Source of the DNA: Agrococcus terreus
GTDB taxonomy: Bacteria; Actinomycetota; Actinomycetes; Actinomycetales; Microbacteriaceae
Length of the DNA stretch: 64,000 nt
NCBI RefSeq assembly: GCF_014645235.1
Contig: NZ_BMLM01000001.1
Coordinates: forward strand, 1,922,001-1,986,000
Reading direction: 5' to 3'
Of this stretch, positions 1 through 64,000 are shown piece after piece. The notes below the pieces were generated by a model, which saw only the letters and a program-made list of their open reading frames with translations, was not told where the DNA came from and ran no database searches. How positions within the stretch are numbered: the first letter of the stretch is position 1; the number at the start of each line of letters is the position of its first letter. A program made the translations under genes and the position numbers.

Positions 1-472
1 CGATGTTGCCGACCGGCGCGACGCGCACGCCGGCCTCGCGCAGCATGTGCGCCGCGAGCTGCGTCGTCGTCGTCTTGCCGTTCGTGCCGGTGACGAGGAT
101 CCAGTCGGCGGCGCGCACCTTGTCGCGCACGCGCCACGCGAGCTCGACGTCGCCCCAGACGGGGATGCCTCGCTCGGCGGCCGCGACGAGCCAGGGATGG
201 TCGGGGCGCAGGCCGGGCGAGGCGATGACGAGCTCGGCGCCCGTGAGGGCCTCGGGCAGGTCGTCGCGACCGGCGTCGACGATCGGCACGTCGAGCACGC
301 CGAGGATGGTGCGTCGCTCGTCGTCGACGCGCTCGGCGACCGCGGTCACCGTCGCGCCGAGCTCGACGAGCGTGTCGACGGCGGCGAAGCCGGAGACGCC
401 GAGGCCGAGCACGGCGACGCGGAGGCCGCTCCAGTCGTGGTGCCAGGAGGCGAGGTCGTCGACGCGGGTCAT
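1..472 (-). CDS. murD: UDP-N-acetylmuramoylalanine-D-glutamate ligase, N-terminal part (cut by window start)
   Basis: MurD adds D-glutamate to UDP-MurNAc-L-alanine in the cytoplasm, the second amino-acid step of peptidoglycan precursor synthesis. The visible 157 residues start ATG-ACC-CGC and carry a Rossmann-like N-terminal segment (VAVLGLGVSGFAA) and the Mur-ligase ATP loop VTGTNGKTTTTQL near residue 130. The central and C-terminal domains lie left of the window. It follows mraY by 10 bases in the same direction, as in actinobacterial dcw clusters. Assignment rests on motif and position, so MurD is nearly certain. Confidence 0.95.
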   Translation of the reverse strand, partial: MTRVDDLASWHHDWSGLRVAVLGLGVSGFAAVDTLVELGATVTAVAERVDDERRTILGVLDVPIVDAGRDDLPEALTGAELVIASPGLRPDHPWLVAAAERGIPVWGDVELAWRVRDKVRAADWILVTGTNGKTTTTQLAAHMLREAGVRVAPVGNI

Positions 473-482
473 CGGTGCTCCA

Positions 483-1571
483 TCACAGCGCGCGCAGCGC
501 CCACTCGAAGTAGAACAGGCCGATCGCGGCGGCGACGAAGAGGCCGCCGACGATCCAGAACCGGACGACGATCGTGACCTCGGCCCAGCCCTTCAGCTCG
601 AAGTGGTGGTGCAGCGGCGTCATGAGGAACACGCGCTTGCCGCCCGTGGCCTTGAAGTAGGCGCGCTGGATGATCACCGAGCCGGTCACGATGATCGGGA
701 GGCCAGCGACGAGCAGCAGCAGCAGGTGCGTGTCGGTCATGACCGCGAAGCCGGCGAGCGCGCCGCCGAGGGCGAGCGAGCCGACGTCGCCCATGAAGAT
801 CTGCGCGGGGCTCGTGTTCCACCAGAGGAAGCCGATGAGCGCGCCCGCGAGGGTCGCGGCGAGGGTGGCGACGTCGAGCGGCGACTCCACGCTGTAGCAG
901 CCGTCGCCGGCTCCCTGGGCGCGGCAGGACTGGTTGAACTGCCAGAAGGCGATGAAGGCGTAGCCCATCGTCGAGAGGATGACGGCGCCCGTCGCGAGGC
1001 CGTCGAGCCCGTCGGTGACGTTGACGGCGTTCGACGCCGAGACGTTCATGATGAGGATCCAGAGCACGAAGAGGATGCCGCCGATCGCGCCCCACGCGGT
1101 GAGGTCGAGCCACGCGATGTCGCGGACGCCCGAGATGACGGCGTCGACCGCCGGCTCTCCGTCGTGGCTCGGCAGCGTGATCGCGAGCACGCCGAAGAGC
1201 ACGGAGACGACGACCTGGCCCGCGACCTTCGCCCAGCCGCCGAGGCCGAGCGAGCGCTGGTTCGAGATCTTCAGGAAGTCGTCGACGAAGCCGACGGCGC
1301 CCATCCCGACGATGAGCAGCAGGATGAGGAGGGCCGGCAGCGTCGGCGCGTCCTGGCCGAGCAGCTTGCCGCCGAAGTAGCCGACGAGCGTGGCCGTGAT
1401 GAAGACGAGGCCGCCCATCGTGGGCGTGCCGCGCTTCACGTGGTGCGTCTGCGGGCCGTCGTCGCGGATGAACTGGCCCCAGCCGATCCGCGTGAACGCG
1501 CGCACGAACAGCGGCGTCGCGAGGAGCGACACGAGGAGGGCGATGCCTGCGGAGGCGAGCAGGACGAGCAT
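483..1571 (-). CDS. mraY: phospho-N-acetylmuramoyl-pentapeptide-transferase
   Basis: MraY transfers phospho-MurNAc-pentapeptide to undecaprenyl phosphate at the inner face of the membrane, making lipid I. The 362-residue product is a multi-pass membrane protein of normal family length. Visible signatures include KRGTPTMGG, the acidic FVDDFLK loop, NVTDGLDGLATG, and the C-terminal HHHFELKGW histidine cluster. The ATG overlaps the murF stop by one base (TGATG), indicating translational coupling. Long open reading upstream in the same frame is shadow sequence over murF. Confidence 0.97.
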   Translation of the reverse strand: MLVLLASAGIALLVSLLATPLFVRAFTRIGWGQFIRDDGPQTHHVKRGTPTMGGLVFITATLVGYFGGKLLGQDAPTLPALLILLLIVGMGAVGFVDDFLKISNQRSLGLGGWAKVAGQVVVSVLFGVLAITLPSHDGEPAVDAVISGVRDIAWLDLTAWGAIGGILFVLWILIMNVSASNAVNVTDGLDGLATGAVILSTMGYAFIAFWQFNQSCRAQGAGDGCYSVESPLDVATLAATLAGALIGFLWWNTSPAQIFMGDVGSLALGGALAGFAVMTDTHLLLLLVAGLPIIVTGSVIIQRAYFKATGGKRVFLMTPLHHHFELKGWAEVTIVVRFWIVGGLFVAAAIGLFYFEWALRAL

Positions 1572-2974
1572 CAGCGGGTTCCGATCCGCTCGGCGAGCGC
1601 GAGGAGGCCCGACACGTTCGACGACTTCAGCAGCACGACGTCGCCCTCGACGAGCTCGGCGCGCAGGAGCGCCTCGGCCTCGTCGGCGGTGGCGACCCAG
1701 GTCGTGTCCTGCCCGAAGGAGGACTCGAGCTCCGCGGCGTCGTGGATGGGCTTGGCGCCCGCGCCGACGACGACGAGGCGCTCGATGCGCAGGCGGGTGA
1801 CGAGGCGGCCGAGCCGGTCGTGCTCCTCGACCGCGTGCGGCCCGAGCTCCGCCATCTCGCCGAGCACGGCGACCGAGCGGCGGCCGGCCTGGCGGGTCAT
1901 GTGCGCGAGCGCGCGGAGCGCAGCGGCGGTGGAGTCGGGGCTCGCGTTGTAGGCGTCGTTGATGACGGTGATGCCGCCGCCGGGCTCGAGCACCTCCATG
2001 CGGCCGCGCTCGGCGCGGGGCATGCTCGCCACGTCCTCGATCGCCTGCGCCACGTCGAGCCCGAGCACGTCGACGACCGCGAGGGCGGCGAGCGCGTTCA
2101 TGACGTGGTGCTCGCCGAGGATGCGCATGCGCAGCGGCCACGACTCCTCGCCGCGGTGCACGGTCGCGACCGTGCCCTCGAGGGTGGAGTCGACGCCGTC
2201 GGCCCAGAGCCCCGTCGGGTCGTCGGCGGGGCCGGGGTCGGTGCCGAACCAGGCCACGCGGGCGGCGGTCGCTGCGGCCATGCCGCGCACCCGCTCGTCG
2301 TCGCGGTTGAGGATCGCCACGTGCTCGGGCGCGAGGTCGCGCACCATCTCGGTCTTCGCGCGCGTGGTCGTCTCGATGCCGCCGAACTCGCCCGCGTGGG
2401 CGAGGCCGACCTTGAGCACGACGCCGATGTCGGGGTGCGAGAGCGCGGTGAGGCGCGCGATGTCGCCCTCGTAGCTCGCGCCCATCTCGAGCACGAGGTA
2501 GCGGGTGCCCTCGTCGATGCGGAGCATCGTCATCGGGGCGCCGACCTCGTTGTTGAACGACTTCACGGGGCTCACGGTGGCGCCGTGGCGCTCGAGGGCC
2601 GCCTGGAGCATGTTCTTCGTCGTGGTCTTGCCGTTCGAGCCGGTGATGCCGACGACCGTGAGCTCGTTCGCGGCCCGCACGCGCCGGATGACGTCGGCGG
2701 CGAGCGACTGGAGCGCCGTCACGCCCGAGGGGACGAGGATGTGCGGCACGTCCTGCTCGACCTCGCGCTCGGCGACGACGAGCGCGGCGCCGCGCTCGAG
2801 CGCTGCGTCGATGAAGCGGTGGCCGTCGGTCGTCTCGCCGGGCATGGCGAAGAAGAGGCCGCCGGCCTCGACGAGCCGGGAGTCGGTCTCGACCGAGCCG
2901 GTGACGAGCACGTCGTCGCCGACGAGCCTGCCGCCGACCGCCTCGGCGATCTCGCTCGCGCGCAGGCGCAGCAT
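1571..2974 (-). CDS. murF: UDP-N-acetylmuramoyl-tripeptide-D-alanyl-D-alanine ligase
   Basis: MurF completes the pentapeptide by attaching D-Ala-D-Ala. The 467-residue protein begins MLRLRASEIAEAVGGRL, has the N-terminal MurF domain, the ATP loop VVGITGSNGKTTTKNMLQ near residue 110, the central-domain NNEVGAPMTML and EMGASYEGDIARL, and the C-terminal INDAYNASPDS motif. Start and stop each overlap a neighbour by one base (murE upstream, mraY downstream). Length and motif order are typical. Confidence 0.97.
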   Translation of the reverse strand: MLRLRASEIAEAVGGRLVGDDVLVTGSVETDSRLVEAGGLFFAMPGETTDGHRFIDAALERGAALVVAEREVEQDVPHILVPSGVTALQSLAADVIRRVRAANELTVVGITGSNGKTTTKNMLQAALERHGATVSPVKSFNNEVGAPMTMLRIDEGTRYLVLEMGASYEGDIARLTALSHPDIGVVLKVGLAHAGEFGGIETTTRAKTEMVRDLAPEHVAILNRDDERVRGMAAATAARVAWFGTDPGPADDPTGLWADGVDSTLEGTVATVHRGEESWPLRMRILGEHHVMNALAALAVVDVLGLDVAQAIEDVASMPRAERGRMEVLEPGGGITVINDAYNASPDSTAAALRALAHMTRQAGRRSVAVLGEMAELGPHAVEEHDRLGRLVTRLRIERLVVVGAGAKPIHDAAELESSFGQDTTWVATADEAEALLRAELVEGDVVLLKSSNVSGLLALAERIGTR

Positions 2975-4509
2975 CAGAGCCACCCCGCCTCGTGCAGCGC
3001 GAGGCGCGCCTCGTCGCGGGCGACGAAGGGCTCGCGGACGCCGGCGACGTCGCGGTAGTCGGCGTCGCCGGGGCCCGCCCACAGCACGGTGTCGCCCTCG
3101 CCGGCGAGCGCGATCGCCTCGCGGATCGCCGCCTCCTCGGGGCTCGCCTCGAGCACGGGCTTCTCCCCCGCCGCGGCGCGCGCGCCCGCGAGCACCTGCG
3201 CGCGGATGGCCGCGGCGTCCTCGGAGCGCGGGTTGAAGTCGGTCACGACGACGGCGTCGGCGAGCTCGGCCGCGATGCGGCCCATGTCCTCGCGCTTCGT
3301 CGCGTCGCGGTCGCCGTCGGCGCCGAACACCATGACGAGGCGGCCCTCGGTGACGCGGCGCAGCGCTTCGAGGGTCTGCGCGAAGGCGTCGGGGCTGTGG
3401 CCGTAGTCGACGAACACCGCAGGCCCCTCGTCGCCCGAGACGCGCTCGATGCGCCCGGGCAGGGTCGCGCGCATGCCGCGGTCGATCGACTCGGTGATGG
3501 CGTCGATCTCGAAGCCGTCCTCGACGAGCATGAGGATCGCGATGGCGGCGTCGACGGCCATGTGCCGGCCGATGAACGGGATCTGCACCTCGATCGCGCG
3601 CCCGTCGATGCCGGTGAGCGTGAACGAGGTCGACGCGGGCGTCTCCTCCCAGATGTCGACGTGCCAGTCGGCCTCGCGGCCCGGCTCGCTCGTGACGGTC
3701 GTGACGGGGATGCGGCTGCGCTCGGCGATGCGCGCGCCCCACTCGCCGTCGACGCACACGACGCCGCGCTGCGCGCGGTCGGGCGTGAAGAGCTCGGCCT
3801 TCACGTCGAAGTACGCCTCCATCGAGCCGTAGTCGTCGAGGTGGTCGTGGCTGAGGTTCGTGAACGCGACCACGTCGAAGACGACGCCGTCGATGCGGTG
3901 CCGCTCGATCGCCTGCGCGCTCACCTCGAGCACGGCGGCGCGCACGCCCGCCTCGCGCATCCGCGCGAGCAGCGCGTGGAGCTCGCTCGCCTCCGGCGTC
4001 GTGAGCTTCGACGTGACGACGAGGTCGCCCACGTGGCGCTCGGCGGTGGTCGAGAGGCCCGTGACGAAGCCGAGGTCGGCGAGCAGGCCCTCGAGCATGA
4101 ACGACGTGGAGGTCTTGCCGTTCGTGCCGGTGATGCCGTACAGCTTCGGCGGCTGCTCGCCCGTGCGGTAGACCCACGCGGCGATCTCGCCGAGCGCGGC
4201 GCGCGGCTCGTCGACGACGATGACGGGCACGTCGACCGCGGCCTCCGCGGCACCGGCGGGGTCGGTGACGACGGCGACCGCGCCGCGCTCGACGGCGTCG
4301 GCCGCGAAGGCCGCGCCGTGGCGCCGCGCGCCCGGCAGCGCGGCGAAGAGGTCGCCGGGCTGCACGTCGGAGGAGTCGTTCGTGATGCCGGTCACCTCGA
4401 CGCCGTCGAGGTCGGCCTCCACGTCGAGCGCGAAGGCCTCCGCCAGGCCCGCCAGGGGCCTCGGTGCGGGGTGCTCCGGTCGCAGGATCCTCGGGGTCAC
4501 ACCCGCCAC
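2974..4509 (-). CDS. murE: UDP-N-acetylmuramyl-tripeptide synthetase
   Basis: MurE adds the third, diamino-acid residue of the stem peptide. The 511-residue protein has the ATP loop YGITGTNGKTSTSFML, the carbamylated-lysine region YFDVKAELFTPD and a C-terminal ligase domain. The specificity motif that reads DNPR in meso-DAP enzymes is here FNPR (Phe425, after Asp424). Microbacteriaceae often use lysine, ornithine or diaminobutyrate in B-type peptidoglycan, so the added diamino acid cannot be assumed to be DAP. Start is GTG 4509, three bases after GGAAGGAAG; GTG at 4500 is an alternative with longer spacing. Confidence 0.94.
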   Translation of the reverse strand: MAGVTPRILRPEHPAPRPLAGLAEAFALDVEADLDGVEVTGITNDSSDVQPGDLFAALPGARRHGAAFAADAVERGAVAVVTDPAGAAEAAVDVPVIVVDEPRAALGEIAAWVYRTGEQPPKLYGITGTNGKTSTSFMLEGLLADLGFVTGLSTTAERHVGDLVVTSKLTTPEASELHALLARMREAGVRAAVLEVSAQAIERHRIDGVVFDVVAFTNLSHDHLDDYGSMEAYFDVKAELFTPDRAQRGVVCVDGEWGARIAERSRIPVTTVTSEPGREADWHVDIWEETPASTSFTLTGIDGRAIEVQIPFIGRHMAVDAAIAILMLVEDGFEIDAITESIDRGMRATLPGRIERVSGDEGPAVFVDYGHSPDAFAQTLEALRRVTEGRLVMVFGADGDRDATKREDMGRIAAELADAVVVTDFNPRSEDAAAIRAQVLAGARAAAGEKPVLEASPEEAAIREAIALAGEGDTVLWAGPGDADYRDVAGVREPFVARDEARLALHEAGWL

Positions 4510-4525
4510 GGACTTCCTTCCCTCA

Positions 4526-6304
4526 TCACTGCTGATCCGCGGTCCACTCGAGCGGCACGTCGGGCTGCTCGGTCGTGCTCGGAGGCACGTCGTAGTGGCG
4601 GATCAGGAGGTTCACCATATCGTGGAAGGCGGGGATGGCCCCGGCGCTGGTGCGCTGGGTCTGCGGGCTGTCGTACATCGTGACGACCACGAACTGCGGG
4701 TCGTCGACGGGGAACACGCCGGCCACGGAGATCATCATCCGGTCGGGGTCGTAGCCCGATCCGTCCTCGTACGCCATCTGCGCCGTGCCGGTCTTCGCGG
4801 CGATCCGGTAGCCCTCGATCGGGAACGTGTCGTAGCCGTAGTCGGTGACGACGTTCTCGAGCGCCGCGAGCGTCTGCTCGGCGGTGCCGGCCTCGACGAC
4901 CCGCTCCCCCTCCGGCAGCTGCGGCTGCGTCACCTCGCCGTCGGCGCTCGTGCAGGAGTCGATCATGTGCGCCGGCAGGTGCACGCCGCCGTTCGCGAGG
5001 GCCTGGTAGGCGGAGGCGACCTGGATGGGCGTCGCCGCGATGCCCTGGCCGAAGAGCACGTTGAGGCGCGTCTGCGGGTCGAGCGACGCGGGGTCGCGGA
5101 GCGCCGCCGCCTGCTCGCCCGCGAAGTCGACGGCGGTCCGCTCGCCGAAGCCGAAGCGGTCGAGGTAGTCGAAGTAGTCGGCGCGGTCCATGTCCTCGGC
5201 GAGGCGCACCATGCCCGAGTTCGACGAGTTCACGAGGATGCCCGCGCTGGTCCACTGCTCGACGGGGTGCGAGTGGGCGTCGCGCACGCGCACGCCCGGC
5301 GCCGTGTACGTCCACGGCACGCTGAGCTCCTCGTCGTTCGTCGTGAGCCCCAGGTCGAGCATCGCGGCGTACGCGAACGTCTTGAAGATCGAGCCGGGCT
5401 CGTAGGCCGCGGTGAAGGCGCGCGAGCCGCGGTCCTGCGACCGCGAGGCCGTGGGGTCGTTGGGGTCGACCGTGGGCGCCTCGGCGACGGCCGCGATGGA
5501 GCCGTCGGTGCGCATGACGATGGTCGTGCCGCTGCGGGCGCCGAGCTGCGCCGTGTACTGCGCCGTGAGCTGCTGCACCTGGTACTGCACGTCCGCGTCG
5601 ATCGTGAGCCGCACCGTCCCGCCGTCGACCGGATCCGTCGTCACCACCGAGCCCGGGATGGGGGTGCCGTCGGCGCCGCGGTCGAAGGTGCGGCTGCCGT
5701 CCTCGGCGTCGAGGCACGCCTCCTCGCTGCGCTCGAGGCCCGCCAGCGGCTCCGTGACACCGGTGAAGCCCACGAGGTTGCCCGCGACGGAGCCGGCCGG
5801 GTACACGCGCTGCGGGTTGAGCCGGAGGTACGCGTAGGGCAGCCCGAGGTCGCGGATCGCCTCGAACTGCCGCGCCGTGAGGCCGGTCGAGAGCACGAGG
5901 TAGTCGGAGTCGGGGTTGCGCTCGAGCTCGGCGTCGAGGGTCGCCTGCAGGTCGTAGGGGTCGTCGCCCGTGATGGCGCCGATGCGGGTGAGCGCGTCGC
6001 CCACCGTGACGAGCTCGTCGACGCCGTCGACGCCGGGCTGCAGGTCGCGGGTGTAGCGGGGCGAGACGGTGAGGTCCCAGCGGTCGACGCTCTCGGCGAG
6101 CACCGTCCCGGCGGCGTCGACGATGGGGCCGCGCGTGCCGAAGATCGTCTGGCTCACGCCGCGGCGGCCGTCGGCCTCCGCGTTGAGCGCCTGCGCGCGC
6201 ACGACCTGGATGTCGGCGAGGCGCACGACGAAGGCCGCGAGCAGCGCGAACGTGACGAGCGCGACGAGGGTGGTCCGGGTGCGGTTCCGGCGCTTGGCTG
6301 CCAT
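4526..6304 (-). CDS. ftsI: peptidoglycan D,D-transpeptidase FtsI (PBP2/PBP3 class)
   Basis: FtsI is the septal class B penicillin-binding protein that cross-links new peptidoglycan at the division site. The 592-residue protein has a short cytoplasmic basic head (MAAKRRNRTR), one membrane helix at about residues 12-33, a dimerisation domain, and the transpeptidase domain with SIFK (active serine about residue 305), SSNSG and KTGTAQ. No PASTA repeats follow. The start at 6304 is chosen for GGAGGTG four bases upstream; a longer in-frame start at 6367 lacks a site. It sits between ftsL and murE. Confidence 0.96.
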   Translation of the reverse strand: MAAKRRNRTRTTLVALVTFALLAAFVVRLADIQVVRAQALNAEADGRRGVSQTIFGTRGPIVDAAGTVLAESVDRWDLTVSPRYTRDLQPGVDGVDELVTVGDALTRIGAITGDDPYDLQATLDAELERNPDSDYLVLSTGLTARQFEAIRDLGLPYAYLRLNPQRVYPAGSVAGNLVGFTGVTEPLAGLERSEEACLDAEDGSRTFDRGADGTPIPGSVVTTDPVDGGTVRLTIDADVQYQVQQLTAQYTAQLGARSGTTIVMRTDGSIAAVAEAPTVDPNDPTASRSQDRGSRAFTAAYEPGSIFKTFAYAAMLDLGLTTNDEELSVPWTYTAPGVRVRDAHSHPVEQWTSAGILVNSSNSGMVRLAEDMDRADYFDYLDRFGFGERTAVDFAGEQAAALRDPASLDPQTRLNVLFGQGIAATPIQVASAYQALANGGVHLPAHMIDSCTSADGEVTQPQLPEGERVVEAGTAEQTLAALENVVTDYGYDTFPIEGYRIAAKTGTAQMAYEDGSGYDPDRMMISVAGVFPVDDPQFVVVTMYDSPQTQRTSAGAIPAFHDMVNLLIRHYDVPPSTTEQPDVPLEWTADQQ

Positions 6305-6363
6305 GGTCACCTCCGGTCGGTCACGGTATCGGCCACCGGCGCCCGCGCCCGGTCGCCACGCCC

Positions 6364-7017
6364 TCACTCGCCCGCGGTCGCGGGGAGCAGGGTGCCGGGG
6401 GCGGGCTGCTCGGCCGCTGCCGGCGGCACGGTCGGCGTGACCGGCGTCGCGGGCGCCGCGCCCTCGACCGACGCCTCGCCGGCGGGCAGCAGCATGCCCG
6501 GGTACGTGCGCGCGGCCTCGGTCTGCGCATCCTGCACGGTCGCGGCCGCGGCCGGCTGCTCGGCGAGCAGCGCGTTGGGCACGTACATGCCGGAGCGGTC
6601 GACGGTCGGGGCCTGCATGTGGAGGCCGTCGGGGCCGCCGGCGGTCGCCGCGCCCGCGAGCGTCAGGAACTGCGAGGGCTGGCCGGCGAGCATGCCGAGC
6701 TCGTCGGCCGAGACGGCCACGTTCTGGGGCGAGGAGAGCACGGCGACGTCCTCGGCGAGCGACTGCTCGCTGCGGGCGAGCGCCGTCGACTGCCCCTGCA
6801 GGGCGCTCAGGCGGTACGCGCCCTCGCTGATCGCGACCGAGAGGCCGAGCTGGGCGACGACGATGCCGGCGAGGCCCGCGAGCGCGACGACGCCGTGGAC
6901 GAGGCGCGGCGCGCGGCGGAGCGCGGGCGCCGGCAGCGCGCGCAGGTGCCGCTGCGGCGCCTCGTCGGGCCGCTGCTGCGGCTGCGCGTGCAGGTCGAGG
7001 ACGGCTGCGGTGGTCAT
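6364..7017 (-). CDS. ftsL: FtsL-like division protein
   Basis: This 217-residue protein occupies the ftsL position between rsmH and ftsI. It has a cytoplasmic head, one membrane helix (LVHGVVALAGLAGIVVAQLG, about residues 40-60), then a short heptad-like segment (YRLSALQGQSTALARSEQSL) and an Ala/Pro-rich tail of about 100 residues. FtsL proteins join FtsB and FtsQ in the divisome; they are poorly conserved in sequence, so topology and position carry the call. The tail is longer than usual. Its ATG overlaps the rsmH stop (ATGA). Confidence 0.85.
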   Translation of the reverse strand: MTTAAVLDLHAQPQQRPDEAPQRHLRALPAPALRRAPRLVHGVVALAGLAGIVVAQLGLSVAISEGAYRLSALQGQSTALARSEQSLAEDVAVLSSPQNVAVSADELGMLAGQPSQFLTLAGAATAGGPDGLHMQAPTVDRSGMYVPNALLAEQPAAAATVQDAQTEAARTYPGMLLPAGEASVEGAAPATPVTPTVPPAAAEQPAPGTLLPATAGE

Positions 7018-8003
7018 GCGTGCTCCCCTGCGGTCGGTTCGATCGGTCGGATGCGCTCTGCGGCGCGGAGGCGGACGGGGGCGGAGCGCGGGTTGGCCGC
7101 GCGCTCGTCGTCGTCGGCGAGCTCCGCGCCGCGCACGAGCAGCCGCAGGTGCGGCCGGTGCTCGGGCAGCTCCACCGGCAGCCCCGGCGGGGCGGTGGAG
7201 GCAGCGGCGGCCTGGAGCGCGCGCTTGACGATGCGGTCCTCGAGCGACTGGTACGCGAGCACCACGAGCCGGCCGCCGACCGCGAGCGCGTCGATCGCCG
7301 CGGGCATCGTGGCCTCGAGGATCGCCAGCTCCTGGTTCACCTCGATCCGCAGCGCCTGGAAGACGCGCTTGGCGGGGTGGCCCTGGTTGGCGAGCGCGCG
7401 CGGGGTGGCCGCCTGGAGGATGTCGACGAGGCGCCCGGACGTCTCGATCGGCGCCTCCTGCCGCGCCGCGACGATCGCGCGGGCGTAGCGGCCCGCGAGC
7501 TTCTCGTCGCCGTAGACCTGGAAGAGGCGCGCGAGCTCGCGCTCGCTGCGCTCGGCGAGCACGGTGGCGGCGGTGACGTCGCCCGCCTGCCCCATCCGCA
7601 TGTCGAGCGGGGCGTCCTTCGCGTAGGCGAAGCCGCGGTCGGCGTCGTCGAGCTGGAGGCTCGAGACGCCGAGGTCGAGCAGGATGCCGTCGGCGGCCTC
7701 GACGCCGGCCGCCTCGAGCGCGAGGTCGATGCGGTCGTAGGTGGCGGGCACGGGCCGGAAGCGGTCGCCGAAGCGCGCGAGCCGCTCCCCCGCGAGGCGG
7801 ATGGCGTCGGGGTCGCGGTCGATGCCGGCGACGACGAGCGTCGGGTGCGCCGCGAGCATCGCCTCGGTGTGGCCGCCCATGCCGAGGGTGCCGTCGACGA
7901 CGACGGGGGTGCGGCCCGCGGCGGCGGCCGCCTCGATCGCCGGGGCGAGCAGCTCGAGCGTGCGGTCGAGCATGACGGGGATGTGGAGCTCGGATGCGTC
8001 CAT
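7014..8003 (-). CDS. rsmH: 16S rRNA (cytosine(1402)-N(4))-methyltransferase
   Basis: RsmH (MraW) methylates N4 of C1402 in 16S rRNA using S-adenosylmethionine. The 329-residue protein opens MDASELHIPVML, followed by the SAM-binding loop VVDGTLGMGGHTEA, the family signatures GILLDLGVSSLQLDDADRGF and DMRMGQ, and the C-terminal LVVLAYQSLEDRIVKRAL. I chose ATG 8003, which has AGGA six bases upstream, over an in-frame ATG at 8039. It is the second gene of the dcw operon, 97 bases after mraZ. Confidence 0.96.
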   Translation of the reverse strand: MDASELHIPVMLDRTLELLAPAIEAAAAAGRTPVVVDGTLGMGGHTEAMLAAHPTLVVAGIDRDPDAIRLAGERLARFGDRFRPVPATYDRIDLALEAAGVEAADGILLDLGVSSLQLDDADRGFAYAKDAPLDMRMGQAGDVTAATVLAERSERELARLFQVYGDEKLAGRYARAIVAARQEAPIETSGRLVDILQAATPRALANQGHPAKRVFQALRIEVNQELAILEATMPAAIDALAVGGRLVVLAYQSLEDRIVKRALQAAAASTAPPGLPVELPEHRPHLRLLVRGAELADDDERAANPRSAPVRLRAAERIRPIEPTAGEHA

Positions 8004-8100
8004 GTCGTTCCTGGCCCTGTCCCGATCCCTGATCCCCATCCGTACGACGCGTCGCCGGGGAAGGTGCGGCGCGGCGGACAGCTGGGGGTCGGGGGCCGGG

Positions 8101-8532
8101 TCAGAAGATGCCGGGGATCACCTCCTCGGTCGTGCTCGCGAAGTCGGCCTCCTTGGCCGCGTAGTACTGCTCCCACGCGCCGGTGTCCCAGATCTCGGCG
8201 CGCGTGCCCGCACCGATGACGGTGAGCTCGCGGCCGAGGCCGGCGTACTGGCGGAGGTTGGGGGGCACCGTGATGCGGTGCTGGCTGTCGGGCTGCTCGC
8301 TCGAGGCGCCCGAGAGGAAGAGGCGCAGGAAGTCGCGCGCACCGGCCGAGGTGAGCGGCGCCTGCCGGATCTGCTCGTGCACGCGCTCGAACTCGCGCAC
8401 CGAGAACACGTAGATGCAGCGCTCCTGGCCGCGGGTGAGCACGACGCCGCCCTCGAGCTCCGGCCGGAACTTCGCGGGGAGGATCACGCGGCCCTTGTCG
8501 TCGAGCTTGGGCGTGTGCGTGCCGAGGAACAC
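8101..8532 (-). CDS. mraZ: transcriptional regulator MraZ
   Basis: MraZ is a ring-forming DNA-binding protein with two SpoVT/AbrB-like folds that represses its own dcw operon. The 143-residue product reads [20 protein letters not shown], then the second repeat with [18 protein letters not shown]. The start is GTG 8532 with GAGAGGGGG six bases upstream; the ATG-less extension to 8610 runs through the promoter repeats and is not coding. The three-copy AGTGG array just upstream is the expected operator. Confidence 0.96.
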
Positions 8533-8581
8533 GGTCGCCCCCTCTCGTCCGGCCTGCGAGCAGATGCACCGACCTGGTCGG

Positions 8582-8611
8582 TTGCTCCACTGTACTCCAC
8601 TTCGCACCACT
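8582..8611 (-). promoter_or_regulatory. MraZ box array (three direct repeats, 10-bp period)
   Basis: On the minus strand three consecutive decamers read AGTGGTGCGA, AGTGGAGTAC and AGTGGAGCAA, each with an AGTGG core exactly ten bases apart, 50-79 bases upstream of the mraZ GTG. MraZ is known to bind tandem short repeats with about one helical turn spacing in front of its gene, so this is the autoregulatory operator. A weak TACAGT hexamer inside the array could be the -10. A 13-base palindrome (CCGACC-T-GGTCGG, 8569-8581) lies in the leader. Confidence 0.8.
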
Positions 8612-8791
8612 TTTCTCAGTGGCAGCCCAGGAATCGCGGCGATTCCTCAGGCGTGGAGCGGCAGAACGAGGTGGAGGGTCTTTCGCCTGCCGAGGGCACG
8701 CTGGCGCGCCGCGACGCACCCCTGCGGCGCGGCGGCGGCCCGGGCGCAACGGCGGGTCGCCCGGGTGGAGGCGGATGGAGGGCGCACGACG
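8612..8791. other. intergenic stretch with no recognised gene
   Basis: This 180-base piece lies between the mraZ operator and the DUF3040 terminator. Open frames here run on into neighbours in every frame and have no start with a ribosome site. I see no RNA gene or convincing repeat. Upstream -35 elements for the dcw operon may lie in its first 20 bases. Confidence 0.5.
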
Positions 8792-8821
8792 ACGGGGCCG
8801 GCTCGAGCGAGCCGGCCCCGT
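8792..8821 (-). terminator. hairpin terminator after the DUF3040 gene
   Basis: Perfect 13-bp stem ACGGGGCCGGCTC / GAGCCGGCCCCGT with a GAGC loop, 47 bases past the DUF3040 stop. No T-run follows, as is common in high-GC actinobacteria. Confidence 0.7.
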
Positions 8822-8867
8822 GGAGGGTCGTGGAGGGCGCGTCGGCCCTCAGCGGTTCAGGCGGGGA

Positions 8868-9248
8868 TCACTCCCGGCGGTTGCGGTCGTCCCACTCCTG
8901 CGCGAGGCGGTCCATGAGGGAGCCGCCCTGCTTGGCGCCGACGGGGCCGGAGCCGCTGCGGCCCGGGCGCGCGCTGTCGTCGGCGGAGGCGGGGCGGGAA
9001 GCGGCAAGGGCCCACAGGGCGCCGGCGACCGCGATGCCGAAGCCGGCGACGCCGAGCACGGCGAGCTTCATCGTGACGCCGACGACGACGAGGACGAGCC
9101 CGACGGCGATGCCGAGGACGCCGACCGCCACCTTCGTGTAGTCGACGGTCCTGGGACCGCCGGACGTGTTGACGATGTCGGCCTCGTGCTTGTAGAGGTT
9201 GCGCTCCATCTCGTCGAGGAGTCGCTGCTCGTGCTCCGAGAGCCCCAT
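8868..9248 (-). CDS. DUF3040 domain membrane protein
   Basis: A 126-residue protein with the DUF3040 signature at its N-terminus (MGLSEHEQRLLDEMERNLY), two adjacent membrane helices at about residues 40-82 (VAVGVLGIAVGLVLVVVG and LAVLGVAGFGIAVAGALWAL) and a hydrophilic tail. DUF3040 proteins are small actinobacterial membrane proteins of unknown function, often near dcw genes. The start at 9248 has AAAGGGG seven bases upstream. It is divergent from the polyprenyl synthase gene. Confidence 0.9.
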   Translation of the reverse strand: MGLSEHEQRLLDEMERNLYKHEADIVNTSGGPRTVDYTKVAVGVLGIAVGLVLVVVGVTMKLAVLGVAGFGIAVAGALWALAASRPASADDSARPGRSGSGPVGAKQGGSLMDRLAQEWDDRNRRE

Positions 9249-9285
9249 CTCGCACCCCTTTCGCTGCTCGCTGGTGCGGGCGATC

Positions 9286-9314
9286 AGTCTACGCGGCATC
9301 GCTGTCAATAGCAT
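9286..9314. promoter_or_regulatory. divergent promoter pair (DUF3040 / polyprenyl synthase)
   Basis: A minus-strand TAGACT (9286-9291) precedes the DUF3040 gene by a leader of about 37 bases carrying the ribosome site. A plus-strand TAGCAT (9309-9314) ends eight bases before the synthase GTG, implying a leaderless or near-leaderless transcript. Both fit TANNNT -10 boxes; -35 elements are not clear. Confidence 0.5.
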
Positions 9315-9322
9315 GTGGAGTT

Positions 9323-10435
9323 GTGTCGGCACAGCAGCGCTTCGCCCGAGCCGTCGACGGCTCGCTCCAGGAGTTCCTCGACGAGCGCGAGGCGGTGCTC
9401 GCCGAGGTCTCGGCCGACGCCGTCCCGCTCGTGCAGCGCGTGCGCGAGCTGGTCTCCGGCGGCAAGCGCGTCCGGAGCGCCTTCGTGCTCTGGGGCTGGC
9501 ACGCCGTGACCGCCGCGCGGCCCGACGCGCCGCACACCGCGGGCACCGAGCAGGACCCCGCCTGGGCCGACGCCGTGGGCGTCGCGACCGCGATGGAGCT
9601 CATCCACGCGGCAGCGCTCGTGCACGACGACATCATCGACGGCTCCGACACGCGCCGCGGACGACCGGCGATGCACCGCGCGCTCGAGGCGATGCACCGC
9701 GACGCGGAGTGGGCGGGCGACGCCCGCGCCTGGGGCACGAGCGCGGCGGTGCTCGTGGGCGACCTGCTGCTCAACTGGGCCGACGACCGCATGCTCCTCG
9801 CCTGCCGCGCCGCCGAGCACGGCGACGCGGTCCACGACGAGTACCGGCGGATGCGCGAGGAGGTCACCTTCGGGCAGTACCTCGACGTGCTCGAGGAGGC
9901 CGCGTGGATCCGGCAGGACCCCGCGACGCTGCTCGACCGCGCGCACACCGTCGCGATCCACAAGTCGGCCCGCTACTCGGTCGAGCGCCCGCTCGCGCTC
10001 GGCGCGCTCCTCGCGGGCGCCGACGACGCGCAGCTCGAGGCGCTCTCGGGCTACGGCCTGCCCGTGGGCCTCGCGTTCCAGATGCGCGACGACCTGCTGG
10101 GCGTCTTCGGCGACCCCGAGGTCACCGGCAAGCCCGCGGGCGACGACCTGCGCGAGGGCAAGCGCACCGTGCTGGTCGAGATCGCGCGGCAGCGGCTGAC
10201 GCCGAGCGTGCGGACGATGCTCGACGAGCTGCTCGGCGACCCGGAGCTCGACGAGCGCCAGATCGCGATCCTGCAGGACGCGATCCGCGGCTCGCAGGCG
10301 CCCGAGCGCCTCGAGGCGCTCATCGACCGCTCGGTGGGGCAGGCGCTCGAGTCGCTGCACGAGGGCGCGCTCTCGCGCTCGGCCGTGCTCGAGCTCGAGC
10401 GGCTCGCCGACACGGTCGCGAAGCGCGACCGCTAG
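9323..10435 (+). CDS. polyprenyl (geranylgeranyl-type) diphosphate synthase
   Basis: An isoprenyl diphosphate synthase that condenses isopentenyl diphosphate with an allylic diphosphate; product length cannot be read from sequence. The 370-residue protein has the first aspartate motif DDIID (from Asp102, followed by the RRGRP loop) and the second, DDLLGVFGD (from Asp256), plus the GGKRVRSAF substrate motif. It matches the position of idsA2 in the mycobacterial Rv2173-Rv2178c region. Start is GTG 9323. It may supply C20 chains for menaquinone, carotenoid or lipid carriers. Confidence 0.9.
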   Translation: MSAQQRFARAVDGSLQEFLDEREAVLAEVSADAVPLVQRVRELVSGGKRVRSAFVLWGWHAVTAARPDAPHTAGTEQDPAWADAVGVATAMELIHAAALVHDDIIDGSDTRRGRPAMHRALEAMHRDAEWAGDARAWGTSAAVLVGDLLLNWADDRMLLACRAAEHGDAVHDEYRRMREEVTFGQYLDVLEEAAWIRQDPATLLDRAHTVAIHKSARYSVERPLALGALLAGADDAQLEALSGYGLPVGLAFQMRDDLLGVFGDPEVTGKPAGDDLREGKRTVLVEIARQRLTPSVRTMLDELLGDPELDERQIAILQDAIRGSQAPERLEALIDRSVGQALESLHEGALSRSAVLELERLADTVAKRDR

Positions 10436-10454
10436 CGGCGACCCCGCCGCAGGC

Positions 10455-10787
10455 TCAGCCGAGCAGCTGCGCCGCGCGGCGCACGGCTGCCTTCTGGCCC
10501 GCGCGCATCGCCGCGAACGGCGTCATGCCGAGCGCATCGTCCTCGGCGAGCATCCAGTCGATCGCCTCGTCCTCGGTGAGGCCGAGGTCGAGCAGCACCA
10601 GCAGCGTGCCCTTGAGGTCGGGCAGCGGCTCGCCGTCGCGGATCGCCGCCGCCGGCACCTGCAGCGGGCCGTTCCGGCGCGAGCCGGGCAGGCGGTGCTC
10701 CTCGACGAGGCGGTGGATGCGCCCGACCGGCTGGCCGAGGATGGTCACGAGCTCGGGCACCGAGAGCCAGGTGGAGTCTTGCGTCAC
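10455..10787 (-). CDS. Rv2175c-family DNA-binding protein
   Basis: A 110-residue winged-helix-like protein beginning with GTG, with TWLSVPELVTILGQPVGRIHRLVEEHRLP as a degenerate helix-turn-helix and a C-terminal helical part (GLTEDEAIDWMLAEDDALG). It matches the Mycobacterium tuberculosis Rv2175c family, a DNA-binding protein known to be phosphorylated by PknL. The divergent kinase gene starts 87 bases away, keeping the same pairing. The target genes are unknown. It converges with the polyprenyl synthase gene 19 bases away. Confidence 0.88.
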   Translation of the reverse strand: MTQDSTWLSVPELVTILGQPVGRIHRLVEEHRLPGSRRNGPLQVPAAAIRDGEPLPDLKGTLLVLLDLGLTEDEAIDWMLAEDDALGMTPFAAMRAGQKAAVRRAAQLLG

Positions 10788-10861
10788 CCGACCATCGTGG
10801 CAGAGCGGGGCGACCTGCGCCGCGGACGGCGTGGAGCCGCGGCGGAGCGCATGCGCCCGCC

Positions 10862-10867
10862 TATGCT
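10862..10867 (+). promoter_or_regulatory. -10 box of the kinase gene, six bases before GTG
   Basis: TATGCT, then six bases, then the GTG at 10874. There is no ribosome site, so a leaderless transcript starting at the GTG is expected. Confidence 0.6.
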
Positions 10868-10873
10868 CGCCAC

Positions 10874-12799
<1,926 letters not shown>

Positions 12800-12804
12800 C
12801 GCGA

Positions 12805-12834
12805 GCGGCCGCCGCCCCGGAGGACGACGGCCGC
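12805..12834. terminator. weak inverted repeat between convergent genes
   Basis: GCGGCCG and CGGCCGC arms of 7 bp around a 16-base loop, in the 49-base gap between the convergent kinase and DAHP synthase genes. It may act as a bidirectional terminator; the stem is short. Confidence 0.35.
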
Positions 12835-12848
12835 ATCGGCGCAGCGGA

Positions 12849-14207
12849 TCAGCGCTGGCGCAGCTCCTCGGCGACGAGGAACGCCAGCTCGAGCGACTGC
12901 ATGTGGTTGAGGCGCGGGTCGCAGAGCGACTCGTAGCGGGTCTCGAGCGCGAGCTCGTCGATCTCCTCCGCGCCGCCCAGGCACTCCGTGACGTCGTCGC
13001 CCGTCAGCTCGACGTGGATGCCGCCGGGGTGCGTGCCCACCGCGCGGTGCGACTCGAAGAAGCCGCGCACCTCGTCGACGACGTCGTCGAAGCGGCGCGA
13101 CTTGTAGCCGTTCTTCGTCGTGATGCCGTTGCCGTGCATCGGGTCGGTCACCCACAGCGGCGTGGAGCCGAGCGCCTTCGACGCCTCGAGCAGCGGCGGC
13201 AGCGCCTCGCGGATGCGGCCGGCGCCCATGCGGGTGATGAAGGTGAGGCGGCCGGGCTCGCGCTCCGGGTCGAGCCGGTCGACGAGCGCCTCCATGTCGG
13301 CGGCCGTCGTCGACGGGCCGAGCTTGACGCCGATGGGGTTCCGCACGCGGGAGAAGAAGTCGACGTGCGCGCCGTCGATCTCGCGGGTCCGCTCCCCGAT
13401 CCACTGGAAGTGGCTCGAGGTGTTGTAGGCGAGGCCCGTGCGCGAGTCGATGCGCGTCATCGGCCGCTCGTAGTCCATGAGGAGGCCCTCGTGGCCCGTG
13501 AAGAACTCGACGCCCCTGAGCTCGTCGAAGTTCGCGCCCGCAGCCTCCATGAAGCGCACCGCGCGGTCGATCTCGCCCGCGAGCGCCTCGTAGCGCGCGA
13601 ACGAGGGGTTCTGCGCGAAGCCCTTGTTCCACGAGTGCACCTGGCGCAGGTCGGCGAAGCCTCCCTGCGTGAAGGCGCGCACGAGGTTCAGCGTCGAGGC
13701 GGCCATGTGGTAGCCGCGCAGGATGCGGTCGGGGTCGGCCGCGCGCGACTCCTGGGTGAAGTCGTAGCCGTTCACGATGTCGCCGCGGTACGCCGGCAGC
13801 GTGAGGTCGCCGCGGGTCTCCGAGTCGCTCGAGCGCGGCTTCGCGAACTGGCCCGCCATGCGGCCCATCTTGATGACCGGCATCGCCGCGCCGTAGGTGA
13901 GGACGACCGCCATCTGCAGGATCGTCTTCACGCGGTTGCGGATGTTGTCGGCCGTCGCGCCCGCGAAGGTCTCGGCGCAGTCGCCGCCCTGCAGCAGGAA
14001 GGCTTCGCCGCGCGCCGCGGCGGCGATGCGCTCGCGCAGCACGTCGACCTCGCCCGCGAAGACCAGCGGGGGCGCGCTGCGCAGCTCGCGCCGGACGCGC
14101 TCGAGCTCCGCCTCGTCGGGCCACGCGGGCTGCTGCTTGATCGGGAGCTGCCGATACGCGTCGAGCCCATGCTCGATGGAGCCCGGGATCGCGATCGTGT
14201 CCGTCAT
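12849..14207 (-). CDS. aroG: class II 3-deoxy-7-phosphoheptulonate (DAHP) synthase
   Basis: Catalyses condensation of phosphoenolpyruvate and erythrose 4-phosphate, the first step of the shikimate pathway. The 452-residue protein is a plant-like class II enzyme: FLLQGGDCAETF, KMGRMAGQFAKPRS, RAFTQGGFADLR, FFTGHEGLLMDYE and WVTDPMHGNGI are visible, including metal and substrate residues. The start is uncertain: ATG 14207 is used, but GTG 14210 or ATG 14216 are in frame, and AAGGG lies about 7 bases before GTG 14210. In mycobacteria AroG binds chorismate mutase for feedback control. Confidence 0.95.
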   Translation of the reverse strand: MTDTIAIPGSIEHGLDAYRQLPIKQQPAWPDEAELERVRRELRSAPPLVFAGEVDVLRERIAAAARGEAFLLQGGDCAETFAGATADNIRNRVKTILQMAVVLTYGAAMPVIKMGRMAGQFAKPRSSDSETRGDLTLPAYRGDIVNGYDFTQESRAADPDRILRGYHMAASTLNLVRAFTQGGFADLRQVHSWNKGFAQNPSFARYEALAGEIDRAVRFMEAAGANFDELRGVEFFTGHEGLLMDYERPMTRIDSRTGLAYNTSSHFQWIGERTREIDGAHVDFFSRVRNPIGVKLGPSTTAADMEALVDRLDPEREPGRLTFITRMGAGRIREALPPLLEASKALGSTPLWVTDPMHGNGITTKNGYKSRRFDDVVDEVRGFFESHRAVGTHPGGIHVELTGDDVTECLGGAEEIDELALETRYESLCDPRLNHMQSLELAFLVAEELRQR

Positions 14208-14318
14208 CACACTCATGCCCTTCGCGGCGCGCACGCCGCCGTCGTGGTCGGCGCGGGATGCGCGCCGCCCTCCAGCCTAGCGACCGGGCGGGTGCCCGGA
14301 CGGCTCGGCGTCGCCCGC

Positions 14319-15035
14319 TCAGCGCCCGTCGCGGCCCGCGGCGAGCGCCCGGCGCTCCGCCTCGACGCGCGACTTCACGCTCGAGGCGTAGACGTCCACG
14401 TACTCCTGGTCGGAGAGCCGGTTGATGGCGACCATGATCTCGTCGGTGATCGACCGCAGCACGAAGCGGTCGCCCTCGAGGTTGTAGTAGCGCGAGAAGT
14501 CGAGCGGCTCGCCGAAGCGGATGCCGATGCGGCCCACGCGCGGGATCCGGCGGCCGATCGGCATGATCTTCTCGGTGTCGACCATGACGCACGGGACCAC
14601 CGGCACGCGCGCGTCGAGCACCATGCGCGCGACGCCCGTGCGGCCGCGGTAGAGCTTGCCGTCGGGGCTGCGGGTGCCCTCGGGGTAGATGCCGATGAGC
14701 TGGCCCTCGGCGAGCTTGTCGAGCGCGGCCGAGAGGCTCTGCGAGCTCGCGGCGCCGCCCGAGCGGTCCATCGGCAGCTGGCCGACGCCGAGGAAGAACC
14801 AGCGCACGAGTCGGCCCTTGAGGCCCTTGCCGGTGAAGTAGTCCGACTTCGCGAGGTAGTAGACCCGCCGGTCGATCGTGAGCGGCATGAGGAAGGAGTC
14901 GATGACCGACAGGTGGTTGCCCGCGATGATCGCGCCGCCGTGCTCGGGGATGTTGTCGAGCCCCACGACCCACGGGCGGAACACCCGGTTCATGAACGGG
15001 CCCACGACCCAGTGCCTCAGCAGCCAGTAGAACAC
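14319..15035 (-). CDS. 1-acyl-sn-glycerol-3-phosphate acyltransferase family protein
   Basis: A PlsC-type membrane-associated acyltransferase that acylates lysophosphatidic acid or a related acceptor in phospholipid synthesis. The 238-residue protein has the catalytic NHLSVIDS (NHX4D) motif, the FLGVGQLPMDR region, the EGTRSPDGKLYRGRTG glycerol-phosphate motif and VPVVPCVMVDT. Two in-frame GTGs compete: 15035 has GGAGG five bases upstream, whereas 15041 overlaps the ribosome site, so 15035 is preferred. It sits divergent to the acyl-CoA ligase gene, a plausible metabolic pair and the same order as Rv2182c and Rv2187. Confidence 0.9.
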   Translation of the reverse strand: MFYWLLRHWVVGPFMNRVFRPWVVGLDNIPEHGGAIIAGNHLSVIDSFLMPLTIDRRVYYLAKSDYFTGKGLKGRLVRWFFLGVGQLPMDRSGGAASSQSLSAALDKLAEGQLIGIYPEGTRSPDGKLYRGRTGVARMVLDARVPVVPCVMVDTEKIMPIGRRIPRVGRIGIRFGEPLDFSRYYNLEGDRFVLRSITDEIMVAINRLSDQEYVDVYASSVKSRVEAERRALAAGRDGR

Positions 15036-15172
15036 TCGCACCTCCCGCGCCCGGCAAGCCTAGGGCAGGGGATGCGCGGGCGGCCGCATCCGCCACGCTC
15101 GCGCCGGATCCCAGCCGTCTTGGACGGACGACCGTAGGATGTGGGCAACGCACGAGAGCCGAAGGAGTCGCA

Positions 15173-17008
15173 GTGCCCCACATCACCGTCCCCGAGGGCG
15201 TCGTCCCGCCCATCGTCCCCGCGGACCCCGATGCGAACGTCACCGACCTGCTCGAGGACACGCTCCGCCGCTCCCCCGACTCCGCGCTCTTCTCCGTGCC
15301 CGAGGGCGACGGCTGGCGCCACATCACGACGCGCGAGTTCCACGCGCAGGTGATCGCGCTCGCCAAGGGCTTCGTGGCCGCCGGCGTGCAGCCGGGCGAC
15401 CACGTGGGCTTCATGTGCCGCGTGCGCTACGAGTTCTCGCTCGTCGACTTCGCGCTCTGGTACGCCGGCGCCCGCATGGTGCCCGTCTACGAGACGAGCG
15501 CGCCCTCGCAGATCGAGTGGATCCTCTCGGACGCGGGCGCGACCCGCATGATCCTCGAGGACGCCGAGCTCGTGAGCCGGTTCGACGAGGCGCACGGCGA
15601 GCTGCCGTCGATCGCCGAGGTGTGGCGGATCGACCGCGGCGACCTCGACCGGCTCGTCGCGCAGGGCGCCGACGTCGCCGACGACGAGATCGAGCGCCGC
15701 CGCTCGCTCGCGAAGGGCGCCGACCTCGCCACGCTCATCTACACCTCGGGCTCCACGGGCCGCCCGAAGGGCACGATGCTCTCGCACGCCAACTTCGTCG
15801 AGCTCTGCCGCAACGCCAAGGAGGCGCTCGCCGAGGTCGTCGCGCCCGGCTCGTCGACGCTCCTCTTCGTCACGCAGGCGCACGTCTTCGCGCGCTTCAT
15901 CTCGGTGCTGGCGATCGCCTCGGGCGTGCGCGTCGGCCACCAGGCCGACACGAAGCAGCTCGTCGCCTCGATGGGCTCCTTCCAGCCCACCTTCTTCCTC
16001 GCCGTGCCGCGCGTGTTCGAGAAGGTCTACAACGCGAGCGAGCAGAAGGCGGAGGCCGGCGGCAAGGGCAGGATCTTCCGCAAGGCCGCGCAGGTCGCCG
16101 TCGCGCACTCGAAGGCGCTCGACGCCGGGCACGTGCCGATCGGCCTGAAGCTCCAGTTCGCGCTCTTCGAGCGCCTCGTGCTGTCGAAGCTGAAGACGGC
16201 GCTCGGCGGCAACGTCCGCTACGCGGTGTCGGGCTCGGCTCCGCTGTCGACGTTCCTCGCGCACTTCTACCGCTCGCTCGGCATCCGCATCCTCGAGGGC
16301 TACGGCCTCACCGAGACCACGGCGCCGCTCACCGTGAACGTGCCCGACCGCTTCAAGATCGGCACGGTCGGCCCTGCGATCCCCGGCAACGGCGTGCGCA
16401 TCGCCGAGGACGGCGAGGTGCTCGCGAAGGGCGTCTGCGTCTTCCAGGGCTACTGGCAGAACGAGGCGGCGACCGCCGAGGCCTTCACCGAGGACGGCTG
16501 GTTCCACACCGGCGACATCGGCCGGCTCGACGACGAGGGCTACCTCTCGATCACGGGCCGCAAGAAGGAGCTCATCGTCACGGCCGGCGGCAAGAACGTC
16601 GCACCGAACGCGCTCGAGGACCCGATCCGCTCGAACACGATCATCGGCCAGCCGGTGGTCGTCGGCGACCAGCGGCCATACATCGGCGCGCTCATCACCC
16701 TCGACTCCGAGATGCTGCCGACGTGGCTCGAGAACAACGGCCACGACAAGGGCCTCTCGCTCACCGACGCGGCGCAGCACCCGGCGGTGATCGAGGAGGT
16801 GCGGCAGCAGATCGTGCGCGCGAACGCGGGCGTCTCGCGCGCCGAGTCGGTGCGTCGGTTCACGATCCTGCCGGTGGAGTTCGTCGAGGCCAACGGGCAC
16901 CTCACGCCGAAGATGTCGATCAAGCGGCACAACATCCTCAAGGACTTCGCCGACGACATCGAGGGCCTGTACGCCCAGGGCGGCAGCGCCCACGACGTCG
17001 GCGAGTGA
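15173..17008 (+). CDS. long-chain fatty acid-CoA ligase (FadD15-like)
   Basis: An AMP-forming acyl-CoA synthetase of 611 residues that activates long-chain fatty acids. The ATP motif YTSGSTGRPKGTM is at about residue 190, followed by FLAVPRVFEKVYN, YGLTETTAPLT, WFHTGDIGRLDDEGYLSITG and the C-terminal ITGRKKELIVTAGGKNVAPN. Start is GTG 15173 with GAAGGAG eight bases upstream; a TAGGAT -10 lies about 35 bases before it. The LACS-type insertion and synteny with mycobacterial fadD15 support the assignment. Confidence 0.92.
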   Translation: MPHITVPEGVVPPIVPADPDANVTDLLEDTLRRSPDSALFSVPEGDGWRHITTREFHAQVIALAKGFVAAGVQPGDHVGFMCRVRYEFSLVDFALWYAGARMVPVYETSAPSQIEWILSDAGATRMILEDAELVSRFDEAHGELPSIAEVWRIDRGDLDRLVAQGADVADDEIERRRSLAKGADLATLIYTSGSTGRPKGTMLSHANFVELCRNAKEALAEVVAPGSSTLLFVTQAHVFARFISVLAIASGVRVGHQADTKQLVASMGSFQPTFFLAVPRVFEKVYNASEQKAEAGGKGRIFRKAAQVAVAHSKALDAGHVPIGLKLQFALFERLVLSKLKTALGGNVRYAVSGSAPLSTFLAHFYRSLGIRILEGYGLTETTAPLTVNVPDRFKIGTVGPAIPGNGVRIAEDGEVLAKGVCVFQGYWQNEAATAEAFTEDGWFHTGDIGRLDDEGYLSITGRKKELIVTAGGKNVAPNALEDPIRSNTIIGQPVVVGDQRPYIGALITLDSEMLPTWLENNGHDKGLSLTDAAQHPAVIEEVRQQIVRANAGVSRAESVRRFTILPVEFVEANGHLTPKMSIKRHNILKDFADDIEGLYAQGGSAHDVGE

Positions 17009-17050
17009 CGCGGATCCGGTGACGGCGGCGGACGGGGCGGCGGTGGGCGC

Positions 17051-17899
17051 ATGATCGTGCCGGCCGCGGCCCAGGACGCGGCCGCGGTCGCCGACCACTA
17101 CGACGAGCTCGACCTCGTCTACCGCCGGGTGTGGGGCGAGCACGTGCACCACGGCCTCTGGACGACCGGGCGCGAGTCGCCGACCGAGGCCGTGGAGGCG
17201 CTCGTCGACGCCGTCGCCGAGCGCCTCCGGCTCGCGCCCGGGCAGACGGGCGTCGACATCGGCTGCGGCTACGCCGGCACCGCCCGGCGGCTCGCCGCCA
17301 CCCGTGGCGCTCGCGTCACGGGGCTCACGCTCTCGGCCGAGCAGGCGCGGTTCGCGGCGGCGCAGCCGGGCGAGGGCGTCGAGGTGCGCGTCGCCGACTG
17401 GCTCGACAACGGCCTCCCCGACGCCGCGTTCGACGCGGCCTGGTCGATCGAGTCGAGCGAGCACATGGTCGACAAGCCGGCGTTCTTCGCCGAGGCGCAC
17501 CGCGTGCTCGCGCCCGGCGGCCGGATGGTCGTGTGCGCGTGGCTCGCGCGCACGGGCGCGCGGCCGTGGGAGGTGCGCACGATGCTCGAGCCCATCTGCC
17601 GCGAGGGGCGCCTGCCCTCGATGGGCACGCAGGAGGAGTACGAGGCGATGGCGCGCGAGGCCGGCTTCCGGGTCGTCGGCTTCGACGACGTCAGCCGCCG
17701 GGTCGCCCGAACCTGGACGATCTGCGCCCGGCGGGTCGCCCGCGCGGTGCTCGTCGACCGCGAGCTGCGCGGCATCGGGCTCCGCGCGCGCAACCGCGTC
17801 TTCGCGCTGTCGATCCCGCGGCTCATCGCCGCGTACCGGACCGGCGCGATGCGCTACGGCATCCTCACGCTCGAGCGGCCGGTCGAGCCGGCGGCCTGA
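17051..17899 (+). CDS. SAM-dependent methyltransferase (tocopherol/sterol methyltransferase-like)
   Basis: A 282-residue class I methyltransferase. The SAM-binding loop VDIGCGYAGTARRLA is at about residues 68-82, with LTLSAEQARFA, the acidic post-motif WSIESSEHM and HRVLAPGGRMVVCAW. Overall layout resembles gamma-tocopherol and sterol C-methyltransferases, which methylate isoprenoid rings or side chains; the substrate here is not known. The gene follows the acyl-CoA ligase by 42 bases in the same direction and may be co-transcribed with it. It converges with the deformylase gene. Confidence 0.8.
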   Translation: MIVPAAAQDAAAVADHYDELDLVYRRVWGEHVHHGLWTTGRESPTEAVEALVDAVAERLRLAPGQTGVDIGCGYAGTARRLAATRGARVTGLTLSAEQARFAAAQPGEGVEVRVADWLDNGLPDAAFDAAWSIESSEHMVDKPAFFAEAHRVLAPGGRMVVCAWLARTGARPWEVRTMLEPICREGRLPSMGTQEEYEAMAREAGFRVVGFDDVSRRVARTWTICARRVARAVLVDRELRGIGLRARNRVFALSIPRLIAAYRTGAMRYGILTLERPVEPAA

Positions 17900-17922
17900 C
17901 GATCAGCGCCGCGGCGCCCGGC

Positions 17923-18414
17923 TCAGTACCAGGGCGCCGCGCGCACGGCCTCGAGCGCCCGGGCGCGCATGCCGCGCTCGAGCGACTGCAGGTAGAGGCG
18001 GCCGTCGAGGTGGCCCATCTCGTGCTGCAGCATCTGCGCCATGAGGCCCTCGCCCTCGAGCACGACCTCGGCGCCGTCGAGGTCGACGCCCTCGACGCGG
18101 CACCACGGGTGGCGCGGCGTCGGGAAGCCGAGGTCGGGCACCGACAGGCAGCCCTCGTCGACGAGCTCGGGCTCGCCGCGCACCTCGACGATGCGCGGGT
18201 TGAGCACGTAGCCGACCTCGCCGTCGACGTTGAACGAGAAGGCCGCCTGCGCCGTGCCGATCTGGCAGGCCGCGACGCCCGCACGGCCGGGGAGCCGCAC
18301 CGTGTCGAGGAGGTCCTGCACGAGCGCCGCCGTGCCGGGCGCGGCCGGGTCGACCGGCTCCGCCTTCGAGCGCAGCACGGGGTCGCCGAAGACGCGGATC
18401 TCGCGGACCGTCAT
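17923..18414 (-). CDS. def: peptide deformylase, variant motifs
   Basis: Removes the formyl group from nascent N-terminal methionine. The 163-residue protein keeps all three metal ligands: the cysteine of EGCLSVP and both histidines of HEMGH, with the catalytic glutamate between them. Two normally conserved positions differ: motif 1 reads GVAACQIG (usual GLAAPQIG, Pro to Cys) and motif 3 reads HEMGHLDG (usual HEXDHLDG, Asp to Gly). The ATG overlaps the pyruvate carboxylase stop (ATGA). It may be a second, specialised deformylase; whether another copy exists elsewhere cannot be seen. Confidence 0.85.
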   Translation of the reverse strand: MTVREIRVFGDPVLRSKAEPVDPAAPGTAALVQDLLDTVRLPGRAGVAACQIGTAQAAFSFNVDGEVGYVLNPRIVEVRGEPELVDEGCLSVPDLGFPTPRHPWCRVEGVDLDGAEVVLEGEGLMAQMLQHEMGHLDGRLYLQSLERGMRARALEAVRAAPWY

Positions 18415-21400
18415 GCCGGGCGCACCACGACGATGAGGTCGCCGGCCTCGACCGGCGTGGTGCCGGTGAGCGCCAGGCGCTCGACGGTGCCGCCGACGGG
18501 GGTCGTGATGGCGGCCTCCATCTTCATCGCCTCGATCGTGGCGACCGGGTCGCCCGCTGCGACCTCGTCGCCCTCGGCCACCTTCACCGTGACGGCGCCC
18601 GCGAACGGCGCGGCGACCTGGCCCGGCTGACCGGCGTCGGCCTTCTCGGCCTGCGGCTTGTCGACCTGCACGGAGCGGTCGCGCACGTACACCGGGCGCA
18701 GCTGGCCGTTGAGCACCGTCATGACGGTGACGATGCCGTCGTCGTCAGGGGTGCCCACGGCCTCGAGCTCGACGTTGAGGGTGACGCCGCGGCCGATGCC
18801 GACCTGGTGCTCCTCCCCCGCCTGCATGCCGTAGAGGTAGTCGATCGTGTCGACGACCGAGAGGTCGCCGTACTGCTCGCGCGTCTCCTTGAACGCCTTC
18901 GTCGGTCCGGCGAAGAGCAGCTCGTTGAGGGCGTCCTGGCGGTCGGCGCCGGGCTCGCGCAGGCGCGCGGAGTGCTCGGCCGGCACCGGCTTCACCGAGA
19001 TGTCGACCGTGCGGCCCTCGAGCACCTTCGAGCGGAAGGGCTCGGGCCAGCCGCCCGGCAGGTCGCCCAGCTCGCCGGCCATGAAGCCGATGACGGAGTC
19101 GGGGATGTCGTACTTGCGCGGGTTCTCCTCGAAGTCGGCCGGGTCGACGCCCTGCGCGACGAGCTGCAGCGCGAGGTCGCCCACGACCTTCGAGGAGGGG
19201 GTCACCTTCGTCGGGCGCCCGAGGATGCGCGAGGCCTCCGCGTACCAGTCCTCGATCTTCTCGAAGTCGTCGGCGAGGCCGAGCGCGATCGCCTGCTGGC
19301 GCAGGTTCGAGAGCTGGCCGCCGGGGATCTCGTGGTGGTACACGCGGCCCGTGGGACCCGGCAGACCCGACTCGAACGGCTTGTAGAGGCGGCGGACCGC
19401 CTCCCAGTAGGGCTCGAGGTCGCTCACGGCCTGCAGCGAGAGGCCCGTGTCGCGCTCGGTGTGCGCGACGGCGGCGACGAGCGCCGACAGCGAGGGCTGG
19501 CTCGTGGTGCCCGACATCGCGGCGCTCGCCACGTCGACCGCGTCGACGCCCGCGGCCGAGGCCGCCAGCAGCGTCGCGAGCTGGCCGCCCGCTGTGTCGT
19601 GCGTGTGCAGGTGCACTGGCAGGTCGAAGCGCTCGCGGAGGGCCGCGACGAGCTTCGCCGCGGCGCCGGCGCGCAGCAGGCCCGCCATGTCCTTGATCGC
19701 GAGCACGTGGGCGCCCGCGTCGACGATGCGCTCTGCGAGGCCGAGGTAGTAGTCGAGCGTGTAGAGGTCCTCGGCCGGGTCGAGCAGGTCGCCCGAGTAG
19801 CAGAGCGCCACCTCGGCGACGCCCGTGCCCGTCGCGCGCACCGCGTCGATGGCGGGGCGCATCTGGTCGACGTCGTTGAGGGCGTCGAAGATGCGGAAGA
19901 CGTCGACGCCCGTGCGGGCGGCCTCGTCGACGAACGCGCTCGTCACCTCGGTCGGGTACGGCGTGTAGCCGACGGTGTTGCGGCCGCGGAGCAGCATCTG
20001 CAGCGGGATGTTCGGCATCGCCTCGCGCAGGCGCGCCAGGCGCTCCCACGGGTCCTCGCCGAGGAAGCGGAGCGCGACGTCGTAGGTCGCGCCGCCCCAC
20101 GCCTCCATCGACAGCAGCTGCGGCGTGAGCCGCGCGACGTGCGGCGCCACCGCGACGAGGTCGGCGGTGCGCACGCGGGTGGCGAGCAGCGACTGGTGCG
20201 CGTCGCGGAAGGTGGTCTCGGTGACGGCGAGCGAGGTGCGCTCGCGCAGGGCCTTCGCCCAGCCCTCGGGCCCGAGCTCCTGCAGGCGCTGGCGCTCGCC
20301 CGCGGGCGCCTCGGCCTCGAGGTCGACGGCCGGCAGCTTGATCGCCGGGTTGATGACGCCGTCGGCGGCGCCGTTCGGCTGGTTCACCGTGACGTCGGCC
20401 AGCCAGGCGAGCACCTTCGACGCGCGGTCCTTCGGCGGGTTGATGCGCGTGAGCTCCGGGTGCTCGTCGATGAAGCGGGTCGAGACGTCGCCCGCCTGGA
20501 ACTCCGGGTGCTCGAGCAGGTTGAGCAGGAAGGGGATGTTCGAGGCCACGCCGCGGATGCGGAACTCGCTCACCGCGCGGTGCGCGCGGGCGATCGCGGT
20601 CTCGAGGTCGCGGCCGCGGCACGTGACCTTCGCGAGCATCGAGTCGAAGTGCGGGCTCACCTCTGTGCCCGGGTTGATCGTGCCGCCGTCGAGGCGCACG
20701 CCCGCGCCGCCCGGCGAGCGGTACGCGGTGATGCGGCCCGTGTCGGGGCGGAAGCCGTCGGCCGGGTTCTCGGTCGTGACGCGGCACTGCAGGGCCACGC
20801 CGTGCATCCGGATCTCGTCCTGCGTGAGCCCGAGCTCGGCGAGCGTCGCGCCCGCGGCGATGCGGATCTGGCTCGCGACGAGGTCGACGTCGGTGATCTC
20901 CTCGGTGACCGTGTGCTCCACCTGGATGCGCGGGTTCATCTCGATGAACACGTGCGTGCCGGCGCGCTCCCCCGCCGTCTCGAGCAGGAACTCGACCGTG
21001 CCGGCGTTCTCGTAGTCGATGGAGCGGGCGAAGGCCACCGCGTCGCGGTGCAGCGCGGCGCGCGTCTCCTCGTCGAGGTTCGGGGCGGGCGCGAGCTCGA
21101 CGACCTTCTGGTGGCGGCGCTGCACCGAGCAGTCGCGCTCGAACAGGTGCACGGTGTCGCCCGCGGCGTCGGCGAGGATCTGCACCTCGATGTGGCGGGG
21201 GCGCACGACGGCCTGCTCGATGAACATCGTCGCGTCGCCGAAGGCGCTGTCGGCCTCGCGCATGGCGGCCTCGAGCGCCTCGCGGAGGTCCTCGCGGCGC
21301 TCGACGAGGCGCATGCCGCGCCCGCCGCCGCCGGCGACCGCCTTGCAGAAGACCGGGAAGCCGATCTCGTCGGCGCCGTCGAGCAGCACCTGGAGGTCCT

Positions 21401-21815
21401 GCGTCGCGGGCGTCGACCGCAGCACGGGCACGCCCGCGCTGATCGCGTGCTCCTTCGCCGTCACCTTGTTGCCGGCCATCGCGAGCACCCGCGGCGGCGG
21501 GCCGACGAACGCGATGCCGGCCTCTGCCGCGGCGGTCGCGAGCTCGGGGTTCTCGGAGAGGAACCCGTAGCCGGGGTAGATGGCGTCGGCGCCCGCCTCC
21601 TTCGCGACGCGGACGATCTCGCTCACCGTGAGGTACGCGCGCACCGGGCGACCGGGCTCGCCGATCTGGTACGCCTCGTCGGCCTTCTGGCAGTGGAGGG
21701 AGTTGCGATCCTCGTGCGCGTAGACCGCGACGGTGCGGATGCCCAGCTCGTTGGCTGCTCGGAACGCGCGGATGGCGATCTCTCCACGGTTGGCGACGAG
21801 GAGCTTCTGGAACAT
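18411..21815 (-). CDS. pyc: pyruvate carboxylase
   Basis: Converts pyruvate, bicarbonate and ATP to oxaloacetate, the anaplerotic entry to the citric acid cycle. The 1134-residue protein has the biotin carboxylase domain (about 1-450; MFQKLLVANRGEIAIR start, GGGGRGMRLV ATP loop, EMNPRIQVEHTVTE), the HMGL-like carboxyltransferase domain (FRDAHQSLLATR, RIFDALNDV, HLHTHDTAGG), the PYC/OADA conserved domain and a C-terminal biotinyl domain with EAMKMEAA (biotin Lys1098). Start ATG 21815 has GGAGGG seven bases upstream. The neighbouring garA product controls 2-oxoglutarate use, a neat metabolic context. Confidence 0.97.
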   Translation of the reverse strand: MFQKLLVANRGEIAIRAFRAANELGIRTVAVYAHEDRNSLHCQKADEAYQIGEPGRPVRAYLTVSEIVRVAKEAGADAIYPGYGFLSENPELATAAAEAGIAFVGPPPRVLAMAGNKVTAKEHAISAGVPVLRSTPATQDLQVLLDGADEIGFPVFCKAVAGGGGRGMRLVERREDLREALEAAMREADSAFGDATMFIEQAVVRPRHIEVQILADAAGDTVHLFERDCSVQRRHQKVVELAPAPNLDEETRAALHRDAVAFARSIDYENAGTVEFLLETAGERAGTHVFIEMNPRIQVEHTVTEEITDVDLVASQIRIAAGATLAELGLTQDEIRMHGVALQCRVTTENPADGFRPDTGRITAYRSPGGAGVRLDGGTINPGTEVSPHFDSMLAKVTCRGRDLETAIARAHRAVSEFRIRGVASNIPFLLNLLEHPEFQAGDVSTRFIDEHPELTRINPPKDRASKVLAWLADVTVNQPNGAADGVINPAIKLPAVDLEAEAPAGERQRLQELGPEGWAKALRERTSLAVTETTFRDAHQSLLATRVRTADLVAVAPHVARLTPQLLSMEAWGGATYDVALRFLGEDPWERLARLREAMPNIPLQMLLRGRNTVGYTPYPTEVTSAFVDEAARTGVDVFRIFDALNDVDQMRPAIDAVRATGTGVAEVALCYSGDLLDPAEDLYTLDYYLGLAERIVDAGAHVLAIKDMAGLLRAGAAAKLVAALRERFDLPVHLHTHDTAGGQLATLLAASAAGVDAVDVASAAMSGTTSQPSLSALVAAVAHTERDTGLSLQAVSDLEPYWEAVRRLYKPFESGLPGPTGRVYHHEIPGGQLSNLRQQAIALGLADDFEKIEDWYAEASRILGRPTKVTPSSKVVGDLALQLVAQGVDPADFEENPRKYDIPDSVIGFMAGELGDLPGGWPEPFRSKVLEGRTVDISVKPVPAEHSARLREPGADRQDALNELLFAGPTKAFKETREQYGDLSVVDTIDYLYGMQAGEEHQVGIGRGVTLNVELEAVGTPDDDGIVTVMTVLNGQLRPVYVRDRSVQVDKPQAEKADAGQPGQVAAPFAGAVTVKVAEGDEVAAGDPVATIEAMKMEAAITTPVGGTVERLALTGTTPVEAGDLIVVVRPA

Positions 21816-21865
21816 GCGTTGACCCTCCAGGGTGCGGCGGCGCGGGCTCCTCAATCTATCTGGCG

Positions 21866-21871
21866 TAGGCT
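21866..21871 (+). promoter_or_regulatory. -10 box of the parA-like gene
   Basis: TAGGCT ends eight bases before GTG 21880 and no ribosome site lies between, so the transcript is probably leaderless or nearly so. Confidence 0.5.
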
Positions 21872-21879
21872 TGACCGCC

Positions 21880-22782
21880 GTGCACGTACTCTCCATCAGC
21901 TCCCTCAAGGGCGGCGTCGGCAAGACGACCGTGACGCTCGGCCTGGCCTCTGCGGCGTTCGCCAAGGGGCTCCGCACCCTCGTGGTCGACCTGGACCCCC
22001 AGTCGGACGCCTCGACCGGCATGGACATCGAGATCGAGGGCCGCCTCAACGTCGCGGACGTGCTCTCGAACCCGAAGGACAAGGTCGTCCAGCAGGCCAT
22101 CTCCCCCTCGGGCTGGACCCAGGGCCACGGCGGCACGATCGACGTGCTCATCGGCAGCCCCTCCGCGATCAACTTCGACGGGCCGCACCCGACGATCAAG
22201 GACATCTGGAAGCTCGAGACGGCCCTCACGACCGTCGAGAACGACTACGACCTCGTCCTCATCGACTGCGCCCCGAGCCTCAACGCGCTCACCCGCACGG
22301 CGTGGGCCGCCTCCGACCGCGTCCTCGTCGTCACGGAGCCCGGCCTGTTCTCGGTCGCCGCAGCCGACCGCGCGCTCCGCGCGATCGAGGAGATCCGCCG
22401 CGGCCTCAGCCCGCGCCTCCAGCCGCTCGGCATCGTCGTGAACCGCTCGCGCCCGCAGTCGCTCGAGCACCAGTTCCGCATCCAGGAGCTCAAGGACATG
22501 TTCGGGCCGCTCGTGCTCGAGACCGTGCTGCCCGAGCGCACCTCGATGCAGCAGGCGCAGGGCGCGGCCCGGCCGCTGCACGTGTGGCCCGGCGAGGGCG
22601 CGCAGGAGATGGCGCTGCAGTTCGACGAGCTGCTCCAGACGGTGCTGACTGCCGCGGGCCGCGGCGGCGGCGAGGCCGCCTCCGGCCGCAAGGTGCCGGC
22701 ACCGACCGCCGCCGGCGACGCCGACGCGGCCGCCGAGCTCGAGGCGGCGGAGTCCGCCGAGGGCGACGAGCAGGCCAAGTAG
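21880..22782 (+). CDS. ParA-family ATPase without ParB partner
   Basis: A 300-residue deviant Walker ATPase. It opens MHVLSISSLKGGVGKTTVTLG (Walker A with signature lysine), followed by VVDLDPQSDAS (Walker A'), YDLVLIDCAPSLNALT (Walker B) and a Glu/Ala-rich tail. No parB or parS-like array is nearby, so it is an orphan. Corynebacterial PldP, a ParA-like protein that affects division site choice, is a possible relative. An ATG at 21832 would lengthen it but lies upstream of the -10 box, so GTG 21880 is preferred. Confidence 0.88.
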   Translation: MHVLSISSLKGGVGKTTVTLGLASAAFAKGLRTLVVDLDPQSDASTGMDIEIEGRLNVADVLSNPKDKVVQQAISPSGWTQGHGGTIDVLIGSPSAINFDGPHPTIKDIWKLETALTTVENDYDLVLIDCAPSLNALTRTAWAASDRVLVVTEPGLFSVAAADRALRAIEEIRRGLSPRLQPLGIVVNRSRPQSLEHQFRIQELKDMFGPLVLETVLPERTSMQQAQGAARPLHVWPGEGAQEMALQFDELLQTVLTAAGRGGGEAASGRKVPAPTAAGDADAAAELEAAESAEGDEQAK

Positions 22783-22846
22783 CACCACCCCAGCACGACG
22801 AAGGGCGCCTCCCGCGGGAGGCGCCCTTCGTCGTGCTGGGGTGGTG
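22783..22846. terminator. bidirectional terminator, perfect 64-base palindrome
   Basis: Bases 22783-22846 are a perfect palindrome: 32 bases each side of the centre CCCGCGGG, starting CACCACCCCAGCACGACGAA. It begins directly after the parA-like stop codon and ends three bases before the end of the convergent merR gene, so it can terminate both. It is unusually long. Confidence 0.9.
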
Positions 22847-22849
22847 GGC

Positions 22850-23428
22850 CTATGCGGTGCGGCTGCGGCGCGCGCGGCGCGCGGCGAGCTCGTCGACCTG
22901 GTGCTCGTCGACCGGCGTGACGTCGAGCTCGATGAGCTGCGTCTCGACCTCGCGGAGCACCTTGCCGACGGCGATGCCGAAGACGCCCTGGCCGCGGCCG
23001 AGGAGGTCGATGACCTCGTCGGTCGAGGTGCAGAGGTACACGCTCGCGCCGTCGGACATGAGGGTGATCTGCGTGAGGTCGCGCACGCCCGCGTCGTGGA
23101 GCTGCTGGATCGCGACGCGGATCTGCTGGAGCGAGATGCCGGCGTCGAGCAGGCGCTTCACGAGCTTGAGGACGAGGATGTCGCGGAACGAGTAGAGGCG
23201 CTGGCTGCCCGAGCCGTGGGCGGGACGGATCGTCGGGACGACGAGGTCGGTGCGCGCCCAGTAGTCGAGCTGGCGGTAGGTGATGCCGGCCGCCTCCGCG
23301 GCGATGGCGCCGCGGTAGCCGACGGCGTCGGACTCCTGCGGCAGGCCGTCGGTGAAGAGCACGCCCAGCTCGTAGGGGGCGTCGCCCGCCGGCTGGTCGA
23401 CCTGGTCGGGGTCCTTGCCCTCGCGCAT
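22850..23428 (-). CDS. MerR-family regulator (Rv1830-like)
   Basis: A 192-residue MerR-type regulator: DNA-binding wing helix region with GITYRQLDYWARTDLVVPTIRP, GSQRLYSFRDILVLKLVKRLLD, then a C-terminal domain rather than a metal or drug pocket. Gene order garA-ftsR-this gene parallels Rv1827-Rv1828-Rv1830 of mycobacteria, minus the DUF151 gene Rv1829. Start ATG 23428 has GGAAGGAA five bases upstream. A CTCAACC/GGTTGAG dyad 29-52 bases upstream is a candidate MerR-type operator. Confidence 0.88.
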   Translation of the reverse strand: MREGKDPDQVDQPAGDAPYELGVLFTDGLPQESDAVGYRGAIAAEAAGITYRQLDYWARTDLVVPTIRPAHGSGSQRLYSFRDILVLKLVKRLLDAGISLQQIRVAIQQLHDAGVRDLTQITLMSDGASVYLCTSTDEVIDLLGRGQGVFGIAVGKVLREVETQLIELDVTPVDEHQVDELAARRARRSRTA

Positions 23429-23456
23429 CGACGTTCCTTCCGCTGTGCTGTGGGGG

Positions 23457-23480
23457 CTCAACCTTCAAGAAGGGGTTGAG
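23457..23480. promoter_or_regulatory. inverted repeat, candidate MerR operator
   Basis: CTCAACC (23457-23463) and GGTTGAG (23474-23480) flank a 10-base spacer upstream of the second merR gene. MerR regulators bind dyads that overlap the promoter spacer, and this dyad is well placed for autoregulation or for control by the neighbouring FtsR-like protein. Confidence 0.5.
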
Positions 23481-23574
23481 TGTTCCCACCGTAGCGACCC
23501 GTCGCCCCGCTCCTGCGGGGAGGGCGCGGCGTGTCGTCGCCGAGTCTACGCCGCGCCGCCCACGGGCGGCAGTG

Positions 23575-24258
23575 CTACACGCCCAGCGCGTCGCGCGTGA
23601 GGATGTCGCGGAGCGCCTGGATGTGCCCCGCGAGGTCGCGCGCGGCCTCGGCGGCGCGGGCCTGGCTGCCCGTCTCGCGGCGGCCGCGGATCGGCGCGAG
23701 CGCCGACTCGATGAGCGCCGCCTCGCGCTGCGCGGCCTGGCGCATGCCGCGCAGGTGGCGCGGCTCGATGCCGAATCGCTGGAGCTCCGCGAGCGCGCGC
23801 AGCGCCTGCAGCGCGTCCTCGCCGAAGGGCTCGGCGCCCGGGATGAGCTGGGCGGAGATCGCGTCGGCGAGCAGCTGCTTCGACGCACCGGCCTCCGACT
23901 GCAGCTCCGCGCGCGACAGGCGGCGCTCCGCGGTGAGGATCGAGGGCGCCTCGACCCGCACGTTCGCGCCCGGCAGCTGCGGGGTGCGGCCTGCGTCGAT
24001 GTCGTCGAGGTGGCCGAGGATGACCTTGAGCGGCAGGTAGTGGTCGCGCTGCAGCGTGAGGATGAAGCGCAGCCGCTCGAGGTCGGCCTGGTCGAACTTG
24101 CGGTAGCCCGAGGGCGTGCGCTGCGGCGTGATGAGGCCCTGGTCCTCGAGGAAGCGCAGCTTCGACGGCGAGAGGTCGGGGAACTCGGGGCCGAGCTTCG
24201 CCAGCACCTGGCCGATCGACAGGAGGCCCGCAGGCTTCCTCGCGGTCTGTGCGCTCAC
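23575..24258 (-). CDS. ftsR: MerR-family regulator FtsR (Rv1828-like)
   Basis: A 227-residue regulator starting GTG at 24258, overlapping the garA stop (GTGA). The N-terminus matches FtsR/Rv1828: LLSIGQVLAKLGPEFP, SKLRFLEDQGLITPQRTPSGYRKF and LRFILTLQRDHYLPLKVI. FtsR of Corynebacterium glutamicum is known to activate ftsZ. The C-terminal half is helical and less conserved. Long reading upstream in this frame is a shadow over garA. Confidence 0.9.
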   Translation of the reverse strand: MSAQTARKPAGLLSIGQVLAKLGPEFPDLSPSKLRFLEDQGLITPQRTPSGYRKFDQADLERLRFILTLQRDHYLPLKVILGHLDDIDAGRTPQLPGANVRVEAPSILTAERRLSRAELQSEAGASKQLLADAISAQLIPGAEPFGEDALQALRALAELQRFGIEPRHLRGMRQAAQREAALIESALAPIRGRRETGSQARAAEAARDLAGHIQALRDILTRDALGV

Positions 24259-24710
24259 GCCCGGGGCTCGAGGTCGAGCCGCGAGCGGTAGAACGTGAGG
24301 CGGAACTTGCCCACCTGCACCTCGGCGCCGTCGCGCAGCGCGACGTGGTCGACCCGCTCGCCGTCGTGGTACGTGCCGTTCAGCGAGCCGAGGTCGCGCA
24401 GCTCGAACTGCGTGCCCGTGCGCGAGAACTCGGCGTGACGGCGCGAGACGGTGACGTCGTCGAGGAAGATGTCGGCGTCGGGGTGGCGGCCGGCGATCGT
24501 GGAGTCCTGGTCGAGCAGGAAGCGCGCGCCCACGTTGGGGCCGCGGCGCACGACGAGGATGGCGGAGCCGGACGGCAGCGACGCGACCGCCTCGCGGTCC
24601 TCGGCGGAGGTGCCCGAGAGCATCGACGCGAGCTGCGCCCGGTAGTCGTCGCCCCACGACTGCGTGCTCTCGCCGTCGCGGCCCGGCGTCCCGGAGTCGT
24701 GCTCGGTCAT
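24255..24710 (-). CDS. garA: FHA-domain regulator GarA/OdhI
   Basis: A 151-residue FHA protein. The FHA domain (about 50-140) shows AGRHPDADIFLDDVTVSRRHAEF and GSLNGTYHDGE. In mycobacteria and corynebacteria GarA/OdhI binds and inhibits 2-oxoglutarate dehydrogenase until Ser/Thr kinases phosphorylate an N-terminal ETTSVF motif. Here the aligned motif is ESTQSW, keeping the second threonine (Thr16) but changing the residues around it. ATG 24710 has GGAGGAAGCGC directly upstream. Operon with the two MerR genes downstream. Confidence 0.9.
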   Translation of the reverse strand: MTEHDSGTPGRDGESTQSWGDDYRAQLASMLSGTSAEDREAVASLPSGSAILVVRRGPNVGARFLLDQDSTIAGRHPDADIFLDDVTVSRRHAEFSRTGTQFELRDLGSLNGTYHDGERVDHVALRDGAEVQVGKFRLTFYRSRLDLEPRA

Positions 24711-24858
24711 GCGCTTCCTCCACGCGGTTCCGGCCGGCGGCGCCGGCGAGTGACGATCAGCATAGCGATCCGAGCCTGTGCGACGCCCACGGGGACCGAG
24801 GCACGCGCACGCTCGAACCATCGACACTAGCGGAGCCGGAGCCCGGCCGGGACCGGTC

Positions 24859-25173
24859 TCAGGCCGCCCAGCCGAGCGCGCGCAGGAGCGCGGCGGTGCC
24901 CGCCGCGGCGGCGACCGCGACGATGAACGGCGCGCGCACCGCGAAGAGCCCCGCGGCCACGAGCACGGCGGGGATGCGCGCGTCGGCGACGAGCGCCTCC
25001 CCCTGCCCGAGCGCCTGCACGGCGACGAGGCCCGCGAGCAGCGAGACGGTGAGCAGCTCGAGCGTGCGGCGCGGCCGCGGCGCGTCGAACAGCGCCGGCG
25101 GCACGGCGTAGCCGAGCAGCTTGATCGCGAGCACGGCGATGCTCGCGAGCAGGATGAGGTGCCAGAGCGTCAT
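24859..25173 (-). CDS. azlD: AzlD-type branched-chain amino acid exporter subunit
   Basis: A 104-residue membrane protein with about three to four helices (MTLWHLILLASIAVLAIKLLG at the N-terminus). AzlD pairs with AzlC to export branched-chain amino acids or analogues. The ATG overlaps the azlC stop (ATGA), confirming the pair. Length is normal for AzlD. Confidence 0.88.
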   Translation of the reverse strand: MTLWHLILLASIAVLAIKLLGYAVPPALFDAPRPRRTLELLTVSLLAGLVAVQALGQGEALVADARIPAVLVAAGLFAVRAPFIVAVAAAAGTAALLRALGWAA

Positions 25174-25958
25174 GCGCCGCCCTCCCGGTCGTGCTCCTGG
25201 CCGTGCTCGACGCCCGCGCTGCCGACCGGCCCGGGGCGCTCGTGGGCGCCGTGCCGGTGCTCGGGCCCGCCCGGATCCGGCATCCGAGACTCGTGGCGCG
25301 GGCCGAGCACGTTCGTGAGGCCCACGACGACGCCGACGAGCGCGGCGACCACCACGGGCAACCCGGCCGGCAGCGCGGGCAGCAGCGCCGCCGCGGCGAC
25401 GGCGCTCGCCGCGGCGACCGCGATCGCCTGCCGGCCCTTGAGCCGCGGCCAGAGCAGGCCGACGAAGGCGGCGGCGGCAGCGGCGTCGAGGCCCCACTGG
25501 CGCGGGTCGCCGAGCAGGTCGCCCAGCAGCGCGCCGCCGAGGGTCGCGAGGTTCCACCCGATCCAGATGCCGACGCCCGTCACCCAGAACCCGACGCGGC
25601 GGGCGCGCGGCTCCTCCTGCGCGAGCGCGACCGCGGTCGACTCGTCGATCGTCACGTGCGCCGCGACGGGCAGCAGCGCCCCGCGCGGGTCGACGACGCG
25701 GCGCACGCTCATGCCGTAGAGGGCGTTCCGCAGGCCCAGCATGGCGGCGCTGGCGACGCCCGCGACCCCGCCGCCCGCGGCGACCGCGCCGATGAAGGCG
25801 AACTGCGAGCCTCCCGAGAACATGAGCATCGACAGCACCATCGCCTGCCACACGTCGAGCCCGCTCGCGACGGCGAGCGCGCCGAACGAGAGGCCGTAGG
25901 CGCTCGTGGCGACCACGACCGACACGCCCTCGCGCCACGCGCGCCGCACCGGATCCAT
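25170..25958 (-). CDS. azlC: AzlC-family branched-chain amino acid exporter
   Basis: A 262-residue inner-membrane protein with the AzlC features GVSVVVATSAYGLSFGALAV, FSGGSQFAF and ALYGMSVRRV near the N-terminus, and six to eight predicted helices. It forms the larger subunit of the AzlCD (BrnFE-like) exporter. A TAGCCT hexamer sits six bases before ATG 25958, so translation is probably leaderless. The tail is Gly/His/Glu-rich and hydrophilic. Divergent from the DNA glycosylase operon. Confidence 0.92.
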   Translation of the reverse strand: MDPVRRAWREGVSVVVATSAYGLSFGALAVASGLDVWQAMVLSMLMFSGGSQFAFIGAVAAGGGVAGVASAAMLGLRNALYGMSVRRVVDPRGALLPVAAHVTIDESTAVALAQEEPRARRVGFWVTGVGIWIGWNLATLGGALLGDLLGDPRQWGLDAAAAAAFVGLLWPRLKGRQAIAVAAASAVAAAALLPALPAGLPVVVAALVGVVVGLTNVLGPRHESRMPDPGGPEHRHGAHERPGPVGSAGVEHGQEHDREGGA

Positions 25959-25964
25959 CCCGCC

Positions 25965-26022
25965 AGGCTAGGGCGCCGGAGCGGCCCGGGCCGCCATGGG
26001 CGTCGGGGGCCGCGGGTAGCGT
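25965..26022. promoter_or_regulatory. divergent leaderless promoters (azlC / tag)
   Basis: Minus-strand TAGCCT (25965-25970) lies six bases before the azlC ATG; plus-strand TAGCGT (26017-26022) lies six bases before the tag ATG at 26029. Neither gene has a ribosome site. Confidence 0.6.
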
Positions 26023-26028
26023 GGGGGC

Positions 26029-26670
26029 ATGCACCTCATCGTCGGCGAGGACGGCCTCGCGCGGCCGCCGTGGGCGGCGACCGACCCGCTGCTGCGCGCC
26101 TACTACGACGAGGAGTGGGGCATGCCCGTGCGCGACGAGCGCGGGCTGTTCGAGCGGCTCTCGCTCGAGGCATTCCAGTCGGGGCTCTCGTGGGCGACGA
26201 TCCTGCGCAAGCGCCCCGCGTTCCGCGAGGCCTTCGCCGGCTTCGACCCCGACGCCGTCGCCGCCTTCGACGAGGACGACGCGCTGCGGCTCATGGCCGA
26301 CGCGGGCATCGTGCGCAACCGGCGCAAGATCGACGCGACGATCGGCAACGCGCGCGCGACCGCGGCGCTGCGCGCCGACGGCGGCCTGCCGGCGCTGCTG
26401 TGGTCGGCGCGGCCGGCGACGACCCCCGTGCCGTCGTCCTTCGCGGAGGTGCCCACGCAGTCGCCCGAGTCGGTCGCGCTCGCGAAGGCGCTGCGCGCCC
26501 GCGGGTTCGCCCACGTCGGCCCGACCACGATGTTCGCGCTCATGGAGGCCGTCGGCATCGTCGACACCCACCTCGTCGGCTCCCACCGCCGCGGCACGAG
26601 CGGCGCCTGGCTGCCCGACGGAGCCCCGGATCCGCGGTTCGCGGCGCCCGGCGCGAGGGCCGCGGCGTGA
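26029..26670 (+). CDS. tag: DNA-3-methyladenine glycosylase I
   Basis: Tag excises 3-methyladenine from alkylated DNA, starting base-excision repair. The 213-residue protein shows YYDEEWGMPVRDERGLFERL, FQSGLSWATILRKRPAF, IVRNRRKI and GFAHVGPTTMFALMEAVGIV, all family signatures. The usual N-terminal zinc-binding cysteine (WC) is absent and the C-terminal zinc ligands are not evident, as in several actinobacterial members. First gene of a three-gene operon with 4-base overlaps. Confidence 0.92.
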   Translation: MHLIVGEDGLARPPWAATDPLLRAYYDEEWGMPVRDERGLFERLSLEAFQSGLSWATILRKRPAFREAFAGFDPDAVAAFDEDDALRLMADAGIVRNRRKIDATIGNARATAALRADGGLPALLWSARPATTPVPSSFAEVPTQSPESVALAKALRARGFAHVGPTTMFALMEAVGIVDTHLVGSHRRGTSGAWLPDGAPDPRFAAPGARAAA

Positions 26671-27401
26671 GCGGGATGCGCGGCATCGTCGTCGTCCAGT
26701 CGCGCCCCGAGGACGACGTCGCCGACGCCGAGCTCGAGGCCATGGTGCGCTTCGGGCGGCTCGACGCCGCGCGCATCCACCGCATCCGGCTCGACCGCGA
26801 GGCGCCGCCGGCGATCGACCTCACGGACGTCGACGGCATCCTCGTCGGCGGCGGGCCCGCGAACTTCACCGACCCGCCCGGCGTCGCGCCGGCCGCGCAG
26901 GCGGTCGTGGTGCCCTGGCTCACCGACCTCGCCGCCGCCGTGCTGCGCGCCGACCTCCCCTACCTCGGCGCGTGCCTCGGGCTCGGCGCCGTCGTCCACG
27001 CGCTCGGCGGCCGGATGGTGAAGGGCGTCGCCGAGTCGGTCGCGCCGGTCGAGCTCACCCTCGTCGGGCAGGACTGGCTCACCGACGGCCTGCCGCGGGC
27101 GTTCACCGCGTTCGGCGGCCACAAGGAGGGCATCGTCGACGCGCCCGCCGGCACCGAGCTGCTCGCGGTCTCGGCCCTGTGCGCGCACATGCTGCGCGTG
27201 GGCGAGCACGTCGTCGCGACGCAGTTCCATCCTGAGCTCGATGGCCCCGGGCTCGCGCAGCGCATCGTCGCCTACCGCGACCACGGCTACTTCTCCCCCG
27301 CCGAGGTCGACGACCTCGTCGCCGCGGGCCACGCCGCCCGCGTCGAGCACCCGCAGGAGATCCTCCGCCGCTTCGCCGAGCGCTACGGGCTCGCCGCGTG
27401 A
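26667..27401 (+). CDS. class I glutamine amidotransferase-like protein
   Basis: A 244-residue GATase1-domain protein resembling the glutaminase half of GMP synthase. It has DGILVGGGPANFTD, the nucleophile elbow LGACLGLGAVVHALGG (Cys) and the catalytic pair ATQFHPELD. Stand-alone members often act as glutamine amidotransferases or gamma-glutamyl hydrolases; the partner is not known. Start GTG 26667 overlaps the tag stop (GTGA); ATG 26676 is an alternative. Downstream glycerate kinase overlaps in the same way. Confidence 0.82.
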   Translation: MSGMRGIVVVQSRPEDDVADAELEAMVRFGRLDAARIHRIRLDREAPPAIDLTDVDGILVGGGPANFTDPPGVAPAAQAVVVPWLTDLAAAVLRADLPYLGACLGLGAVVHALGGRMVKGVAESVAPVELTLVGQDWLTDGLPRAFTAFGGHKEGIVDAPAGTELLAVSALCAHMLRVGEHVVATQFHPELDGPGLAQRIVAYRDHGYFSPAEVDDLVAAGHAARVEHPQEILRRFAERYGLAA

Positions 27402-28537
27402 GCGGGGCAGGCGCGTCGCGGGTCGTCGTCGCGTTCGACGCGTTCAAGGGCTCGCTCACGGCCGAGGAGGCGTGCGCAGCCGCCGCGCGCGGCGTGCGCA
27501 CGGCGGTGCCGGATGCGACGGTCGTCGCAGCTCCGATGGCCGACGGCGGCGAGGGCAGCCTCGACGCGCTGCTCGCGCGCGGCGGCTCGGCCCGTTCCAC
27601 GGCCACGGTCGACGCGATCGGGCGGCCCGCGACGGCCACCTGGATCCTCGACGGCGACGAGGCGGTCGTGGAGCTCGCGCAGGCCGCCGGCCTGCCGCAG
27701 GTCGAGGACGCGCCGCTGCGGCCGCTCGAGGCATCGACCGCCGGGCTCGGCGCCGTCGTGCGCGACGCGCTCGACGCGGGCGCCGCCGGCATCACCCTGC
27801 TGCTGGGCGGATCCGCCACGACCGACGGCGGCGCCGGCCTGCTCGTGGCGCTCGGCGCGCGGCTGCTCGACGCCGCAGGCGCGCCGGTCGCGCCGGGCGG
27901 CGGCGGGCTCGCGGAGGTCGCGTCGCTCGACCTCTCGGGGCTCGACCCGCGGGCGCTCGCCGTCCGGTGGCGCTTCGTGACCGACGTCGACGCGCCGCTC
28001 ACCGGACCGCTCGGCGCCGCGGCCGTGTTCGGCCCGCAGAAGGGCGCCTCGCCCGCCGACGTCGCCGCGCTCGACGCCGCCCTGGCGCGCTTCGCCGCGA
28101 TCGGCGCCGAGGCGCTCGACGTGCCCGTCGCGGCGATCGCCGACGTGCCCGGCGCGGGCGCCGCGGGCGGCGTCGCCTCGGTGCTGCGGGCGCTCACCGG
28201 CGGCGAGGTCGTCGCGGGCGGCGCCTGGTTCGCCGCGCTCGCCGGCCTCGACGAGGCGCTCGACGGCGCCGCGCTCGTGCTCACGGGCGAGGGCCGCTTC
28301 GACGGGCAGTCGGCGGGCGGCAAGGTCGTCTCGGTCGTGCACGCCGCTGCCGTGCGGGCGGGCGCGCGGCTGTGCGTGCTCGCCGGATCCGTCGACCCCG
28401 ACGCGGCCGCCGCGATGGGCGTGCCGGCGTTCTCGCTCGCGACGGGCCCCGCCGACCTCGCCGCGCTGCAGCGCGACGCGGCACGTCTCCTCGAGGCGGC
28501 CGCCGCATCCGCGACCCGCCTCGCGCTGGGGCGCTAG
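27398..28537 (+). CDS. glxK: glycerate 2-kinase
   Basis: A GarK/GlxK-type glycerate kinase of 379 residues that phosphorylates D-glycerate from glyoxylate or glucarate breakdown. Visible signatures: VVAFDAFKGSLTAEEAC, APMADGGEGSLDAL, LLLGGSATTDGGAGLLVALG, FGPQKGASPADV and LTGEGRFDGQSAGGKVV. Start GTG overlaps the amidotransferase stop. The GlcD-type oxidase at 55380 could supply glyoxylate, but it is distant and that link is inference. Confidence 0.93.
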   Translation: MSGAGASRVVVAFDAFKGSLTAEEACAAAARGVRTAVPDATVVAAPMADGGEGSLDALLARGGSARSTATVDAIGRPATATWILDGDEAVVELAQAAGLPQVEDAPLRPLEASTAGLGAVVRDALDAGAAGITLLLGGSATTDGGAGLLVALGARLLDAAGAPVAPGGGGLAEVASLDLSGLDPRALAVRWRFVTDVDAPLTGPLGAAAVFGPQKGASPADVAALDAALARFAAIGAEALDVPVAAIADVPGAGAAGGVASVLRALTGGEVVAGGAWFAALAGLDEALDGAALVLTGEGRFDGQSAGGKVVSVVHAAAVRAGARLCVLAGSVDPDAAAAMGVPAFSLATGPADLAALQRDAARLLEAAAASATRLALGR

Positions 28538-28548
28538 CTGCCCCGGCG

Positions 28549-29568
28549 TCAGCCGGCGGCGGGCTCCGCCGCGGGCTCCGCGTCGCGCAGCGCACCGGCG
28601 GCCTCGAGCAGCCCGAGCGCCCGCACGCGCTCGGCCGTCGTGCCGTGCACGGCGAGGATGAGCTCGTCGGCGTCGGCCTCCACCTGGAAGCGGCGCAGCT
28701 GCTCGGCGGCCTGCTCGCCCGGGCCGAGGGCCGTGTGCTGCGTCATCTTGAGGATGCCGGCGGCCTGCGGGCTCGCGGCGAGCGCGTCGAGCTCGTCGTC
28801 GCCGATCGTCTGGCCGATGGGGTTGCCGCGCAGCAGGATCCCCTTCACCCGCGAGCGCACCACCTGCTGCTGCATCGTGCGTGCCTCCTCGAGCGTCGGC
28901 GCGACGACGGCGTTGATGCCCGCGATGACGTGCGGGGCGTCGAGCTGCTCGCTCGGCCGGAAGGTCTCGCGGTAGGTCGCGACGGCCTGGTGCAGCGCGT
29001 CCGGGGCGAAGTGCGAGGCGAACGCGTAGGGCAGGCCGAGCCGCGCCGCGAGCTGCGCGCCGAAGAGCGACGAGCCGAGGATCACGAGCGGCACGCGCGT
29101 GCCCTCGCCCGGGATCGCCCGGATGCCCGGCACGACCGAGGCGCCGGCCAGGTAGCCCTGCAGCTCGACGACGTCCTCGGGGAAGCGGTCGGAGGCGTGG
29201 ATGTCGCGCCGCAGCGCCGCCCAGGTGCGCTGATCGGTGCCGGGAGCGCGGCCGAGCCCGAGGTCGATGCGGCCGGGGTGCAGCTCGGCGAGCGTGCCGA
29301 ACTGCTCGGCGATGACGAGCGGCGAGTGGTTGGGCAGCATGACGCCGCCCGAGCCGAGCCGGATCCGCTCGGTGTGCGCCGCGACGTGGGCGATGAGGAC
29401 GCTCGTCGCGCTCGACGCGATCGAGGGCATGTTGTGGTGCTCGGCGTACCAGACCCGCTCGTAGCCCAGCCGCTCCGCCTCCTGCGCGAGCGCGACGGAG
29501 CCGGCGAGGCTCTCGCGCACGGTCTCGGTCGGGGCGATGGGGGCGAGGTCGAGGATCGAGAGGCGCAT
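28549..29568 (-). CDS. LLM-class flavin-dependent oxidoreductase
   Basis: A 339-residue luciferase-like monooxygenase. N-terminal [21 protein letters not shown], then [46 protein letters not shown] and [20 protein letters not shown] place it in the MsnO8/YhbW-like group. It should use FMNH2 and oxygen on an unknown substrate. It converges with glxK 11 bases away. The ATG has no ribosome site, and a strong hairpin ends 11 bases upstream. Confidence 0.88.
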
Positions 29569-29579
29569 GCCGGAGGCAA

Positions 29580-29618
29580 CCGAGCGGCCCGCCGGTCTGT
29601 TCCCGACGGGCCGCTCGG
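29580..29618 (-). terminator. 12-bp hairpin between thiolase and LLM gene
   Basis: CCGAGCGGCCCG / CGGGCCGCTCGG with a 15-base loop, 18 bases past the thiolase stop and 11 bases before the LLM oxidoreductase start, followed by TT on the minus strand. It should end the thiolase transcript, yet leaves almost no room for a promoter for the next gene. Confidence 0.65.
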
Positions 29619-29636
29619 ATGCTGCGGAGGCTGCCG

Positions 29637-30812
29637 CTAGACCGCCTCGAGCACGATCGCCGAGCCCTGGCCGCCGCCGCCGCAGATGCCGGCCGCGCCG
29701 ATCGCGCCGCTGCCGGCCTGCGCGAGGCGGCGGGCGAGGTGGCCGACGATGCGGGTGCCGCTCGCGCCGATCGGGTGGCCGAGGGCGATCGCGCCGCCGT
29801 TGGCGTTGACGATCTCGGCGTCGACGCCGAGCTGGCGCGTCGAGACGAGCCCGACGGCCGCGAAGGCCTCGTTGATCTCGACCGCCTGCAGGTCGGCGGC
29901 GGTGCGGCCCGCGCGGCCGAGCGCCTGCTCGATCGCGTCGGCGGGCTGCGAGTGCAGCGAGACGTCGGCGCCGGCGACGAAGCCGGTGGAGAGGATGCGG
30001 GCGATGCCGGTCACGCCGTGCTCGGCGGCCCAGGCGTCCGAGACGAGCACGACGGCGGCGGCGCCGTCGGTGATCTGCGAGGCGTTGCCCGCCGTGATGG
30101 TGCCATCGCTCACGAAGGCGGGGCGGAGGCCCGCGAGCGACTCGGCGGTCGTGTCGGCGCGGACGCCGTCGTCGGTCGACACGGTGACGCTGCGGCGCCC
30201 GCCCGTCTCGATCGGCACGATCTCGTCGTCGAGCGCGCCCGACTCCTGGGCCGCGGCCAGGCGGCGGTGCGACTCGGCGGCGAACGCGTCCTGCTGCTCG
30301 CGCGTGACCTCGAAGCGCTCGTTGAAGCCGTCGGTCGACTCCCCCATCGGCACCTCGTCGAAGGCGTCGGTGAGGCCGTCGAACTGCATCGTGTCGATGA
30401 GCGAGGTCGCGCCGAACTTCGAGCCGGCGCGCAGCGGCGCCGCGTGCGGCGCGAGCGTCATCGACTCCTGCCCGACGGCGACGACCACGTCGGCCTCGCC
30501 GAGCTGGATCATCCGGTGGCCCGTGACGATCGCCTCGGTGCCCGACAGGCACACGGCGTTGACGCCGAGCGCGGGCACGGTCATCGGGATGCCGGCGCCC
30601 ACCGCCGTCTGGCGGGGCGGGTTCTGGCCGACGGTCGCGGGCAGCACCTGGCCGACCACCACGGCGTCGACCGCGTCGGCCGCGACGCCGGCCTTCTCGA
30701 GCGCGTGCTTCGCCGCGTGCGCGCCGAGCGCCGTCGAGGGCACCTGGGCGAGCTGTCCGAGGAACCGCGCGAACGGGGTCCTGGCGTAGCCGGCGATGAG
30801 GGTCTGAGGCAT
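29637..30812 (-). CDS. acetyl-CoA C-acetyltransferase (thiolase)
   Basis: A 391-residue thiolase that joins or cleaves acyl-CoA units. The acylated nucleophile is in [10 protein letters not shown] (about residue 88), with [16 protein letters not shown] and the second cysteine in [11 protein letters not shown]. Length and motifs fit biosynthetic or degradative acetoacetyl-CoA thiolase; direction cannot be told. ATG 30812 has GGAG eight bases upstream. No other beta-oxidation genes are adjacent. Confidence 0.93.
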
Positions 30813-30987
30813 GGTGACTGCTCCTTCGCAGCTCGGGGACGCGCGCAGGTCGTGCGCGCCTCCAGCCTACGCGCGTCGGCTCGGGACGTGCCGGGCGGCG
30901 GCGGCTCCCAGGCGCACGGGGTACAACGGAGCCGGATCCGTGCACGGGTCGGCGCCCGGCCGCCCGCGCGGACGGAAGGAGGCCGCC

Positions 30988-31125
30988 ATGACCGACGAGC
31001 ACCGCGAGCCGGAGCCCGGCACCGACGAGGCGCGCGCCGACCAGCAGCAGGTCGACGAGCAGGCGCACCACGACCCGGAGACCGAGGAGGACACCGCCTC
31101 GGGCGGCGCTCCCCAGGGGAGCTGA
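30988..31125 (+). CDS. very small acidic protein of unknown function
   Basis: A 45-residue, strongly acidic protein ([20 protein letters not shown] start) with no hydrophobic segment and no recognised domain. It is supported by GGAAGGAGG five bases before the ATG, its own TACAAC-like -10 about 67 bases upstream, and a strong terminator right after the stop. It is expected to be disordered. Longer forms reading back to 30811 cross the thiolase promoter and are not favoured. Confidence 0.65.
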
Positions 31126-31130
31126 GACGA

Positions 31131-31165
31131 GCGGAGGGGCCCGGCGTCGCACCGGGCCCCTCCGC
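31131..31165. terminator. 14-bp hairpin between convergent genes
   Basis: GCGGAGGGGCCCGG / CCGGGCCCCTCCGC with a 7-base loop, just after the small acidic gene and before the end of the convergent VOC gene. Likely works in both directions. Confidence 0.8.
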
Positions 31166-31188
31166 GTGCGCCGCACAGGCGCTGCCGC

Positions 31189-31782
31189 TCAGTCGCGGCG
31201 CGCGTCGTTCCCCTCGGGCCACTGCTCGGCGGTGTCCTCGTGGCCGGAGGTCGGCCGCGCCTCGCCGGCGCCCTCGTACCACTGCTCCGCCGTGTCCTGG
31301 TGGCCGCCCTCCGTCGCGACCGCAGGCCGCGCCGCGTCGTCCGCCAGGCTCGCGCCGGAGGCCGGGTCATGGCTCGACGAGCCGGCGATGTTCACCATCC
31401 AGAGGATGCCGAACCGGTCGACGAGCATGCCGAAGGTGTCGCCCCACGGCGCCCGCACGAGCGGCTCGAGGATCTGGGCGCCCTCGGCGAGGCCCTCCCA
31501 ATACCGCGTGAGCGCCGTCTCGTCGTCGCCCGAGAGCGACACCTGCTGGCCGCCGGTGCCGCGGTCCATGCCCGGGGGCGTGTCGCTCGCCATGAGCGTG
31601 TGACCGTCGGCGGTCGTCAGCTGCGCGTGCATGACGAGGTCGGCGTCGTCCGGTCCGCGCGACTGGCCGGACTCCCCGAACGTCGAGACGTCGAGGTCGC
31701 CGCCGAAGACGCCGTGGTAGAAGTTCATCGCCTCGCGCGCGTCGCGCTGGAAGGCGAGGTAGGGGTTGAGCAGTGTCGCCAT
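31189..31782 (-). CDS. VOC-fold (PhnB-like) protein with duplicated C-terminal tail
   Basis: A 197-residue vicinal-oxygen-chelate protein of the PhnB/YjdN type: MATLLNPYLAFQRDAREAM, FYHGVFGGDLDVSTFGES, MHAQLTTADGHTLMASD and FGILWMVN. Function in this subgroup is not defined. After the core, about residue 140, a hydrophilic tail carries two copies of a GHxDTAEQWxEG motif. Start ATG 31782 has GGAGG six bases upstream. It is monocistronic. Confidence 0.85.
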   Translation of the reverse strand: MATLLNPYLAFQRDAREAMNFYHGVFGGDLDVSTFGESGQSRGPDDADLVMHAQLTTADGHTLMASDTPPGMDRGTGGQQVSLSGDDETALTRYWEGLAEGAQILEPLVRAPWGDTFGMLVDRFGILWMVNIAGSSSHDPASGASLADDAARPAVATEGGHQDTAEQWYEGAGEARPTSGHEDTAEQWPEGNDARRD

Positions 31783-31920
31783 CGAGAGCCTCCGTGTCCG
31801 CGGCCGATCGGCCGCTCGGGGCAAGGGTGGCGCACCGGAGGACGCGCCGCTACCCCTCTCGGCCGTGAGGATCCGGAGGATCCCCCACGACTGGGCGCTG
31901 ACAGGCGGCGGTCCGTTCCG

Positions 31921-31926
31921 TACGAT
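31921..31926 (+). promoter_or_regulatory. -10 box for the paralogous pair
   Basis: TACGAT, 53 bases before the GTG of the first gene of the pair at 31980. No clear -35. This leader contains GAGGA four bases before the GTG. Confidence 0.45.
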
Positions 31927-31979
31927 GGGTCCGACAGCAGCGGCGGACGCCCGCGTGCCCTTGATGAGACGAGGACCGG

Positions 31980-33254
31980 GTGGACGAGCAGCGGACGCGG
32001 GCGGCAGCGCCCGACGACGCCGCGGAGCTGCGCCGTCGCAGCGAGGTGCTCGCCATGCTCGCCCGTCGGCGCCGTCGGCGCCGCACCCTGCTCGGCTCGA
32101 TCGCCGGTGTCGCGATGCTCGCGGTCGTCGGCGGCTCGCTCGTCGCGTGGAGCGCGCAGGCGCGAGCCACATCGATCGCGGATGAGATCGAGCTGTGGCA
32201 CGCCGAGCGCGACGACGCGCGCTGCCAGGTCGCGGCGCGGCTCGTGCTCGCGGTCGAGCTGGAGTCGCGCGCCGCGGACGTCGTCGCCGCGGCGGAGCAC
32301 GTCTCGGAGGCCGAGGACCTGCTCAGCGAGGATGCGCGGCGTGCGTTCCGCGACCAGCGCGCGGCGCTGAGGACGTCGCTCGACTCCGGCGAGCTGCTGA
32401 CGGAGGACGACCGCGTCACGGCGGCGCGCTGGCGCGCCGAGGCCGAGGCCAGCGGCGATGCGGAGGCCTTCGACGTCGTCGCCGCGTGCACCGCCGAGGC
32501 CGCGCAGCGCCGCTCGCCGGTCGAGGGGGTGACGGCCGAGCGCGTCGACGCCCTCGCCGCGGAGCTGCGCGAGCTCGGCGATCCGCGCGCCCTCGACGCT
32601 GCGAGGCTCGATGCCCTGGACGCTGCGATCCGGGCGCTCGCCCCCTCCGCGATGGCGCTGGCGGAGGGCCGAGCCGAGCTCGGCGACCTGCGGGCGGCGT
32701 TCTCGGCATCCCCGACCGACGTGCTCGCCTCGCTCGGCTCGAGCGACGACGCGGTGCGCGACAGCGCGGAGGCCCTGCGTCGCGACGGATCGCCGCTCGC
32801 GGTCCTCGACCTCATCGAGTCGCTCGCGCTGCACGTCGCGTCGGCGTGGATGGCGGAGGCCTGGCAGCTCGAGGCGGACGGTGACGCGGCGGGCGCGGCT
32901 GAGCGGCAGTCGGCGGCCGCGCAGGTGCAGGAGGCGATCGCGCAGGCCGCCCCGCGGCCCCGGCCGATCGCGTCGCCGGCCCCTCCGGTCCAGCCGAGCG
33001 CACCCGCCCTGCCCGAGGGCCCGCGGCCGAGTGCTCCGAGCTCGCCCGCGCCCCAGCCGACCGCGCCGCCGAGCCCGTCGTCGCCCCCTGTCGCTCCGAC
33101 CACGCCGCCCGGCCCGGTCGATCCGCCGGTCGACCCGTCTCCCGAGCCCGAGCCCGAGCCCGAGCCGCCCATCTTCCCGACGCCCGTCGATCCGAGGCCC
33201 ACGCTCCCCGATCCGATCGAGACCACGACGCCGATCGCGCCGGACGGCGCCTGA
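31980..33254 (+). CDS. membrane-anchored protein with Pro-rich tail, paralogue A
   Basis: Unrecognised family. The 424 residues comprise a charged cytoplasmic head ending in a run of arginines, one membrane helix at about 38-58 (IAGVAMLAVVGGSLVAW), an Ala/Glu-rich helical extracytoplasmic domain (about 60-315), and a Pro/Ser/Ala-rich tail (about 320-424). Cysteines at 82 and 170 may form a disulfide outside the cell. Paralogue B follows two bases downstream with the same layout and the same cysteine spacing. Start GTG 31980 has GAGGA upstream. A surface or wall-spanning role is inference. Confidence 0.7.
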   Translation: MDEQRTRAAAPDDAAELRRRSEVLAMLARRRRRRRTLLGSIAGVAMLAVVGGSLVAWSAQARATSIADEIELWHAERDDARCQVAARLVLAVELESRAADVVAAAEHVSEAEDLLSEDARRAFRDQRAALRTSLDSGELLTEDDRVTAARWRAEAEASGDAEAFDVVAACTAEAAQRRSPVEGVTAERVDALAAELRELGDPRALDAARLDALDAAIRALAPSAMALAEGRAELGDLRAAFSASPTDVLASLGSSDDAVRDSAEALRRDGSPLAVLDLIESLALHVASAWMAEAWQLEADGDAAGAAERQSAAAQVQEAIAQAAPRPRPIASPAPPVQPSAPALPEGPRPSAPSSPAPQPTAPPSPSSPPVAPTTPPGPVDPPVDPSPEPEPEPEPPIFPTPVDPRPTLPDPIETTTPIAPDGA

Positions 33255-33256
33255 CG

Positions 33257-34543
33257 ATGCGCGAGGAGGCGGCCCCCGCTGCGCACGCCGGCGACGCGAC
33301 CGCGGCCGTCGCACCGTCGCGCCGTCGTCGCCTCGCGCTCGTCGTGGCCGGCGGCGCCCTCGTCGCCTCCCTCGTGGCCGGTGCGGTCGCCGTCGGCTGG
33401 AGCGGCGACGCCCGCGCCGCGGCCGCCGCCGCCGGCATCGACCGCTGGCACGACGAGCACGACGCCGCGGGCTGCGGGCTCGAGGTGCGCATCGTGCGCG
33501 CCGTCGCGCTGCAGGACCGCGCCGCCGACGTGCTGGACGCCGCCGCCGACGTCGAGCACGCCGCCGAGCTGCTCGGCGAGCGGCAGCGCTCCGCGTTCGG
33601 GCTGGGCCGGTCGGACCTCCTCGGCTCCTTGGCTGCCGGCGACTTCGTGACTGCCGACGACCGCGCGATCGCCGAGCGGTGGACGACGGCCGCCGACCGC
33701 GCATCGGAGCCCGCGGCCTTCGACGTGCTCGGCGCCTGCGTCGCCGGGGCCGCGGCCGCCCGGCCGGCGCCCGCCGTCGACGCCGGCGCCGAGGAGCTCG
33801 AGCGCGAGCTGCGCCGGCTCGGCGACCCTCGCGACTTCGACGACGCGCGCATCGACGGCCTCGAGGCGGCGATCGCCCGCTTCGCACCCGCCGCCATCGC
33901 GGTCGCCGAGAGCCGCACCGACCCCGCGGCGATGCGCGACGCGTTCGCGATCGTGCCCGACGAGCTGCGGATGCCGCTCGACGCCGCCGACGCCCGGGTC
34001 GCGGCGCTCCTCGCCGTGCTCGCCGAGGAGCGCGGCCCGGCCGACGTCCTCGACCTCGTGGAGGGCGTGACGCTGCACGTCGCCTCCGCCCGCGCGGCCG
34101 ACGCGTGGCGGCTCGAGGCGGAGGGCCGCGCCGAGGCCGCTGCCGCTGCGGCGGTCGCCGCGCAGCGCGCCCGCGACGCCGTCCGACAGGCTGCGCCGCG
34201 ACCGATCACCGACCCCTCGCCGCTGCCGCCCGCCGGCCTCCTGCCGGCCCTCCCGCCCGAGGCGCCGTCGCTGCCGGGGACGACGGATCCCGGCCCGCCC
34301 GGGGAGTCCGGACAGGGGCCCGGCGACCCGCTGCCGGCGCCGCCCGAGGAGCCGGGCCAGGAGCCCGGCGACCCGCTGCCGGCGCCGCCCGAGGATCCCG
34401 ACCCCACCGACCCCGGCACGACGGACCCCTCGCCGAGCGACCCCCCGCCCTCGCCGGAGCCGAGCCTCGAGCCGGCGCCTGCGCCGACGCCCACGCCCGA
34501 TCCCTCGGCGCCGCCGGCGCCCACGCCGCTCCCGACGCCCTGA
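33257..34543 (+). CDS. membrane-anchored protein with Pro-rich tail, paralogue B
   Basis: A 428-residue paralogue of the preceding gene. It has a basic head, one helix (LALVVAGGALVASLVAGAVA, about 28-50), a helical Ala-rich domain aligned to paralogue A (RWHDEHDAAGCGLEV matches LWHAERDDARCQV), Cys73 and Cys161, and a Pro/Asp/Glu-rich tail of about 110 residues with a near-exact 15-residue repeat. Two bases separate it from paralogue A, so the two are co-translated. Ribosome site inside the end of gene A is weak, consistent with coupling. Function unknown. Confidence 0.7.
   Translation: MREEAAPAAHAGDATAAVAPSRRRRLALVVAGGALVASLVAGAVAVGWSGDARAAAAAAGIDRWHDEHDAAGCGLEVRIVRAVALQDRAADVLDAAADVEHAAELLGERQRSAFGLGRSDLLGSLAAGDFVTADDRAIAERWTTAADRASEPAAFDVLGACVAGAAAARPAPAVDAGAEELERELRRLGDPRDFDDARIDGLEAAIARFAPAAIAVAESRTDPAAMRDAFAIVPDELRMPLDAADARVAALLAVLAEERGPADVLDLVEGVTLHVASARAADAWRLEAEGRAEAAAAAAVAAQRARDAVRQAAPRPITDPSPLPPAGLLPALPPEAPSLPGTTDPGPPGESGQGPGDPLPAPPEEPGQEPGDPLPAPPEDPDPTDPGTTDPSPSDPPPSPEPSLEPAPAPTPTPDPSAPPAPTPLPTP
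34318..34395 (+). repeat. 45-bp in-frame direct repeat in the Pro-rich tail
   Basis: A 33-base identical block occurs at 34318-34350 and 34363-34395, offset 45 bases, encoding two copies of PGDPLPAPPE. Sign of tail length change by slippage. Confidence 0.85.
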
Positions 34544-34582
34544 GGGCCGACCCGGCCGCGCCCTGAGGGCCGACCCGGCCGC
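34537..34582. repeat. exact 23-bp tandem duplication over the stop codon
   Basis: The 23 bases 34537-34559, which include the TGA stop of paralogue B, are repeated exactly at 34560-34582. Each unit contains GGCCG-ACC-CGGCC. Confidence 0.85.
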
Positions 34583-34609
34583 CGCGCAGGGACGGCATCG
34601 CCCCTGCCG

Positions 34610-34615
34610 TAGCGT
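34610..34615 (+). promoter_or_regulatory. -10 box of mycoredoxin gene, six bases before ATG
   Basis: TAGCGT followed by GGGGGC and ATG 34622. The 15-base string is identical to that in front of tag. Leaderless transcript expected. Confidence 0.6.
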
Positions 34616-34621
34616 GGGGGC

Positions 34622-34876
34622 ATGAGCGACACCACGATCCGCATGTACGGCGCCGACTGGTGCGGCGACTGCCGCCGCACCAAGCACCAGCTCGACGGCC
34701 TCGGCGTCGCGTACGAGTACATCGACGTCGCGGCGGACGAAGCCGCGGCGCAGGAGGCCCAGCGCATCGCGGGCCGCCAGAACATCCCGGTCGTCGTCTA
34801 CCCCGACGGCTCGCACCACGTCGAGCCCTCGAACCCCGAGCTGCAGGCGAAGCTCGAGGAGCTCGCGCTCGTGTGA
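34622..34876 (+). CDS. mycoredoxin / glutaredoxin-like protein
   Basis: An 84-residue thioredoxin-fold protein with the active site WCGDC (Cys14, Cys17), the cis-proline region NIPVVVYPDG and a typical C-terminal helix. Actinobacterial Mrx1 proteins reduce mycothiol mixed disulfides in the cytoplasm, and this matches in length; the usual Mrx1 site is WCGYC, here with Asp in place of Tyr. It is a single-gene unit between a leaderless promoter and a strong terminator. Confidence 0.88.
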   Translation: MSDTTIRMYGADWCGDCRRTKHQLDGLGVAYEYIDVAADEAAAQEAQRIAGRQNIPVVVYPDGSHHVEPSNPELQAKLEELALV

Positions 34877-34895
34877 GCCCGCTCCCCCGACGACC

Positions 34896-34926
34896 ACGGC
34901 GGCCCCGCGCGATGCGGGGCCGCCGT
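34896..34926. terminator. 13-bp hairpin after mycoredoxin
   Basis: ACGGCGGCCCCGC / GCGGGGCCGCCGT with a 5-base loop, then CGTTGTG, between convergent mycoredoxin and MmpL genes. Confidence 0.8.
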
Positions 34927-34961
34927 CGTTGTGCGTGGCCGGAGCCCGATGCGGGTCCCGG

Positions 34962-37505
34962 TCAGTGCGCCGGGTGCCGCCGCTCGAGCTTGGCGCCCTC
35001 GACGTCGACGTCGGGGATGATCCGGTCGAGCCATCGCGGCAGCCACCAGGCGCCGCGCCCCACGAGGTGCATGATCGCCGGCACGAGCAGCATCCGCACC
35101 AGGAAGGCGTCGAAGAGCACGCCGAGCGAGAGGCCGAGGCCCATCGCCTTGATGATGACGGAGTCCGAGGCGATGAAGCCGGCGAAGACGGCGATCATGA
35201 TGAGCGCCGCGGCGATGACGACCGAGCGGCCCGCGCGGAAGCCCTGCGCGACCGCGAGCCGTGCCGGCGCCCCGTGCACGTACGCCTCGCGCATGCCGGT
35301 GGCGAGGAAGAGCTGGTAGTCCATCGCGAGTCCGAAGAGGATGCCCACGAGGAGCACCGGCAGGAAGCTGAGGATCGGGCCCGGCTGCGGCACGCCGAGC
35401 AGGTCGCCGAGCCATCCCCACTGGAACACGGCCGTGACGGCGCCGTAGGTGGCGAACAGCGAGAGCACGAAGCCCGCGGTCGCGATGAGCGGCACGAGCA
35501 ACGAGCGGAACACCATCACCATGATGAGGAACGACAGGCCCACGACGACCGCGAGGTAGGTCGGGAGGACGTCGGCGAGGCCCTCCGAGATGTCGATGTT
35601 CGACGCGGCCTGGCCGGCGACGCCGAGCGTGACGTCGCCGTCGATGGGCGGCAGCGACCGCAGCTCGCGCACGAGCGCCTCGGTCGACTCGCTGTTCGGC
35701 CCCTCGGCGGGCACGACCTGGAACGCGGCGAGGCGGTGGTCGTCCGAGACCGCGACGGGCGCGACCGCGACGACGTCGTCCTGGGCGGCGAGCTCGCGCG
35801 CGACGGCGAGCTGCTGCTCGACCACCGCGTCGTCGTCGAGCCCGTCGGGCAGGTCGGCCGTGACGAGCAGCGGGCCGTTGGCGCCCGCGCCGAACGACTG
35901 CTCGGTGAGCGTGAACGCGCGGTAGGCGGTGGAGTCGGCGGCCTCGGAGCCGCCGTCGGGCAGGCCCAGGCGCATCGAGAGCGACGGGATCGCGATCGTG
36001 CCGAGCACGGCGACCGCGAGCAGCACCGAGACGACCGCGCGCGGCGTCGACATCGGGCGCACCGCCGTCGCGGCGCGCGTCGCGCCCTCCGACGCGGCGG
36101 CCGCCGCATCCGCCTTCGCCTGCGCGCGGCGGCCGATGATCCGGCGGCCCGCGAGGCCCAGCAGCGCCGGGGTCGCGGTGGTCGCGATGAGCACGGCGAC
36201 GGCGACGCTCACCGCGCCCGCCACGCCCATGAGGGCGAGGAACGGGATGCCGGTGATCGCGAGCGCCAGCAGCGCGACGACGACGGTCGTGCCGGCGAAG
36301 ACGACCGCGTTGCCGGCCGTGCCGTTGGCGAGGCCGATCGACTCGACGACGTCCATGCCGCGCAGCAGCTGCTTGCGGTGGCGGTAGATGATGAAGAGCG
36401 CGTAGTCGATGCCGACGGCGAGGCCGAGCATGACGCCGAGGATGGGCGTGACCGACGCCATCTGCACGAGCCCAGAGAACGAGAGCACCGCCATCGCGCC
36501 GATGCCGACGCCGAGCAGCGCCGTGACGATCGGGAACGCGGCGGCGAGCAGCGAGCCGAGCACGACGACGAGCACCACGGCGGCGAGCGCGACGCCCACC
36601 GCCTCGCCGACGCCGAGGATCTCCGGCACGCCCTGCGCGATGTCGGTCGAGAACGACGCCTCGATGCCGTCGATGGGCGACGCGAGCACGTGCTCCATCA
36701 CCGCGTCCTTCGACTCCTGCGGGAGCTCGAGGCGGGTGAGGTCGAACGAGATGGTGGCGAGAGCGGTGGCGCCGTCCTCGGAGACGAGCCGGACGCCGTC
36801 GGCGAGCTCGAGCAGCTCGGCGCCCTGCTCGAGCTGCGCCTCGCCGTCCTCGAGCTCGGCGCGGCTCTCGTCGAGCTGCTGCTGGCCCGCCTCGAGCTGC
36901 TCGCGGCCCTCGTCGAGCTGCGCCTGCTGCGCGTCGAGCTGCGCCTGCTGCGCGTCGAGCTGCGCGGTGGGGAGGCCCGCGGCCTCGAGCTGCGCGCGGC
37001 CGGCGTCGAGCTGCTGCTGGCCCGCGTCGAGCTGCGCCTGGCCCGCCTCGAGCTGCTCGCGCTGGGCGTCGAGCTGCGCCTGGCCGGCCTCGAGCTGCGC
37101 CCGCCCGTCCTCGAGCTCGGTCCGCCCGTCCTCGATCTGCTGGGCCTGGTCCGCGCGCTCCGCCTCCGTGGCGAAGGGGTCGTTCGTGCCCGAGACGTCG
37201 GGGAGGCCCTCGGCGCCCGCGACGACCTCGGCGATCGCGGCCTGCTGCGCGCCGTCGATCGGCTGGCCGTCGGTGCGGTGGAACACGACCGTGCCGGTCG
37301 CGCCGGCGAAGTCGGGCAGCTCCTGCTCGAGCTCGGCGATCACCTCGCCGGAGGCGGTGCCCGGGATGTCGAAGCTCGACGAGAGGCCCTTGAAGCCGAT
37401 GAGGAAGCCGCCGGCTGCGAGGCCGAGCACGACCATCCAGGCGACGAGCACCGTCCACGCCCGCCGCGCGGCGAACGTCCCGATGCGGTGCAGCAGCTCA
37501 GCCAA
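34962..37505 (-). CDS. MMPL-family exporter with periplasmic-side coiled coil
   Basis: An 847-residue RND-superfamily transporter with two MMPL halves of about six helices each. FDIPGTASGEVI follows helix 1; GLAVGIDYALFIIYRHR and GLAMDYQLFLATGMREAYVHG carry the intramembrane Asp-Tyr pairs that drive proton coupling. Residues about 122-235 of the first external loop form a heptad-repeat coil (QLDAGQQQLDAGRAQLEA type). Start is TTG 37505 with GGAGGG six bases upstream; no ATG fits. Probably exports a lipid or toxic compound under control of the divergent TetR gene. Confidence 0.9.
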   Translation of the reverse strand: MAELLHRIGTFAARRAWTVLVAWMVVLGLAAGGFLIGFKGLSSSFDIPGTASGEVIAELEQELPDFAGATGTVVFHRTDGQPIDGAQQAAIAEVVAGAEGLPDVSGTNDPFATEAERADQAQQIEDGRTELEDGRAQLEAGQAQLDAQREQLEAGQAQLDAGQQQLDAGRAQLEAAGLPTAQLDAQQAQLDAQQAQLDEGREQLEAGQQQLDESRAELEDGEAQLEQGAELLELADGVRLVSEDGATALATISFDLTRLELPQESKDAVMEHVLASPIDGIEASFSTDIAQGVPEILGVGEAVGVALAAVVLVVVLGSLLAAAFPIVTALLGVGIGAMAVLSFSGLVQMASVTPILGVMLGLAVGIDYALFIIYRHRKQLLRGMDVVESIGLANGTAGNAVVFAGTTVVVALLALAITGIPFLALMGVAGAVSVAVAVLIATTATPALLGLAGRRIIGRRAQAKADAAAAASEGATRAATAVRPMSTPRAVVSVLLAVAVLGTIAIPSLSMRLGLPDGGSEAADSTAYRAFTLTEQSFGAGANGPLLVTADLPDGLDDDAVVEQQLAVARELAAQDDVVAVAPVAVSDDHRLAAFQVVPAEGPNSESTEALVRELRSLPPIDGDVTLGVAGQAASNIDISEGLADVLPTYLAVVVGLSFLIMVMVFRSLLVPLIATAGFVLSLFATYGAVTAVFQWGWLGDLLGVPQPGPILSFLPVLLVGILFGLAMDYQLFLATGMREAYVHGAPARLAVAQGFRAGRSVVIAAALIMIAVFAGFIASDSVIIKAMGLGLSLGVLFDAFLVRMLLVPAIMHLVGRGAWWLPRWLDRIIPDVDVEGAKLERRHPAH

Positions 37506-37590
37506 TGTCGTCCCTCCGCTGTGGGCGCACCGCCGGACGGGCGCTCCCGTCCTCGACAAGCGCGACCAAGATAACACGCACCGTCTCGTC

Positions 37591-37596
37591 TAGGCT
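37591..37596 (+). promoter_or_regulatory. -10 box of the tetR gene
   Basis: TAGGCT abuts an ATG at 37597, which would then lie upstream of the transcript start. This supports the later ATG 37636 as the real start. No clear TetR palindrome was found in the 130-base divergent spacer. Confidence 0.45.
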
Positions 37597-37635
37597 ATGA
37601 GCATCCGCCCGCTCCTCCCCCACCCCGGAGGCACC

Positions 37636-38208
37636 ATGCCGCTCCCCCGCACCGGCCCCGTGCGCAGCGAGGCCGCGCGCGCCGCGATCCTCGCCGCGAC
37701 CGCCGAGCTCTTCGCCGAGCGCGGCTACGAGCACCTCACCATCGAGGGCGTCGCGCAGCGCGCCGGGGTCGGCAAGCAGACGATCTACCGCTGGTGGCGC
37801 TCGAAGGGCGCGCTCGTGGCGGAGTGCCTCATGGAGGGCCGGCTCTTCGGCGACCGACTCGCGGTGCCCGACACGGGCGACGTGCGCGCCGACCTCGAGG
37901 CGTGGCTGCGCACGGTGCTCACCCTCGTCGACGCCGAGCGGGGGCTCGTGCTCTCGCTCCTGGGCGCCGCGGCCGAGCACGCGGAGGTCGCCGAGCGGCT
38001 CGACGCGAGCCTCACGTTCTCGGCCTCGATCGCCGACCGCCTCGAGGCCGGCACCGGCACGACCGCCAACCTGCGGCCCGGGGTGGCGGCGCGCCTCGCC
38101 GACGCGCTCATCGGCGCGGTCGTGCTGCGGGCGCTCAGCCGACAGCCGTCGGCCGACGACGACGCGGCCGCCATGCTCGACGCGCTGCTCGGTCCCGCGA
38201 CGCGCTGA
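37636..38208 (+). CDS. TetR-family regulator
   Basis: A 190-residue TetR repressor: N-terminal helix-turn-helix with RAAILAATAELFAERGYEHL, TIEGVAQRAGVGKQTIYRWW and a helical ligand-binding domain with a TetR_C-type end. ATG 37636 is chosen for GGAGG four bases upstream. It is divergent from the MMPL exporter and very likely represses it; the inducer is unknown. The convergent kinase gene ends six bases away. Confidence 0.9.
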   Translation: MPLPRTGPVRSEAARAAILAATAELFAERGYEHLTIEGVAQRAGVGKQTIYRWWRSKGALVAECLMEGRLFGDRLAVPDTGDVRADLEAWLRTVLTLVDAERGLVLSLLGAAAEHAEVAERLDASLTFSASIADRLEAGTGTTANLRPGVAARLADALIGAVVLRALSRQPSADDDAAAMLDALLGPATR

Positions 38209-38214
38209 GCCGCG

Positions 38215-40209
38215 TCAGCGCTCGCCGAGCGCCGCCGGCACCGCGGAGGCGAGCCGCAGCACCGCCGTCAGCCCGCCGTCGGCGTTGGCGCGGAGCGTCG
38301 CCGTGCCGGCGTTGCGCCGCACGAGCTCCGCGACGATCGCGAGGCCGAGGCCCGTGCCCGGCACGCTGTCGCGCTCGGCCTCGGGCGCGCGGTAGAAGCG
38401 CTCGAAGGCGTGCGCCATCGACGCCTCCGACATCCCCGGCCCCGTGTCGGCGACCGCGATGGCGACCTCGGCGCCCTCGTCGTGCGCCGACAGCGCGACG
38501 CGGCCGCCCGCGGGCGTGAACTTGAGGGCGTTCGCGAGCACGTTGCCGACCGCGCGCGCGAGGTCGGCGCGCACCGCGAGCACCGCCTCGTCGTCGGCGA
38601 CGACCTCGATGCGGACGCCCTTGCCGCGGGCCAGGGCGGCGTGCGCGGCGACGGCCTCGTCGAGCACCTCGCGGCAGCGCACGGGCTCCCGTCGGCGCGT
38701 GCCGCCGGGCTCCGCGGAGGCGCTGCTGAGGGTCAGGAGGTCCTCGACGAGCTGCGAGAGGCGCGCGGCGTTGCGGTCGATCGCCTCGACCCATTCGCGC
38801 TCGCGGCCCGGCAGCTCGCCCGCGTCGGCGAGCAGCTCGGTGTAGCCGACGATGCTCGTGATGGGCGTTCGGAGCTCGTGGCTCGTGGTCGCCAGGAAGT
38901 CGTCGCGCTGCCGCTCGAGGTCGGCGCGGATGGAGCGGGCGGCGTCGTGCTCGATCTCGGCCTCGAGCCGCGCCTGCTGCGCGGCGAGCACCTCGGTGAG
39001 GTCGATCATCTGGATCGCGAAGCGCTCGGCCTCGCCGTCGATCCGGTTGGCGGCGAGCGTGATGGTGCGGCCGGCCGCGCGCACCGTGATCGGCTCGCCC
39101 GAGGCGAGCGCCGCCCGGGCGGCGCGCAGCACGGGACCGTCCCAGACGTCGGCGTCGTCGAGCTCGTCGGCGAGCAGCGATCGGGCGGAGGGGTTCGACC
39201 ACGCGATCCGCGCCTCCCCCTCGACGCGCTGGACGATCGCGAGGCCGACCTGCGCGTCGACGAGGCTGCCGGTGAGCAGGCGCGTGGAGGCGTCGAGGCG
39301 GCGCGAGAGCGCGCGCAGCTCGTACTGGGCGGAGACGAGCACGATCGCGACCGACGAGAACGTGACGAGGAAGAGCTCGACGAGCGCCGCCCCCGTGAGC
39401 AGGTCGATGCCGTCGGCGGCGAAGGGGCCGCCGCCGCGGAGCGTCAGCACGAGGATGGCGAGCCCGCCGACGACCGACTCCGCGAGCACGACGCGGATCG
39501 GGAACCGGAAGGCCGCCCACGCGAGCGCGATGTAGGGCGCGAACGCGAGCGGCAGCGTCTGGCCCGGCCAGAACACGGCGAGCACCACGGCCGCCAGCAC
39601 GACGACCTGCACGACCATCTCGACCGGCCCGGCGCGCACCGGCAGCGGCTTCGGCAGCAGCGCGACGGGCGCGAGCATGCTCACCGCGGCGGCATGCGAG
39701 GCGGCGACGAAGGCCGCCGTCGGCCACCAGGCCCCGCCCTCGAGCAGCGCGACGACGGCGGCCGCGAGCACGCCCGCCGCGACCGCCGCGGCCATGACCG
39801 CGACGGTGAACCGCACCGCGGGCCGGAGGCCGGAGAGCCGGAACGCGCGCACGGCCGTGCCGAGCACGGCGACGACGATCGCGACCTCGGCCGCGTTGAT
39901 GAGGCCGAACAGGCCCGACACGGCGATCGAGCGCCCGGCCACGGCGTTGGCGGCGAACGTGGCCACGAGCACGAGCAGCAGCGCCCACGGCAGTCGGCGG
40001 CGGCCGTGCAGCACGCCCCACAGCACCGCGAGGCCCGCGGCCGGCCACCAGAGCGCCACGGGGCTCCCGACGGGCGCGAAGAGCACGCCGGAGAGCCCGG
40101 CCGCGAAGATCGACGCGAGCGCCACGACCCAGGCCCACCACGGAGGCTCCCACCGCGGCGGCGCGGCGGACGCGGCGTCGAGGATCGGCCCGTCAGGGAT
40201 GGCGCTCAC
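38215..40209 (-). CDS. membrane sensor histidine kinase, orphan
   Basis: A 664-residue kinase. Residues about 20-300 have around eight membrane helices resembling a MASE1-type sensor, then a PAS-like segment, HisKA with SHELRTPITSIVGYTELL (His about 443), N box NVLANALKFTPAGG, and the G boxes VADTGPGMSE and GTGLGLAIV. No response regulator is adjacent. Start is GTG 40209, six bases after a TACCGT -10, so leaderless; the longer form to 40248 would begin upstream of the promoter. Confidence 0.88.
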   Translation of the reverse strand: MSAIPDGPILDAASAAPPRWEPPWWAWVVALASIFAAGLSGVLFAPVGSPVALWWPAAGLAVLWGVLHGRRRLPWALLLVLVATFAANAVAGRSIAVSGLFGLINAAEVAIVVAVLGTAVRAFRLSGLRPAVRFTVAVMAAAVAAGVLAAAVVALLEGGAWWPTAAFVAASHAAAVSMLAPVALLPKPLPVRAGPVEMVVQVVVLAAVVLAVFWPGQTLPLAFAPYIALAWAAFRFPIRVVLAESVVGGLAILVLTLRGGGPFAADGIDLLTGAALVELFLVTFSSVAIVLVSAQYELRALSRRLDASTRLLTGSLVDAQVGLAIVQRVEGEARIAWSNPSARSLLADELDDADVWDGPVLRAARAALASGEPITVRAAGRTITLAANRIDGEAERFAIQMIDLTEVLAAQQARLEAEIEHDAARSIRADLERQRDDFLATTSHELRTPITSIVGYTELLADAGELPGREREWVEAIDRNAARLSQLVEDLLTLSSASAEPGGTRRREPVRCREVLDEAVAAHAALARGKGVRIEVVADDEAVLAVRADLARAVGNVLANALKFTPAGGRVALSAHDEGAEVAIAVADTGPGMSEASMAHAFERFYRAPEAERDSVPGTGLGLAIVAELVRRNAGTATLRANADGGLTAVLRLASAVPAALGER

Positions 40210-40215
40210 GTGAGA

Positions 40216-40282
40216 ACGGTACGGCCTCCGGCGGCGCACCGCGCGCACTGCGAGCGCAGGGTCCGCCCAGCGCGACTACTGT
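40216..40282. promoter_or_regulatory. divergent leaderless promoters (kinase / ArsB-like)
   Basis: Minus-strand TACCGT (40216-40221) is six bases from the kinase GTG; plus-strand TACTGT (40277-40282) is six bases from the transporter GTG at 40289. No ribosome sites on either side. Confidence 0.6.
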
Positions 40283-40288
40283 CGGCTC

Positions 40289-41449
40289 GTGCGACTCGCG
40301 CTCGTCGGCCTCGGCCTCCTGCTCGTCGGCGGCGCGGCGGCGCTGACCGGCCTCCTGCCCGCGGCCGACGCCGAGGCGCTCGGCGAGCGGGTCTGGCCGA
40401 TCCTGGCGTACGTGACCGCGGTGACGGTGGTGGCCGAGCTCGCGGCGGAGGCCGGCCTGTTCCGGGCGATCGCGGGCCGACTGAGCGGGCTCGCGCGCGG
40501 CCGCGCGCTCGTGCTGTGGCTGCTCGTCGCGGCCCTCGCGGTCGTCGCGACCGCGTTCCTGTCGCTCGACACCACCGCGGTGCTGCTCACGCCCGTCGTG
40601 GTGCTGCTCGCCGCCCACGCGGGCCTGCGGCCGCATCCGTTCGCGCTCGCGACCGTCTGGCTCGCGAACGCCGCGTCGCTCTGGCTACCCGTCTCGAACC
40701 TCACGAACCTGCTGGCGGCGCACCGGCTCGGGGTCGAGGGGCCGTGGGCGTTCCTCGCCCTGCTGTGGGCGCCGGCGCTCGTGGCGACGCTCGTGCCGAT
40801 CGGCGTCATGCTCGTCGTGTTCCGCCGCGAGCTCGCGGCCCGGTTCGTGCCGGACGCGCCCGAGCCGGTGGAGGATCCGGTGCTGCTGCGGCTCTCGGCG
40901 GTCGTCGTCGCCGCGCTGCTGCCGCTGCTGGTCTCGGGGATCGACCCGTGGATCCCCGCCACGGGCGCCGCCGCGGTGCTCGTGGCGGCGTTCGCGGCGC
41001 GCCGGCGCGAGGCGCTCGGCATCGGCCTCGTGCCGCTGCCGCTGCTCGTGTTCGCCGCCGGCCTCTTCCTCGTCGTCGAGGCGGCCCATGCGATGGGGCT
41101 CACGGCCGCGCTCGCCGCGGTCGCGGGCGGCGGCGACGACCTCGGCTCGCTGCTGCGGCTGTCGATGGGCGGGGCCGTCGCGGCCAACGCCGTCGACAAC
41201 CTGCCGGCCTACCTCGCGCTCGAGCCGCTCGCCGACTCCCCCGTCCGGATCGCCGCCCTGCTCGTGGGCGTGAACGCCGGTCCGCTCGTCACGCCGTGGG
41301 CATCGCTCGCGACGCTCCTGTGGCACGCCCGGCTCGTGCGGCTCGGCGTCGAGATCTCGTGGCGCCGGTACGCGCTGCTCGGCCTCGTCGCGGCGCCGCT
41401 GACCGTCGTGGCCGCGACCGTGGCGCTCTGGGCCGCGCACGGCGCCTAG
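40289..41449 (+). CDS. ArsB/NhaD-type ion transporter
   Basis: A 386-residue membrane protein of the ion transporter superfamily with about ten to eleven helices. FLSLDTTAVLLTPVVVLLA, WLANAASLWLPVSNLTNLL and AANAVDNLPAYLAL are the duplicated substrate-site motifs of SLC13/ArsB proteins. Arsenite, citrate or sodium/proton exchange are possible; no arsenic genes are near. It begins with GTG and is likely leaderless. The divergent sensor kinase might control it, but that is inference. Confidence 0.82.
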   Translation: MRLALVGLGLLLVGGAAALTGLLPAADAEALGERVWPILAYVTAVTVVAELAAEAGLFRAIAGRLSGLARGRALVLWLLVAALAVVATAFLSLDTTAVLLTPVVVLLAAHAGLRPHPFALATVWLANAASLWLPVSNLTNLLAAHRLGVEGPWAFLALLWAPALVATLVPIGVMLVVFRRELAARFVPDAPEPVEDPVLLRLSAVVVAALLPLLVSGIDPWIPATGAAAVLVAAFAARRREALGIGLVPLPLLVFAAGLFLVVEAAHAMGLTAALAAVAGGGDDLGSLLRLSMGGAVAANAVDNLPAYLALEPLADSPVRIAALLVGVNAGPLVTPWASLATLLWHARLVRLGVEISWRRYALLGLVAAPLTVVAATVALWAAHGA

Positions 41450-41455
41450 GACGGC

Positions 41456-42226
41456 CTACGACCCCTTCGGCCAGTCGTCGGGCACCGGTGCGCCGTGCGG
41501 GGTCGCGGGATCGGCTCCGACGTCCGACCACGAGTCCTGCGGGCGGTAGCCGAGGTCGAGCATCGTGTTCGTGAGGTCCCAGCGCCGGTTGGGGTTGTCG
41601 GAGATCGCGTAGTACAGGCCGAAGCGCACGTCGGCCTCGATCGCGCAGCGGAACACCCGCTCCGCGTCGTCCTCGCTCAGCCACATCGCGTGCAGCAGGT
41701 CGAGGTCGGCCGAGGCGGGGTCGTCGGTCATCCAGCCGATCCGGAGCGCGACCACCGACAGCCCGTGCTCGTCGGCGTAGAAGCGCCCGAGGATCTCGCC
41801 GAACGCCTTCGAGACGCCGTAGAGCGAGTCGGGGCGCTGCAGGTGGTGCGGGTAGACGGGCCATTCCTCGAGCCGGTCGTACATGCCCATCGCGTGGTTC
41901 GACGAGGCGTACACGACGCGCTCGACGCCTGCCTCGCGCGCCGCCTCGAGCACGTTCCGCGCGCCGACGATGTTCGCGCCGAGCACATCCTCCCAGGTCG
42001 ACTCGGGGCTCGCGCTGCCCGCGAGGTGCACGACGACGTCGACGCCCTCCATGAGCGCGCGGACGGCGTCGTAGTCGGTGAGGTCCGCCTCGCGGAGCTC
42101 GCGCTCCTGCTCGGGCGTCCGGGGCGTCCGGCCGTGCATGACGACGTCGTAGTCCTCGCGCAGCCGATCCGACAGCAGCAGGCCGATCCCGCCCGTCGCG
42201 CCGGTGATGAGCACGCGGCGGGCCAC
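41456..42226 (-). CDS. NAD-dependent epimerase/dehydratase, uronate dehydrogenase-like
   Basis: A 256-residue extended short-chain dehydrogenase. VLITGATGGIGLLLSDRL is the Rossmann glycine motif; VVYASSNHAMGMY and the YGVSK catalytic pair with RPDSLYGVSKAFGE resemble uronate dehydrogenase (Udh), which oxidises glucuronate or galacturonate to the lactone. Start GTG 42226 has GAGGAG five bases upstream and overlaps the aldo/keto reductase stop by one base. The pairing with a reductase suggests sugar-acid metabolism. Confidence 0.83.
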   Translation of the reverse strand: MARRVLITGATGGIGLLLSDRLREDYDVVMHGRTPRTPEQERELREADLTDYDAVRALMEGVDVVVHLAGSASPESTWEDVLGANIVGARNVLEAAREAGVERVVYASSNHAMGMYDRLEEWPVYPHHLQRPDSLYGVSKAFGEILGRFYADEHGLSVVALRIGWMTDDPASADLDLLHAMWLSEDDAERVFRCAIEADVRFGLYYAISDNPNRRWDLTNTMLDLGYRPQDSWSDVGADPATPHGAPVPDDWPKGS

Positions 42227-43068
42227 TACAGCTCCTCGTAGCGCGCCGGGTCCTGGTCGGCGAGCCGGCCGTCGGGGCGGCCGAGGGCGGTGATGGCGGC
42301 GAGCTCGTCGCCCGAGAGCAGCAGGTCGACGGCGCCGAGGTTCTCGGCCTGTCGCTCGGGCGAGGCGGCCTTGGGCAGCGGCACCGCGCCCCGGCCGATC
42401 GCCCAGGCGAGCACGACCTGCGCGGGCGTGGCGCCGCGCTCCTGCGCGATGCGCACGACCTCGGGGTGCTCGAGCAGGTCGTTGCCGCGCCCGATCGGGC
42501 TCCACGCCTGCGTGATGATGCCGTGCTCGCGGTCGTAGGCGAGCTGCTCCTCCTGCGGGAAGTACGGGTGCAGCTCGACCTGGTTGACCTCCGGCAGCAC
42601 GCCGGTGGCCTCCCGGAGCCGGTCGAGGTGCTCCGGCAGGAAGTTGCAGACGCCGATCGCGCCGACGAGGCCGCGCTCCTTGGCCTCGATGAGCGCCTCC
42701 CACGCCTCGACGTACTGCCCGCGGCCGGGGTTCGGCCAGTGGATGAGGTAGAGGTCGAGCCGCTCGAGGCCCGTGCGGGCGACGCTCTCCTCGATCGTCG
42801 CGATCGCGGCGTCGTGGGCGTGGTGGCGGCCGGGCAGCTTCGACGTGACGACGAGCTCCTCGCGCGGCGTGCCCGCGGCGACGGCGGCGCGCACGGCGGC
42901 GCCGACGGTCCCCTCGTTCTCGTAGTTGAAGGCGGAGTCGATGAGGCGGTAGCCGCCCCGGATCGCCCCCTCGATCGCCTCGGCGCCCCCGGCGCCCTTG
43001 AGGCGGTAGGTGCCGAAGCCGACGACGGGGAGGCTGAGGCCGGCGTGGGCGGTGGTGGTGGGGATCAT
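42226..43068 (-). CDS. aldo/keto reductase
   Basis: A 280-residue NADPH-dependent AKR: VVGFGTYRLKG, the catalytic set in YRLIDSAFNYENE (Asp, Tyr), VVTSKLPGRHH (Lys), LYLIHWPNP (His), and the cofactor-binding PLPKAASPERQAEN. It resembles 2,5-diketo-gluconate reductases. ATG 43068 follows GGAAGGAGCACC. Operon with the Udh-like gene downstream. Confidence 0.92.
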   Translation of the reverse strand: MIPTTTAHAGLSLPVVGFGTYRLKGAGGAEAIEGAIRGGYRLIDSAFNYENEGTVGAAVRAAVAAGTPREELVVTSKLPGRHHAHDAAIATIEESVARTGLERLDLYLIHWPNPGRGQYVEAWEALIEAKERGLVGAIGVCNFLPEHLDRLREATGVLPEVNQVELHPYFPQEEQLAYDREHGIITQAWSPIGRGNDLLEHPEVVRIAQERGATPAQVVLAWAIGRGAVPLPKAASPERQAENLGAVDLLLSGDELAAITALGRPDGRLADQDPARYEEL

Positions 43069-43090
43069 GGTGCTCCTTCCGCCCGCGACG

Positions 43091-43696
43091 CTACGCCCGC
43101 CGTCTGATCGGCTCGTGGACGCCGCCGTCCGCGCGCACGTGCTCGAGCAGGGCGCGCAGCGGCGCGGGCGCGCGCTCCGCGCCGAGCGCCTCGACGAGCA
43201 GCGGCGCGTAGCGCGCCTTGCGGCGGGCGCCGGCGCCGAAGAAGCGCCGCAGCACGCGCTCGCGCGTCCAGCCGCGCTGCGCGGGCATCTGCGCGAGCCG
43301 CGCGAGCGAGGCGCCGTCGCCCTCGGCGTCGACCACCGCCTCCCCGCCGTCGGCGCCGAGCGCGCGGACGAGCTCGTCCTCGAGGTCCGCGTCGCAGCCG
43401 AAGAACCCGATCCGCTCGAGGCCGTCGGGCGCGAGCGCGAGCGCCGCCTCGAGCCCCGCATCCGCGAGGCCGCGGCGCACGCGGGATGCCGCCGGTGCGT
43501 CGTACAGCCCCGCGAGCGCCAGCCCGCGACCGCGCGGGCCGAGGCGGAGGGCGTGGGTGCGCGTGTTCGTCACGCCCGCCATCGCCACGACCTCGACGCC
43601 CTCCGCCGCGAGGTCGCGCCCCTGCAGCCGCGCGAGCGCGAGGACCGCGAGCCGATCGCTCTCGCCTTCGACGAGCACGGCGACGCGCGGGTCCAT
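43091..43696 (-). CDS. TOPRIM-like protein of unknown role
   Basis: A 201-residue protein beginning MDPRVAVLVEGESDRLAVLA, which matches the first strand and glutamate of TOPRIM domains of the OLD/RecR kind, followed by VEVVAMAGVTNTRT and a later GLYDAPAA. The C-terminal half is helical and basic. No OLD-type ATPase domain is attached, so it is a stand-alone TOPRIM protein. GGAGG lies only one base before the ATG, which makes the start less sure. It lies between the AKR gene and the divergent LacI unit. Confidence 0.6.
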   Translation of the reverse strand: MDPRVAVLVEGESDRLAVLALARLQGRDLAAEGVEVVAMAGVTNTRTHALRLGPRGRGLALAGLYDAPAASRVRRGLADAGLEAALALAPDGLERIGFFGCDADLEDELVRALGADGGEAVVDAEGDGASLARLAQMPAQRGWTRERVLRRFFGAGARRKARYAPLLVEALGAERAPAPLRALLEHVRADGGVHEPIRRRA

Positions 43697-43770
43697 GCCT
43701 CCATCACGCCGCATCCGCGCGCTGCGGTCAAGGCCACGGCTTGCGGATCGCGACCGCCTCTGGCAGTGTG

Positions 43771-43800
43771 TGGAAAGGTTTCCACATGGAAACGTTTCCA
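43771..43800. promoter_or_regulatory. two LacI-family operators
   Basis: TGGAAAGGTTTCCA (43771-43784) and TGGAAACGTTTCCA (43787-43800) are 14-base palindromes, 16 bases centre to centre, 30-59 bases before the lacI ATG. The core matches the TGGAAACGTTTCCA class bound by LacI/GalR regulators. Autoregulation and control of the sugar operon are expected. Confidence 0.85.
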
Positions 43801-43829
43801 CGGATGTGATGCACATGGAGGTGCTGGCG

Positions 43830-44825
43830 ATGGCCACGATCAAGGACGTCGCCGCCCGAGCGGGCGTCTCGCTCGGCACCGCCTCCCGCGTGCTCTCCGG
43901 CAGCAGCCAGACCTCGCCCGACTCGCGCTCCCGCGTGCTCGCCGCCGCGGCCGAGCTGCAGTACGTCGCCAACGGTCCCGCCCGCGCGCTCCGCCGCGCC
44001 CGCACCGACGTGCTCGGCCTGCTGCTGCCCGACATCCGCAACCCGTTCTTCTCCGAGCTCGCGCACGCCGCCGAGCAGGAGGCGCGCCGCCTCGGCTACA
44101 CGGTGCTGCTCGCGAACGCCGACGAGGACCGCGACCAGGAGGCCGCGTACCTGCGCACCTTCGCCTCGCAGCGGATCGACGGGCTGCTGCTCGCGCCGCA
44201 GCAGGGCGGCTCGCCCGAGCTCGAGTCGCTGCACGCCTCCGGGCTGCCGCTCGTGCTCGTCGACCGCGCCGTGCGCGGGCTCGACGCCCCGCTGCTGAGC
44301 ACCGACAACGCGCAGGGCGTCGCGCAGGCGCTCGCCTGGCTGCAGGCCGGCGGCCACCGAGACGTCGCCTTCGTCGGCGGCCCCGCGGCCATCTCGACCG
44401 GCGTCGAGCGGCGCGACGCGTACCTCGCGGGGCGCGCCGCCCACGGCATCTCGACCGACGACGCGCTCGTCGACGCGGGCGACTTCCAGCTCGGCTCCGG
44501 CACCGACGCGATGCTGCGCATCCTCGACCGCGGCGTGCGGCCCACCGCCGTCTTCGGCGCCGACGGCCTCATGACCGCGGGCGCCATGCGCGCGCTGCGG
44601 CAGCGGCTCGGCGACGAGGCGCGCGCGGTGGAGGTGGTCTCGTTCGACGACCTCGACTGGTTCGACCTCCGCTCCCCCGGCATCAGCGCCGTCGTGAACG
44701 ACGCCGCCGAGATCGGCCGGCTCGGCGTCGCCGCGCTCGCCGACGTCATCGCCGGCCGGCCCGTCGCGTCGCAGCGCATCGCCACGACCTTCGTCGACCG
44801 TCGACCCGCGGGAGGCACCGCATGA
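43830..44825 (+). CDS. LacI-family transcriptional regulator
   Basis: A 331-residue repressor. MATIKDVAARAGVSLGTASR is the helix-turn-helix and the hinge follows near residue 50; the periplasmic-binding-like core has VLGLLLPDIRNPFFSELA, GLLLAPQQGG and AVFGADGLMTAGAMRAL. GGAGG stands eight bases before ATG 43830. Two palindromic operators precede it. Its stop overlaps the sugar kinase start (ATGA), so regulator and enzymes share one transcript. Confidence 0.94.
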   Translation: MATIKDVAARAGVSLGTASRVLSGSSQTSPDSRSRVLAAAAELQYVANGPARALRRARTDVLGLLLPDIRNPFFSELAHAAEQEARRLGYTVLLANADEDRDQEAAYLRTFASQRIDGLLLAPQQGGSPELESLHASGLPLVLVDRAVRGLDAPLLSTDNAQGVAQALAWLQAGGHRDVAFVGGPAAISTGVERRDAYLAGRAAHGISTDDALVDAGDFQLGSGTDAMLRILDRGVRPTAVFGADGLMTAGAMRALRQRLGDEARAVEVVSFDDLDWFDLRSPGISAVVNDAAEIGRLGVAALADVIAGRPVASQRIATTFVDRRPAGGTA

Positions 44826-45808
44826 GCCGCATCCTCGTGGTCGGCTCGATCAACGCCGACGACGCGCTCCGCGTCGAGCGCCTGCCCGGCCCGGGCGAGA
44901 CCGTCAGCGCCCGCTCTGCCGAGACGGCGCTCGGCGGCAAGGGCGCGAACCAGGCGATCGCCGCCGCGCGCGCCGGCGCCGAGGTGCGGATGGTCGGCGC
45001 GGTCGGCGCGGCCGACGGCGCCTGGCTCGTCGGCGCGCTCGCCGCCGACGGCGTCGACGCGAGCGGCGTCGTCGCGCTGCCCGGCGAGCGCTCGGGCCGC
45101 GCGACCGTGCTCATCGACGACGCGGGCGAGAACTCGATCGTCATCGCCGCCGGCGCCAACGCGCACGTGCCGCTCGACGCCGTCGATGCCGCGTGCGCGG
45201 CCCTCCGGCCCGGCGATGCGCTCCTGCTGCAGCACGAGGTGCCCGCCGCCGTCAGCCGGCGCGCCGCATCCGCCGCCCGCGCCGCCGGCGCCGCGGTCGT
45301 CTGGAACGCGGCCCCGGCGCCGACGCGCCGCGACGAGCTCGTGCCGGACGTCGACCTGCTCGTCGTGAACGAGCACGAGCTCGCCGCGGTCGCAGTGCTG
45401 CTCGGCGTCGGCGGCGCGGAGACTGCGGGCGCGAAGGCGATGGATGCGGAGGCGCCGGATGCGGTCGACCTCGCCTGCATCGACGGGCTCGTCGCCGCCG
45501 TCGCGAGCGCCGCGGACGCCGACGTCGTCTGCACCCTCGGCGCCGCCGGCGCCGCCTACCGCATCGGCGGCACCGCCGGCCGCGCACCGACGCGCGCCGT
45601 CCCGGCCGTCGACACCACGGCCGCCGGCGACACGTTCGTCGGCTACCTCGCGGCGCTCGGCGACCGCCCCTTCGACGAGCGGCTCCGCGCCGCGCTGGCT
45701 GCGGGCACGCTCGCGGTCACGCGCCCCGGCGCCGCCGCATCCATCCCCCACCTGGCGGAGGTCGAGCGCTCGCTCGAGCCCGCGACGCTCGGAAGGAGCA
45801 CCCCATGA
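44822..45808 (+). CDS. rbsK: PfkB-family sugar kinase (ribokinase-like)
   Basis: A 328-residue ribokinase-type enzyme: ILVVGSINADDALRVERLPG, ALGGKGANQAIAAARAGAEV, and the C-terminal anion-hole DTTAAGDTFVGYLAA with catalytic Asp. Phosphorylates ribose or a related sugar. An insert of about 25 residues (VGGAETAGAKAMDAEAPD region) precedes the last third. Stop overlaps the rpiB start. Exact sugar unknown. Confidence 0.85.
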   Translation: MSRILVVGSINADDALRVERLPGPGETVSARSAETALGGKGANQAIAAARAGAEVRMVGAVGAADGAWLVGALAADGVDASGVVALPGERSGRATVLIDDAGENSIVIAAGANAHVPLDAVDAACAALRPGDALLLQHEVPAAVSRRAASAARAAGAAVVWNAAPAPTRRDELVPDVDLLVVNEHELAAVAVLLGVGGAETAGAKAMDAEAPDAVDLACIDGLVAAVASAADADVVCTLGAAGAAYRIGGTAGRAPTRAVPAVDTTAAGDTFVGYLAALGDRPFDERLRAALAAGTLAVTRPGAAASIPHLAEVERSLEPATLGRSTP

Positions 45809-46254
45809 AGGTAGCGCTCGGCGCAGACCACGCCGGATTCCCGCTCAAGGACGCCGTCCGGGCCGCCATCGAGGCGCTCGGCCACGAGGTCATCGACCGC
45901 GGCACCCACAGCTCGGAGCCGGTCGACTTCCCCGACATCACGCAGGAGACCTGCGCGCCGATCCTCAGCGGCGACGCCGACCGCGCGATCCTCGTGTGCG
46001 GCACCGGCCAGGGCGCCATCATGGCCGCCAACAAGCTGCCCGGCATCCGCTGCGGCCTCGCCCACGAGCCCTACTCGGCGCACCAGGCCGTCGAGCACGA
46101 CGACGCCAACGTCATCGCGATGGGCGCCTGGCTCGTGCCCCACGCCCTCGTGCCGGACATCGTGCGCGAGTTCCTCGGCGCGGCGTTCGACGACGACGAG
46201 GACACCCGTCGCCGGGTCGAGAAGCTCAACGCCCTCGACGACCTCACCCCCTAG
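45805..46254 (+). CDS. rpiB: RpiB/LacAB-family sugar-phosphate isomerase
   Basis: A 149-residue isomerase. KVALGADHAGFPLKDAV, DRAILVCGTGQGAIMAANKLPGI and EPYSAHQAVEHDDANVIAMG match RpiB. The usual CGTGIG reads CGTGQG. Known members isomerise ribose 5-phosphate, allose 6-phosphate, galactose 6-phosphate or tetrulose phosphates. GGAAGGAG lies seven bases upstream. Middle gene of the LacI operon. Confidence 0.9.
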   Translation: MKVALGADHAGFPLKDAVRAAIEALGHEVIDRGTHSSEPVDFPDITQETCAPILSGDADRAILVCGTGQGAIMAANKLPGIRCGLAHEPYSAHQAVEHDDANVIAMGAWLVPHALVPDIVREFLGAAFDDDEDTRRRVEKLNALDDLTP

Positions 46255-46316
46255 CCCCCATCACGACACAGCACGCCGGCAGGCCTCCCGCCCGGCACCG
46301 ATCGAAGGAGATCACC

Positions 46317-47654
46317 ATGACCACGACGACCGAGAGCACGCGGCGCAGCCCGCTCGGCTCCAAGGATCGCGTCAAGACCGCCATCGCGGCCGCGGTCGGC
46401 ACGAGCGTCGAGAACTACGACTTCATCGCCTACGGCACGGCGGCGGCGCTGTACTTCGGCACCGTGTTCTTCCCGTCGGACGACCCGCTGGTCTCGACCC
46501 TGCTCGCGTTCGCCACGCTCGCGGTCGGCTTCGTCATGCGTCCGCTGGGCGGCGCGATCGGCGGCTACCTGGGCGACCGCTTCGGCCGCAAGCCCGTGCT
46601 CGTCGGCGCGATGATCGTCATGGGAGCCGCGACGTTCGTTATCGGCCTGCTGCCGACGTACGACCAGATAGGCCTCGCCGCGCCCATCATCCTCACGGCC
46701 ATCCGCATGATCCAAGGCCTCGCGTTCGGCGCCGAGTGGGGCGGCGCGATCACGATGGCCTACGAGCACGCCCCGTGGCACCGCCGTGGCATGTTCGCCG
46801 CGATCCCGCAGTCGGGCAACCCGCTCGGCATCGCCCTCGCGAGCGCCATGTTCGCCTTCTCGGCGACGCTCGACGGCGACTGGAAGTGGCGGCTGCCGTT
46901 CCTCGTGAGCGCCATCCTGGTGATCGCGGCGCTCATCGTGCGCTCGAAGCTGTCGGAGTCGCCCGAGTTCCAGGAGGCCGTGGCGACCGGCAAGACGGAG
47001 AAGAACCCGTTCCTCGCGACGCTCCGCGACGACTGGCGCGGCATCCTGCGGGTGATCGCGCTGCGCGTCGTCGAGTCGTTCACCTACTACTCGACCGCGA
47101 CGTACCTGCTGAACTACCTCGCGGGGCGCGACGAGTCGCTCCGGCCGATCGCGCTCGGCGCGATCACGGCGGCGTCGATCATCGCCATCGGCATGACGTT
47201 CCTCGCAGGGTCGCTCACCGACCGCATCGGCCGCCGCCCGATCTACATCGGCGCGTGCATCGCCGCGATCGTCTTCGCCTTCCCGATGTACCTGCTGACG
47301 AACGACGGCGTCCCGGCGCTCGTCGTGGCCGTCTTCATCATCGCGATCGGCTTCATCCACGCGTCGCTCACGGGCGTGCAGGGCTCGCTGCTCACCGAGC
47401 AGTTCCGCACCGCCACGCGCACCTCGGGCGCCTCGCTCGGGTACCAGCTCGCCGCCGCGATCGGCGGCTTCGCGCCGCTGCTCGCCGCCGCGCTCGTCGG
47501 CGCGATCGGCTGGCCGGGCGCCTCGCTGCTGCTCGTGCTCGCCGGCACGATCGGCCTCGTCGGCATCCTCGTCACCAAGGAGACGTACGGTCCGGCCAAG
47601 CGCGCCGAGGTCGAGGCGCAGGTCGCCGAGGCGAAGGCCGCGCAGCAGCGCTGA
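46317..47654 (+). CDS. MFS transporter, metabolite:H+ symporter (MHS) family
   Basis: A 445-residue twelve-helix transporter: GTSVENYDFIAYGTAAALYF, GYLGDRFGRKPVLVGAMI (MFS motif A), GLAFGAEWGGAITMAYEHAP and TDRIGRRPIYIGA. This is the ShiA/PcaK-like MHS family, which usually takes up organic acids, betaine or shikimate rather than sugars. GAAGGAG precedes the ATG by six bases. As last gene of the LacI-kinase-isomerase operon it should import the operon substrate. Confidence 0.92.
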   Translation: MTTTTESTRRSPLGSKDRVKTAIAAAVGTSVENYDFIAYGTAAALYFGTVFFPSDDPLVSTLLAFATLAVGFVMRPLGGAIGGYLGDRFGRKPVLVGAMIVMGAATFVIGLLPTYDQIGLAAPIILTAIRMIQGLAFGAEWGGAITMAYEHAPWHRRGMFAAIPQSGNPLGIALASAMFAFSATLDGDWKWRLPFLVSAILVIAALIVRSKLSESPEFQEAVATGKTEKNPFLATLRDDWRGILRVIALRVVESFTYYSTATYLLNYLAGRDESLRPIALGAITAASIIAIGMTFLAGSLTDRIGRRPIYIGACIAAIVFAFPMYLLTNDGVPALVVAVFIIAIGFIHASLTGVQGSLLTEQFRTATRTSGASLGYQLAAAIGGFAPLLAAALVGAIGWPGASLLLVLAGTIGLVGILVTKETYGPAKRAEVEAQVAEAKAAQQR

Positions 47655-47663
47655 CGCCTGCAC

Positions 47664-47710
47664 GCACGACGGAAGGCCGGATGCATCGCGCATCCGGCCC
47701 TCCGTCGTGC
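47664..47710. terminator. 21-bp hairpin closing the LacI operon
   Basis: Arms 47664-47684 (GCACGACGGAAGGCCGGATGC is the first 21 bases; one A/C mismatch) and 47690-47710 around an ATCGC loop, between the convergent transporter and quinone oxidoreductase genes. Confidence 0.85.
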
Positions 47711-47715
47711 TGCGG

Positions 47716-48693
47716 CTACGGGCGCAGCTGCACCTTGCCGACCCGGCCGGGCGTCAGGCTCGCGCGCACCGCCTCCGCCACGTCCTCGAACGCGTGCGTG
47801 CTCGAGACGGGCAGCGTCAGGACGCCCTCGCCGATGCGCTGCGCGAGCTCGCCGAAGAGGCGCCGGCGGGTGTCGGCGTCGAGCGTGCGGCTGACCTTCG
47901 ACCCCCAGAAGCCGCGCACGGTGGCCTGCTTGAAGATGAGGTCGCCGGACGAGAGCTCGAGCGTCGGCTGCGCCATCGCGCCGAAGACGACGAGCTCGCC
48001 GCCCTCGCCGAGCACCGAGAGCACGTCGCCTGCGGCCGAGCCGCCGACCGAGTCGACGCCCGCGACGATGGGCGCGTCGCCCGCGAGCTCGCGCACGCGG
48101 TCGGCCCAGCCCTCCTGGTCCGTGGCGACGATGTCGCCGATGCCCGCCTCCGCGAGCTCGTCGACCGCGGCGGCGCGCCGCACCAGACCGATGACGCGGA
48201 TGCCGCGTGCCGGGGCGAGCTGCGCGACCATGCGCCCGACGGCGCCGTTCGCGGCGTTCTGCACGAGCACCCGACCGGGCTCGAGGCCGAGCTGGTCGAT
48301 GAGGCTGATGGCGCTGAACGGCATCGCGACCAGCTGCGCGGCCGCCTCGTCGGGGAGCCCCTGGGGCGCGGGCGTGAGGGTCGCGGCGTCGGCGACGAAC
48401 GCCTCCGCCCAGACCCCGAACACGCCGCCCGCGACGACGCGGTCGCCCACGGCGAAGCGGTCGACGCCCTCGCCGAGCGCGTCGACGACGCCCACGGCCT
48501 CGGTGCCGGATGCGGCGGGCAGCTCGGGCTTGAACCCGTAGGTGCCGCGCACCGTCCAGAGGTCGTGGTTGTGGATGGTGGCGAGCGTCGTGCGCACCCG
48601 GACCTGGCCGGGGCCGGGCTCGGGCGTGGGTCGCTCGGCGACGTGGAGGACGTCCTCGGGCTCGCCGAACTGGTCGTGGACGATGGCGCGCAT
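47716..48693 (-). CDS. quinone oxidoreductase-like zinc-free alcohol dehydrogenase
   Basis: A 325-residue medium-chain dehydrogenase/reductase: MRAIVHDQFGEPEDVLHVAE, IHNHDLWTVRGTYGFKPELP, ASGTEAVGVVDALGEGV and the Rossmann segment VLVQNAANGAVGRMVAQLA. Structural zinc cysteines are missing, as in QOR enzymes that reduce quinones or enals with NADPH. GAAGGGAG precedes ATG 48693. It follows doxX by 51 bases and probably ends the ohrR-ohr operon. Confidence 0.88.
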   Translation of the reverse strand: MRAIVHDQFGEPEDVLHVAERPTPEPGPGQVRVRTTLATIHNHDLWTVRGTYGFKPELPAASGTEAVGVVDALGEGVDRFAVGDRVVAGGVFGVWAEAFVADAATLTPAPQGLPDEAAAQLVAMPFSAISLIDQLGLEPGRVLVQNAANGAVGRMVAQLAPARGIRVIGLVRRAAAVDELAEAGIGDIVATDQEGWADRVRELAGDAPIVAGVDSVGGSAAGDVLSVLGEGGELVVFGAMAQPTLELSSGDLIFKQATVRGFWGSKVSRTLDADTRRRLFGELAQRIGEGVLTLPVSSTHAFEDVAEAVRASLTPGRVGKVQLRP

Positions 48694-48744
48694 GGTGCGC
48701 TCCCTTCGATCGGGGTCTGGTGGGTGTGTGCGTGGCGGCCGCGC

Positions 48745-49206
48745 TCAGCGGCGGCGGTCGCGGAGGCGGCGGCGGATGGCCGCCCATCCGCCCGTCGACC
48801 ACAGCGCGACGACGACGAGCAGGGGCTGGAACAGGAGCCGGATGGCGCGGGCGGCGTCGGAGTCGAGGCCGAAGCCGTCGCGGCCCTCCGCCCACTGCGC
48901 GATGTTGCCGGGAAGGATCGCGACGAAGAACGCCGCGACGACGATGCCGACGATCGGCCGGACCCGCCGCGGCGCGAGCAGCAGGGCGAGGCCGAGCGCG
49001 AGCTCGACGATGCCGGAGGCGACCACCACGACGTCGGGGTCGAGCGGCAGCCACGGCGGCACCTGCGCCTGGAACTCCTCGCGGGCGAACGTCAGGTGGC
49101 CGATGCCGGCGAGCAGCAGGAACGCGCCGAGCAGCACGCGCACCGCGGTGCGCGCGGCGCCGGCCGCGCGCGAGCGCGGAGCGGCGGCGCCGCCGGGCGC
49201 GGCCAC
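48745..49206 (-). CDS. DoxX-family membrane protein
   Basis: A 153-residue protein with four membrane helices, the first being VLLGAFLLLAGIGHLTFA, and a short basic tail. DoxX-like proteins are linked to membrane redox and thiol homeostasis. The GTG start lies one base after the ohr stop, indicating coupling. No separate ribosome site is evident. Confidence 0.83.
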   Translation of the reverse strand: MAAPGGAAAPRSRAAGAARTAVRVLLGAFLLLAGIGHLTFAREEFQAQVPPWLPLDPDVVVVASGIVELALGLALLLAPRRVRPIVGIVVAAFFVAILPGNIAQWAEGRDGFGLDSDAARAIRLLFQPLLVVVALWSTGGWAAIRRRLRDRRR

Positions 49207-49207
49207 G

Positions 49208-49630
49208 TCAGTCGTCCGAGACGGCGACGGTGACCTCGATGTTGCCGCGCGTGGCGTTCGAGTACGGGCACACCTGGTGCGCCGCGTCCGCCAGCTCCTG
49301 CGCGAGGCCCTCCTCGACGCCGGGCAGCACGACCTCGAGGTGCACGCCGAGCTGGAAGCCGCCGTCGCCGTCGGGCATGATCTGCACGCGGCTGCCGACG
49401 CTCGAGCCGTCGAGCTTCGTCTTCTTCGAGCGGGCGACGGCCTGGAGCGCGGAGTGGAAGCAGGCGGCGTAGCCGGCCGCGAAGAGCAGCTCGGGGTTGG
49501 CGCCCTCGCCGGAGCCGCCCATCTCCTGCGGCACGGCCATGGCGAGGTCGAGCCGGCCGTCGCCGGTGATGACGCGGCCGTCGCGGCCGCCTCCGGTCGA
49601 CAGGGCCTCTGCGGTGTAGAGCACGTCCAT
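49208..49630 (-). CDS. ohr: organic hydroperoxide reductase
   Basis: Ohr reduces organic and fatty-acid hydroperoxides using two cysteines, here Cys57 in AACFHSAL and Cys121 in VCPYSNATRGN. The 140-residue protein begins MDVLYTAEALSTGGGRDGRV and has the ANPELLFAAGYA motif. AGAGGAACGACC precedes ATG 49630. It lies 77 bases after the ohrR gene and is the core of the peroxide operon. Confidence 0.95.
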   Translation of the reverse strand: MDVLYTAEALSTGGGRDGRVITGDGRLDLAMAVPQEMGGSGEGANPELLFAAGYAACFHSALQAVARSKKTKLDGSSVGSRVQIMPDGDGGFQLGVHLEVVLPGVEEGLAQELADAAHQVCPYSNATRGNIEVTVAVSDD

Positions 49631-49707
49631 GGTCGTTCCTCTCCTCGTGGGGTCGGTGGTCGGATGGCCGGCTCGGTCGAGCGCGGCGGGTCGGCGCGGT
49701 GGCGCCG

Positions 49708-50211
49708 TCAGGCGGTGGGGGCGGATGCCGGGTCGGTCGTGCCCGAGCCCGTCGGAGCGGTGTCGGCGACCGCGTGCAGCGATGCGGCGACGCCGTGCAG
49801 GGAGGCGAGCAGCGCCTCCACGTCCGCGGCGCTGCCGAGGCCCATCGCCGCCGCGATGGCTGCCGGGATGTGGCGCAGCTCGCCGCGGAGCTCGAGCGCG
49901 CGGTCGGTGGGATGCACGGTGACGACCCGAGCATCCGCGCCGCCGCGCTCGCGGCGCACGAGGCCGGCGGCCTCCATGCGGGCGAGGAGCGGCGAGAGCG
50001 TGCCGCTGTCGAGCTGCATGCCCTCACCGAGGTCGCGCACGGTGCGCGGGCCCTCGACCCAGAGGGTCGCGAGCACGAGGTACTGCGGGTAGGTCAGGCC
50101 CCACGGCTCGAGCAGCGCGCGGTACGCCTGCGACGTGGCGCGCGAGGCCGAGTAGAGCGCGAAGCACACCATCTGGTCGGTGACGCGCACGGCGGGGTCG
50201 GCGGTGGGCAT
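49708..50211 (-). CDS. ohrR: MarR-family peroxide sensor OhrR
   Basis: A 167-residue MarR regulator. Cys16 in TDQMVCFALYSASR matches the peroxide-sensing cysteine of OhrR; GLTYPQYLVLATLW and LDSGTLSPLLARMEAAGLV form the winged helix, with the Tyr that hydrogen-bonds the sensor cysteine in LTYPQY. Start ATG 50211 is preferred over ATG 50229, which lies inside the operator. The protein should repress its operon until the cysteine is oxidised. Confidence 0.92.
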   Translation of the reverse strand: MPTADPAVRVTDQMVCFALYSASRATSQAYRALLEPWGLTYPQYLVLATLWVEGPRTVRDLGEGMQLDSGTLSPLLARMEAAGLVRRERGGADARVVTVHPTDRALELRGELRHIPAAIAAAMGLGSAADVEALLASLHGVAASLHAVADTAPTGSGTTDPASAPTA

Positions 50212-50227
50212 GCATCGATGGTTGCAC

Positions 50228-50248
50228 ACAACTCAGTTGTGCACAACT
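50228..50248. promoter_or_regulatory. OhrR operator
   Basis: Overlapping palindromes ACAACT-C-AGTTGT (50228-50240) and AGTTGTG-CACAACT (50235-50248), 17 bases before the ohrR ATG. The first matches the ACAACT-N-AGTTGT type used by OhrR in actinobacteria. Confidence 0.8.
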
Positions 50249-50279
50249 GAGATGGTCGACGCACCAGATCGCGCGCACG

Positions 50280-50319
50280 CGTCGAGCGCCCCGCGCACGC
50301 ATGCGCGGGGCGCTCGACG
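50280..50319 (-). terminator. 18-bp perfect hairpin after the small secreted-protein gene
   Basis: CGTCGAGCGCCCCGCGCA / TGCGCGGGGCGCTCGACG around a CGCA loop, seven bases past the stop of the gene at 50326. Confidence 0.85.
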
Positions 50320-50325
50320 GTAGCG

Positions 50326-50676
50326 TCAGCTCAGCCGCTCGACGGTGCAGGAGATGATGTGGCTGAGGTCCTTGCCCGTGGAGTGGGTGTACGCGACACC
50401 CGAGTCCGGCCACATGATGACGTCGCGCGCGCCGTCGCCGGAGCCGGCCTTGAGCACGAGCAGCGAGTAGTCGTTCGGCCACGTCAGCTCGGGCAGCGTG
50501 TAGCTGCTGACGCCGTCGGGCAGCTCCACCTTGGAGCAGTCGCCGTAGCCGAGCGCCTCCCAGTAGGCCTCCTGGTTCATGGCAGCCTTCTCCGGCGGCG
50601 CCGCCTGGGCTGGCGCGGCGACCGCGAGCACCGCGAACGCGGCGACGGCCGCGGCCGCGAGGACCTTCTTGTGCAT
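50326..50676 (-). CDS. small secreted protein, unknown function
   Basis: A 116-residue protein with a clear Sec signal peptide (MHKKVLAAAAVAAFAVLAVA, cleavage likely after AQA at residue 25). The mature part has two cysteines (Cys47 in GDCSK and one in IISCTV near the end) that could form a disulfide, plus NDYSLLVLKAGSG. No known domain. AAGGAG lies five bases before the ATG. Monocistronic with its own terminator. Confidence 0.8.
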   Translation of the reverse strand: MHKKVLAAAAVAAFAVLAVAAPAQAAPPEKAAMNQEAYWEALGYGDCSKVELPDGVSSYTLPELTWPNDYSLLVLKAGSGDGARDVIMWPDSGVAYTHSTGKDLSHIISCTVERLS

Positions 50677-50820
50677 GATCACTCCTTGCTGGTGGTGCGC
50701 GGCGCGATCGTGCCGCGCGACCGGCCGTCCACCTCGTCGTGGCGCCCGATCGGCGCAAGCGTAACGTCGTTCTGAAACTGCTGGCGCAGGGCGGGCGCAG
50801 GGTTGCCGCAAGGGCGGCGC

Positions 50821-50858
50821 ACACGAGAGCGGCCCGGGCTCCCCGGGGCCGCTCGGTG
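50821..50858. terminator. imperfect hairpin in the intergenic stretch
   Basis: A 9-bp core GAGCGGCCC / GGGCCGCTC extended by ACAC / GTGT across a bulge, 26 bases past the end of the gene remnant on the minus strand. It looks like the remnant's former terminator. Confidence 0.55.
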
Positions 50859-50884
50859 TGCCGGCGATGCCGGCGGTGCGTCGG

Positions 50885-51043
50885 TCAGCGCGCGGTGCCG
50901 ACGTACCGGTCGTCGATCCCCGTCGCCGTCGGCGTGCCGACGAGGGAACCGCTGCCGTGGACGCCGTCGTAGGCGCCCCACGCATCCACGATCCGCCAGG
51001 TCCCGGTGGAGTCGAGCTCCCCGAACCGAGCCGTCAGCCGCAC
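50885..51043 (-). pseudogene. C-terminal remnant of an unknown protein
   Basis: The minus frame reads 52 protein-like residues, with LTARFGELDSTGTWRIVDA, GAYDGVHGSGSLVG and TGIDDRYVGTAR, ending in TGA before a terminator-like hairpin. Upstream of about 51043 the frame loses protein character and no start with a ribosome site exists. It resembles the end of a small beta-rich secreted protein. The rest of the 484-base gap (50677-51160) shows no other gene. Confidence 0.4.
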
Positions 51044-51160
51044 GGCGAACCCGCCCCTCGGTCGCCGGCCAGAGGCGCAGGCTGGATCCTCCGCCGGGCC
51101 CGGCCGCTCGTGTGGGTGGTGCGAGGGATGGTGGCAGCACGGAACGCGAGGAGGACGACG

Positions 51161-51559
51161 ATGACCCATATGCACGGACTCACGACCATGGTGCTGACCG
51201 CCGACGACGTCGACGCGGCCGCCGCCTGGTACGCCGAGGCGCTCGGCACGGCGCCGTACTTCCGGCGCCCCGAGGACGGGCCGGCCGCGTACGTCGAGTT
51301 CCGCCTCGGTCCCGACGAGGACGAGCTCGGCATCATGGACCGCTCGTACGCGCCTGGCGCGGGCGGCGCGGGGCCCTCGACCACCTACTGGCAGGTGGAC
51401 GACGTCGCGGCCGCGGTCGACGAGCTGCTGTCGCGCGGCGCGACGCCGCACGAGCCGGTGACCGAGCGCGAAGCGGGCTTCAGCACGGGTTCCGTGGTCG
51501 ATCCCTTCGGCAACGTGCTCGGGCTCATGCGCAGCCCGCACTGGGCCGAACGGCACTGA
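51161..51559 (+). CDS. VOC-family (glyoxalase-like) protein
   Basis: A 132-residue vicinal-oxygen-chelate protein: MHGLTTMVLTADDVDAAAAW, YAEALGTAPYFRRP and VVDPFGNVLGLMRSPHW at the C-terminus. GAGGAGGACGACG precedes the ATG. Members include glyoxalases and antibiotic-binding proteins; the substrate is not clear. It converges with the photolyase gene. Confidence 0.88.
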   Translation: MTHMHGLTTMVLTADDVDAAAAWYAEALGTAPYFRRPEDGPAAYVEFRLGPDEDELGIMDRSYAPGAGGAGPSTTYWQVDDVAAAVDELLSRGATPHEPVTEREAGFSTGSVVDPFGNVLGLMRSPHWAERH

Positions 51560-51611
51560 CCGGGACGCACCCGGCGCCCGGGCGGCGCGCCGCGTCGGTC
51601 GCAGGGACCCG

Positions 51612-53054
51612 TCAGGCAGGCTCCCGGCGCGACCGCATCTGCGCGAGCGGGCGGGCGAGCCGGTGGTTGCCCTCGAGCACGGCCTCGTGGCGCTGTAGGA
51701 AGTCCCAGTAGCCGTCGGTCAACGCCGACTCCTTCGCCGCCTTCGGGCCCGACCACCAGCGGCCCATCCGCTGCAGGTAGGCGCCGCCCGAGACGTACGG
51801 CTTCGTCGCGACGATGCCGCCGTCGGCGTACTGGCTCATGCCGAAGACGTTCGGCACCATCACCCATTCGTACGCGTCGACGAAGAGCGAGAGGAACCAG
51901 CGGTTGACGCTCGCGGGCGCGTAGCCCTGCTGCAGGAACCAGTTGCCGAGCACCATGAGCCGCTCGATGTGGTGCGCGTAGCCGTGCTGGACGACCCGCT
52001 CGAGCACGACGCGGACAGGGATCGGCAGATCATCGGGCACGCCCTCCCCGGTGTACCACCAGGCCTCGAGCTCGCGCGTGAGCCCGAGCGCGTTCGCGTC
52101 CTGCAGCTCGGGATGCGCGCGGTACATGCCGCGCATGTACTCGCGCCAGCCGATCACCTGCCGCAGGAACCCCTCGAGCGACGGCAGCGGCACATCGCCG
52201 GTCGCCTCGAGCACCGCGTCGACGACGTCCCACGGCGTCAGGAGGCCCGTGTTGAGCGCGGGCGTCAGCACGGAGTGGAACAGGAACGGCTCCTCGGCCG
52301 CCATCGCGTCCTCGTAGCGGCCGAAGTCGTGGAGGCGCTCGTCGACGAACGCCGCGAGCCAGCCCCGCGCATCCGCGTGCGTGACCGGCAGCCAGAAGTC
52401 GCGCGCGTCGCCCGGGTGATCGGGCCACCGCTCGCGCACCTCGTCGATCACCTCGCGCGTGATCTCGTCCGGCTCGATCGTCGGCAGGGGTGGGATGGCG
52501 ATGCCGCCCTTCGGCAGCGGCTCGCGGTTGTCGTGGTCGTAGTTCCACTGCCCGCCCGCGGGGCCCTCCCCCTCCATGAGGATGCCGGTGCGCTGCCGCT
52601 GCCAGCGGTAGAAGTCCTCCATGCGGGCCTTCGGGTGGTCGCGGAACCAGGCGTCGAGCTCGGGCTCGGGCGTGACGAACGCGCGGTCGGCGTACTGCTT
52701 CGTCTGCACGTCGGCGCGCCCGGCGATCCGGTCGATGCGGCGGTCGACGCCGCGATCGGCGGCGCGCATCCACGCGAGGCCCTCGGCGCCGTGCGCGTCG
52801 AGCAGGTGCGCGACGCCGTCGGCGAAGGAGCGGCCCTCGGTGTGCCGCACGTACCTGACCGTGCGGCCCTCGGCCTCGCGCGCGGCCGCCCAGTGCCGCA
52901 TGGCCGAGAGCACGAGCACGACCTTGTGCTGGTGGTACGGCAGCCGGTCGAAGAGCGCCGCCGACTCCACGAGCAGCAGCTCGTCGATGTCGCCGTCGGC
53001 GAGCGCGGGATGCCGCTCGAGCAGCTGGGTGCCGAGGACGAGCGCGGCCCTCAC
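51612..53054 (-). CDS. FeS-BCP-type cryptochrome/photolyase lacking cysteines
   Basis: A 480-residue member of the prokaryotic (6-4) photolyase group (PhrB/CryB-like). FAD-domain signatures are clear: FRDHPKARMEDFYRWQRQ, QWNYDHDNREPLPKG, FLRQVIGWREYMRGMY, HGYAHHIERLMVLGNW, DAYEWVMVPNVFGMSQYADGG and TKPYVSGGAYLQRMG. PhrB enzymes bind a [4Fe-4S] cluster through four cysteines, but this protein contains no cysteine at all; the usual cysteine-rich loop after the last motif is replaced by RWWSGPKAAKESAL. GTG 53054 overlaps the DUF2256 stop. Confidence 0.88.
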   Translation of the reverse strand: MRAALVLGTQLLERHPALADGDIDELLLVESAALFDRLPYHQHKVVLVLSAMRHWAAAREAEGRTVRYVRHTEGRSFADGVAHLLDAHGAEGLAWMRAADRGVDRRIDRIAGRADVQTKQYADRAFVTPEPELDAWFRDHPKARMEDFYRWQRQRTGILMEGEGPAGGQWNYDHDNREPLPKGGIAIPPLPTIEPDEITREVIDEVRERWPDHPGDARDFWLPVTHADARGWLAAFVDERLHDFGRYEDAMAAEEPFLFHSVLTPALNTGLLTPWDVVDAVLEATGDVPLPSLEGFLRQVIGWREYMRGMYRAHPELQDANALGLTRELEAWWYTGEGVPDDLPIPVRVVLERVVQHGYAHHIERLMVLGNWFLQQGYAPASVNRWFLSLFVDAYEWVMVPNVFGMSQYADGGIVATKPYVSGGAYLQRMGRWWSGPKAAKESALTDGYWDFLQRHEAVLEGNHRLARPLAQMRSRREPA

Positions 53055-53233
53055 GACGCCCGCCGCTCGCGCCGTCGCTGCGCGGCGGCTGCCGAGCGGC
53101 ACGCGCGCGAGCAGTAGCGCACCTCGTCCCACTGGTCGCGGCCCGCCCAGCGCTTGCGGTCCTGGAACGGACGCCCGCAGTGCTCGCAGGGCTTCTGCTC
53201 GCGTGTGGCCTGATGCTCGGTGCCGCGCGCCAT
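53051..53233 (-). CDS. DUF2256 zinc-ribbon protein
   Basis: A 60-residue protein with KPCEHCGRPFQDRKRWAGR and VRYCSRACR, four cysteines likely binding zinc. DUF2256 genes are characteristically next to FeS-BCP photolyases, and here the stop overlaps the photolyase start (GTGA). Its role is unknown. Confidence 0.9.
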   Translation of the reverse strand: MARGTEHQATREQKPCEHCGRPFQDRKRWAGRDQWDEVRYCSRACRSAAAAQRRRERRAS

Positions 53234-53281
53234 GCGCTCCAGTGTGCGCGGGGCGGCTGACAGCGCGTTGGGCGGGGCCTT

Positions 53282-53345
53282 CGTGGACCCCATCCTGCGC
53301 CGTAGACCCGAACCTTCGGGTCCACGGATCAGGATCGGGTCCACG
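53282..53345. repeat. 64-bp imperfect palindrome of GTGGACCC units
   Basis: Nested arms, outermost to centre: CGTGGACCC / GGGTCCACG (9 bp), a C/C mismatch, ATCCTG / CAGGAT (6 bp), a 3-base internal loop, and CGTAGACCCGAA / TTCGGGTCCACG (12 bp, one mismatch) around CC. It lies 35 bases past the stop of the small membrane gene and 48 bases before DUF2256. It could be a terminator or a REP-like element. Confidence 0.85.
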
Positions 53346-53380
53346 AGCGGCGCGGATGTCGCGCCGTGCAGGGCCGCGGC

Positions 53381-53587
53381 TCAGGCGGCGCGCTCGGCGC
53401 GGATGCGCCCGAGGCGCGCGACGCCGACCGCCAGCAGGACGACACCGACCGCCAGCATCGCGAAGTACGGGATCGATGAGCCCGTGGCGCCCTGCTCGTC
53501 CGCCGCGATGCCGGCGAGCGTGCCGCCGACCACCGCGGCCGCGCCGAGCAGCAGGCCGCCGACGACCAGCGCGATGCCGGCCTTCAT
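53381..53587 (-). CDS. small two-helix membrane protein
   Basis: A 68-residue protein with two membrane helices (GIALVVGGLLLGAAAVVGGT and YFAMLAVGVVLLAVGVARLG) and a basic end. No domain recognised. Its ATG overlaps the stop of the upstream amidohydrolase gene (ATGA), which supports it being real. Confidence 0.72.
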   Translation of the reverse strand: MKAGIALVVGGLLLGAAAVVGGTLAGIAADEQGATGSSIPYFAMLAVGVVLLAVGVARLGRIRAERAA

Positions 53588-54348
53588 CGGCCCGCGTCCG
53601 CGAGCGCCAGCCGCTCGGCCACCGCGGCGCGCAGCAGCTCGAACGGCACCGAGCGGCGGTCGTCCCCGGCATCCGCGGATGCCGGCCGCGCGACCTCTGG
53701 GTGCCACTGCACGCCCAGCAGCCAACTGCCCTCGGTGGCGCGCACGGCCTCCACGAGCCCGTCGTCGCTGGTCGCGACGACCTCGAGCCCGCGGCCGAGG
53801 TCGCGCAGCCCCTGGTGGTGGGCGGAGGCGACCACGGGCCGGTCGGTGCCGTAGGCGTCGGCGAGCGGGTCGCCCGGCGCGACCGCCACCTCGTGCCACG
53901 CGAACAGGCCCTCCTCCCCCGCGCCGTCGCCCGCGGCGATGCGGTGGGCGTCGTCGGTCGCGGCGAGGTCCTCGTGCAGCGTGCCGCCGAGCGCGACGTT
54001 CACCACCTGCAGGCCGCGGCAGACCGCGAGCACGGGCGCCTCGGCGGCGCGGGCGTGCTCGAGCACACGGAGGTCGAAGGCGTCCTGCTCGGGGTTCACG
54101 TCGTAGACGGGCGCGTCCTGGTCGCCGCCGTAGAGCGCCGGGTCGACGTCGCCGCCGCCGGGCAGCACGAAGCCGTCGAACCGGGCGAGGTCGGCGTCGT
54201 CGGGCCCGATCACCTCGACGGCCACGCCGTCGGCCTCGGTGAGCGCGACGATCGCCTGCAGCAGCCCGTCCGCGAGCGCCACGCGCGGGTCGGCGCCCTC
54301 GAGCGCGGAGAGGCGGGCGGGGATGCCGATGCGGGCGACAGCGGTCAC
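53584..54348 (-). CDS. gamma-glutamyl-gamma-aminobutyrate hydrolase family protein
   Basis: A 254-residue class I glutamine amidotransferase-like hydrolase (PuuD/peptidase C26): FDGFVLPGGGDVDPALYGG, nucleophile in VLAVCRGLQVVNVALGG, HHQGLRDL and VQWHPEVA. PuuD cleaves gamma-glutamyl-GABA in putrescine breakdown; other putrescine genes are not nearby. Start GTG 54348 with GAGGAG four bases upstream; the ATG at 54390 lacks a site. Confidence 0.88.
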   Translation of the reverse strand: MTAVARIGIPARLSALEGADPRVALADGLLQAIVALTEADGVAVEVIGPDDADLARFDGFVLPGGGDVDPALYGGDQDAPVYDVNPEQDAFDLRVLEHARAAEAPVLAVCRGLQVVNVALGGTLHEDLAATDDAHRIAAGDGAGEEGLFAWHEVAVAPGDPLADAYGTDRPVVASAHHQGLRDLGRGLEVVATSDDGLVEAVRATEGSWLLGVQWHPEVARPASADAGDDRRSVPFELLRAAVAERLALADAGR

Positions 54349-54454
54349 GGGACTCCTCGGGTGCTGGCGGACGGATGCTCCTGGATGCAACCTATGCGAC
54401 GCGGGCGCCCCTCATCGCATCCGGCCACGCCGATGCCTCGCAAGCTCGATTCCG

Positions 54455-54501
54455 GGTACCGATCTGCGGGTGCGCGGCCCGCCCGCCCGCAGATCGGTAC
54501 C
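54455..54501 (-). terminator. 16-bp perfect hairpin with 15-base loop
   Basis: GGTACCGATCTGCGGG / CCCGCAGATCGGTACC. It begins 27 bases past the stop of the membrane gene at 54529. The large loop and less GC-rich arms differ from other terminators here. Confidence 0.65.
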
Positions 54502-54528
54502 TGCTTCGCAGGGCCGCGCGCCGCGACC

Positions 54529-55332
54529 TCAGCGGTCGGTGACCGGCGCCATCGTGTGGCCGAGCTCGCCGAGCCGGCTCCCGCGCGCCCGCCGCGCATC
54601 CGCGGCGTCGATCGCGCCCGTCTGCTCGAGCAGGTCGATCGCTGCCGCGCGGTCGGCGAGCATGGCCGCGCGCCGCGGCTCGGGCAGGCGCTCGACGCGG
54701 GCGAGCAGCGCAGCCCGGTGCTCGTCGACGTGCGCCGGCCGCGTGGCGCGCCGGTACGTCAGCGCGAGCACCCCGCCGCTCACCAGCAGATCGGCGACCA
54801 TCGCCCAGCCCCAGACGCCCGATCCGTCCTCCGGCGGCGCGAGCCAGAGCACGATCACCAGGCCGAGGACGCCGAGCACCGTCGGCACGAACCGCACGAG
54901 CTGGGCGACGCGATCCTTCGAGCCGGCGCGCTCGCCGCGCAGCTCCGTGAGCAGCCACCAGAGCCCGAGCACGGCCGAGACCGCGGCGACGACGCCGAAG
55001 AGCTCCAGCGTGTCGAGCTCGTCGCGCCGCACGAGCGCGCCGAACAGGAGCGGCAGCCCCCAGACGATCGGCAGCGTCAACGATCCGATGATCGCCGCGA
55101 GCCGCGGGACGACGAGGATGCGGTCCACGACGGGGCTCGCCTCCCGCCGCTCGCTGCGCAGCCGCAGGGCGATCGCGCGAGGCGCGGCGCGCACCAGGTG
55201 GTCGCGGAGCCCGTGGTCGTCGCGGAACGACGCGGCTTCGATGCGCCACCAGTCGTGCGGCTCGAAGTCGACGATGCGGGCCGTGTACTCGGCCGCGCCC
55301 ATGCTCGAGGGGATCAGGTCGCGCTGCTCCAT
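54529..55332 (-). CDS. membrane protein of unknown function
   Basis: A 267-residue protein: soluble N-terminal part (MEQRDLIPSSMGAAEYTARI), then four helices in about residues 75-195 (IIGSLTLPIVWGLPLLFGAL, FGVVAAVSAVLGLWWLL, FVPTVLGVLGLVIVLWL, MVADLLVSGGVLALTY) and a helical cytoplasmic tail. No domain recognised. AGGA lies nine bases before the ATG. Confidence 0.72.
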   Translation of the reverse strand: MEQRDLIPSSMGAAEYTARIVDFEPHDWWRIEAASFRDDHGLRDHLVRAAPRAIALRLRSERREASPVVDRILVVPRLAAIIGSLTLPIVWGLPLLFGALVRRDELDTLELFGVVAAVSAVLGLWWLLTELRGERAGSKDRVAQLVRFVPTVLGVLGLVIVLWLAPPEDGSGVWGWAMVADLLVSGGVLALTYRRATRPAHVDEHRAALLARVERLPEPRRAAMLADRAAAIDLLEQTGAIDAADARRARGSRLGELGHTMAPVTDR

Positions 55333-55379
55333 CAGGGCCGATCCTGCCACCGGCAGCCCGCGGACGTCCCGAGCACGGC

Positions 55380-56741
55380 TCAGATCGCGCGGCCGGGCGT
55401 CAGGATCCCCCGCGGGTCCAGCGCCGCCTTGATCGCGCGCTGCACGTCGAGCGCGGCCTCGTCGAGCTGCCAGGGCAGCTCGTGCCGCTTCACCGAGCCG
55501 ATGCCGTGCTCGCCGCTGATGGTGCCGCCGAGCGAGAGCGCGAGCCGCGTGATGTCGTCGATGACGCGCTCGGCGGCGGCGATCTCGTCGGCCGACTCCC
55601 CCGCCTCGACCGTCGGATGCAGGTTGCCGTCGCCCGCGTGCGCGACGACCGCGACCCGGCGGCCGTGGGCGGCACCGATATCGTCGATGCCGCGGAACAC
55701 GGCGGCGAGCTGCGAGATCGGGACGCCCACGTCGCACGAGACGCGGAGCCCCTTGGCGGTGAGCGCCGGGTTCGCGAGCCGCCGCGCCTCGAGCAGGTCG
55801 TCGCCCTCGGAGACGTGCCCGTCGGTGGCGCCGAGCGCGCGGCACAGCTCGAGGATCGACTCCGCCCGCTCGATCGCGCCCGGCCCTGCGGTCTGGCCGA
55901 CGAGCAGCGCCGCGCCTTCGGCCGGCAGGCCGGTGGGCTGGAACGACTGGATGATCTCGACGCTGAGCGCGTCGAGCAGCTCGAGGACCTCGGGCTGCTC
56001 CGGCCCCGCGACGATCGCGGCCACGGCATCCGCCGCCTGCTCGATCGTGGGGAAGCTCGCGCGGAAGGTCGGTTGCGGCCCCTCGGGCACGGGCTTGAGC
56101 CGCACCGTGGCCTCGGTGATGACGCCGAGCGTGCCCTCCGAGCCGACGAAGAGGCTCGTGAGGTCGAGTCCGACCACGTCCTTGCGGGTGAGCGAGCCGG
56201 TGCGCATGACGCGCCCGTCGGCGAGCACGACCTCCAGGGCCATGACGGCGTCGGCGGTGACCCCGTGGGCGACGCAGCGCAGGCCTCCGGCGTTCGTGGC
56301 GATGTTGCCGCCGACTGTCGACCAGCGCGCGCTCGCCGGGTCCGGCGGGAAGAACAGCCCGTGCTCGCGGGCGGCGGCGTCGAGGTCGGCGGTGACGACG
56401 CCCGGCTCGACGACCGCGGTGCGGTTCGCGACGTCGATGTCCCGGATGCGGCGCATCGCATCGAGCGCGACGACGAGCCCGCCCTCGTAGGCGACCGCGC
56501 CGCCGGAGAGCCCGCTGCCGGCGCCGCGCACCGAGACGGGCACGCCGTGCTCGTGCGCCCACGCGAGCGCGGCGGACACGTGCGAGGTGCCGGTGGCACG
56601 CACGAGCCCCGCCGGCATGCCCTCGCTCGGCGCGCGGGAGCTGTCGTGGGCGTGCGCCGCCAGGACGGCGGGATCGGTGACGAGCGCGTCACCGACGCGG
56701 ACGCGGAGGTCCTGAAGGAGGGCGGGGTCGACGGGTGCCAT
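55380..56741 (-). CDS. FAD-binding oxidase (GlcD-like glycolate/D-lactate oxidase)
   Basis: A 453-residue FAD-linked oxidase of the GlcD/D-lactate dehydrogenase type: PVSVRGAGSGLSGGAVAYEGG, VVEPGVVTADLDAAAREHGLFFPPDPAS, STVGGNIATNAGGLRCVAHG and the C-terminal HAGDGNLHPT with GGTISGEHGIGSVKRHEL. It oxidises a 2-hydroxy acid in the cytoplasm. ATG 56741 has GAAGG seven bases upstream. GlcE and GlcF partners are absent, so it may work alone. Confidence 0.92.
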   Translation of the reverse strand: MAPVDPALLQDLRVRVGDALVTDPAVLAAHAHDSSRAPSEGMPAGLVRATGTSHVSAALAWAHEHGVPVSVRGAGSGLSGGAVAYEGGLVVALDAMRRIRDIDVANRTAVVEPGVVTADLDAAAREHGLFFPPDPASARWSTVGGNIATNAGGLRCVAHGVTADAVMALEVVLADGRVMRTGSLTRKDVVGLDLTSLFVGSEGTLGVITEATVRLKPVPEGPQPTFRASFPTIEQAADAVAAIVAGPEQPEVLELLDALSVEIIQSFQPTGLPAEGAALLVGQTAGPGAIERAESILELCRALGATDGHVSEGDDLLEARRLANPALTAKGLRVSCDVGVPISQLAAVFRGIDDIGAAHGRRVAVVAHAGDGNLHPTVEAGESADEIAAAERVIDDITRLALSLGGTISGEHGIGSVKRHELPWQLDEAALDVQRAIKAALDPRGILTPGRAI

Positions 56742-56924
56742 GGGGCGACCTTCCTGAGCTGACGACATCGGCAGTCTCGGTCTCACCCGCGCGGGCTTCG
56801 CGTCCCTTTTCCGAACGCCAGCGGGCCGTGCCCGCCTGACGATCGCCACGATAGCCCAGGATGGGCGCCATCGGGATGGTCGATGGGCGTTGCTGTCCTG
56901 CGCCGCATCGGTGAGGATGACTCC

Positions 56925-57377
56925 ATGACGAGTGCCGCTCAGCCCCGGCCCGCCGCGCGCGCACGGCGACCGCGGCCGCGCGCGGCCCAGCGCTCGTCCC
57001 GCCTCGGCCTCCTCGTCGGCGGCCTGCTCGCCTGCTGGCTGCTCAGCGGCCCGAAGGGCAGCTCCGGCCGCGGCTTCGGCGAGGAGGGTGCCGAGGGCGG
57101 CTTCCATGCCGTCATCGTCGTGATGCCGGAGGTGCGGACCGCGGTGCTCCTGCTCGTGCTGCTCGGCTGGGCGACGGCGGTGTGGCACCACGACCGGTTC
57201 ATGGGTGACCGGCTGTCGTCGGTCGTGCTGTCGGTGGCGTGGTGCACCGTCATCGCGTCGTTCGTCATCGCGCACGCGTCGCTCGGCATCGGCCTCTTCG
57301 CGTTCTCGGGCGACGATCTGCGCGACACGCCCCCGCAGGTGTTCTTCCCGCTGGAGCTGCAGGTCACGGAGTGGTGA
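56925..57377 (+). CDS. small membrane protein, unknown function
   Basis: A 150-residue protein with a basic N-terminus and three or four membrane helices (LGLLVGGLLACWLLSG, RTAVLLLVLLGWATAVW, LSSVVLSVAWCTVIASFVIA and GIGLFAF). GAGGA lies seven bases before ATG 56925; ATG 56883 is a weaker alternative. It overlaps the convergent next gene by 14 bases. Confidence 0.62.
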   Translation: MTSAAQPRPAARARRPRPRAAQRSSRLGLLVGGLLACWLLSGPKGSSGRGFGEEGAEGGFHAVIVVMPEVRTAVLLLVLLGWATAVWHHDRFMGDRLSSVVLSVAWCTVIASFVIAHASLGIGLFAFSGDDLRDTPPQVFFPLELQVTEW

Positions 57378-57951
57378 TGGCCGTCGCCGGCCGTCCGCGC
57401 CTCAACGACGCCGCAGCGTGCGCCTCACCAGGCACGCCGGGACGCGCCTGTCGCACGAGCGCGTTGAGGCGCGCGACGAGGTGCTCCACCGGGCGGCGGA
57501 GGCCGGTGATCTGCGTGAACGCGACGCTCTCGCCGCTCGCCAGGTCGAGGCGGAGGTGGTGCAGGTCAGGGAGGCCCAGCGGACGAAGGTGGAACGCCTC
57601 CGAGACGTGGTCGCCTCCGAGCTCCCGCCCGATGCGGTCGATCTCGCGCAGCGGGATCGCCGTGCGGCGCCACAGCCCGATGAAGACGAGCTCGTCCGCG
57701 CGAGCCTCCACCCGAACGCACGCGGAGCGCACGAGGAACGTCGCCGCCGCGAGCAGCAGCGCGCCGCCCAGCGCTGCGACGGCGACCCCGAGGATGCTCT
57801 GGAGCGAGGTGCCGAAGCCCACTGCGACCGTGGCGATCGCACCCCACGTCAGCATCGCGATCGGGGCGAACCAGTTGCGCAGCCCCAGCCTTGATCCGCG
57901 GACGACGCTCGACGGCGCTACGCAGCTCGCGGATACCGGCGACGCGCTCAC
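57364..57951 (-). CDS. membrane protein with PH-like C-terminal domain
   Basis: About 195 residues: two helices (WFAPIAMLTWGAIATVAVGF and LGVAVAALGGALLLAAATFL), then a soluble domain (VRVEARADELVFIGLWRRTA, LRLDLASGESVAF) resembling bacterial PH-like membrane proteins. Start is unsure: GTG 57951 follows CATGCT by six bases; ATG 58032 is the longest option but has no site. It is the last gene with the high-GC host composition. Confidence 0.6.
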   Translation of the reverse strand: MSASPVSASCVAPSSVVRGSRLGLRNWFAPIAMLTWGAIATVAVGFGTSLQSILGVAVAALGGALLLAAATFLVRSACVRVEARADELVFIGLWRRTAIPLREIDRIGRELGGDHVSEAFHLRPLGLPDLHHLRLDLASGESVAFTQITGLRRPVEHLVARLNALVRQARPGVPGEAHAAASLRRGRPATAITTP

Positions 57952-58166
57952 TGCTCGAGCATGGCGCGGCTGCAGCCCGTCGCGCAACGAGAAGACGGCC
58001 CCCGCCCGCACCATGTGCGGAGCGGAGACCATCTCGTGGTCGACCTTGAGTACCTCTTGTCAAACAATTCAGCGACCCCCGTTACAGCGGACAAGGCTAG
58101 GCAGATCCTGGCAGCGGCGGAGGCCGGTGAAGCGCCGCCAGTAGCGCAGACCAGCCGGACCAGGCC

Positions 58167-58499
58167 GTGGACCCGCGTATCGCCAGACGCCCGGTAGAGG
58201 TCGTCCGCCGCTACTCCAGCGGCGAGACGTCGACGGCCCTGGCCGAAGACTTCAAAGTAGCGAAGTCAACCATCGTCCGGATCTTGCGAGAGAACAGCGT
58301 GGTCGTGCGTCGTCAACCACTGACCGGCAAGCAGGTGACCATGGCGAAGCGTCTCTGCGAATCCGGCCTGTCGCTCTCGGAGGTCGCGGACCAGATGTTC
58401 GTGAACCAGGAGACGATGCGCGTCGCCATCATCGGCGCCGATGTCGAACTGCGGCCGCCGAGCGGTGGGCGAACGGAGCCGAATGGAGAGCCCAAGTGA
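58167..58499 (+). CDS. double helix-turn-helix DNA-binding protein
   Basis: A 110-residue protein with two HTH units: YSSGETSTALAEDFKVAKST (about 16-40) and LCESGLSLSEVADQMFVNQE (about 63-82). This layout resembles the DNA-binding end of serine recombinases and stand-alone HTH proteins often left near integration sites. Start GTG 58167; no strong ribosome site. It meets the convergent DUF2971 gene with no gap. Confidence 0.72.
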   Translation: MDPRIARRPVEVVRRYSSGETSTALAEDFKVAKSTIVRILRENSVVVRRQPLTGKQVTMAKRLCESGLSLSEVADQMFVNQETMRVAIIGADVELRPPSGGRTEPNGEPK

Positions 58500-59435
58500 C
58501 TATCGCAACGGGCTGGTCGACTTCAGGATCGTCACACTGCTGTAGCCATTCGCATCCAGGAGACCGCGGAGCCGAGCGTCCTCGGTCGGGAAGTCGTTCC
58601 GTGGCCCGACGCGGATCGAAACGATCGGGAGGTTGCTTGGCGCTCCTTGGTAGTACTCCGGATCGTGCGCGTCCCAGTCTGTCGAGAACGGATTGACAGC
58701 CGCTCCAGTGATCCGAACGTGAGTATGACCGCCGGACGGATTGGGATGGATCGCAGTCGGATTCTCCGGGCGGGTAACCGCATATCGAACCTCACGCTCG
58801 CGTCGGAAGTCCTTGTGCTTGATCGAGGCAACGGCATCTACGTAGCTACTACTCCCCTGGTCCCGGAAGATCGAGCCGAAGTTGTCGCCGACGTCATGGC
58901 GAGAGTCGATGCGGGCCCCTTCGACCTGGCCCTCCTTGATGTGCCAGATCGCGCGCGTCGCCAGGTCACGCTGCGTCGACTTGTCATAGGCGAGGTCGAG
59001 CCAGCGAAACGGAAACTCCTCGATGTAGGGAGCGCGAGATAGCCCGCCGGAGTGGGTTCCTATGACCGGCAGGTAGACACCTCGCGGGATCGCAACTGCG
59101 AAGCCATCCGCGAGTGCGTACTTCTGCCACTGCTCGGTGTCGTCTGGTTCCGGGCTGAAGCAGGTGACAAACGCGCTGCCATGGAAGAGGTCACCGCCTG
59201 CTCCCTCGAGCGACTCCTTTAACTCGTCGAAGTCGATTTCGGGCGCGGTGTCGTCGTGGTAATCCCACTCGCGCTTCAGCTTCTTGAAGGCCTGGCGAAC
59301 CCTCTTGTTGCCGAGCTTCAGCTCCGTCGCATCGTTGAGCCCTGCGAAGTCTGCAGCCCACAGCTCGTGGTTCGTGATGATCTTCTCGACCACGTCGTGC
59401 TTCGTGTAATGCCAGACGAGATCCGAGGTGCTCAT
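58500..59435 (-). CDS. DUF2971 domain protein
   Basis: A 311-residue protein with the DUF2971 pattern: LVWHYTKHDVVEKII, ELWAADFAGLNDATEL, FVTCFSPEPDDTEQWQKYA, DGFAVAI and KHKDFRREREVRYAV. DUF2971 proteins have unknown function and are frequent in defence and mobile islands; the conserved Y, N-D, W-Y and E-R-E residues suggest an enzyme. TATCCT lies seven bases before ATG 59435, so it is probably leaderless. Stop codon directly abuts the HTH gene stop. Confidence 0.85.
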   Translation of the reverse strand: MSTSDLVWHYTKHDVVEKIITNHELWAADFAGLNDATELKLGNKRVRQAFKKLKREWDYHDDTAPEIDFDELKESLEGAGGDLFHGSAFVTCFSPEPDDTEQWQKYALADGFAVAIPRGVYLPVIGTHSGGLSRAPYIEEFPFRWLDLAYDKSTQRDLATRAIWHIKEGQVEGARIDSRHDVGDNFGSIFRDQGSSSYVDAVASIKHKDFRREREVRYAVTRPENPTAIHPNPSGGHTHVRITGAAVNPFSTDWDAHDPEYYQGAPSNLPIVSIRVGPRNDFPTEDARLRGLLDANGYSSVTILKSTSPLR

Positions 59436-59500
59436 AAGTATCAGGATATCGAGCGCACCTCCGCCAATTGAAGAGCCCGCACATCCGGTAACGATTGGCT

Positions 59501-59888
59501 CTACGACGGAACTTCCCGTCGAGGCTCTTCCGTACCGCGATGACGCGGGCTAGTTCGGCGCGGGGTAGCTGATCTTGTCTGGATCGGCGCTGGTCGTTCA
59601 ACGAGGTGCGCCAGGAGGCGGTCTACTGCTGTCTGCGCCTCTGCGACAGCTTCCCGAGCGCGACCGGCGTATCCGGGTTGCACGATCCTGCCCTCGGCGA
59701 CCTCGTAGATCGCAATACGGATCAGTTCCGCGATGGGCTTCTTCGACGAATGAGATCATGCGGAGCACACTCAGGTCTCGATACCTCACCCTCACCGAGG
59801 TGAGCAACTCGAGCTCGTCATCGTCAGCGCGGTCAGTCACCGAGGGGTCGGTGGGCACGTCGTCGCGCATGCCTGGATTGTCCTTCAT
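59501..59888 (-). pseudogene. small ribbon-helix-helix-like gene with apparent frameshift
   Basis: From ATG 59888 the frame reads DDDELELLTSVRVRYRDLSVLRMIS and then loses protein character; the +1 frame picks up at about 59755 with KKPIAELIRIAIYEVAEG, RIVQPGYAGRAREAV and AQTAVDRLLAHLVE. Joined, they make a plausible 120-residue protein with an RHH-like middle. The break is near GTCGAAGAAG. It could be a pseudogene or a sequencing indel. The flanking 59436-59500 and 59889-60098 show no other gene. Confidence 0.45.
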
Positions 59889-60098
59889 GAGCGTTCCTCT
59901 CAGGACTCCATTCCGGGAGCAAGCGCGACCACCTCATGCAGTTCAGGTAGCCGCTGCGCGCTCAATCGCATGCAGTGGGTGAGCGCGCAGCGGCTTCCTG
60001 GACAACCAACGACGCCGTTTCCGCCGACGTCGTCAGCTGCACATACTGATGCGCTCATCGGCGTGAAATTGCAAGCATGAGCGCAGCGCGCGGCGCAC

Positions 60099-60599
60099 AT
60101 GTGCCTGCTCGGAGGCGGCGGGCGCAGCGAGCTGCTCACTGAGTTGACCCGCGAGTGGATGTCGGATCACCCGAAGCAGCCTTGGTTACTGTTCCTCGCC
60201 GACCGAGCCGACGATTTCCTATCTCTCTGTTGCCTCGAACACGAGCGCACCTGGATCGAGCGCATGTTCGCGAGCCTTAGCGATCACGCCATCTACAACG
60301 CGCTCCTGGCGGAGTGCGCCGCAGAGGGAGCCATTCTCGACGCCCGTCGACGTCGGGCGCGTATCGCGCTCGTTCACGGCAAGCCGGTCGCCGTCGCGGT
60401 AGTGGAGTCGGTTCAGGGATACGCCGAGTTCACCAGCGGTACTGCGCTCTACATCGCGCTGGAGGCGTTCGTCGATGGCACCGACCCGAAAGCTGCTCTC
60501 GCGGAACGGATCGATGAGTTCAACGCTCTGCAGGCTGGGAAGGACGCCGCGACGTATTGGCGTGAGCGCATCGCAGCCGAGGGTTGGCCACTGCCGTAG
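60099..60599 (+). CDS. hypothetical protein
   Basis: A 166-residue soluble protein with no recognised domain. Features: MSDHPKQPWLLFLADRADDF (ATG 60156 region could be the true start), HERTWIERMFASLSDHAIYNALL, and a C-terminal TSGTALYIALEAFVDG followed by ALAERIDEFNALQAG. Codon use is island-like. No ribosome site at either candidate start. Confidence 0.55.
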   Translation: MCLLGGGGRSELLTELTREWMSDHPKQPWLLFLADRADDFLSLCCLEHERTWIERMFASLSDHAIYNALLAECAAEGAILDARRRRARIALVHGKPVAVAVVESVQGYAEFTSGTALYIALEAFVDGTDPKAALAERIDEFNALQAGKDAATYWRERIAAEGWPLP

Positions 60600-60646
60600 C
60601 CGGTCGGTGCCGGTGCGATGTCAGAACCCACTGTCAATCTGAGAGG

Positions 60647-61387
60647 GTGACTGAGCTTGCTTACATGGTGCGCGAAGACTGGGGACAGCACGGCACCGCG
60701 ATGATTCCGCAGAGCGCCGTAATCCGAGACTGGATCGGCGATCCGCCGTACCTCTTTGCGGTCACGGATGTGAAGAAGTTCGATCACGACGACCGCGGCG
60801 CAGACGTCGAAGCCGCGCAGTTCATCGCACCCGAGGAGCCCGATCGGATCGTCTTCAACATCCGAGAACTCGGCGGCCTAGAACGCGACGATAAGGTCGT
60901 CGACCACGCGGTCGTCGTCCTGCATCCGTTCGGGCAGCACGAGCTTGAGACGATTCGCCGTGCGGTCGAGGCCGATTCAATCGGCAAGCTCTTCGTCCTG
61001 ATCTGGTCCCCCTACGACACGGTGCGCACCTGGCTCGACGGCCTCGGGGCGCTCAACCTCCACACCCGAGAAGCCGTCCCGGCCAGCGACCCGCTTCTGC
61101 TCGCAGCCGCCGAAATGATTCAAAACGAGGACTACAACGGTCTGGGCTCGGGACGCGGTAAAGACGCCGTGGTGCAGCTCGTCCGCGCATTCGCCGCCGA
61201 GGGGTATCCCGTCGCGCCGGATACCTGGCTGCGCGCCTACTTCGCGGTCGGCGGCAGCTTTCACCACGCCGAGTCGATCGAGAAGCTGGTCAAGGAGATG
61301 AAGGCGGGGACGCGCCACCGCGTGAAGCCGCGTTACCGCGACAACATCGTCGAGATCATGCGCGAGCAGCTCGCCGCGAAAAACTAG
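60647..61387 (+). CDS. hypothetical protein upstream of GIY-YIG gene
   Basis: A 246-residue protein with no family I can name. It has VVDHAVVVLHPFGQHELETI, GKLFVLIWSPYDTVRTWLDG, a helical SGRGKDAVVQLVRAFAAEGY and a basic C-terminus (RHRVKPRYRDNIVEI). GTG 60647 follows CAATCT by six bases, consistent with a leaderless start. Its TAG stop is in the same frame as the GIY-YIG gene that follows, with no intervening stop. Confidence 0.65.
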   Translation: MTELAYMVREDWGQHGTAMIPQSAVIRDWIGDPPYLFAVTDVKKFDHDDRGADVEAAQFIAPEEPDRIVFNIRELGGLERDDKVVDHAVVVLHPFGQHELETIRRAVEADSIGKLFVLIWSPYDTVRTWLDGLGALNLHTREAVPASDPLLLAAAEMIQNEDYNGLGSGRGKDAVVQLVRAFAAEGYPVAPDTWLRAYFAVGGSFHHAESIEKLVKEMKAGTRHRVKPRYRDNIVEIMREQLAAKN

Positions 61388-61510
61388 ACGAGCCTGACCA
61401 CGAGTGCGCGCGAAAGACGGCACGATCGACTCCTGGCTCTGACTCTCGGCCCGCTCCTCATCGACGCCGGTATCGACCCCACACAGGCGCTCGTCATCCG
61501 CCACGCCTTC

Positions 61511-62245
61511 GTGACCGAGCCGGAAGAGAGCGGGCTGCAGGGACTGCACGCGGACTCCACCGACGCCGAGATCATGTCCTATACGGCGACACAATCCTCG
61601 GACACGAGACGGTTCCCTGCGGCGCCGCCGCGATTCTGGGTGGTGTTCATCAAGGAGGGCGGAGACCAGGCGCGGTTCTGGTCTGTGGTGGAGAACCGCG
61701 GCCAGATCGCTTACGACGACATCCGGCGTGCCTTCGACGTCGTCGAGTCCGATCACATGGCCGACCTTCGCAAGCAGCTCGTGATTGGGTGGAAGTCGCC
61801 ACGAACCTGGCGGATGAACGCCAGCACGGCGGCGAGCTATCCGGTGATCGGCATTGCAGACGCCGAGCCGATTGCGTTCCCCGGCTTCGATCGCCTCGTC
61901 CTAAGCCATGTCCAGCTACAGGCGGTGATGCGCGAGCATCGCTACGCCTCGTGGCGTACCGCGCTCTCCTCGGTGGTCGGGATCTGCCTAATCACCGACA
62001 CATCCGACGGCAGGCACTATGTCGGCAAGGCCGACGGCGCCGAGAGTGTTCGACAGCGCTGGAACGCCTACGCGACCAACGGGCACGGCGGCAACGTCGA
62101 GCTTCGTCGCGTCGACCCCAAGAACTTCCGGTTCTCGCTACTCCAAGTCTTCGATCCATCCACGCCGACGCGAGACCTCGACGCGGCCGAGGGCCACTTC
62201 AAGGACGCGCTCGACAGCCGCCGTGACGGGCTGAATCGGAATTGA
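61511..62245 (+). CDS. GIY-YIG nuclease-domain protein
   Basis: At least 244 residues. The C-terminal GIY-YIG domain (about 155-244) reads GICLITDTSDGRHYVGKADG, VRQRWNAYATNGHGGN (catalytic Arg) and ends with AEGHFKDALDSRRDGLNRN, which supplies the Glu and Asn. The N-terminal part has FPAAPPRFWVVFIKEGG and KSPRTWRMNA. Protein-like sequence (LTLGPLLIDAGIDP) continues upstream of GTG 61511 to about 61433, where only CTG codons could start. Convergent with the ATPase-nuclease gene 21 bases away. Confidence 0.82.
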   Translation: MTEPEESGLQGLHADSTDAEIMSYTATQSSDTRRFPAAPPRFWVVFIKEGGDQARFWSVVENRGQIAYDDIRRAFDVVESDHMADLRKQLVIGWKSPRTWRMNASTAASYPVIGIADAEPIAFPGFDRLVLSHVQLQAVMREHRYASWRTALSSVVGICLITDTSDGRHYVGKADGAESVRQRWNAYATNGHGGNVELRRVDPKNFRFSLLQVFDPSTPTRDLDAAEGHFKDALDSRRDGLNRN

Positions 62246-62266
62246 GCCCGGATTCGCCTCTCTCTA

Positions 62267-64000
62267 CTATGCGGTGTTGCCGGGCTCGTCCTCGGTGGCC
62301 AGACCTTCCGGAATCATCTCGGCATACTGCTCCCGAATGAAGGCCAAGCCCTCGGCGAGTGACGGGTCGAACTCGAGCGAGTTCGTCACGAACTCCAAGC
62401 GACGCTTGTTCTCGTCGATGATGTCCCGCCAACGTCGCACGTAGGCGCGAACCGCTGGACGCCCCGGCTTCTTGTCGGGCTCAAACACCAACCCAAGTTC
62501 TCGGTCGGATCCGATGATCGAGTTGTCCATGACCCCGTCGTAGTCCGTGACGACAAGGATGAATTCCCACACGGAGCGATCGCTCGCAAACGCTGCGTTG
62601 TCGACGACGACATTGATGTAGTCCTCGATCTGGTTGCGCTCAACGCGGCCTGCGGTGATGTCAGGTGCCTTCAGCTCGACCACGAGGTGGCGGATCCGGT
62701 CGTGCTCCTTCGCCTTCACTGCGAGATGGAGATCGATGCGGCCCGTCTTGCCGTCCCAGCGCTTGACCGGCTCAACCTTGCCGTCCGGGAGCCCTTCGAG
62801 CTTGAGGTGGGTACGCAGCATCTGCGTCAGCCCTCGCTCGCTGTTCATGAAGTGGTACTCCTCGCCAAAGATCCAGAGCTCGTGCTCCAGGAACTTGTGG
62901 AGGTGGTCGCGTTCGCCGACCTTCTTCGAGTCCTCGGGATCGAACAGCAAGTGCTCAAGGCCGGCGAGGAACTTGCTGCGGCTAGTGACGAGGTTGGCGC
63001 TTCGGATCACACCCGCGAGCGACGTCTCGCTCAGCAGCTTGGTAAGCGCCTTTCGGTCCTGCTCGCTGAGGGCCACGAACTCGCTGACGAGGACCGCCAG
63101 GTTCTCGGGATCGGTCTTCAACGCATCGCGCAACAGGTTGAGGGTGAGTTGCGCCCCGTCCTTGCGCTTCGGAATCTGGGGTACCAGCGCACTCGACACG
63201 ATGTCGAAGACGGCGCGCTCCGCCTTGTCGGCCTCGGTCGCAGGCTCATCCTTGTAGGGATAGATGCCCTTGTTCTTCCACTCGTCGATCTGGTCTCGTC
63301 GACGAGCGCGACGACGCGCGGCGAAGTGGTCTTTCACCGCCGTTCGAGTCGCGCGCCAGACCGCACCGGCCGGGTCGGGAGCCATGTCGCCAAGACCGAG
63401 GTCGGCGAGCGATTCCGTGTCGAAACCGGGCCAGGTGACATAAGCCGAGTACGCCGCCTGCGCTTCGATCTCCGATCCGGAGGCCTCCACCACGAACCTC
63501 TCGGCGTCCTCGCCGAAGTAGATCGCTCGGTGCTTGCCGGTGCGCCATTCAATGATGCGGATCGACACGACAGCATCACTGTCGCTGTCGAGCACCGCGG
63601 TCACGGTCGTGTCGTCGAGGATCTCGTCGGCGGGGTCCAGCTTGGCGCCATCGACGATGACGGTGAGGGAGTCATCGTTGAGCAGGACAGGCGCGAAGTG
63701 CGAGGTGAGCACCGTCAGCGTCGAGTCGCTGATGAGCGAATTCAGGCTGCGGTCCTGCTCGTTCAGCGCGGTGACGATCGTGCCCGTAGTGGTGGCGGCT
63801 GACGGCTGGGCGTCCCAGCTGAATGGCTCTGCGCGTTCCTTCGCACCCTCGATGACCACGCGCTCACGTTCGCCCGCGGTGTTGACGCTTTCGCTCGCCC
63901 ACGTCACGCGGGATCCAAGCGCGAACGCACGAAGACGGCCTTCACCGAGCTTGCCGTGGAGTCCGCGCTTATCGTTCTTCGACCGTGCAGCGAGTGCCTT
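62267..64000 (-). CDS. GHKL ATPase fused to PD-(D/E)XK nuclease-like domain (N-terminus beyond window)
   Basis: At least 577 residues, open to the right edge. The edge reads KNDKRGLHGKLGEGRLRAFA, matching the G-rich ATP lid of Hsp90/MORC-type GHKL ATPases (HATPase_c_3). A linker with ARRRARRRDQIDEWKNKG follows. The C-terminal third has LEHELWIFGEEYHFM, then GRIDLHLAV (Asp codon 62732-62734) and HLVVELKAP (Glu and Lys codons at 62675 and 62669), the D...ExK pattern of PD-(D/E)XK nucleases as in Shedu/DUF4263 proteins. GTG 63907 is internal. Likely a defence effector; this is inference. Confidence 0.82.
   Translation of the reverse strand, partial: KALAARSKNDKRGLHGKLGEGRLRAFALGSRVTWASESVNTAGERERVVIEGAKERAEPFSWDAQPSAATTTGTIVTALNEQDRSLNSLISDSTLTVLTSHFAPVLLNDDSLTVIVDGAKLDPADEILDDTTVTAVLDSDSDAVVSIRIIEWRTGKHRAIYFGEDAERFVVEASGSEIEAQAAYSAYVTWPGFDTESLADLGLGDMAPDPAGAVWRATRTAVKDHFAARRRARRRDQIDEWKNKGIYPYKDEPATEADKAERAVFDIVSSALVPQIPKRKDGAQLTLNLLRDALKTDPENLAVLVSEFVALSEQDRKALTKLLSETSLAGVIRSANLVTSRSKFLAGLEHLLFDPEDSKKVGERDHLHKFLEHELWIFGEEYHFMNSERGLTQMLRTHLKLEGLPDGKVEPVKRWDGKTGRIDLHLAVKAKEHDRIRHLVVELKAPDITAGRVERNQIEDYINVVVDNAAFASDRSVWEFILVVTDYDGVMDNSIIGSDRELGLVFEPDKKPGRPAVRAYVRRWRDIIDENKRRLEFVTNSLEFDPSLAEGLAFIREQYAEMIPEGLATEDEPGNTA

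Follow-up and report, generated by a model that had tools for sequence, protein, structure and literature searches.

A single-chain GHKL ATPase and Shedu-like nuclease in a low-GC island of Agrococcus terreus, a divergent member of a known and probably anti-phage kind

Proteins in which a GHKL ATPase precedes a Shedu-like nuclease are already known, their layout having been described in 2008 and tested against phages in 2025. In the available part of their survey, Iyer et al. (2008; PMC2292703) reported under the name of paraMORC3 single chains made of a GHKL domain and a C-terminal E-D-ExK nuclease, which are prevalent in proteobacteria and bacteroidetes, of which a subset stands alone, and whose sporadic distribution was read as lateral mobility. 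Their GHKL domain is followed by an S5 domain, which bears the motif GhXhhpXXRhl in strict MORC proteins. VcSduA of Vibrio cholerae was presented as Shedu type I-D, with an N-terminal GHKL domain and a C-terminal DUF4263-type PD-(D/E)XK nuclease (PMC12137116, 2025). According to the accessible portion of that article, VcSduA acts as a single gene, the mutations E27A and K557A each abolished its anti-phage activity, and cultures were protected at all tested multiplicities of infection (MOIs), the authors favoring direct phage restriction with a viable host. Restriction enzymes of the BbrUII/HgiDII type also share this layout; M.HgiDII is given, in the part of the source at hand, as a 5mC methyltransferase for GTCGAC (PMC5867850). 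The initial annotation of the locus reported here had regarded the single-chain combination as no standard named system, an opinion that the existence of paraMORC3, VcSduA and BbrUII/HgiDII contradicts. A Shedu-like nuclease, an architecture with tested anti-phage activity (VcSduA) and the BbrUII/HgiDII restriction enzymes are connected by one scaffold, and the divergence of a modification-guarded restriction enzyme from a methyltransferase-free defence nuclease becomes a testable question, along with the nature of the self mark that takes over from methylation.

The window analysed here is a stretch of 64,000 nucleotides from the genome of A. terreus (G000:C1:1922001-1986000, G000 being the window genome), at the end of which a minus-strand frame (62267..64000) remains open. 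The motifs HGKLGEGR and GRID...VVELK, which had been noticed at first reading, are both present in this frame, and extension of the contig to the start of the gene, as then advised, required only the adjoining 270 bases. The completed gene (62267..64270 in window numbering, continued beyond the window; L002:6267-8270) starts with an ATG at 64270 and encodes an intact protein of 667 aa with no internal stop. A chance open frame is ruled out by this intact gene and by 10 related loci with 58-96% identity, one of which (L008) is split. As read from its domains and motifs, the single protein joins an N-terminal GHKL ATPase to a C-terminal Shedu-like PD-(D/E)XK nuclease.

The GHKL (Bergerat) ATPase domain, initially proposed from the ATP-lid motif, was confirmed at residues 33-132 (63875-64174, minus strand, 63875..64000 lying inside the window) by a match to PF13589 with E=1.9e-15 and 57.5 bits (cut-off 25), and PF02518 matched the 667-aa protein with 29.6 bits (cut-off 26.4). 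Bergerat-fold motifs I-III are recognized as E37/N41/D44, D69-x-G-x-G and H105-G-x-x-G-x-G-R, which are invariant in 31/31 sequences of an alignment of intact relatives (16 cellular ones and 15 of the 22 viral-contig loci). Motifs and above-threshold Pfam score together place the protein among the GHKL ATPases. Its best-scoring solved relative by sequence is MutL (9n2k, E=3.4e-7).

The nuclease half (residues 426-660; 62291..62995, minus strand) exhibits no Pfam match above any cut-off, the one hit, to DUF7059 (0.049), being at chance level, and its assignment thus rests on conservation and profile comparison. Residues E453, E470, D513, E532 and K534 are invariant in the 31 aligned intact relatives, and E37 is kept along with D513, E532 and K534 (codons 62732-62734, 62675-62677 and 62669-62671, respectively, on the minus strand) in all 45 full-length relatives, namely these 31 and 14 plasmid proteins. 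When the profile of residues 426-660 was compared by hhalign with 15 SduA_C domains, a score of 95.6% was obtained (E=1.2e-8, hhalign E-values being those of single comparisons), with the catalytic D and ExK of both families in register. The six control comparisons all reached 29% or less: the nuclease domain against HSDR_N_2 (7.4%) and VRR_NUC (3.7%), and SduA_C against HSDR_N_2 (0.6%), VRR_NUC (28.9%) and the protein's own GHKL (0.07%) and middle (0.17%) regions. The value of 28.9% indicates that not every other PD-(D/E)XK family scores close to zero, and the controls are limited by the small HSDR_N_2 and VRR_NUC profiles, of 3 sequences each (for the former, 7 of 12 loci were tried and 4 had no usable ORF; for the latter, all loci found were used). 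For the SduA_C profile of 15 sequences, 16 of 18 loci were tried, L066 having no usable ORF and L068 and L069 being left out. HSDR_N_2 and VRR_NUC as identities of the nuclease are disfavored since profile comparison prefers SduA_C; single-sequence matches to them are weak and were seen in 13/16 members (best 0.004) and 3/16 members (best 0.0072), respectively.

The Shedu-like label proposed at first sight thus holds as profile homology to SduA_C in which the catalytic D and ExK residues align, and does not hold as a direct match: none of the 16 members matched PF14082 (SduA_C/DUF4263) at E<=1, short of the curated Shedu cut-off, and the PADLOC SduA score of the 667-aa protein was 11.7 bits (E=0.025). 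Since no member reaches PF14082, we consider the nuclease as a divergent Shedu-domain relative and do not file it as canonical Shedu. Canonical SduA shares with the window protein a nuclease related by profile comparison, whereas the N-terminal half of the window protein is a GHKL ATPase. With paraMORC3, the window protein shares both the N-terminal GHKL domain and the C-terminal E-D-ExK nuclease; however, its clade is actinobacterial, and the S5 domain expected after GHKL is only a candidate in its sequence. Kinship to VcSduA is one of architecture only, the two single-chain proteins having been compared through the published description (available part of PMC12137116). The motif I Glu and the nuclease Lys of VcSduA type are found as E37 and K534 in 45/45 sequences, the spacing between the mutated residues being 530 in VcSduA and 497 between their counterparts in the window protein, a difference that does not decide where VcSduA is to be placed.

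The Shedu model, run on 296 phylum genomes, also recovered L069, where a GHKL protein matches SduA_C marginally and is adjoined by an ORF whose motifs we interpret as those of a cytosine methyltransferase. Together with seven plasmid relatives (L103-L109) fetched out of 44 records found, this locus constitutes an HgiDII-like group, in which a neighboring cytosine methyltransferase occurs at 7/8 loci (annotated at six of the seven plasmid ones and lacking at L105). The cut-off of NF050001, the NCBIfam model of BbrUII/HgiDII restriction enzymes, was passed by four of the seven loci tested (L105 being left out), and the other three match this model over nearly its full length with 264-315 bits. 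Own SduA_C matches of the group are weak (2/7 at E<0.001, both below the cut-off); as a profile, the group reached 97.7% against SduA_C (E=1.7e-12). Enzymes of the BbrUII/HgiDII type themselves look like chains of a GHKL ATPase and an SduA_C-like nuclease. The family of the window protein could be aligned with the HgiDII-like group over 543 columns (99.9%, E=6e-33) and is, by this profile alignment, homologous along most of its chain to BbrUII/HgiDII-type enzymes. In a tree rooted on the HgiDII-like group, the family forms one clade (support 0.853), and its 11 close relatives group together with a support of 1.0.

Given this homology, and an N-terminal NF050001 match of the window protein (E=3e-13), the protein might be a sequence-specific restriction endonuclease similar to HgiDII, whose protecting methyltransferase would lie elsewhere or be a solitary enzyme of the host. 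Some plasmid relatives point in this direction, as the copy of a Phaeobacter plasmid overlaps a type ISP restriction-modification (R-M) gene by 4 nt and, on a Streptomyces plasmid, an N-6 methylase gene precedes the copy by ~1 kb; moreover, an ORF upstream of the L015 relative presents, when read by eye, an NPPF motif as in N-6 methylases. We nevertheless regard such a restriction enzyme as quite unlikely, because the NF050001 match covers residues 35-147 only with 49.2 bits, compared to a cut-off of 550, and because a scan of 9 island proteins gave no methyltransferase domain, hence no adjacent 5mC methyltransferase, in contrast to the 7/8 HgiDII-like loci. Similarly, the sole cytosine methyltransferase annotated around the 14 plasmid copies belongs to an R-M set on a Psychrobacter plasmid, and a specific enzyme devoid of a co-travelling modification enzyme would presumably harm new hosts.

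The low-GC island suspected from the window was delimited at 58043..66877 (58043..64000 inside the window). Over these 8.8 kb, GC amounts to 0.59-0.66 per 500 bases vs. 0.70-0.80 alongside (~58.0 to 67.0 kb), and the island ends at the 3' end of a tRNA-Pro(GGG) gene (66878-66953, minus strand). In the congeneric genome G702 (L141), both flanks meet at the 3' end of this tRNA with an overlap of ~5 nt, thus forming an empty site, whereas the same flanks are 8.8 kb apart in G000 (L002:2042 and 10878); a second difference of ~600 nt is located just outside the island. Among the four congeneric genomes compared, the left side is shown by G702 only, and G700, G512 and G699 share the tRNA side alone and thus give evidence of neither an empty site nor an identical island. 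At the far end of the island, no direct repeat of at least 16 nt corresponding to the tRNA 3' end was found (one partial match, D11, falls in the 5' part of the tRNA), and the borders are instead set by the empty site of G702. The scan of island proteins revealed no integrase.

The neighbor announced as a GIY-YIG protein (61511..62245, plus strand) is a homologue of UzuA, of the Uzume system, with a GIY-YIG motif (PADLOC PDLC03973, E=2.2e-80), and its gene is convergent, tail to tail, with the GHKL gene at a distance of 21 nt. Its GIY-YIG Pfam score of 17.2 bits is below the cut-off of 22.6, which the L009 orthologue passes with 23.3 bits. The protein is 26 aa shorter than its 270-aa orthologues in L009, L004 and L006, as a result of start codon choice or of true truncation. 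The recurrent association that had been anticipated with GIY-YIG and DUF2971 genes is recovered for the former, in close relatives only, since UzuA and the GHKL nuclease are paired in 4/8 close loci (G000, L009, L004 and L006, among G000, L004-L009 and L013). The DUF2971 label of the gene at 58500..59435 (minus strand, 311 aa) is weak, as PF11185 scored 14.6 bits for a cut-off of 22, and this gene was rejected as a partner for want of recurrence: searched by blastp against the ORFs of a set of retrieved loci, its product matched only an ORF beside the Shedu gene in L030 (25% identity, E=6e-10). The left end of the island is occupied by a helix-turn-helix gene (58167-58499, 110 aa, resolvase-type HTH PF02796), whose product has a sub-threshold similarity to the CRISPR-repeat binding protein Cbp1. 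A second GIY-YIG gene (GIY_YIG_2; PF20815, E=1.3e-28) lies beyond the window near the tRNA end (65723-66277, plus strand; L002:9723-10277). Elsewhere in the window genome, a second UzuA-like ORF, 33% identical, was observed near a PF13588 protein (L074:2477-3202, near G000:C1:320763).

At E<=1e-10, the window protein has matches in 11/299 genomes of the family and 4/396 genomes of the phylum (the window genome being part of both); among the matches counted are some limited to the GHKL domain (L017, L027), a pair covering the C-terminus (G685) and genes that are split. The GHKL nuclease gene is missing from all 5 other congeneric genomes sampled with the family. Relatives of ~30% identity were retrieved from 48 plasmid records at E<=1e-5 (with a query coverage of 80% or more in 35 of them) and from two Pasteurella phage records, and viral contigs yielded 22 loci by alignment search and none by single-protein search. 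Judged by this distribution, the gene is mobile and patchily distributed. Split or interrupted relatives (L008, L021/L028, L022, L026/L029) were also observed, as expected of dispensable cargo. Such patchiness, the absence from 5/5 other congeneric genomes, the island with UzuA and its empty site elsewhere, and the Shedu-like profile of the nuclease all make it highly improbable that the protein is an accessory of DNA repair or mismatch repair, i.e. a GHKL protein of MutL type that has a nuclease of its own and travels on mobile elements, even though the ATPase has MutL as its top-scoring relative of solved structure and Iyer et al. (2008; PMC2292703) raised recruitment to repair for those versions that lie outside R-M contexts.

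The surroundings of 14 annotated plasmid copies were inspected over flanks of 6 kb for two and 4 kb for twelve, in plasmid gene tables that are incomplete; a nuclease fragment on a Curtobacterium plasmid (H34) was excluded for being incomplete. R-M or defence genes are annotated near 4/14 copies: in addition to the Phaeobacter and Streptomyces copies cited above, one is near an abortive-infection gene and that of Psychrobacter is near Drt2 and a dcm/LlaMI set. The other ten have no annotated R-M or defence neighbor within 4 kb, three of them being close to a helicase gene and two to a toxin-antitoxin gene. The GHKL nuclease gene is often a stand-alone cargo gene.

Such a protein very probably serves anti-phage defence of an already described kind. 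More precisely, we estimate at about 0.75 the probability that it belongs to the VcSduA or paraMORC3 kind, as an ATP-gated anti-phage DNA nuclease free of any methyltransferase. This reading is based on its domains and motifs, its SduA_C kinship, the conserved residues and the HgiDII-type homology, on the functional precedent of VcSduA with equal layout, on the mobility of the gene and the empty site of its island, and on its defence company (UzuA, the 4/14 plasmid copies and a head resembling that of RosmerTA in L114, see below); the lack of any PF14082 match at E<=1, the VRR_NUC control value of 28.9%, the purely architectural kinship to VcSduA and the 10/14 plasmid copies free of annotated defence neighbors were counted against it. 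In the mechanism that we infer, including its clamp, its substrate, its trigger and the part given to a beta-flower protein, ATP binding would close two GHKL heads into a dimer clamp via the middle domain, the clamp would admit DNA or a trigger produced by the phage, and its closure or ATP hydrolysis would license the C-terminal Shedu-like domains to cut the DNA taken up, methylation not serving as the self mark. A small beta-flower gene located ahead of the GHKL gene in the close clade may sense or regulate. The enzyme could also work by abortive infection and, once triggered, degrade host and phage DNA and thereby kill or arrest the cell, as no modification mark is known here to spare host DNA, and as Uzume, the system of the neighboring UzuA, is likewise listed among those without known mechanism (available part of PMC10482375). 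Such an outcome appears rather unlikely in view of VcSduA, the nearest tested layout, whose cultures were protected at every MOI tested, a result read by its authors as restriction of the phage with a viable host (PMC12137116).

The beta-flower-like gene (64286-64564, minus strand; L002:8286-8564) could not be seen at first because it lies outside the window. It encodes 92 aa from a GTG start, a spacing of 15 nt separates its stop from the ATG of the GHKL gene, which follows in the same orientation, and both genes are probably co-transcribed. Its assignment to PF21784 (4-fold beta-flower) is weak, the L009 orthologue reaching E=0.0039 and 18 bits for a cut-off of 25, and an annotated relative in Methylocystis is named as a 4-fold beta-flower protein. 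The beta-flower fold was described in 2023 and its families share one Pfam clan with Tubby C-terminal domains (PMC10584680, available part). With equal spacing, the gene is present in 6/8 close loci, being absent from L007 and from L008, where the nuclease gene is split, and it was not found in L010-L012 or L020 (the latter with a flank of 1.5 kb only). Its pN/pS of 0.05-0.29 in 15/15 pairs denotes purifying selection. No beta-flower gene is mentioned for VcSduA in the available part of PMC12137116.

Beside the beta-flower gene, a divergent gene labelled as zinc-ribbon-like from its cysteine pairs, with no family match, keeps a continuous reading frame in L009 and L005 and is altered in L006, reduced to a remnant of 26 residues in L004 and broken in G000 (L002:8609-9154, 600-1150 bases past the right edge of the window), where the protein matches in pieces in different frames. 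It was not found in L013 and exists without a beta-flower gene in L008. Full-length beta-flower homologues were detected at E<1e-20 in 7/299 family genomes, three of which have the GHKL gene (G000, G527, G670) and four no GHKL match. Three of these four (L114-L116) present the adjoining zinc-ribbon-like gene; it is not beside the homologue in L113, which is followed by a recombinase gene. In L114 (G583), this head is followed by RosmerTA (PADLOC RmrT 2.2e-48, RmrA 2.8e-86), L114 being the only one of the RosmerTA-like head loci submitted to PADLOC. ORFs closely similar to the RosmerTA of L114 follow in L116 (G542), where the beta-flower gene has an internal stop, and L117 (G576) exhibits the layout of L114 with a partial beta-flower gene. 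A Mycobacterium plasmid copy of the beta-flower gene does not adjoin a GHKL gene either, and this copy and the 4/7 homologues without GHKL indicate that the beta-flower gene is not exclusive to the GHKL nuclease. No beta-flower relatives were found in viral contigs.

We tentatively propose, as a possibility and little more, that beta-flower and GHKL genes form a two-gene unit in which the beta-flower protein would be a dedicated sensor or regulator, the head being an exchangeable control module placed before the GHKL nuclease or RosmerTA in Microbacteriaceae. Uzume, as island neighbor, and RosmerTA, as user of a similar head, are separate systems. The pairing of beta-flower with GHKL-Shedu or RosmerTA was not found in open-licence papers, which is weak evidence given this scope and queries that did not name the pairing; the beta-flower gene upstream of a GHKL nuclease is possibly new. 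The window protein represents a divergent form of an established kind; it is the head module that deserves further attention. If the head is a shared control, it would give the beta-flower fold a functional setting and provide a sequence handle for finding more payloads. In the Leucobacter relative, a helicase gene lies upstream on the opposite strand (L007:5080-7611) and corresponds to the PADLOC candidate PDC-S28 (E=1.4e-270).
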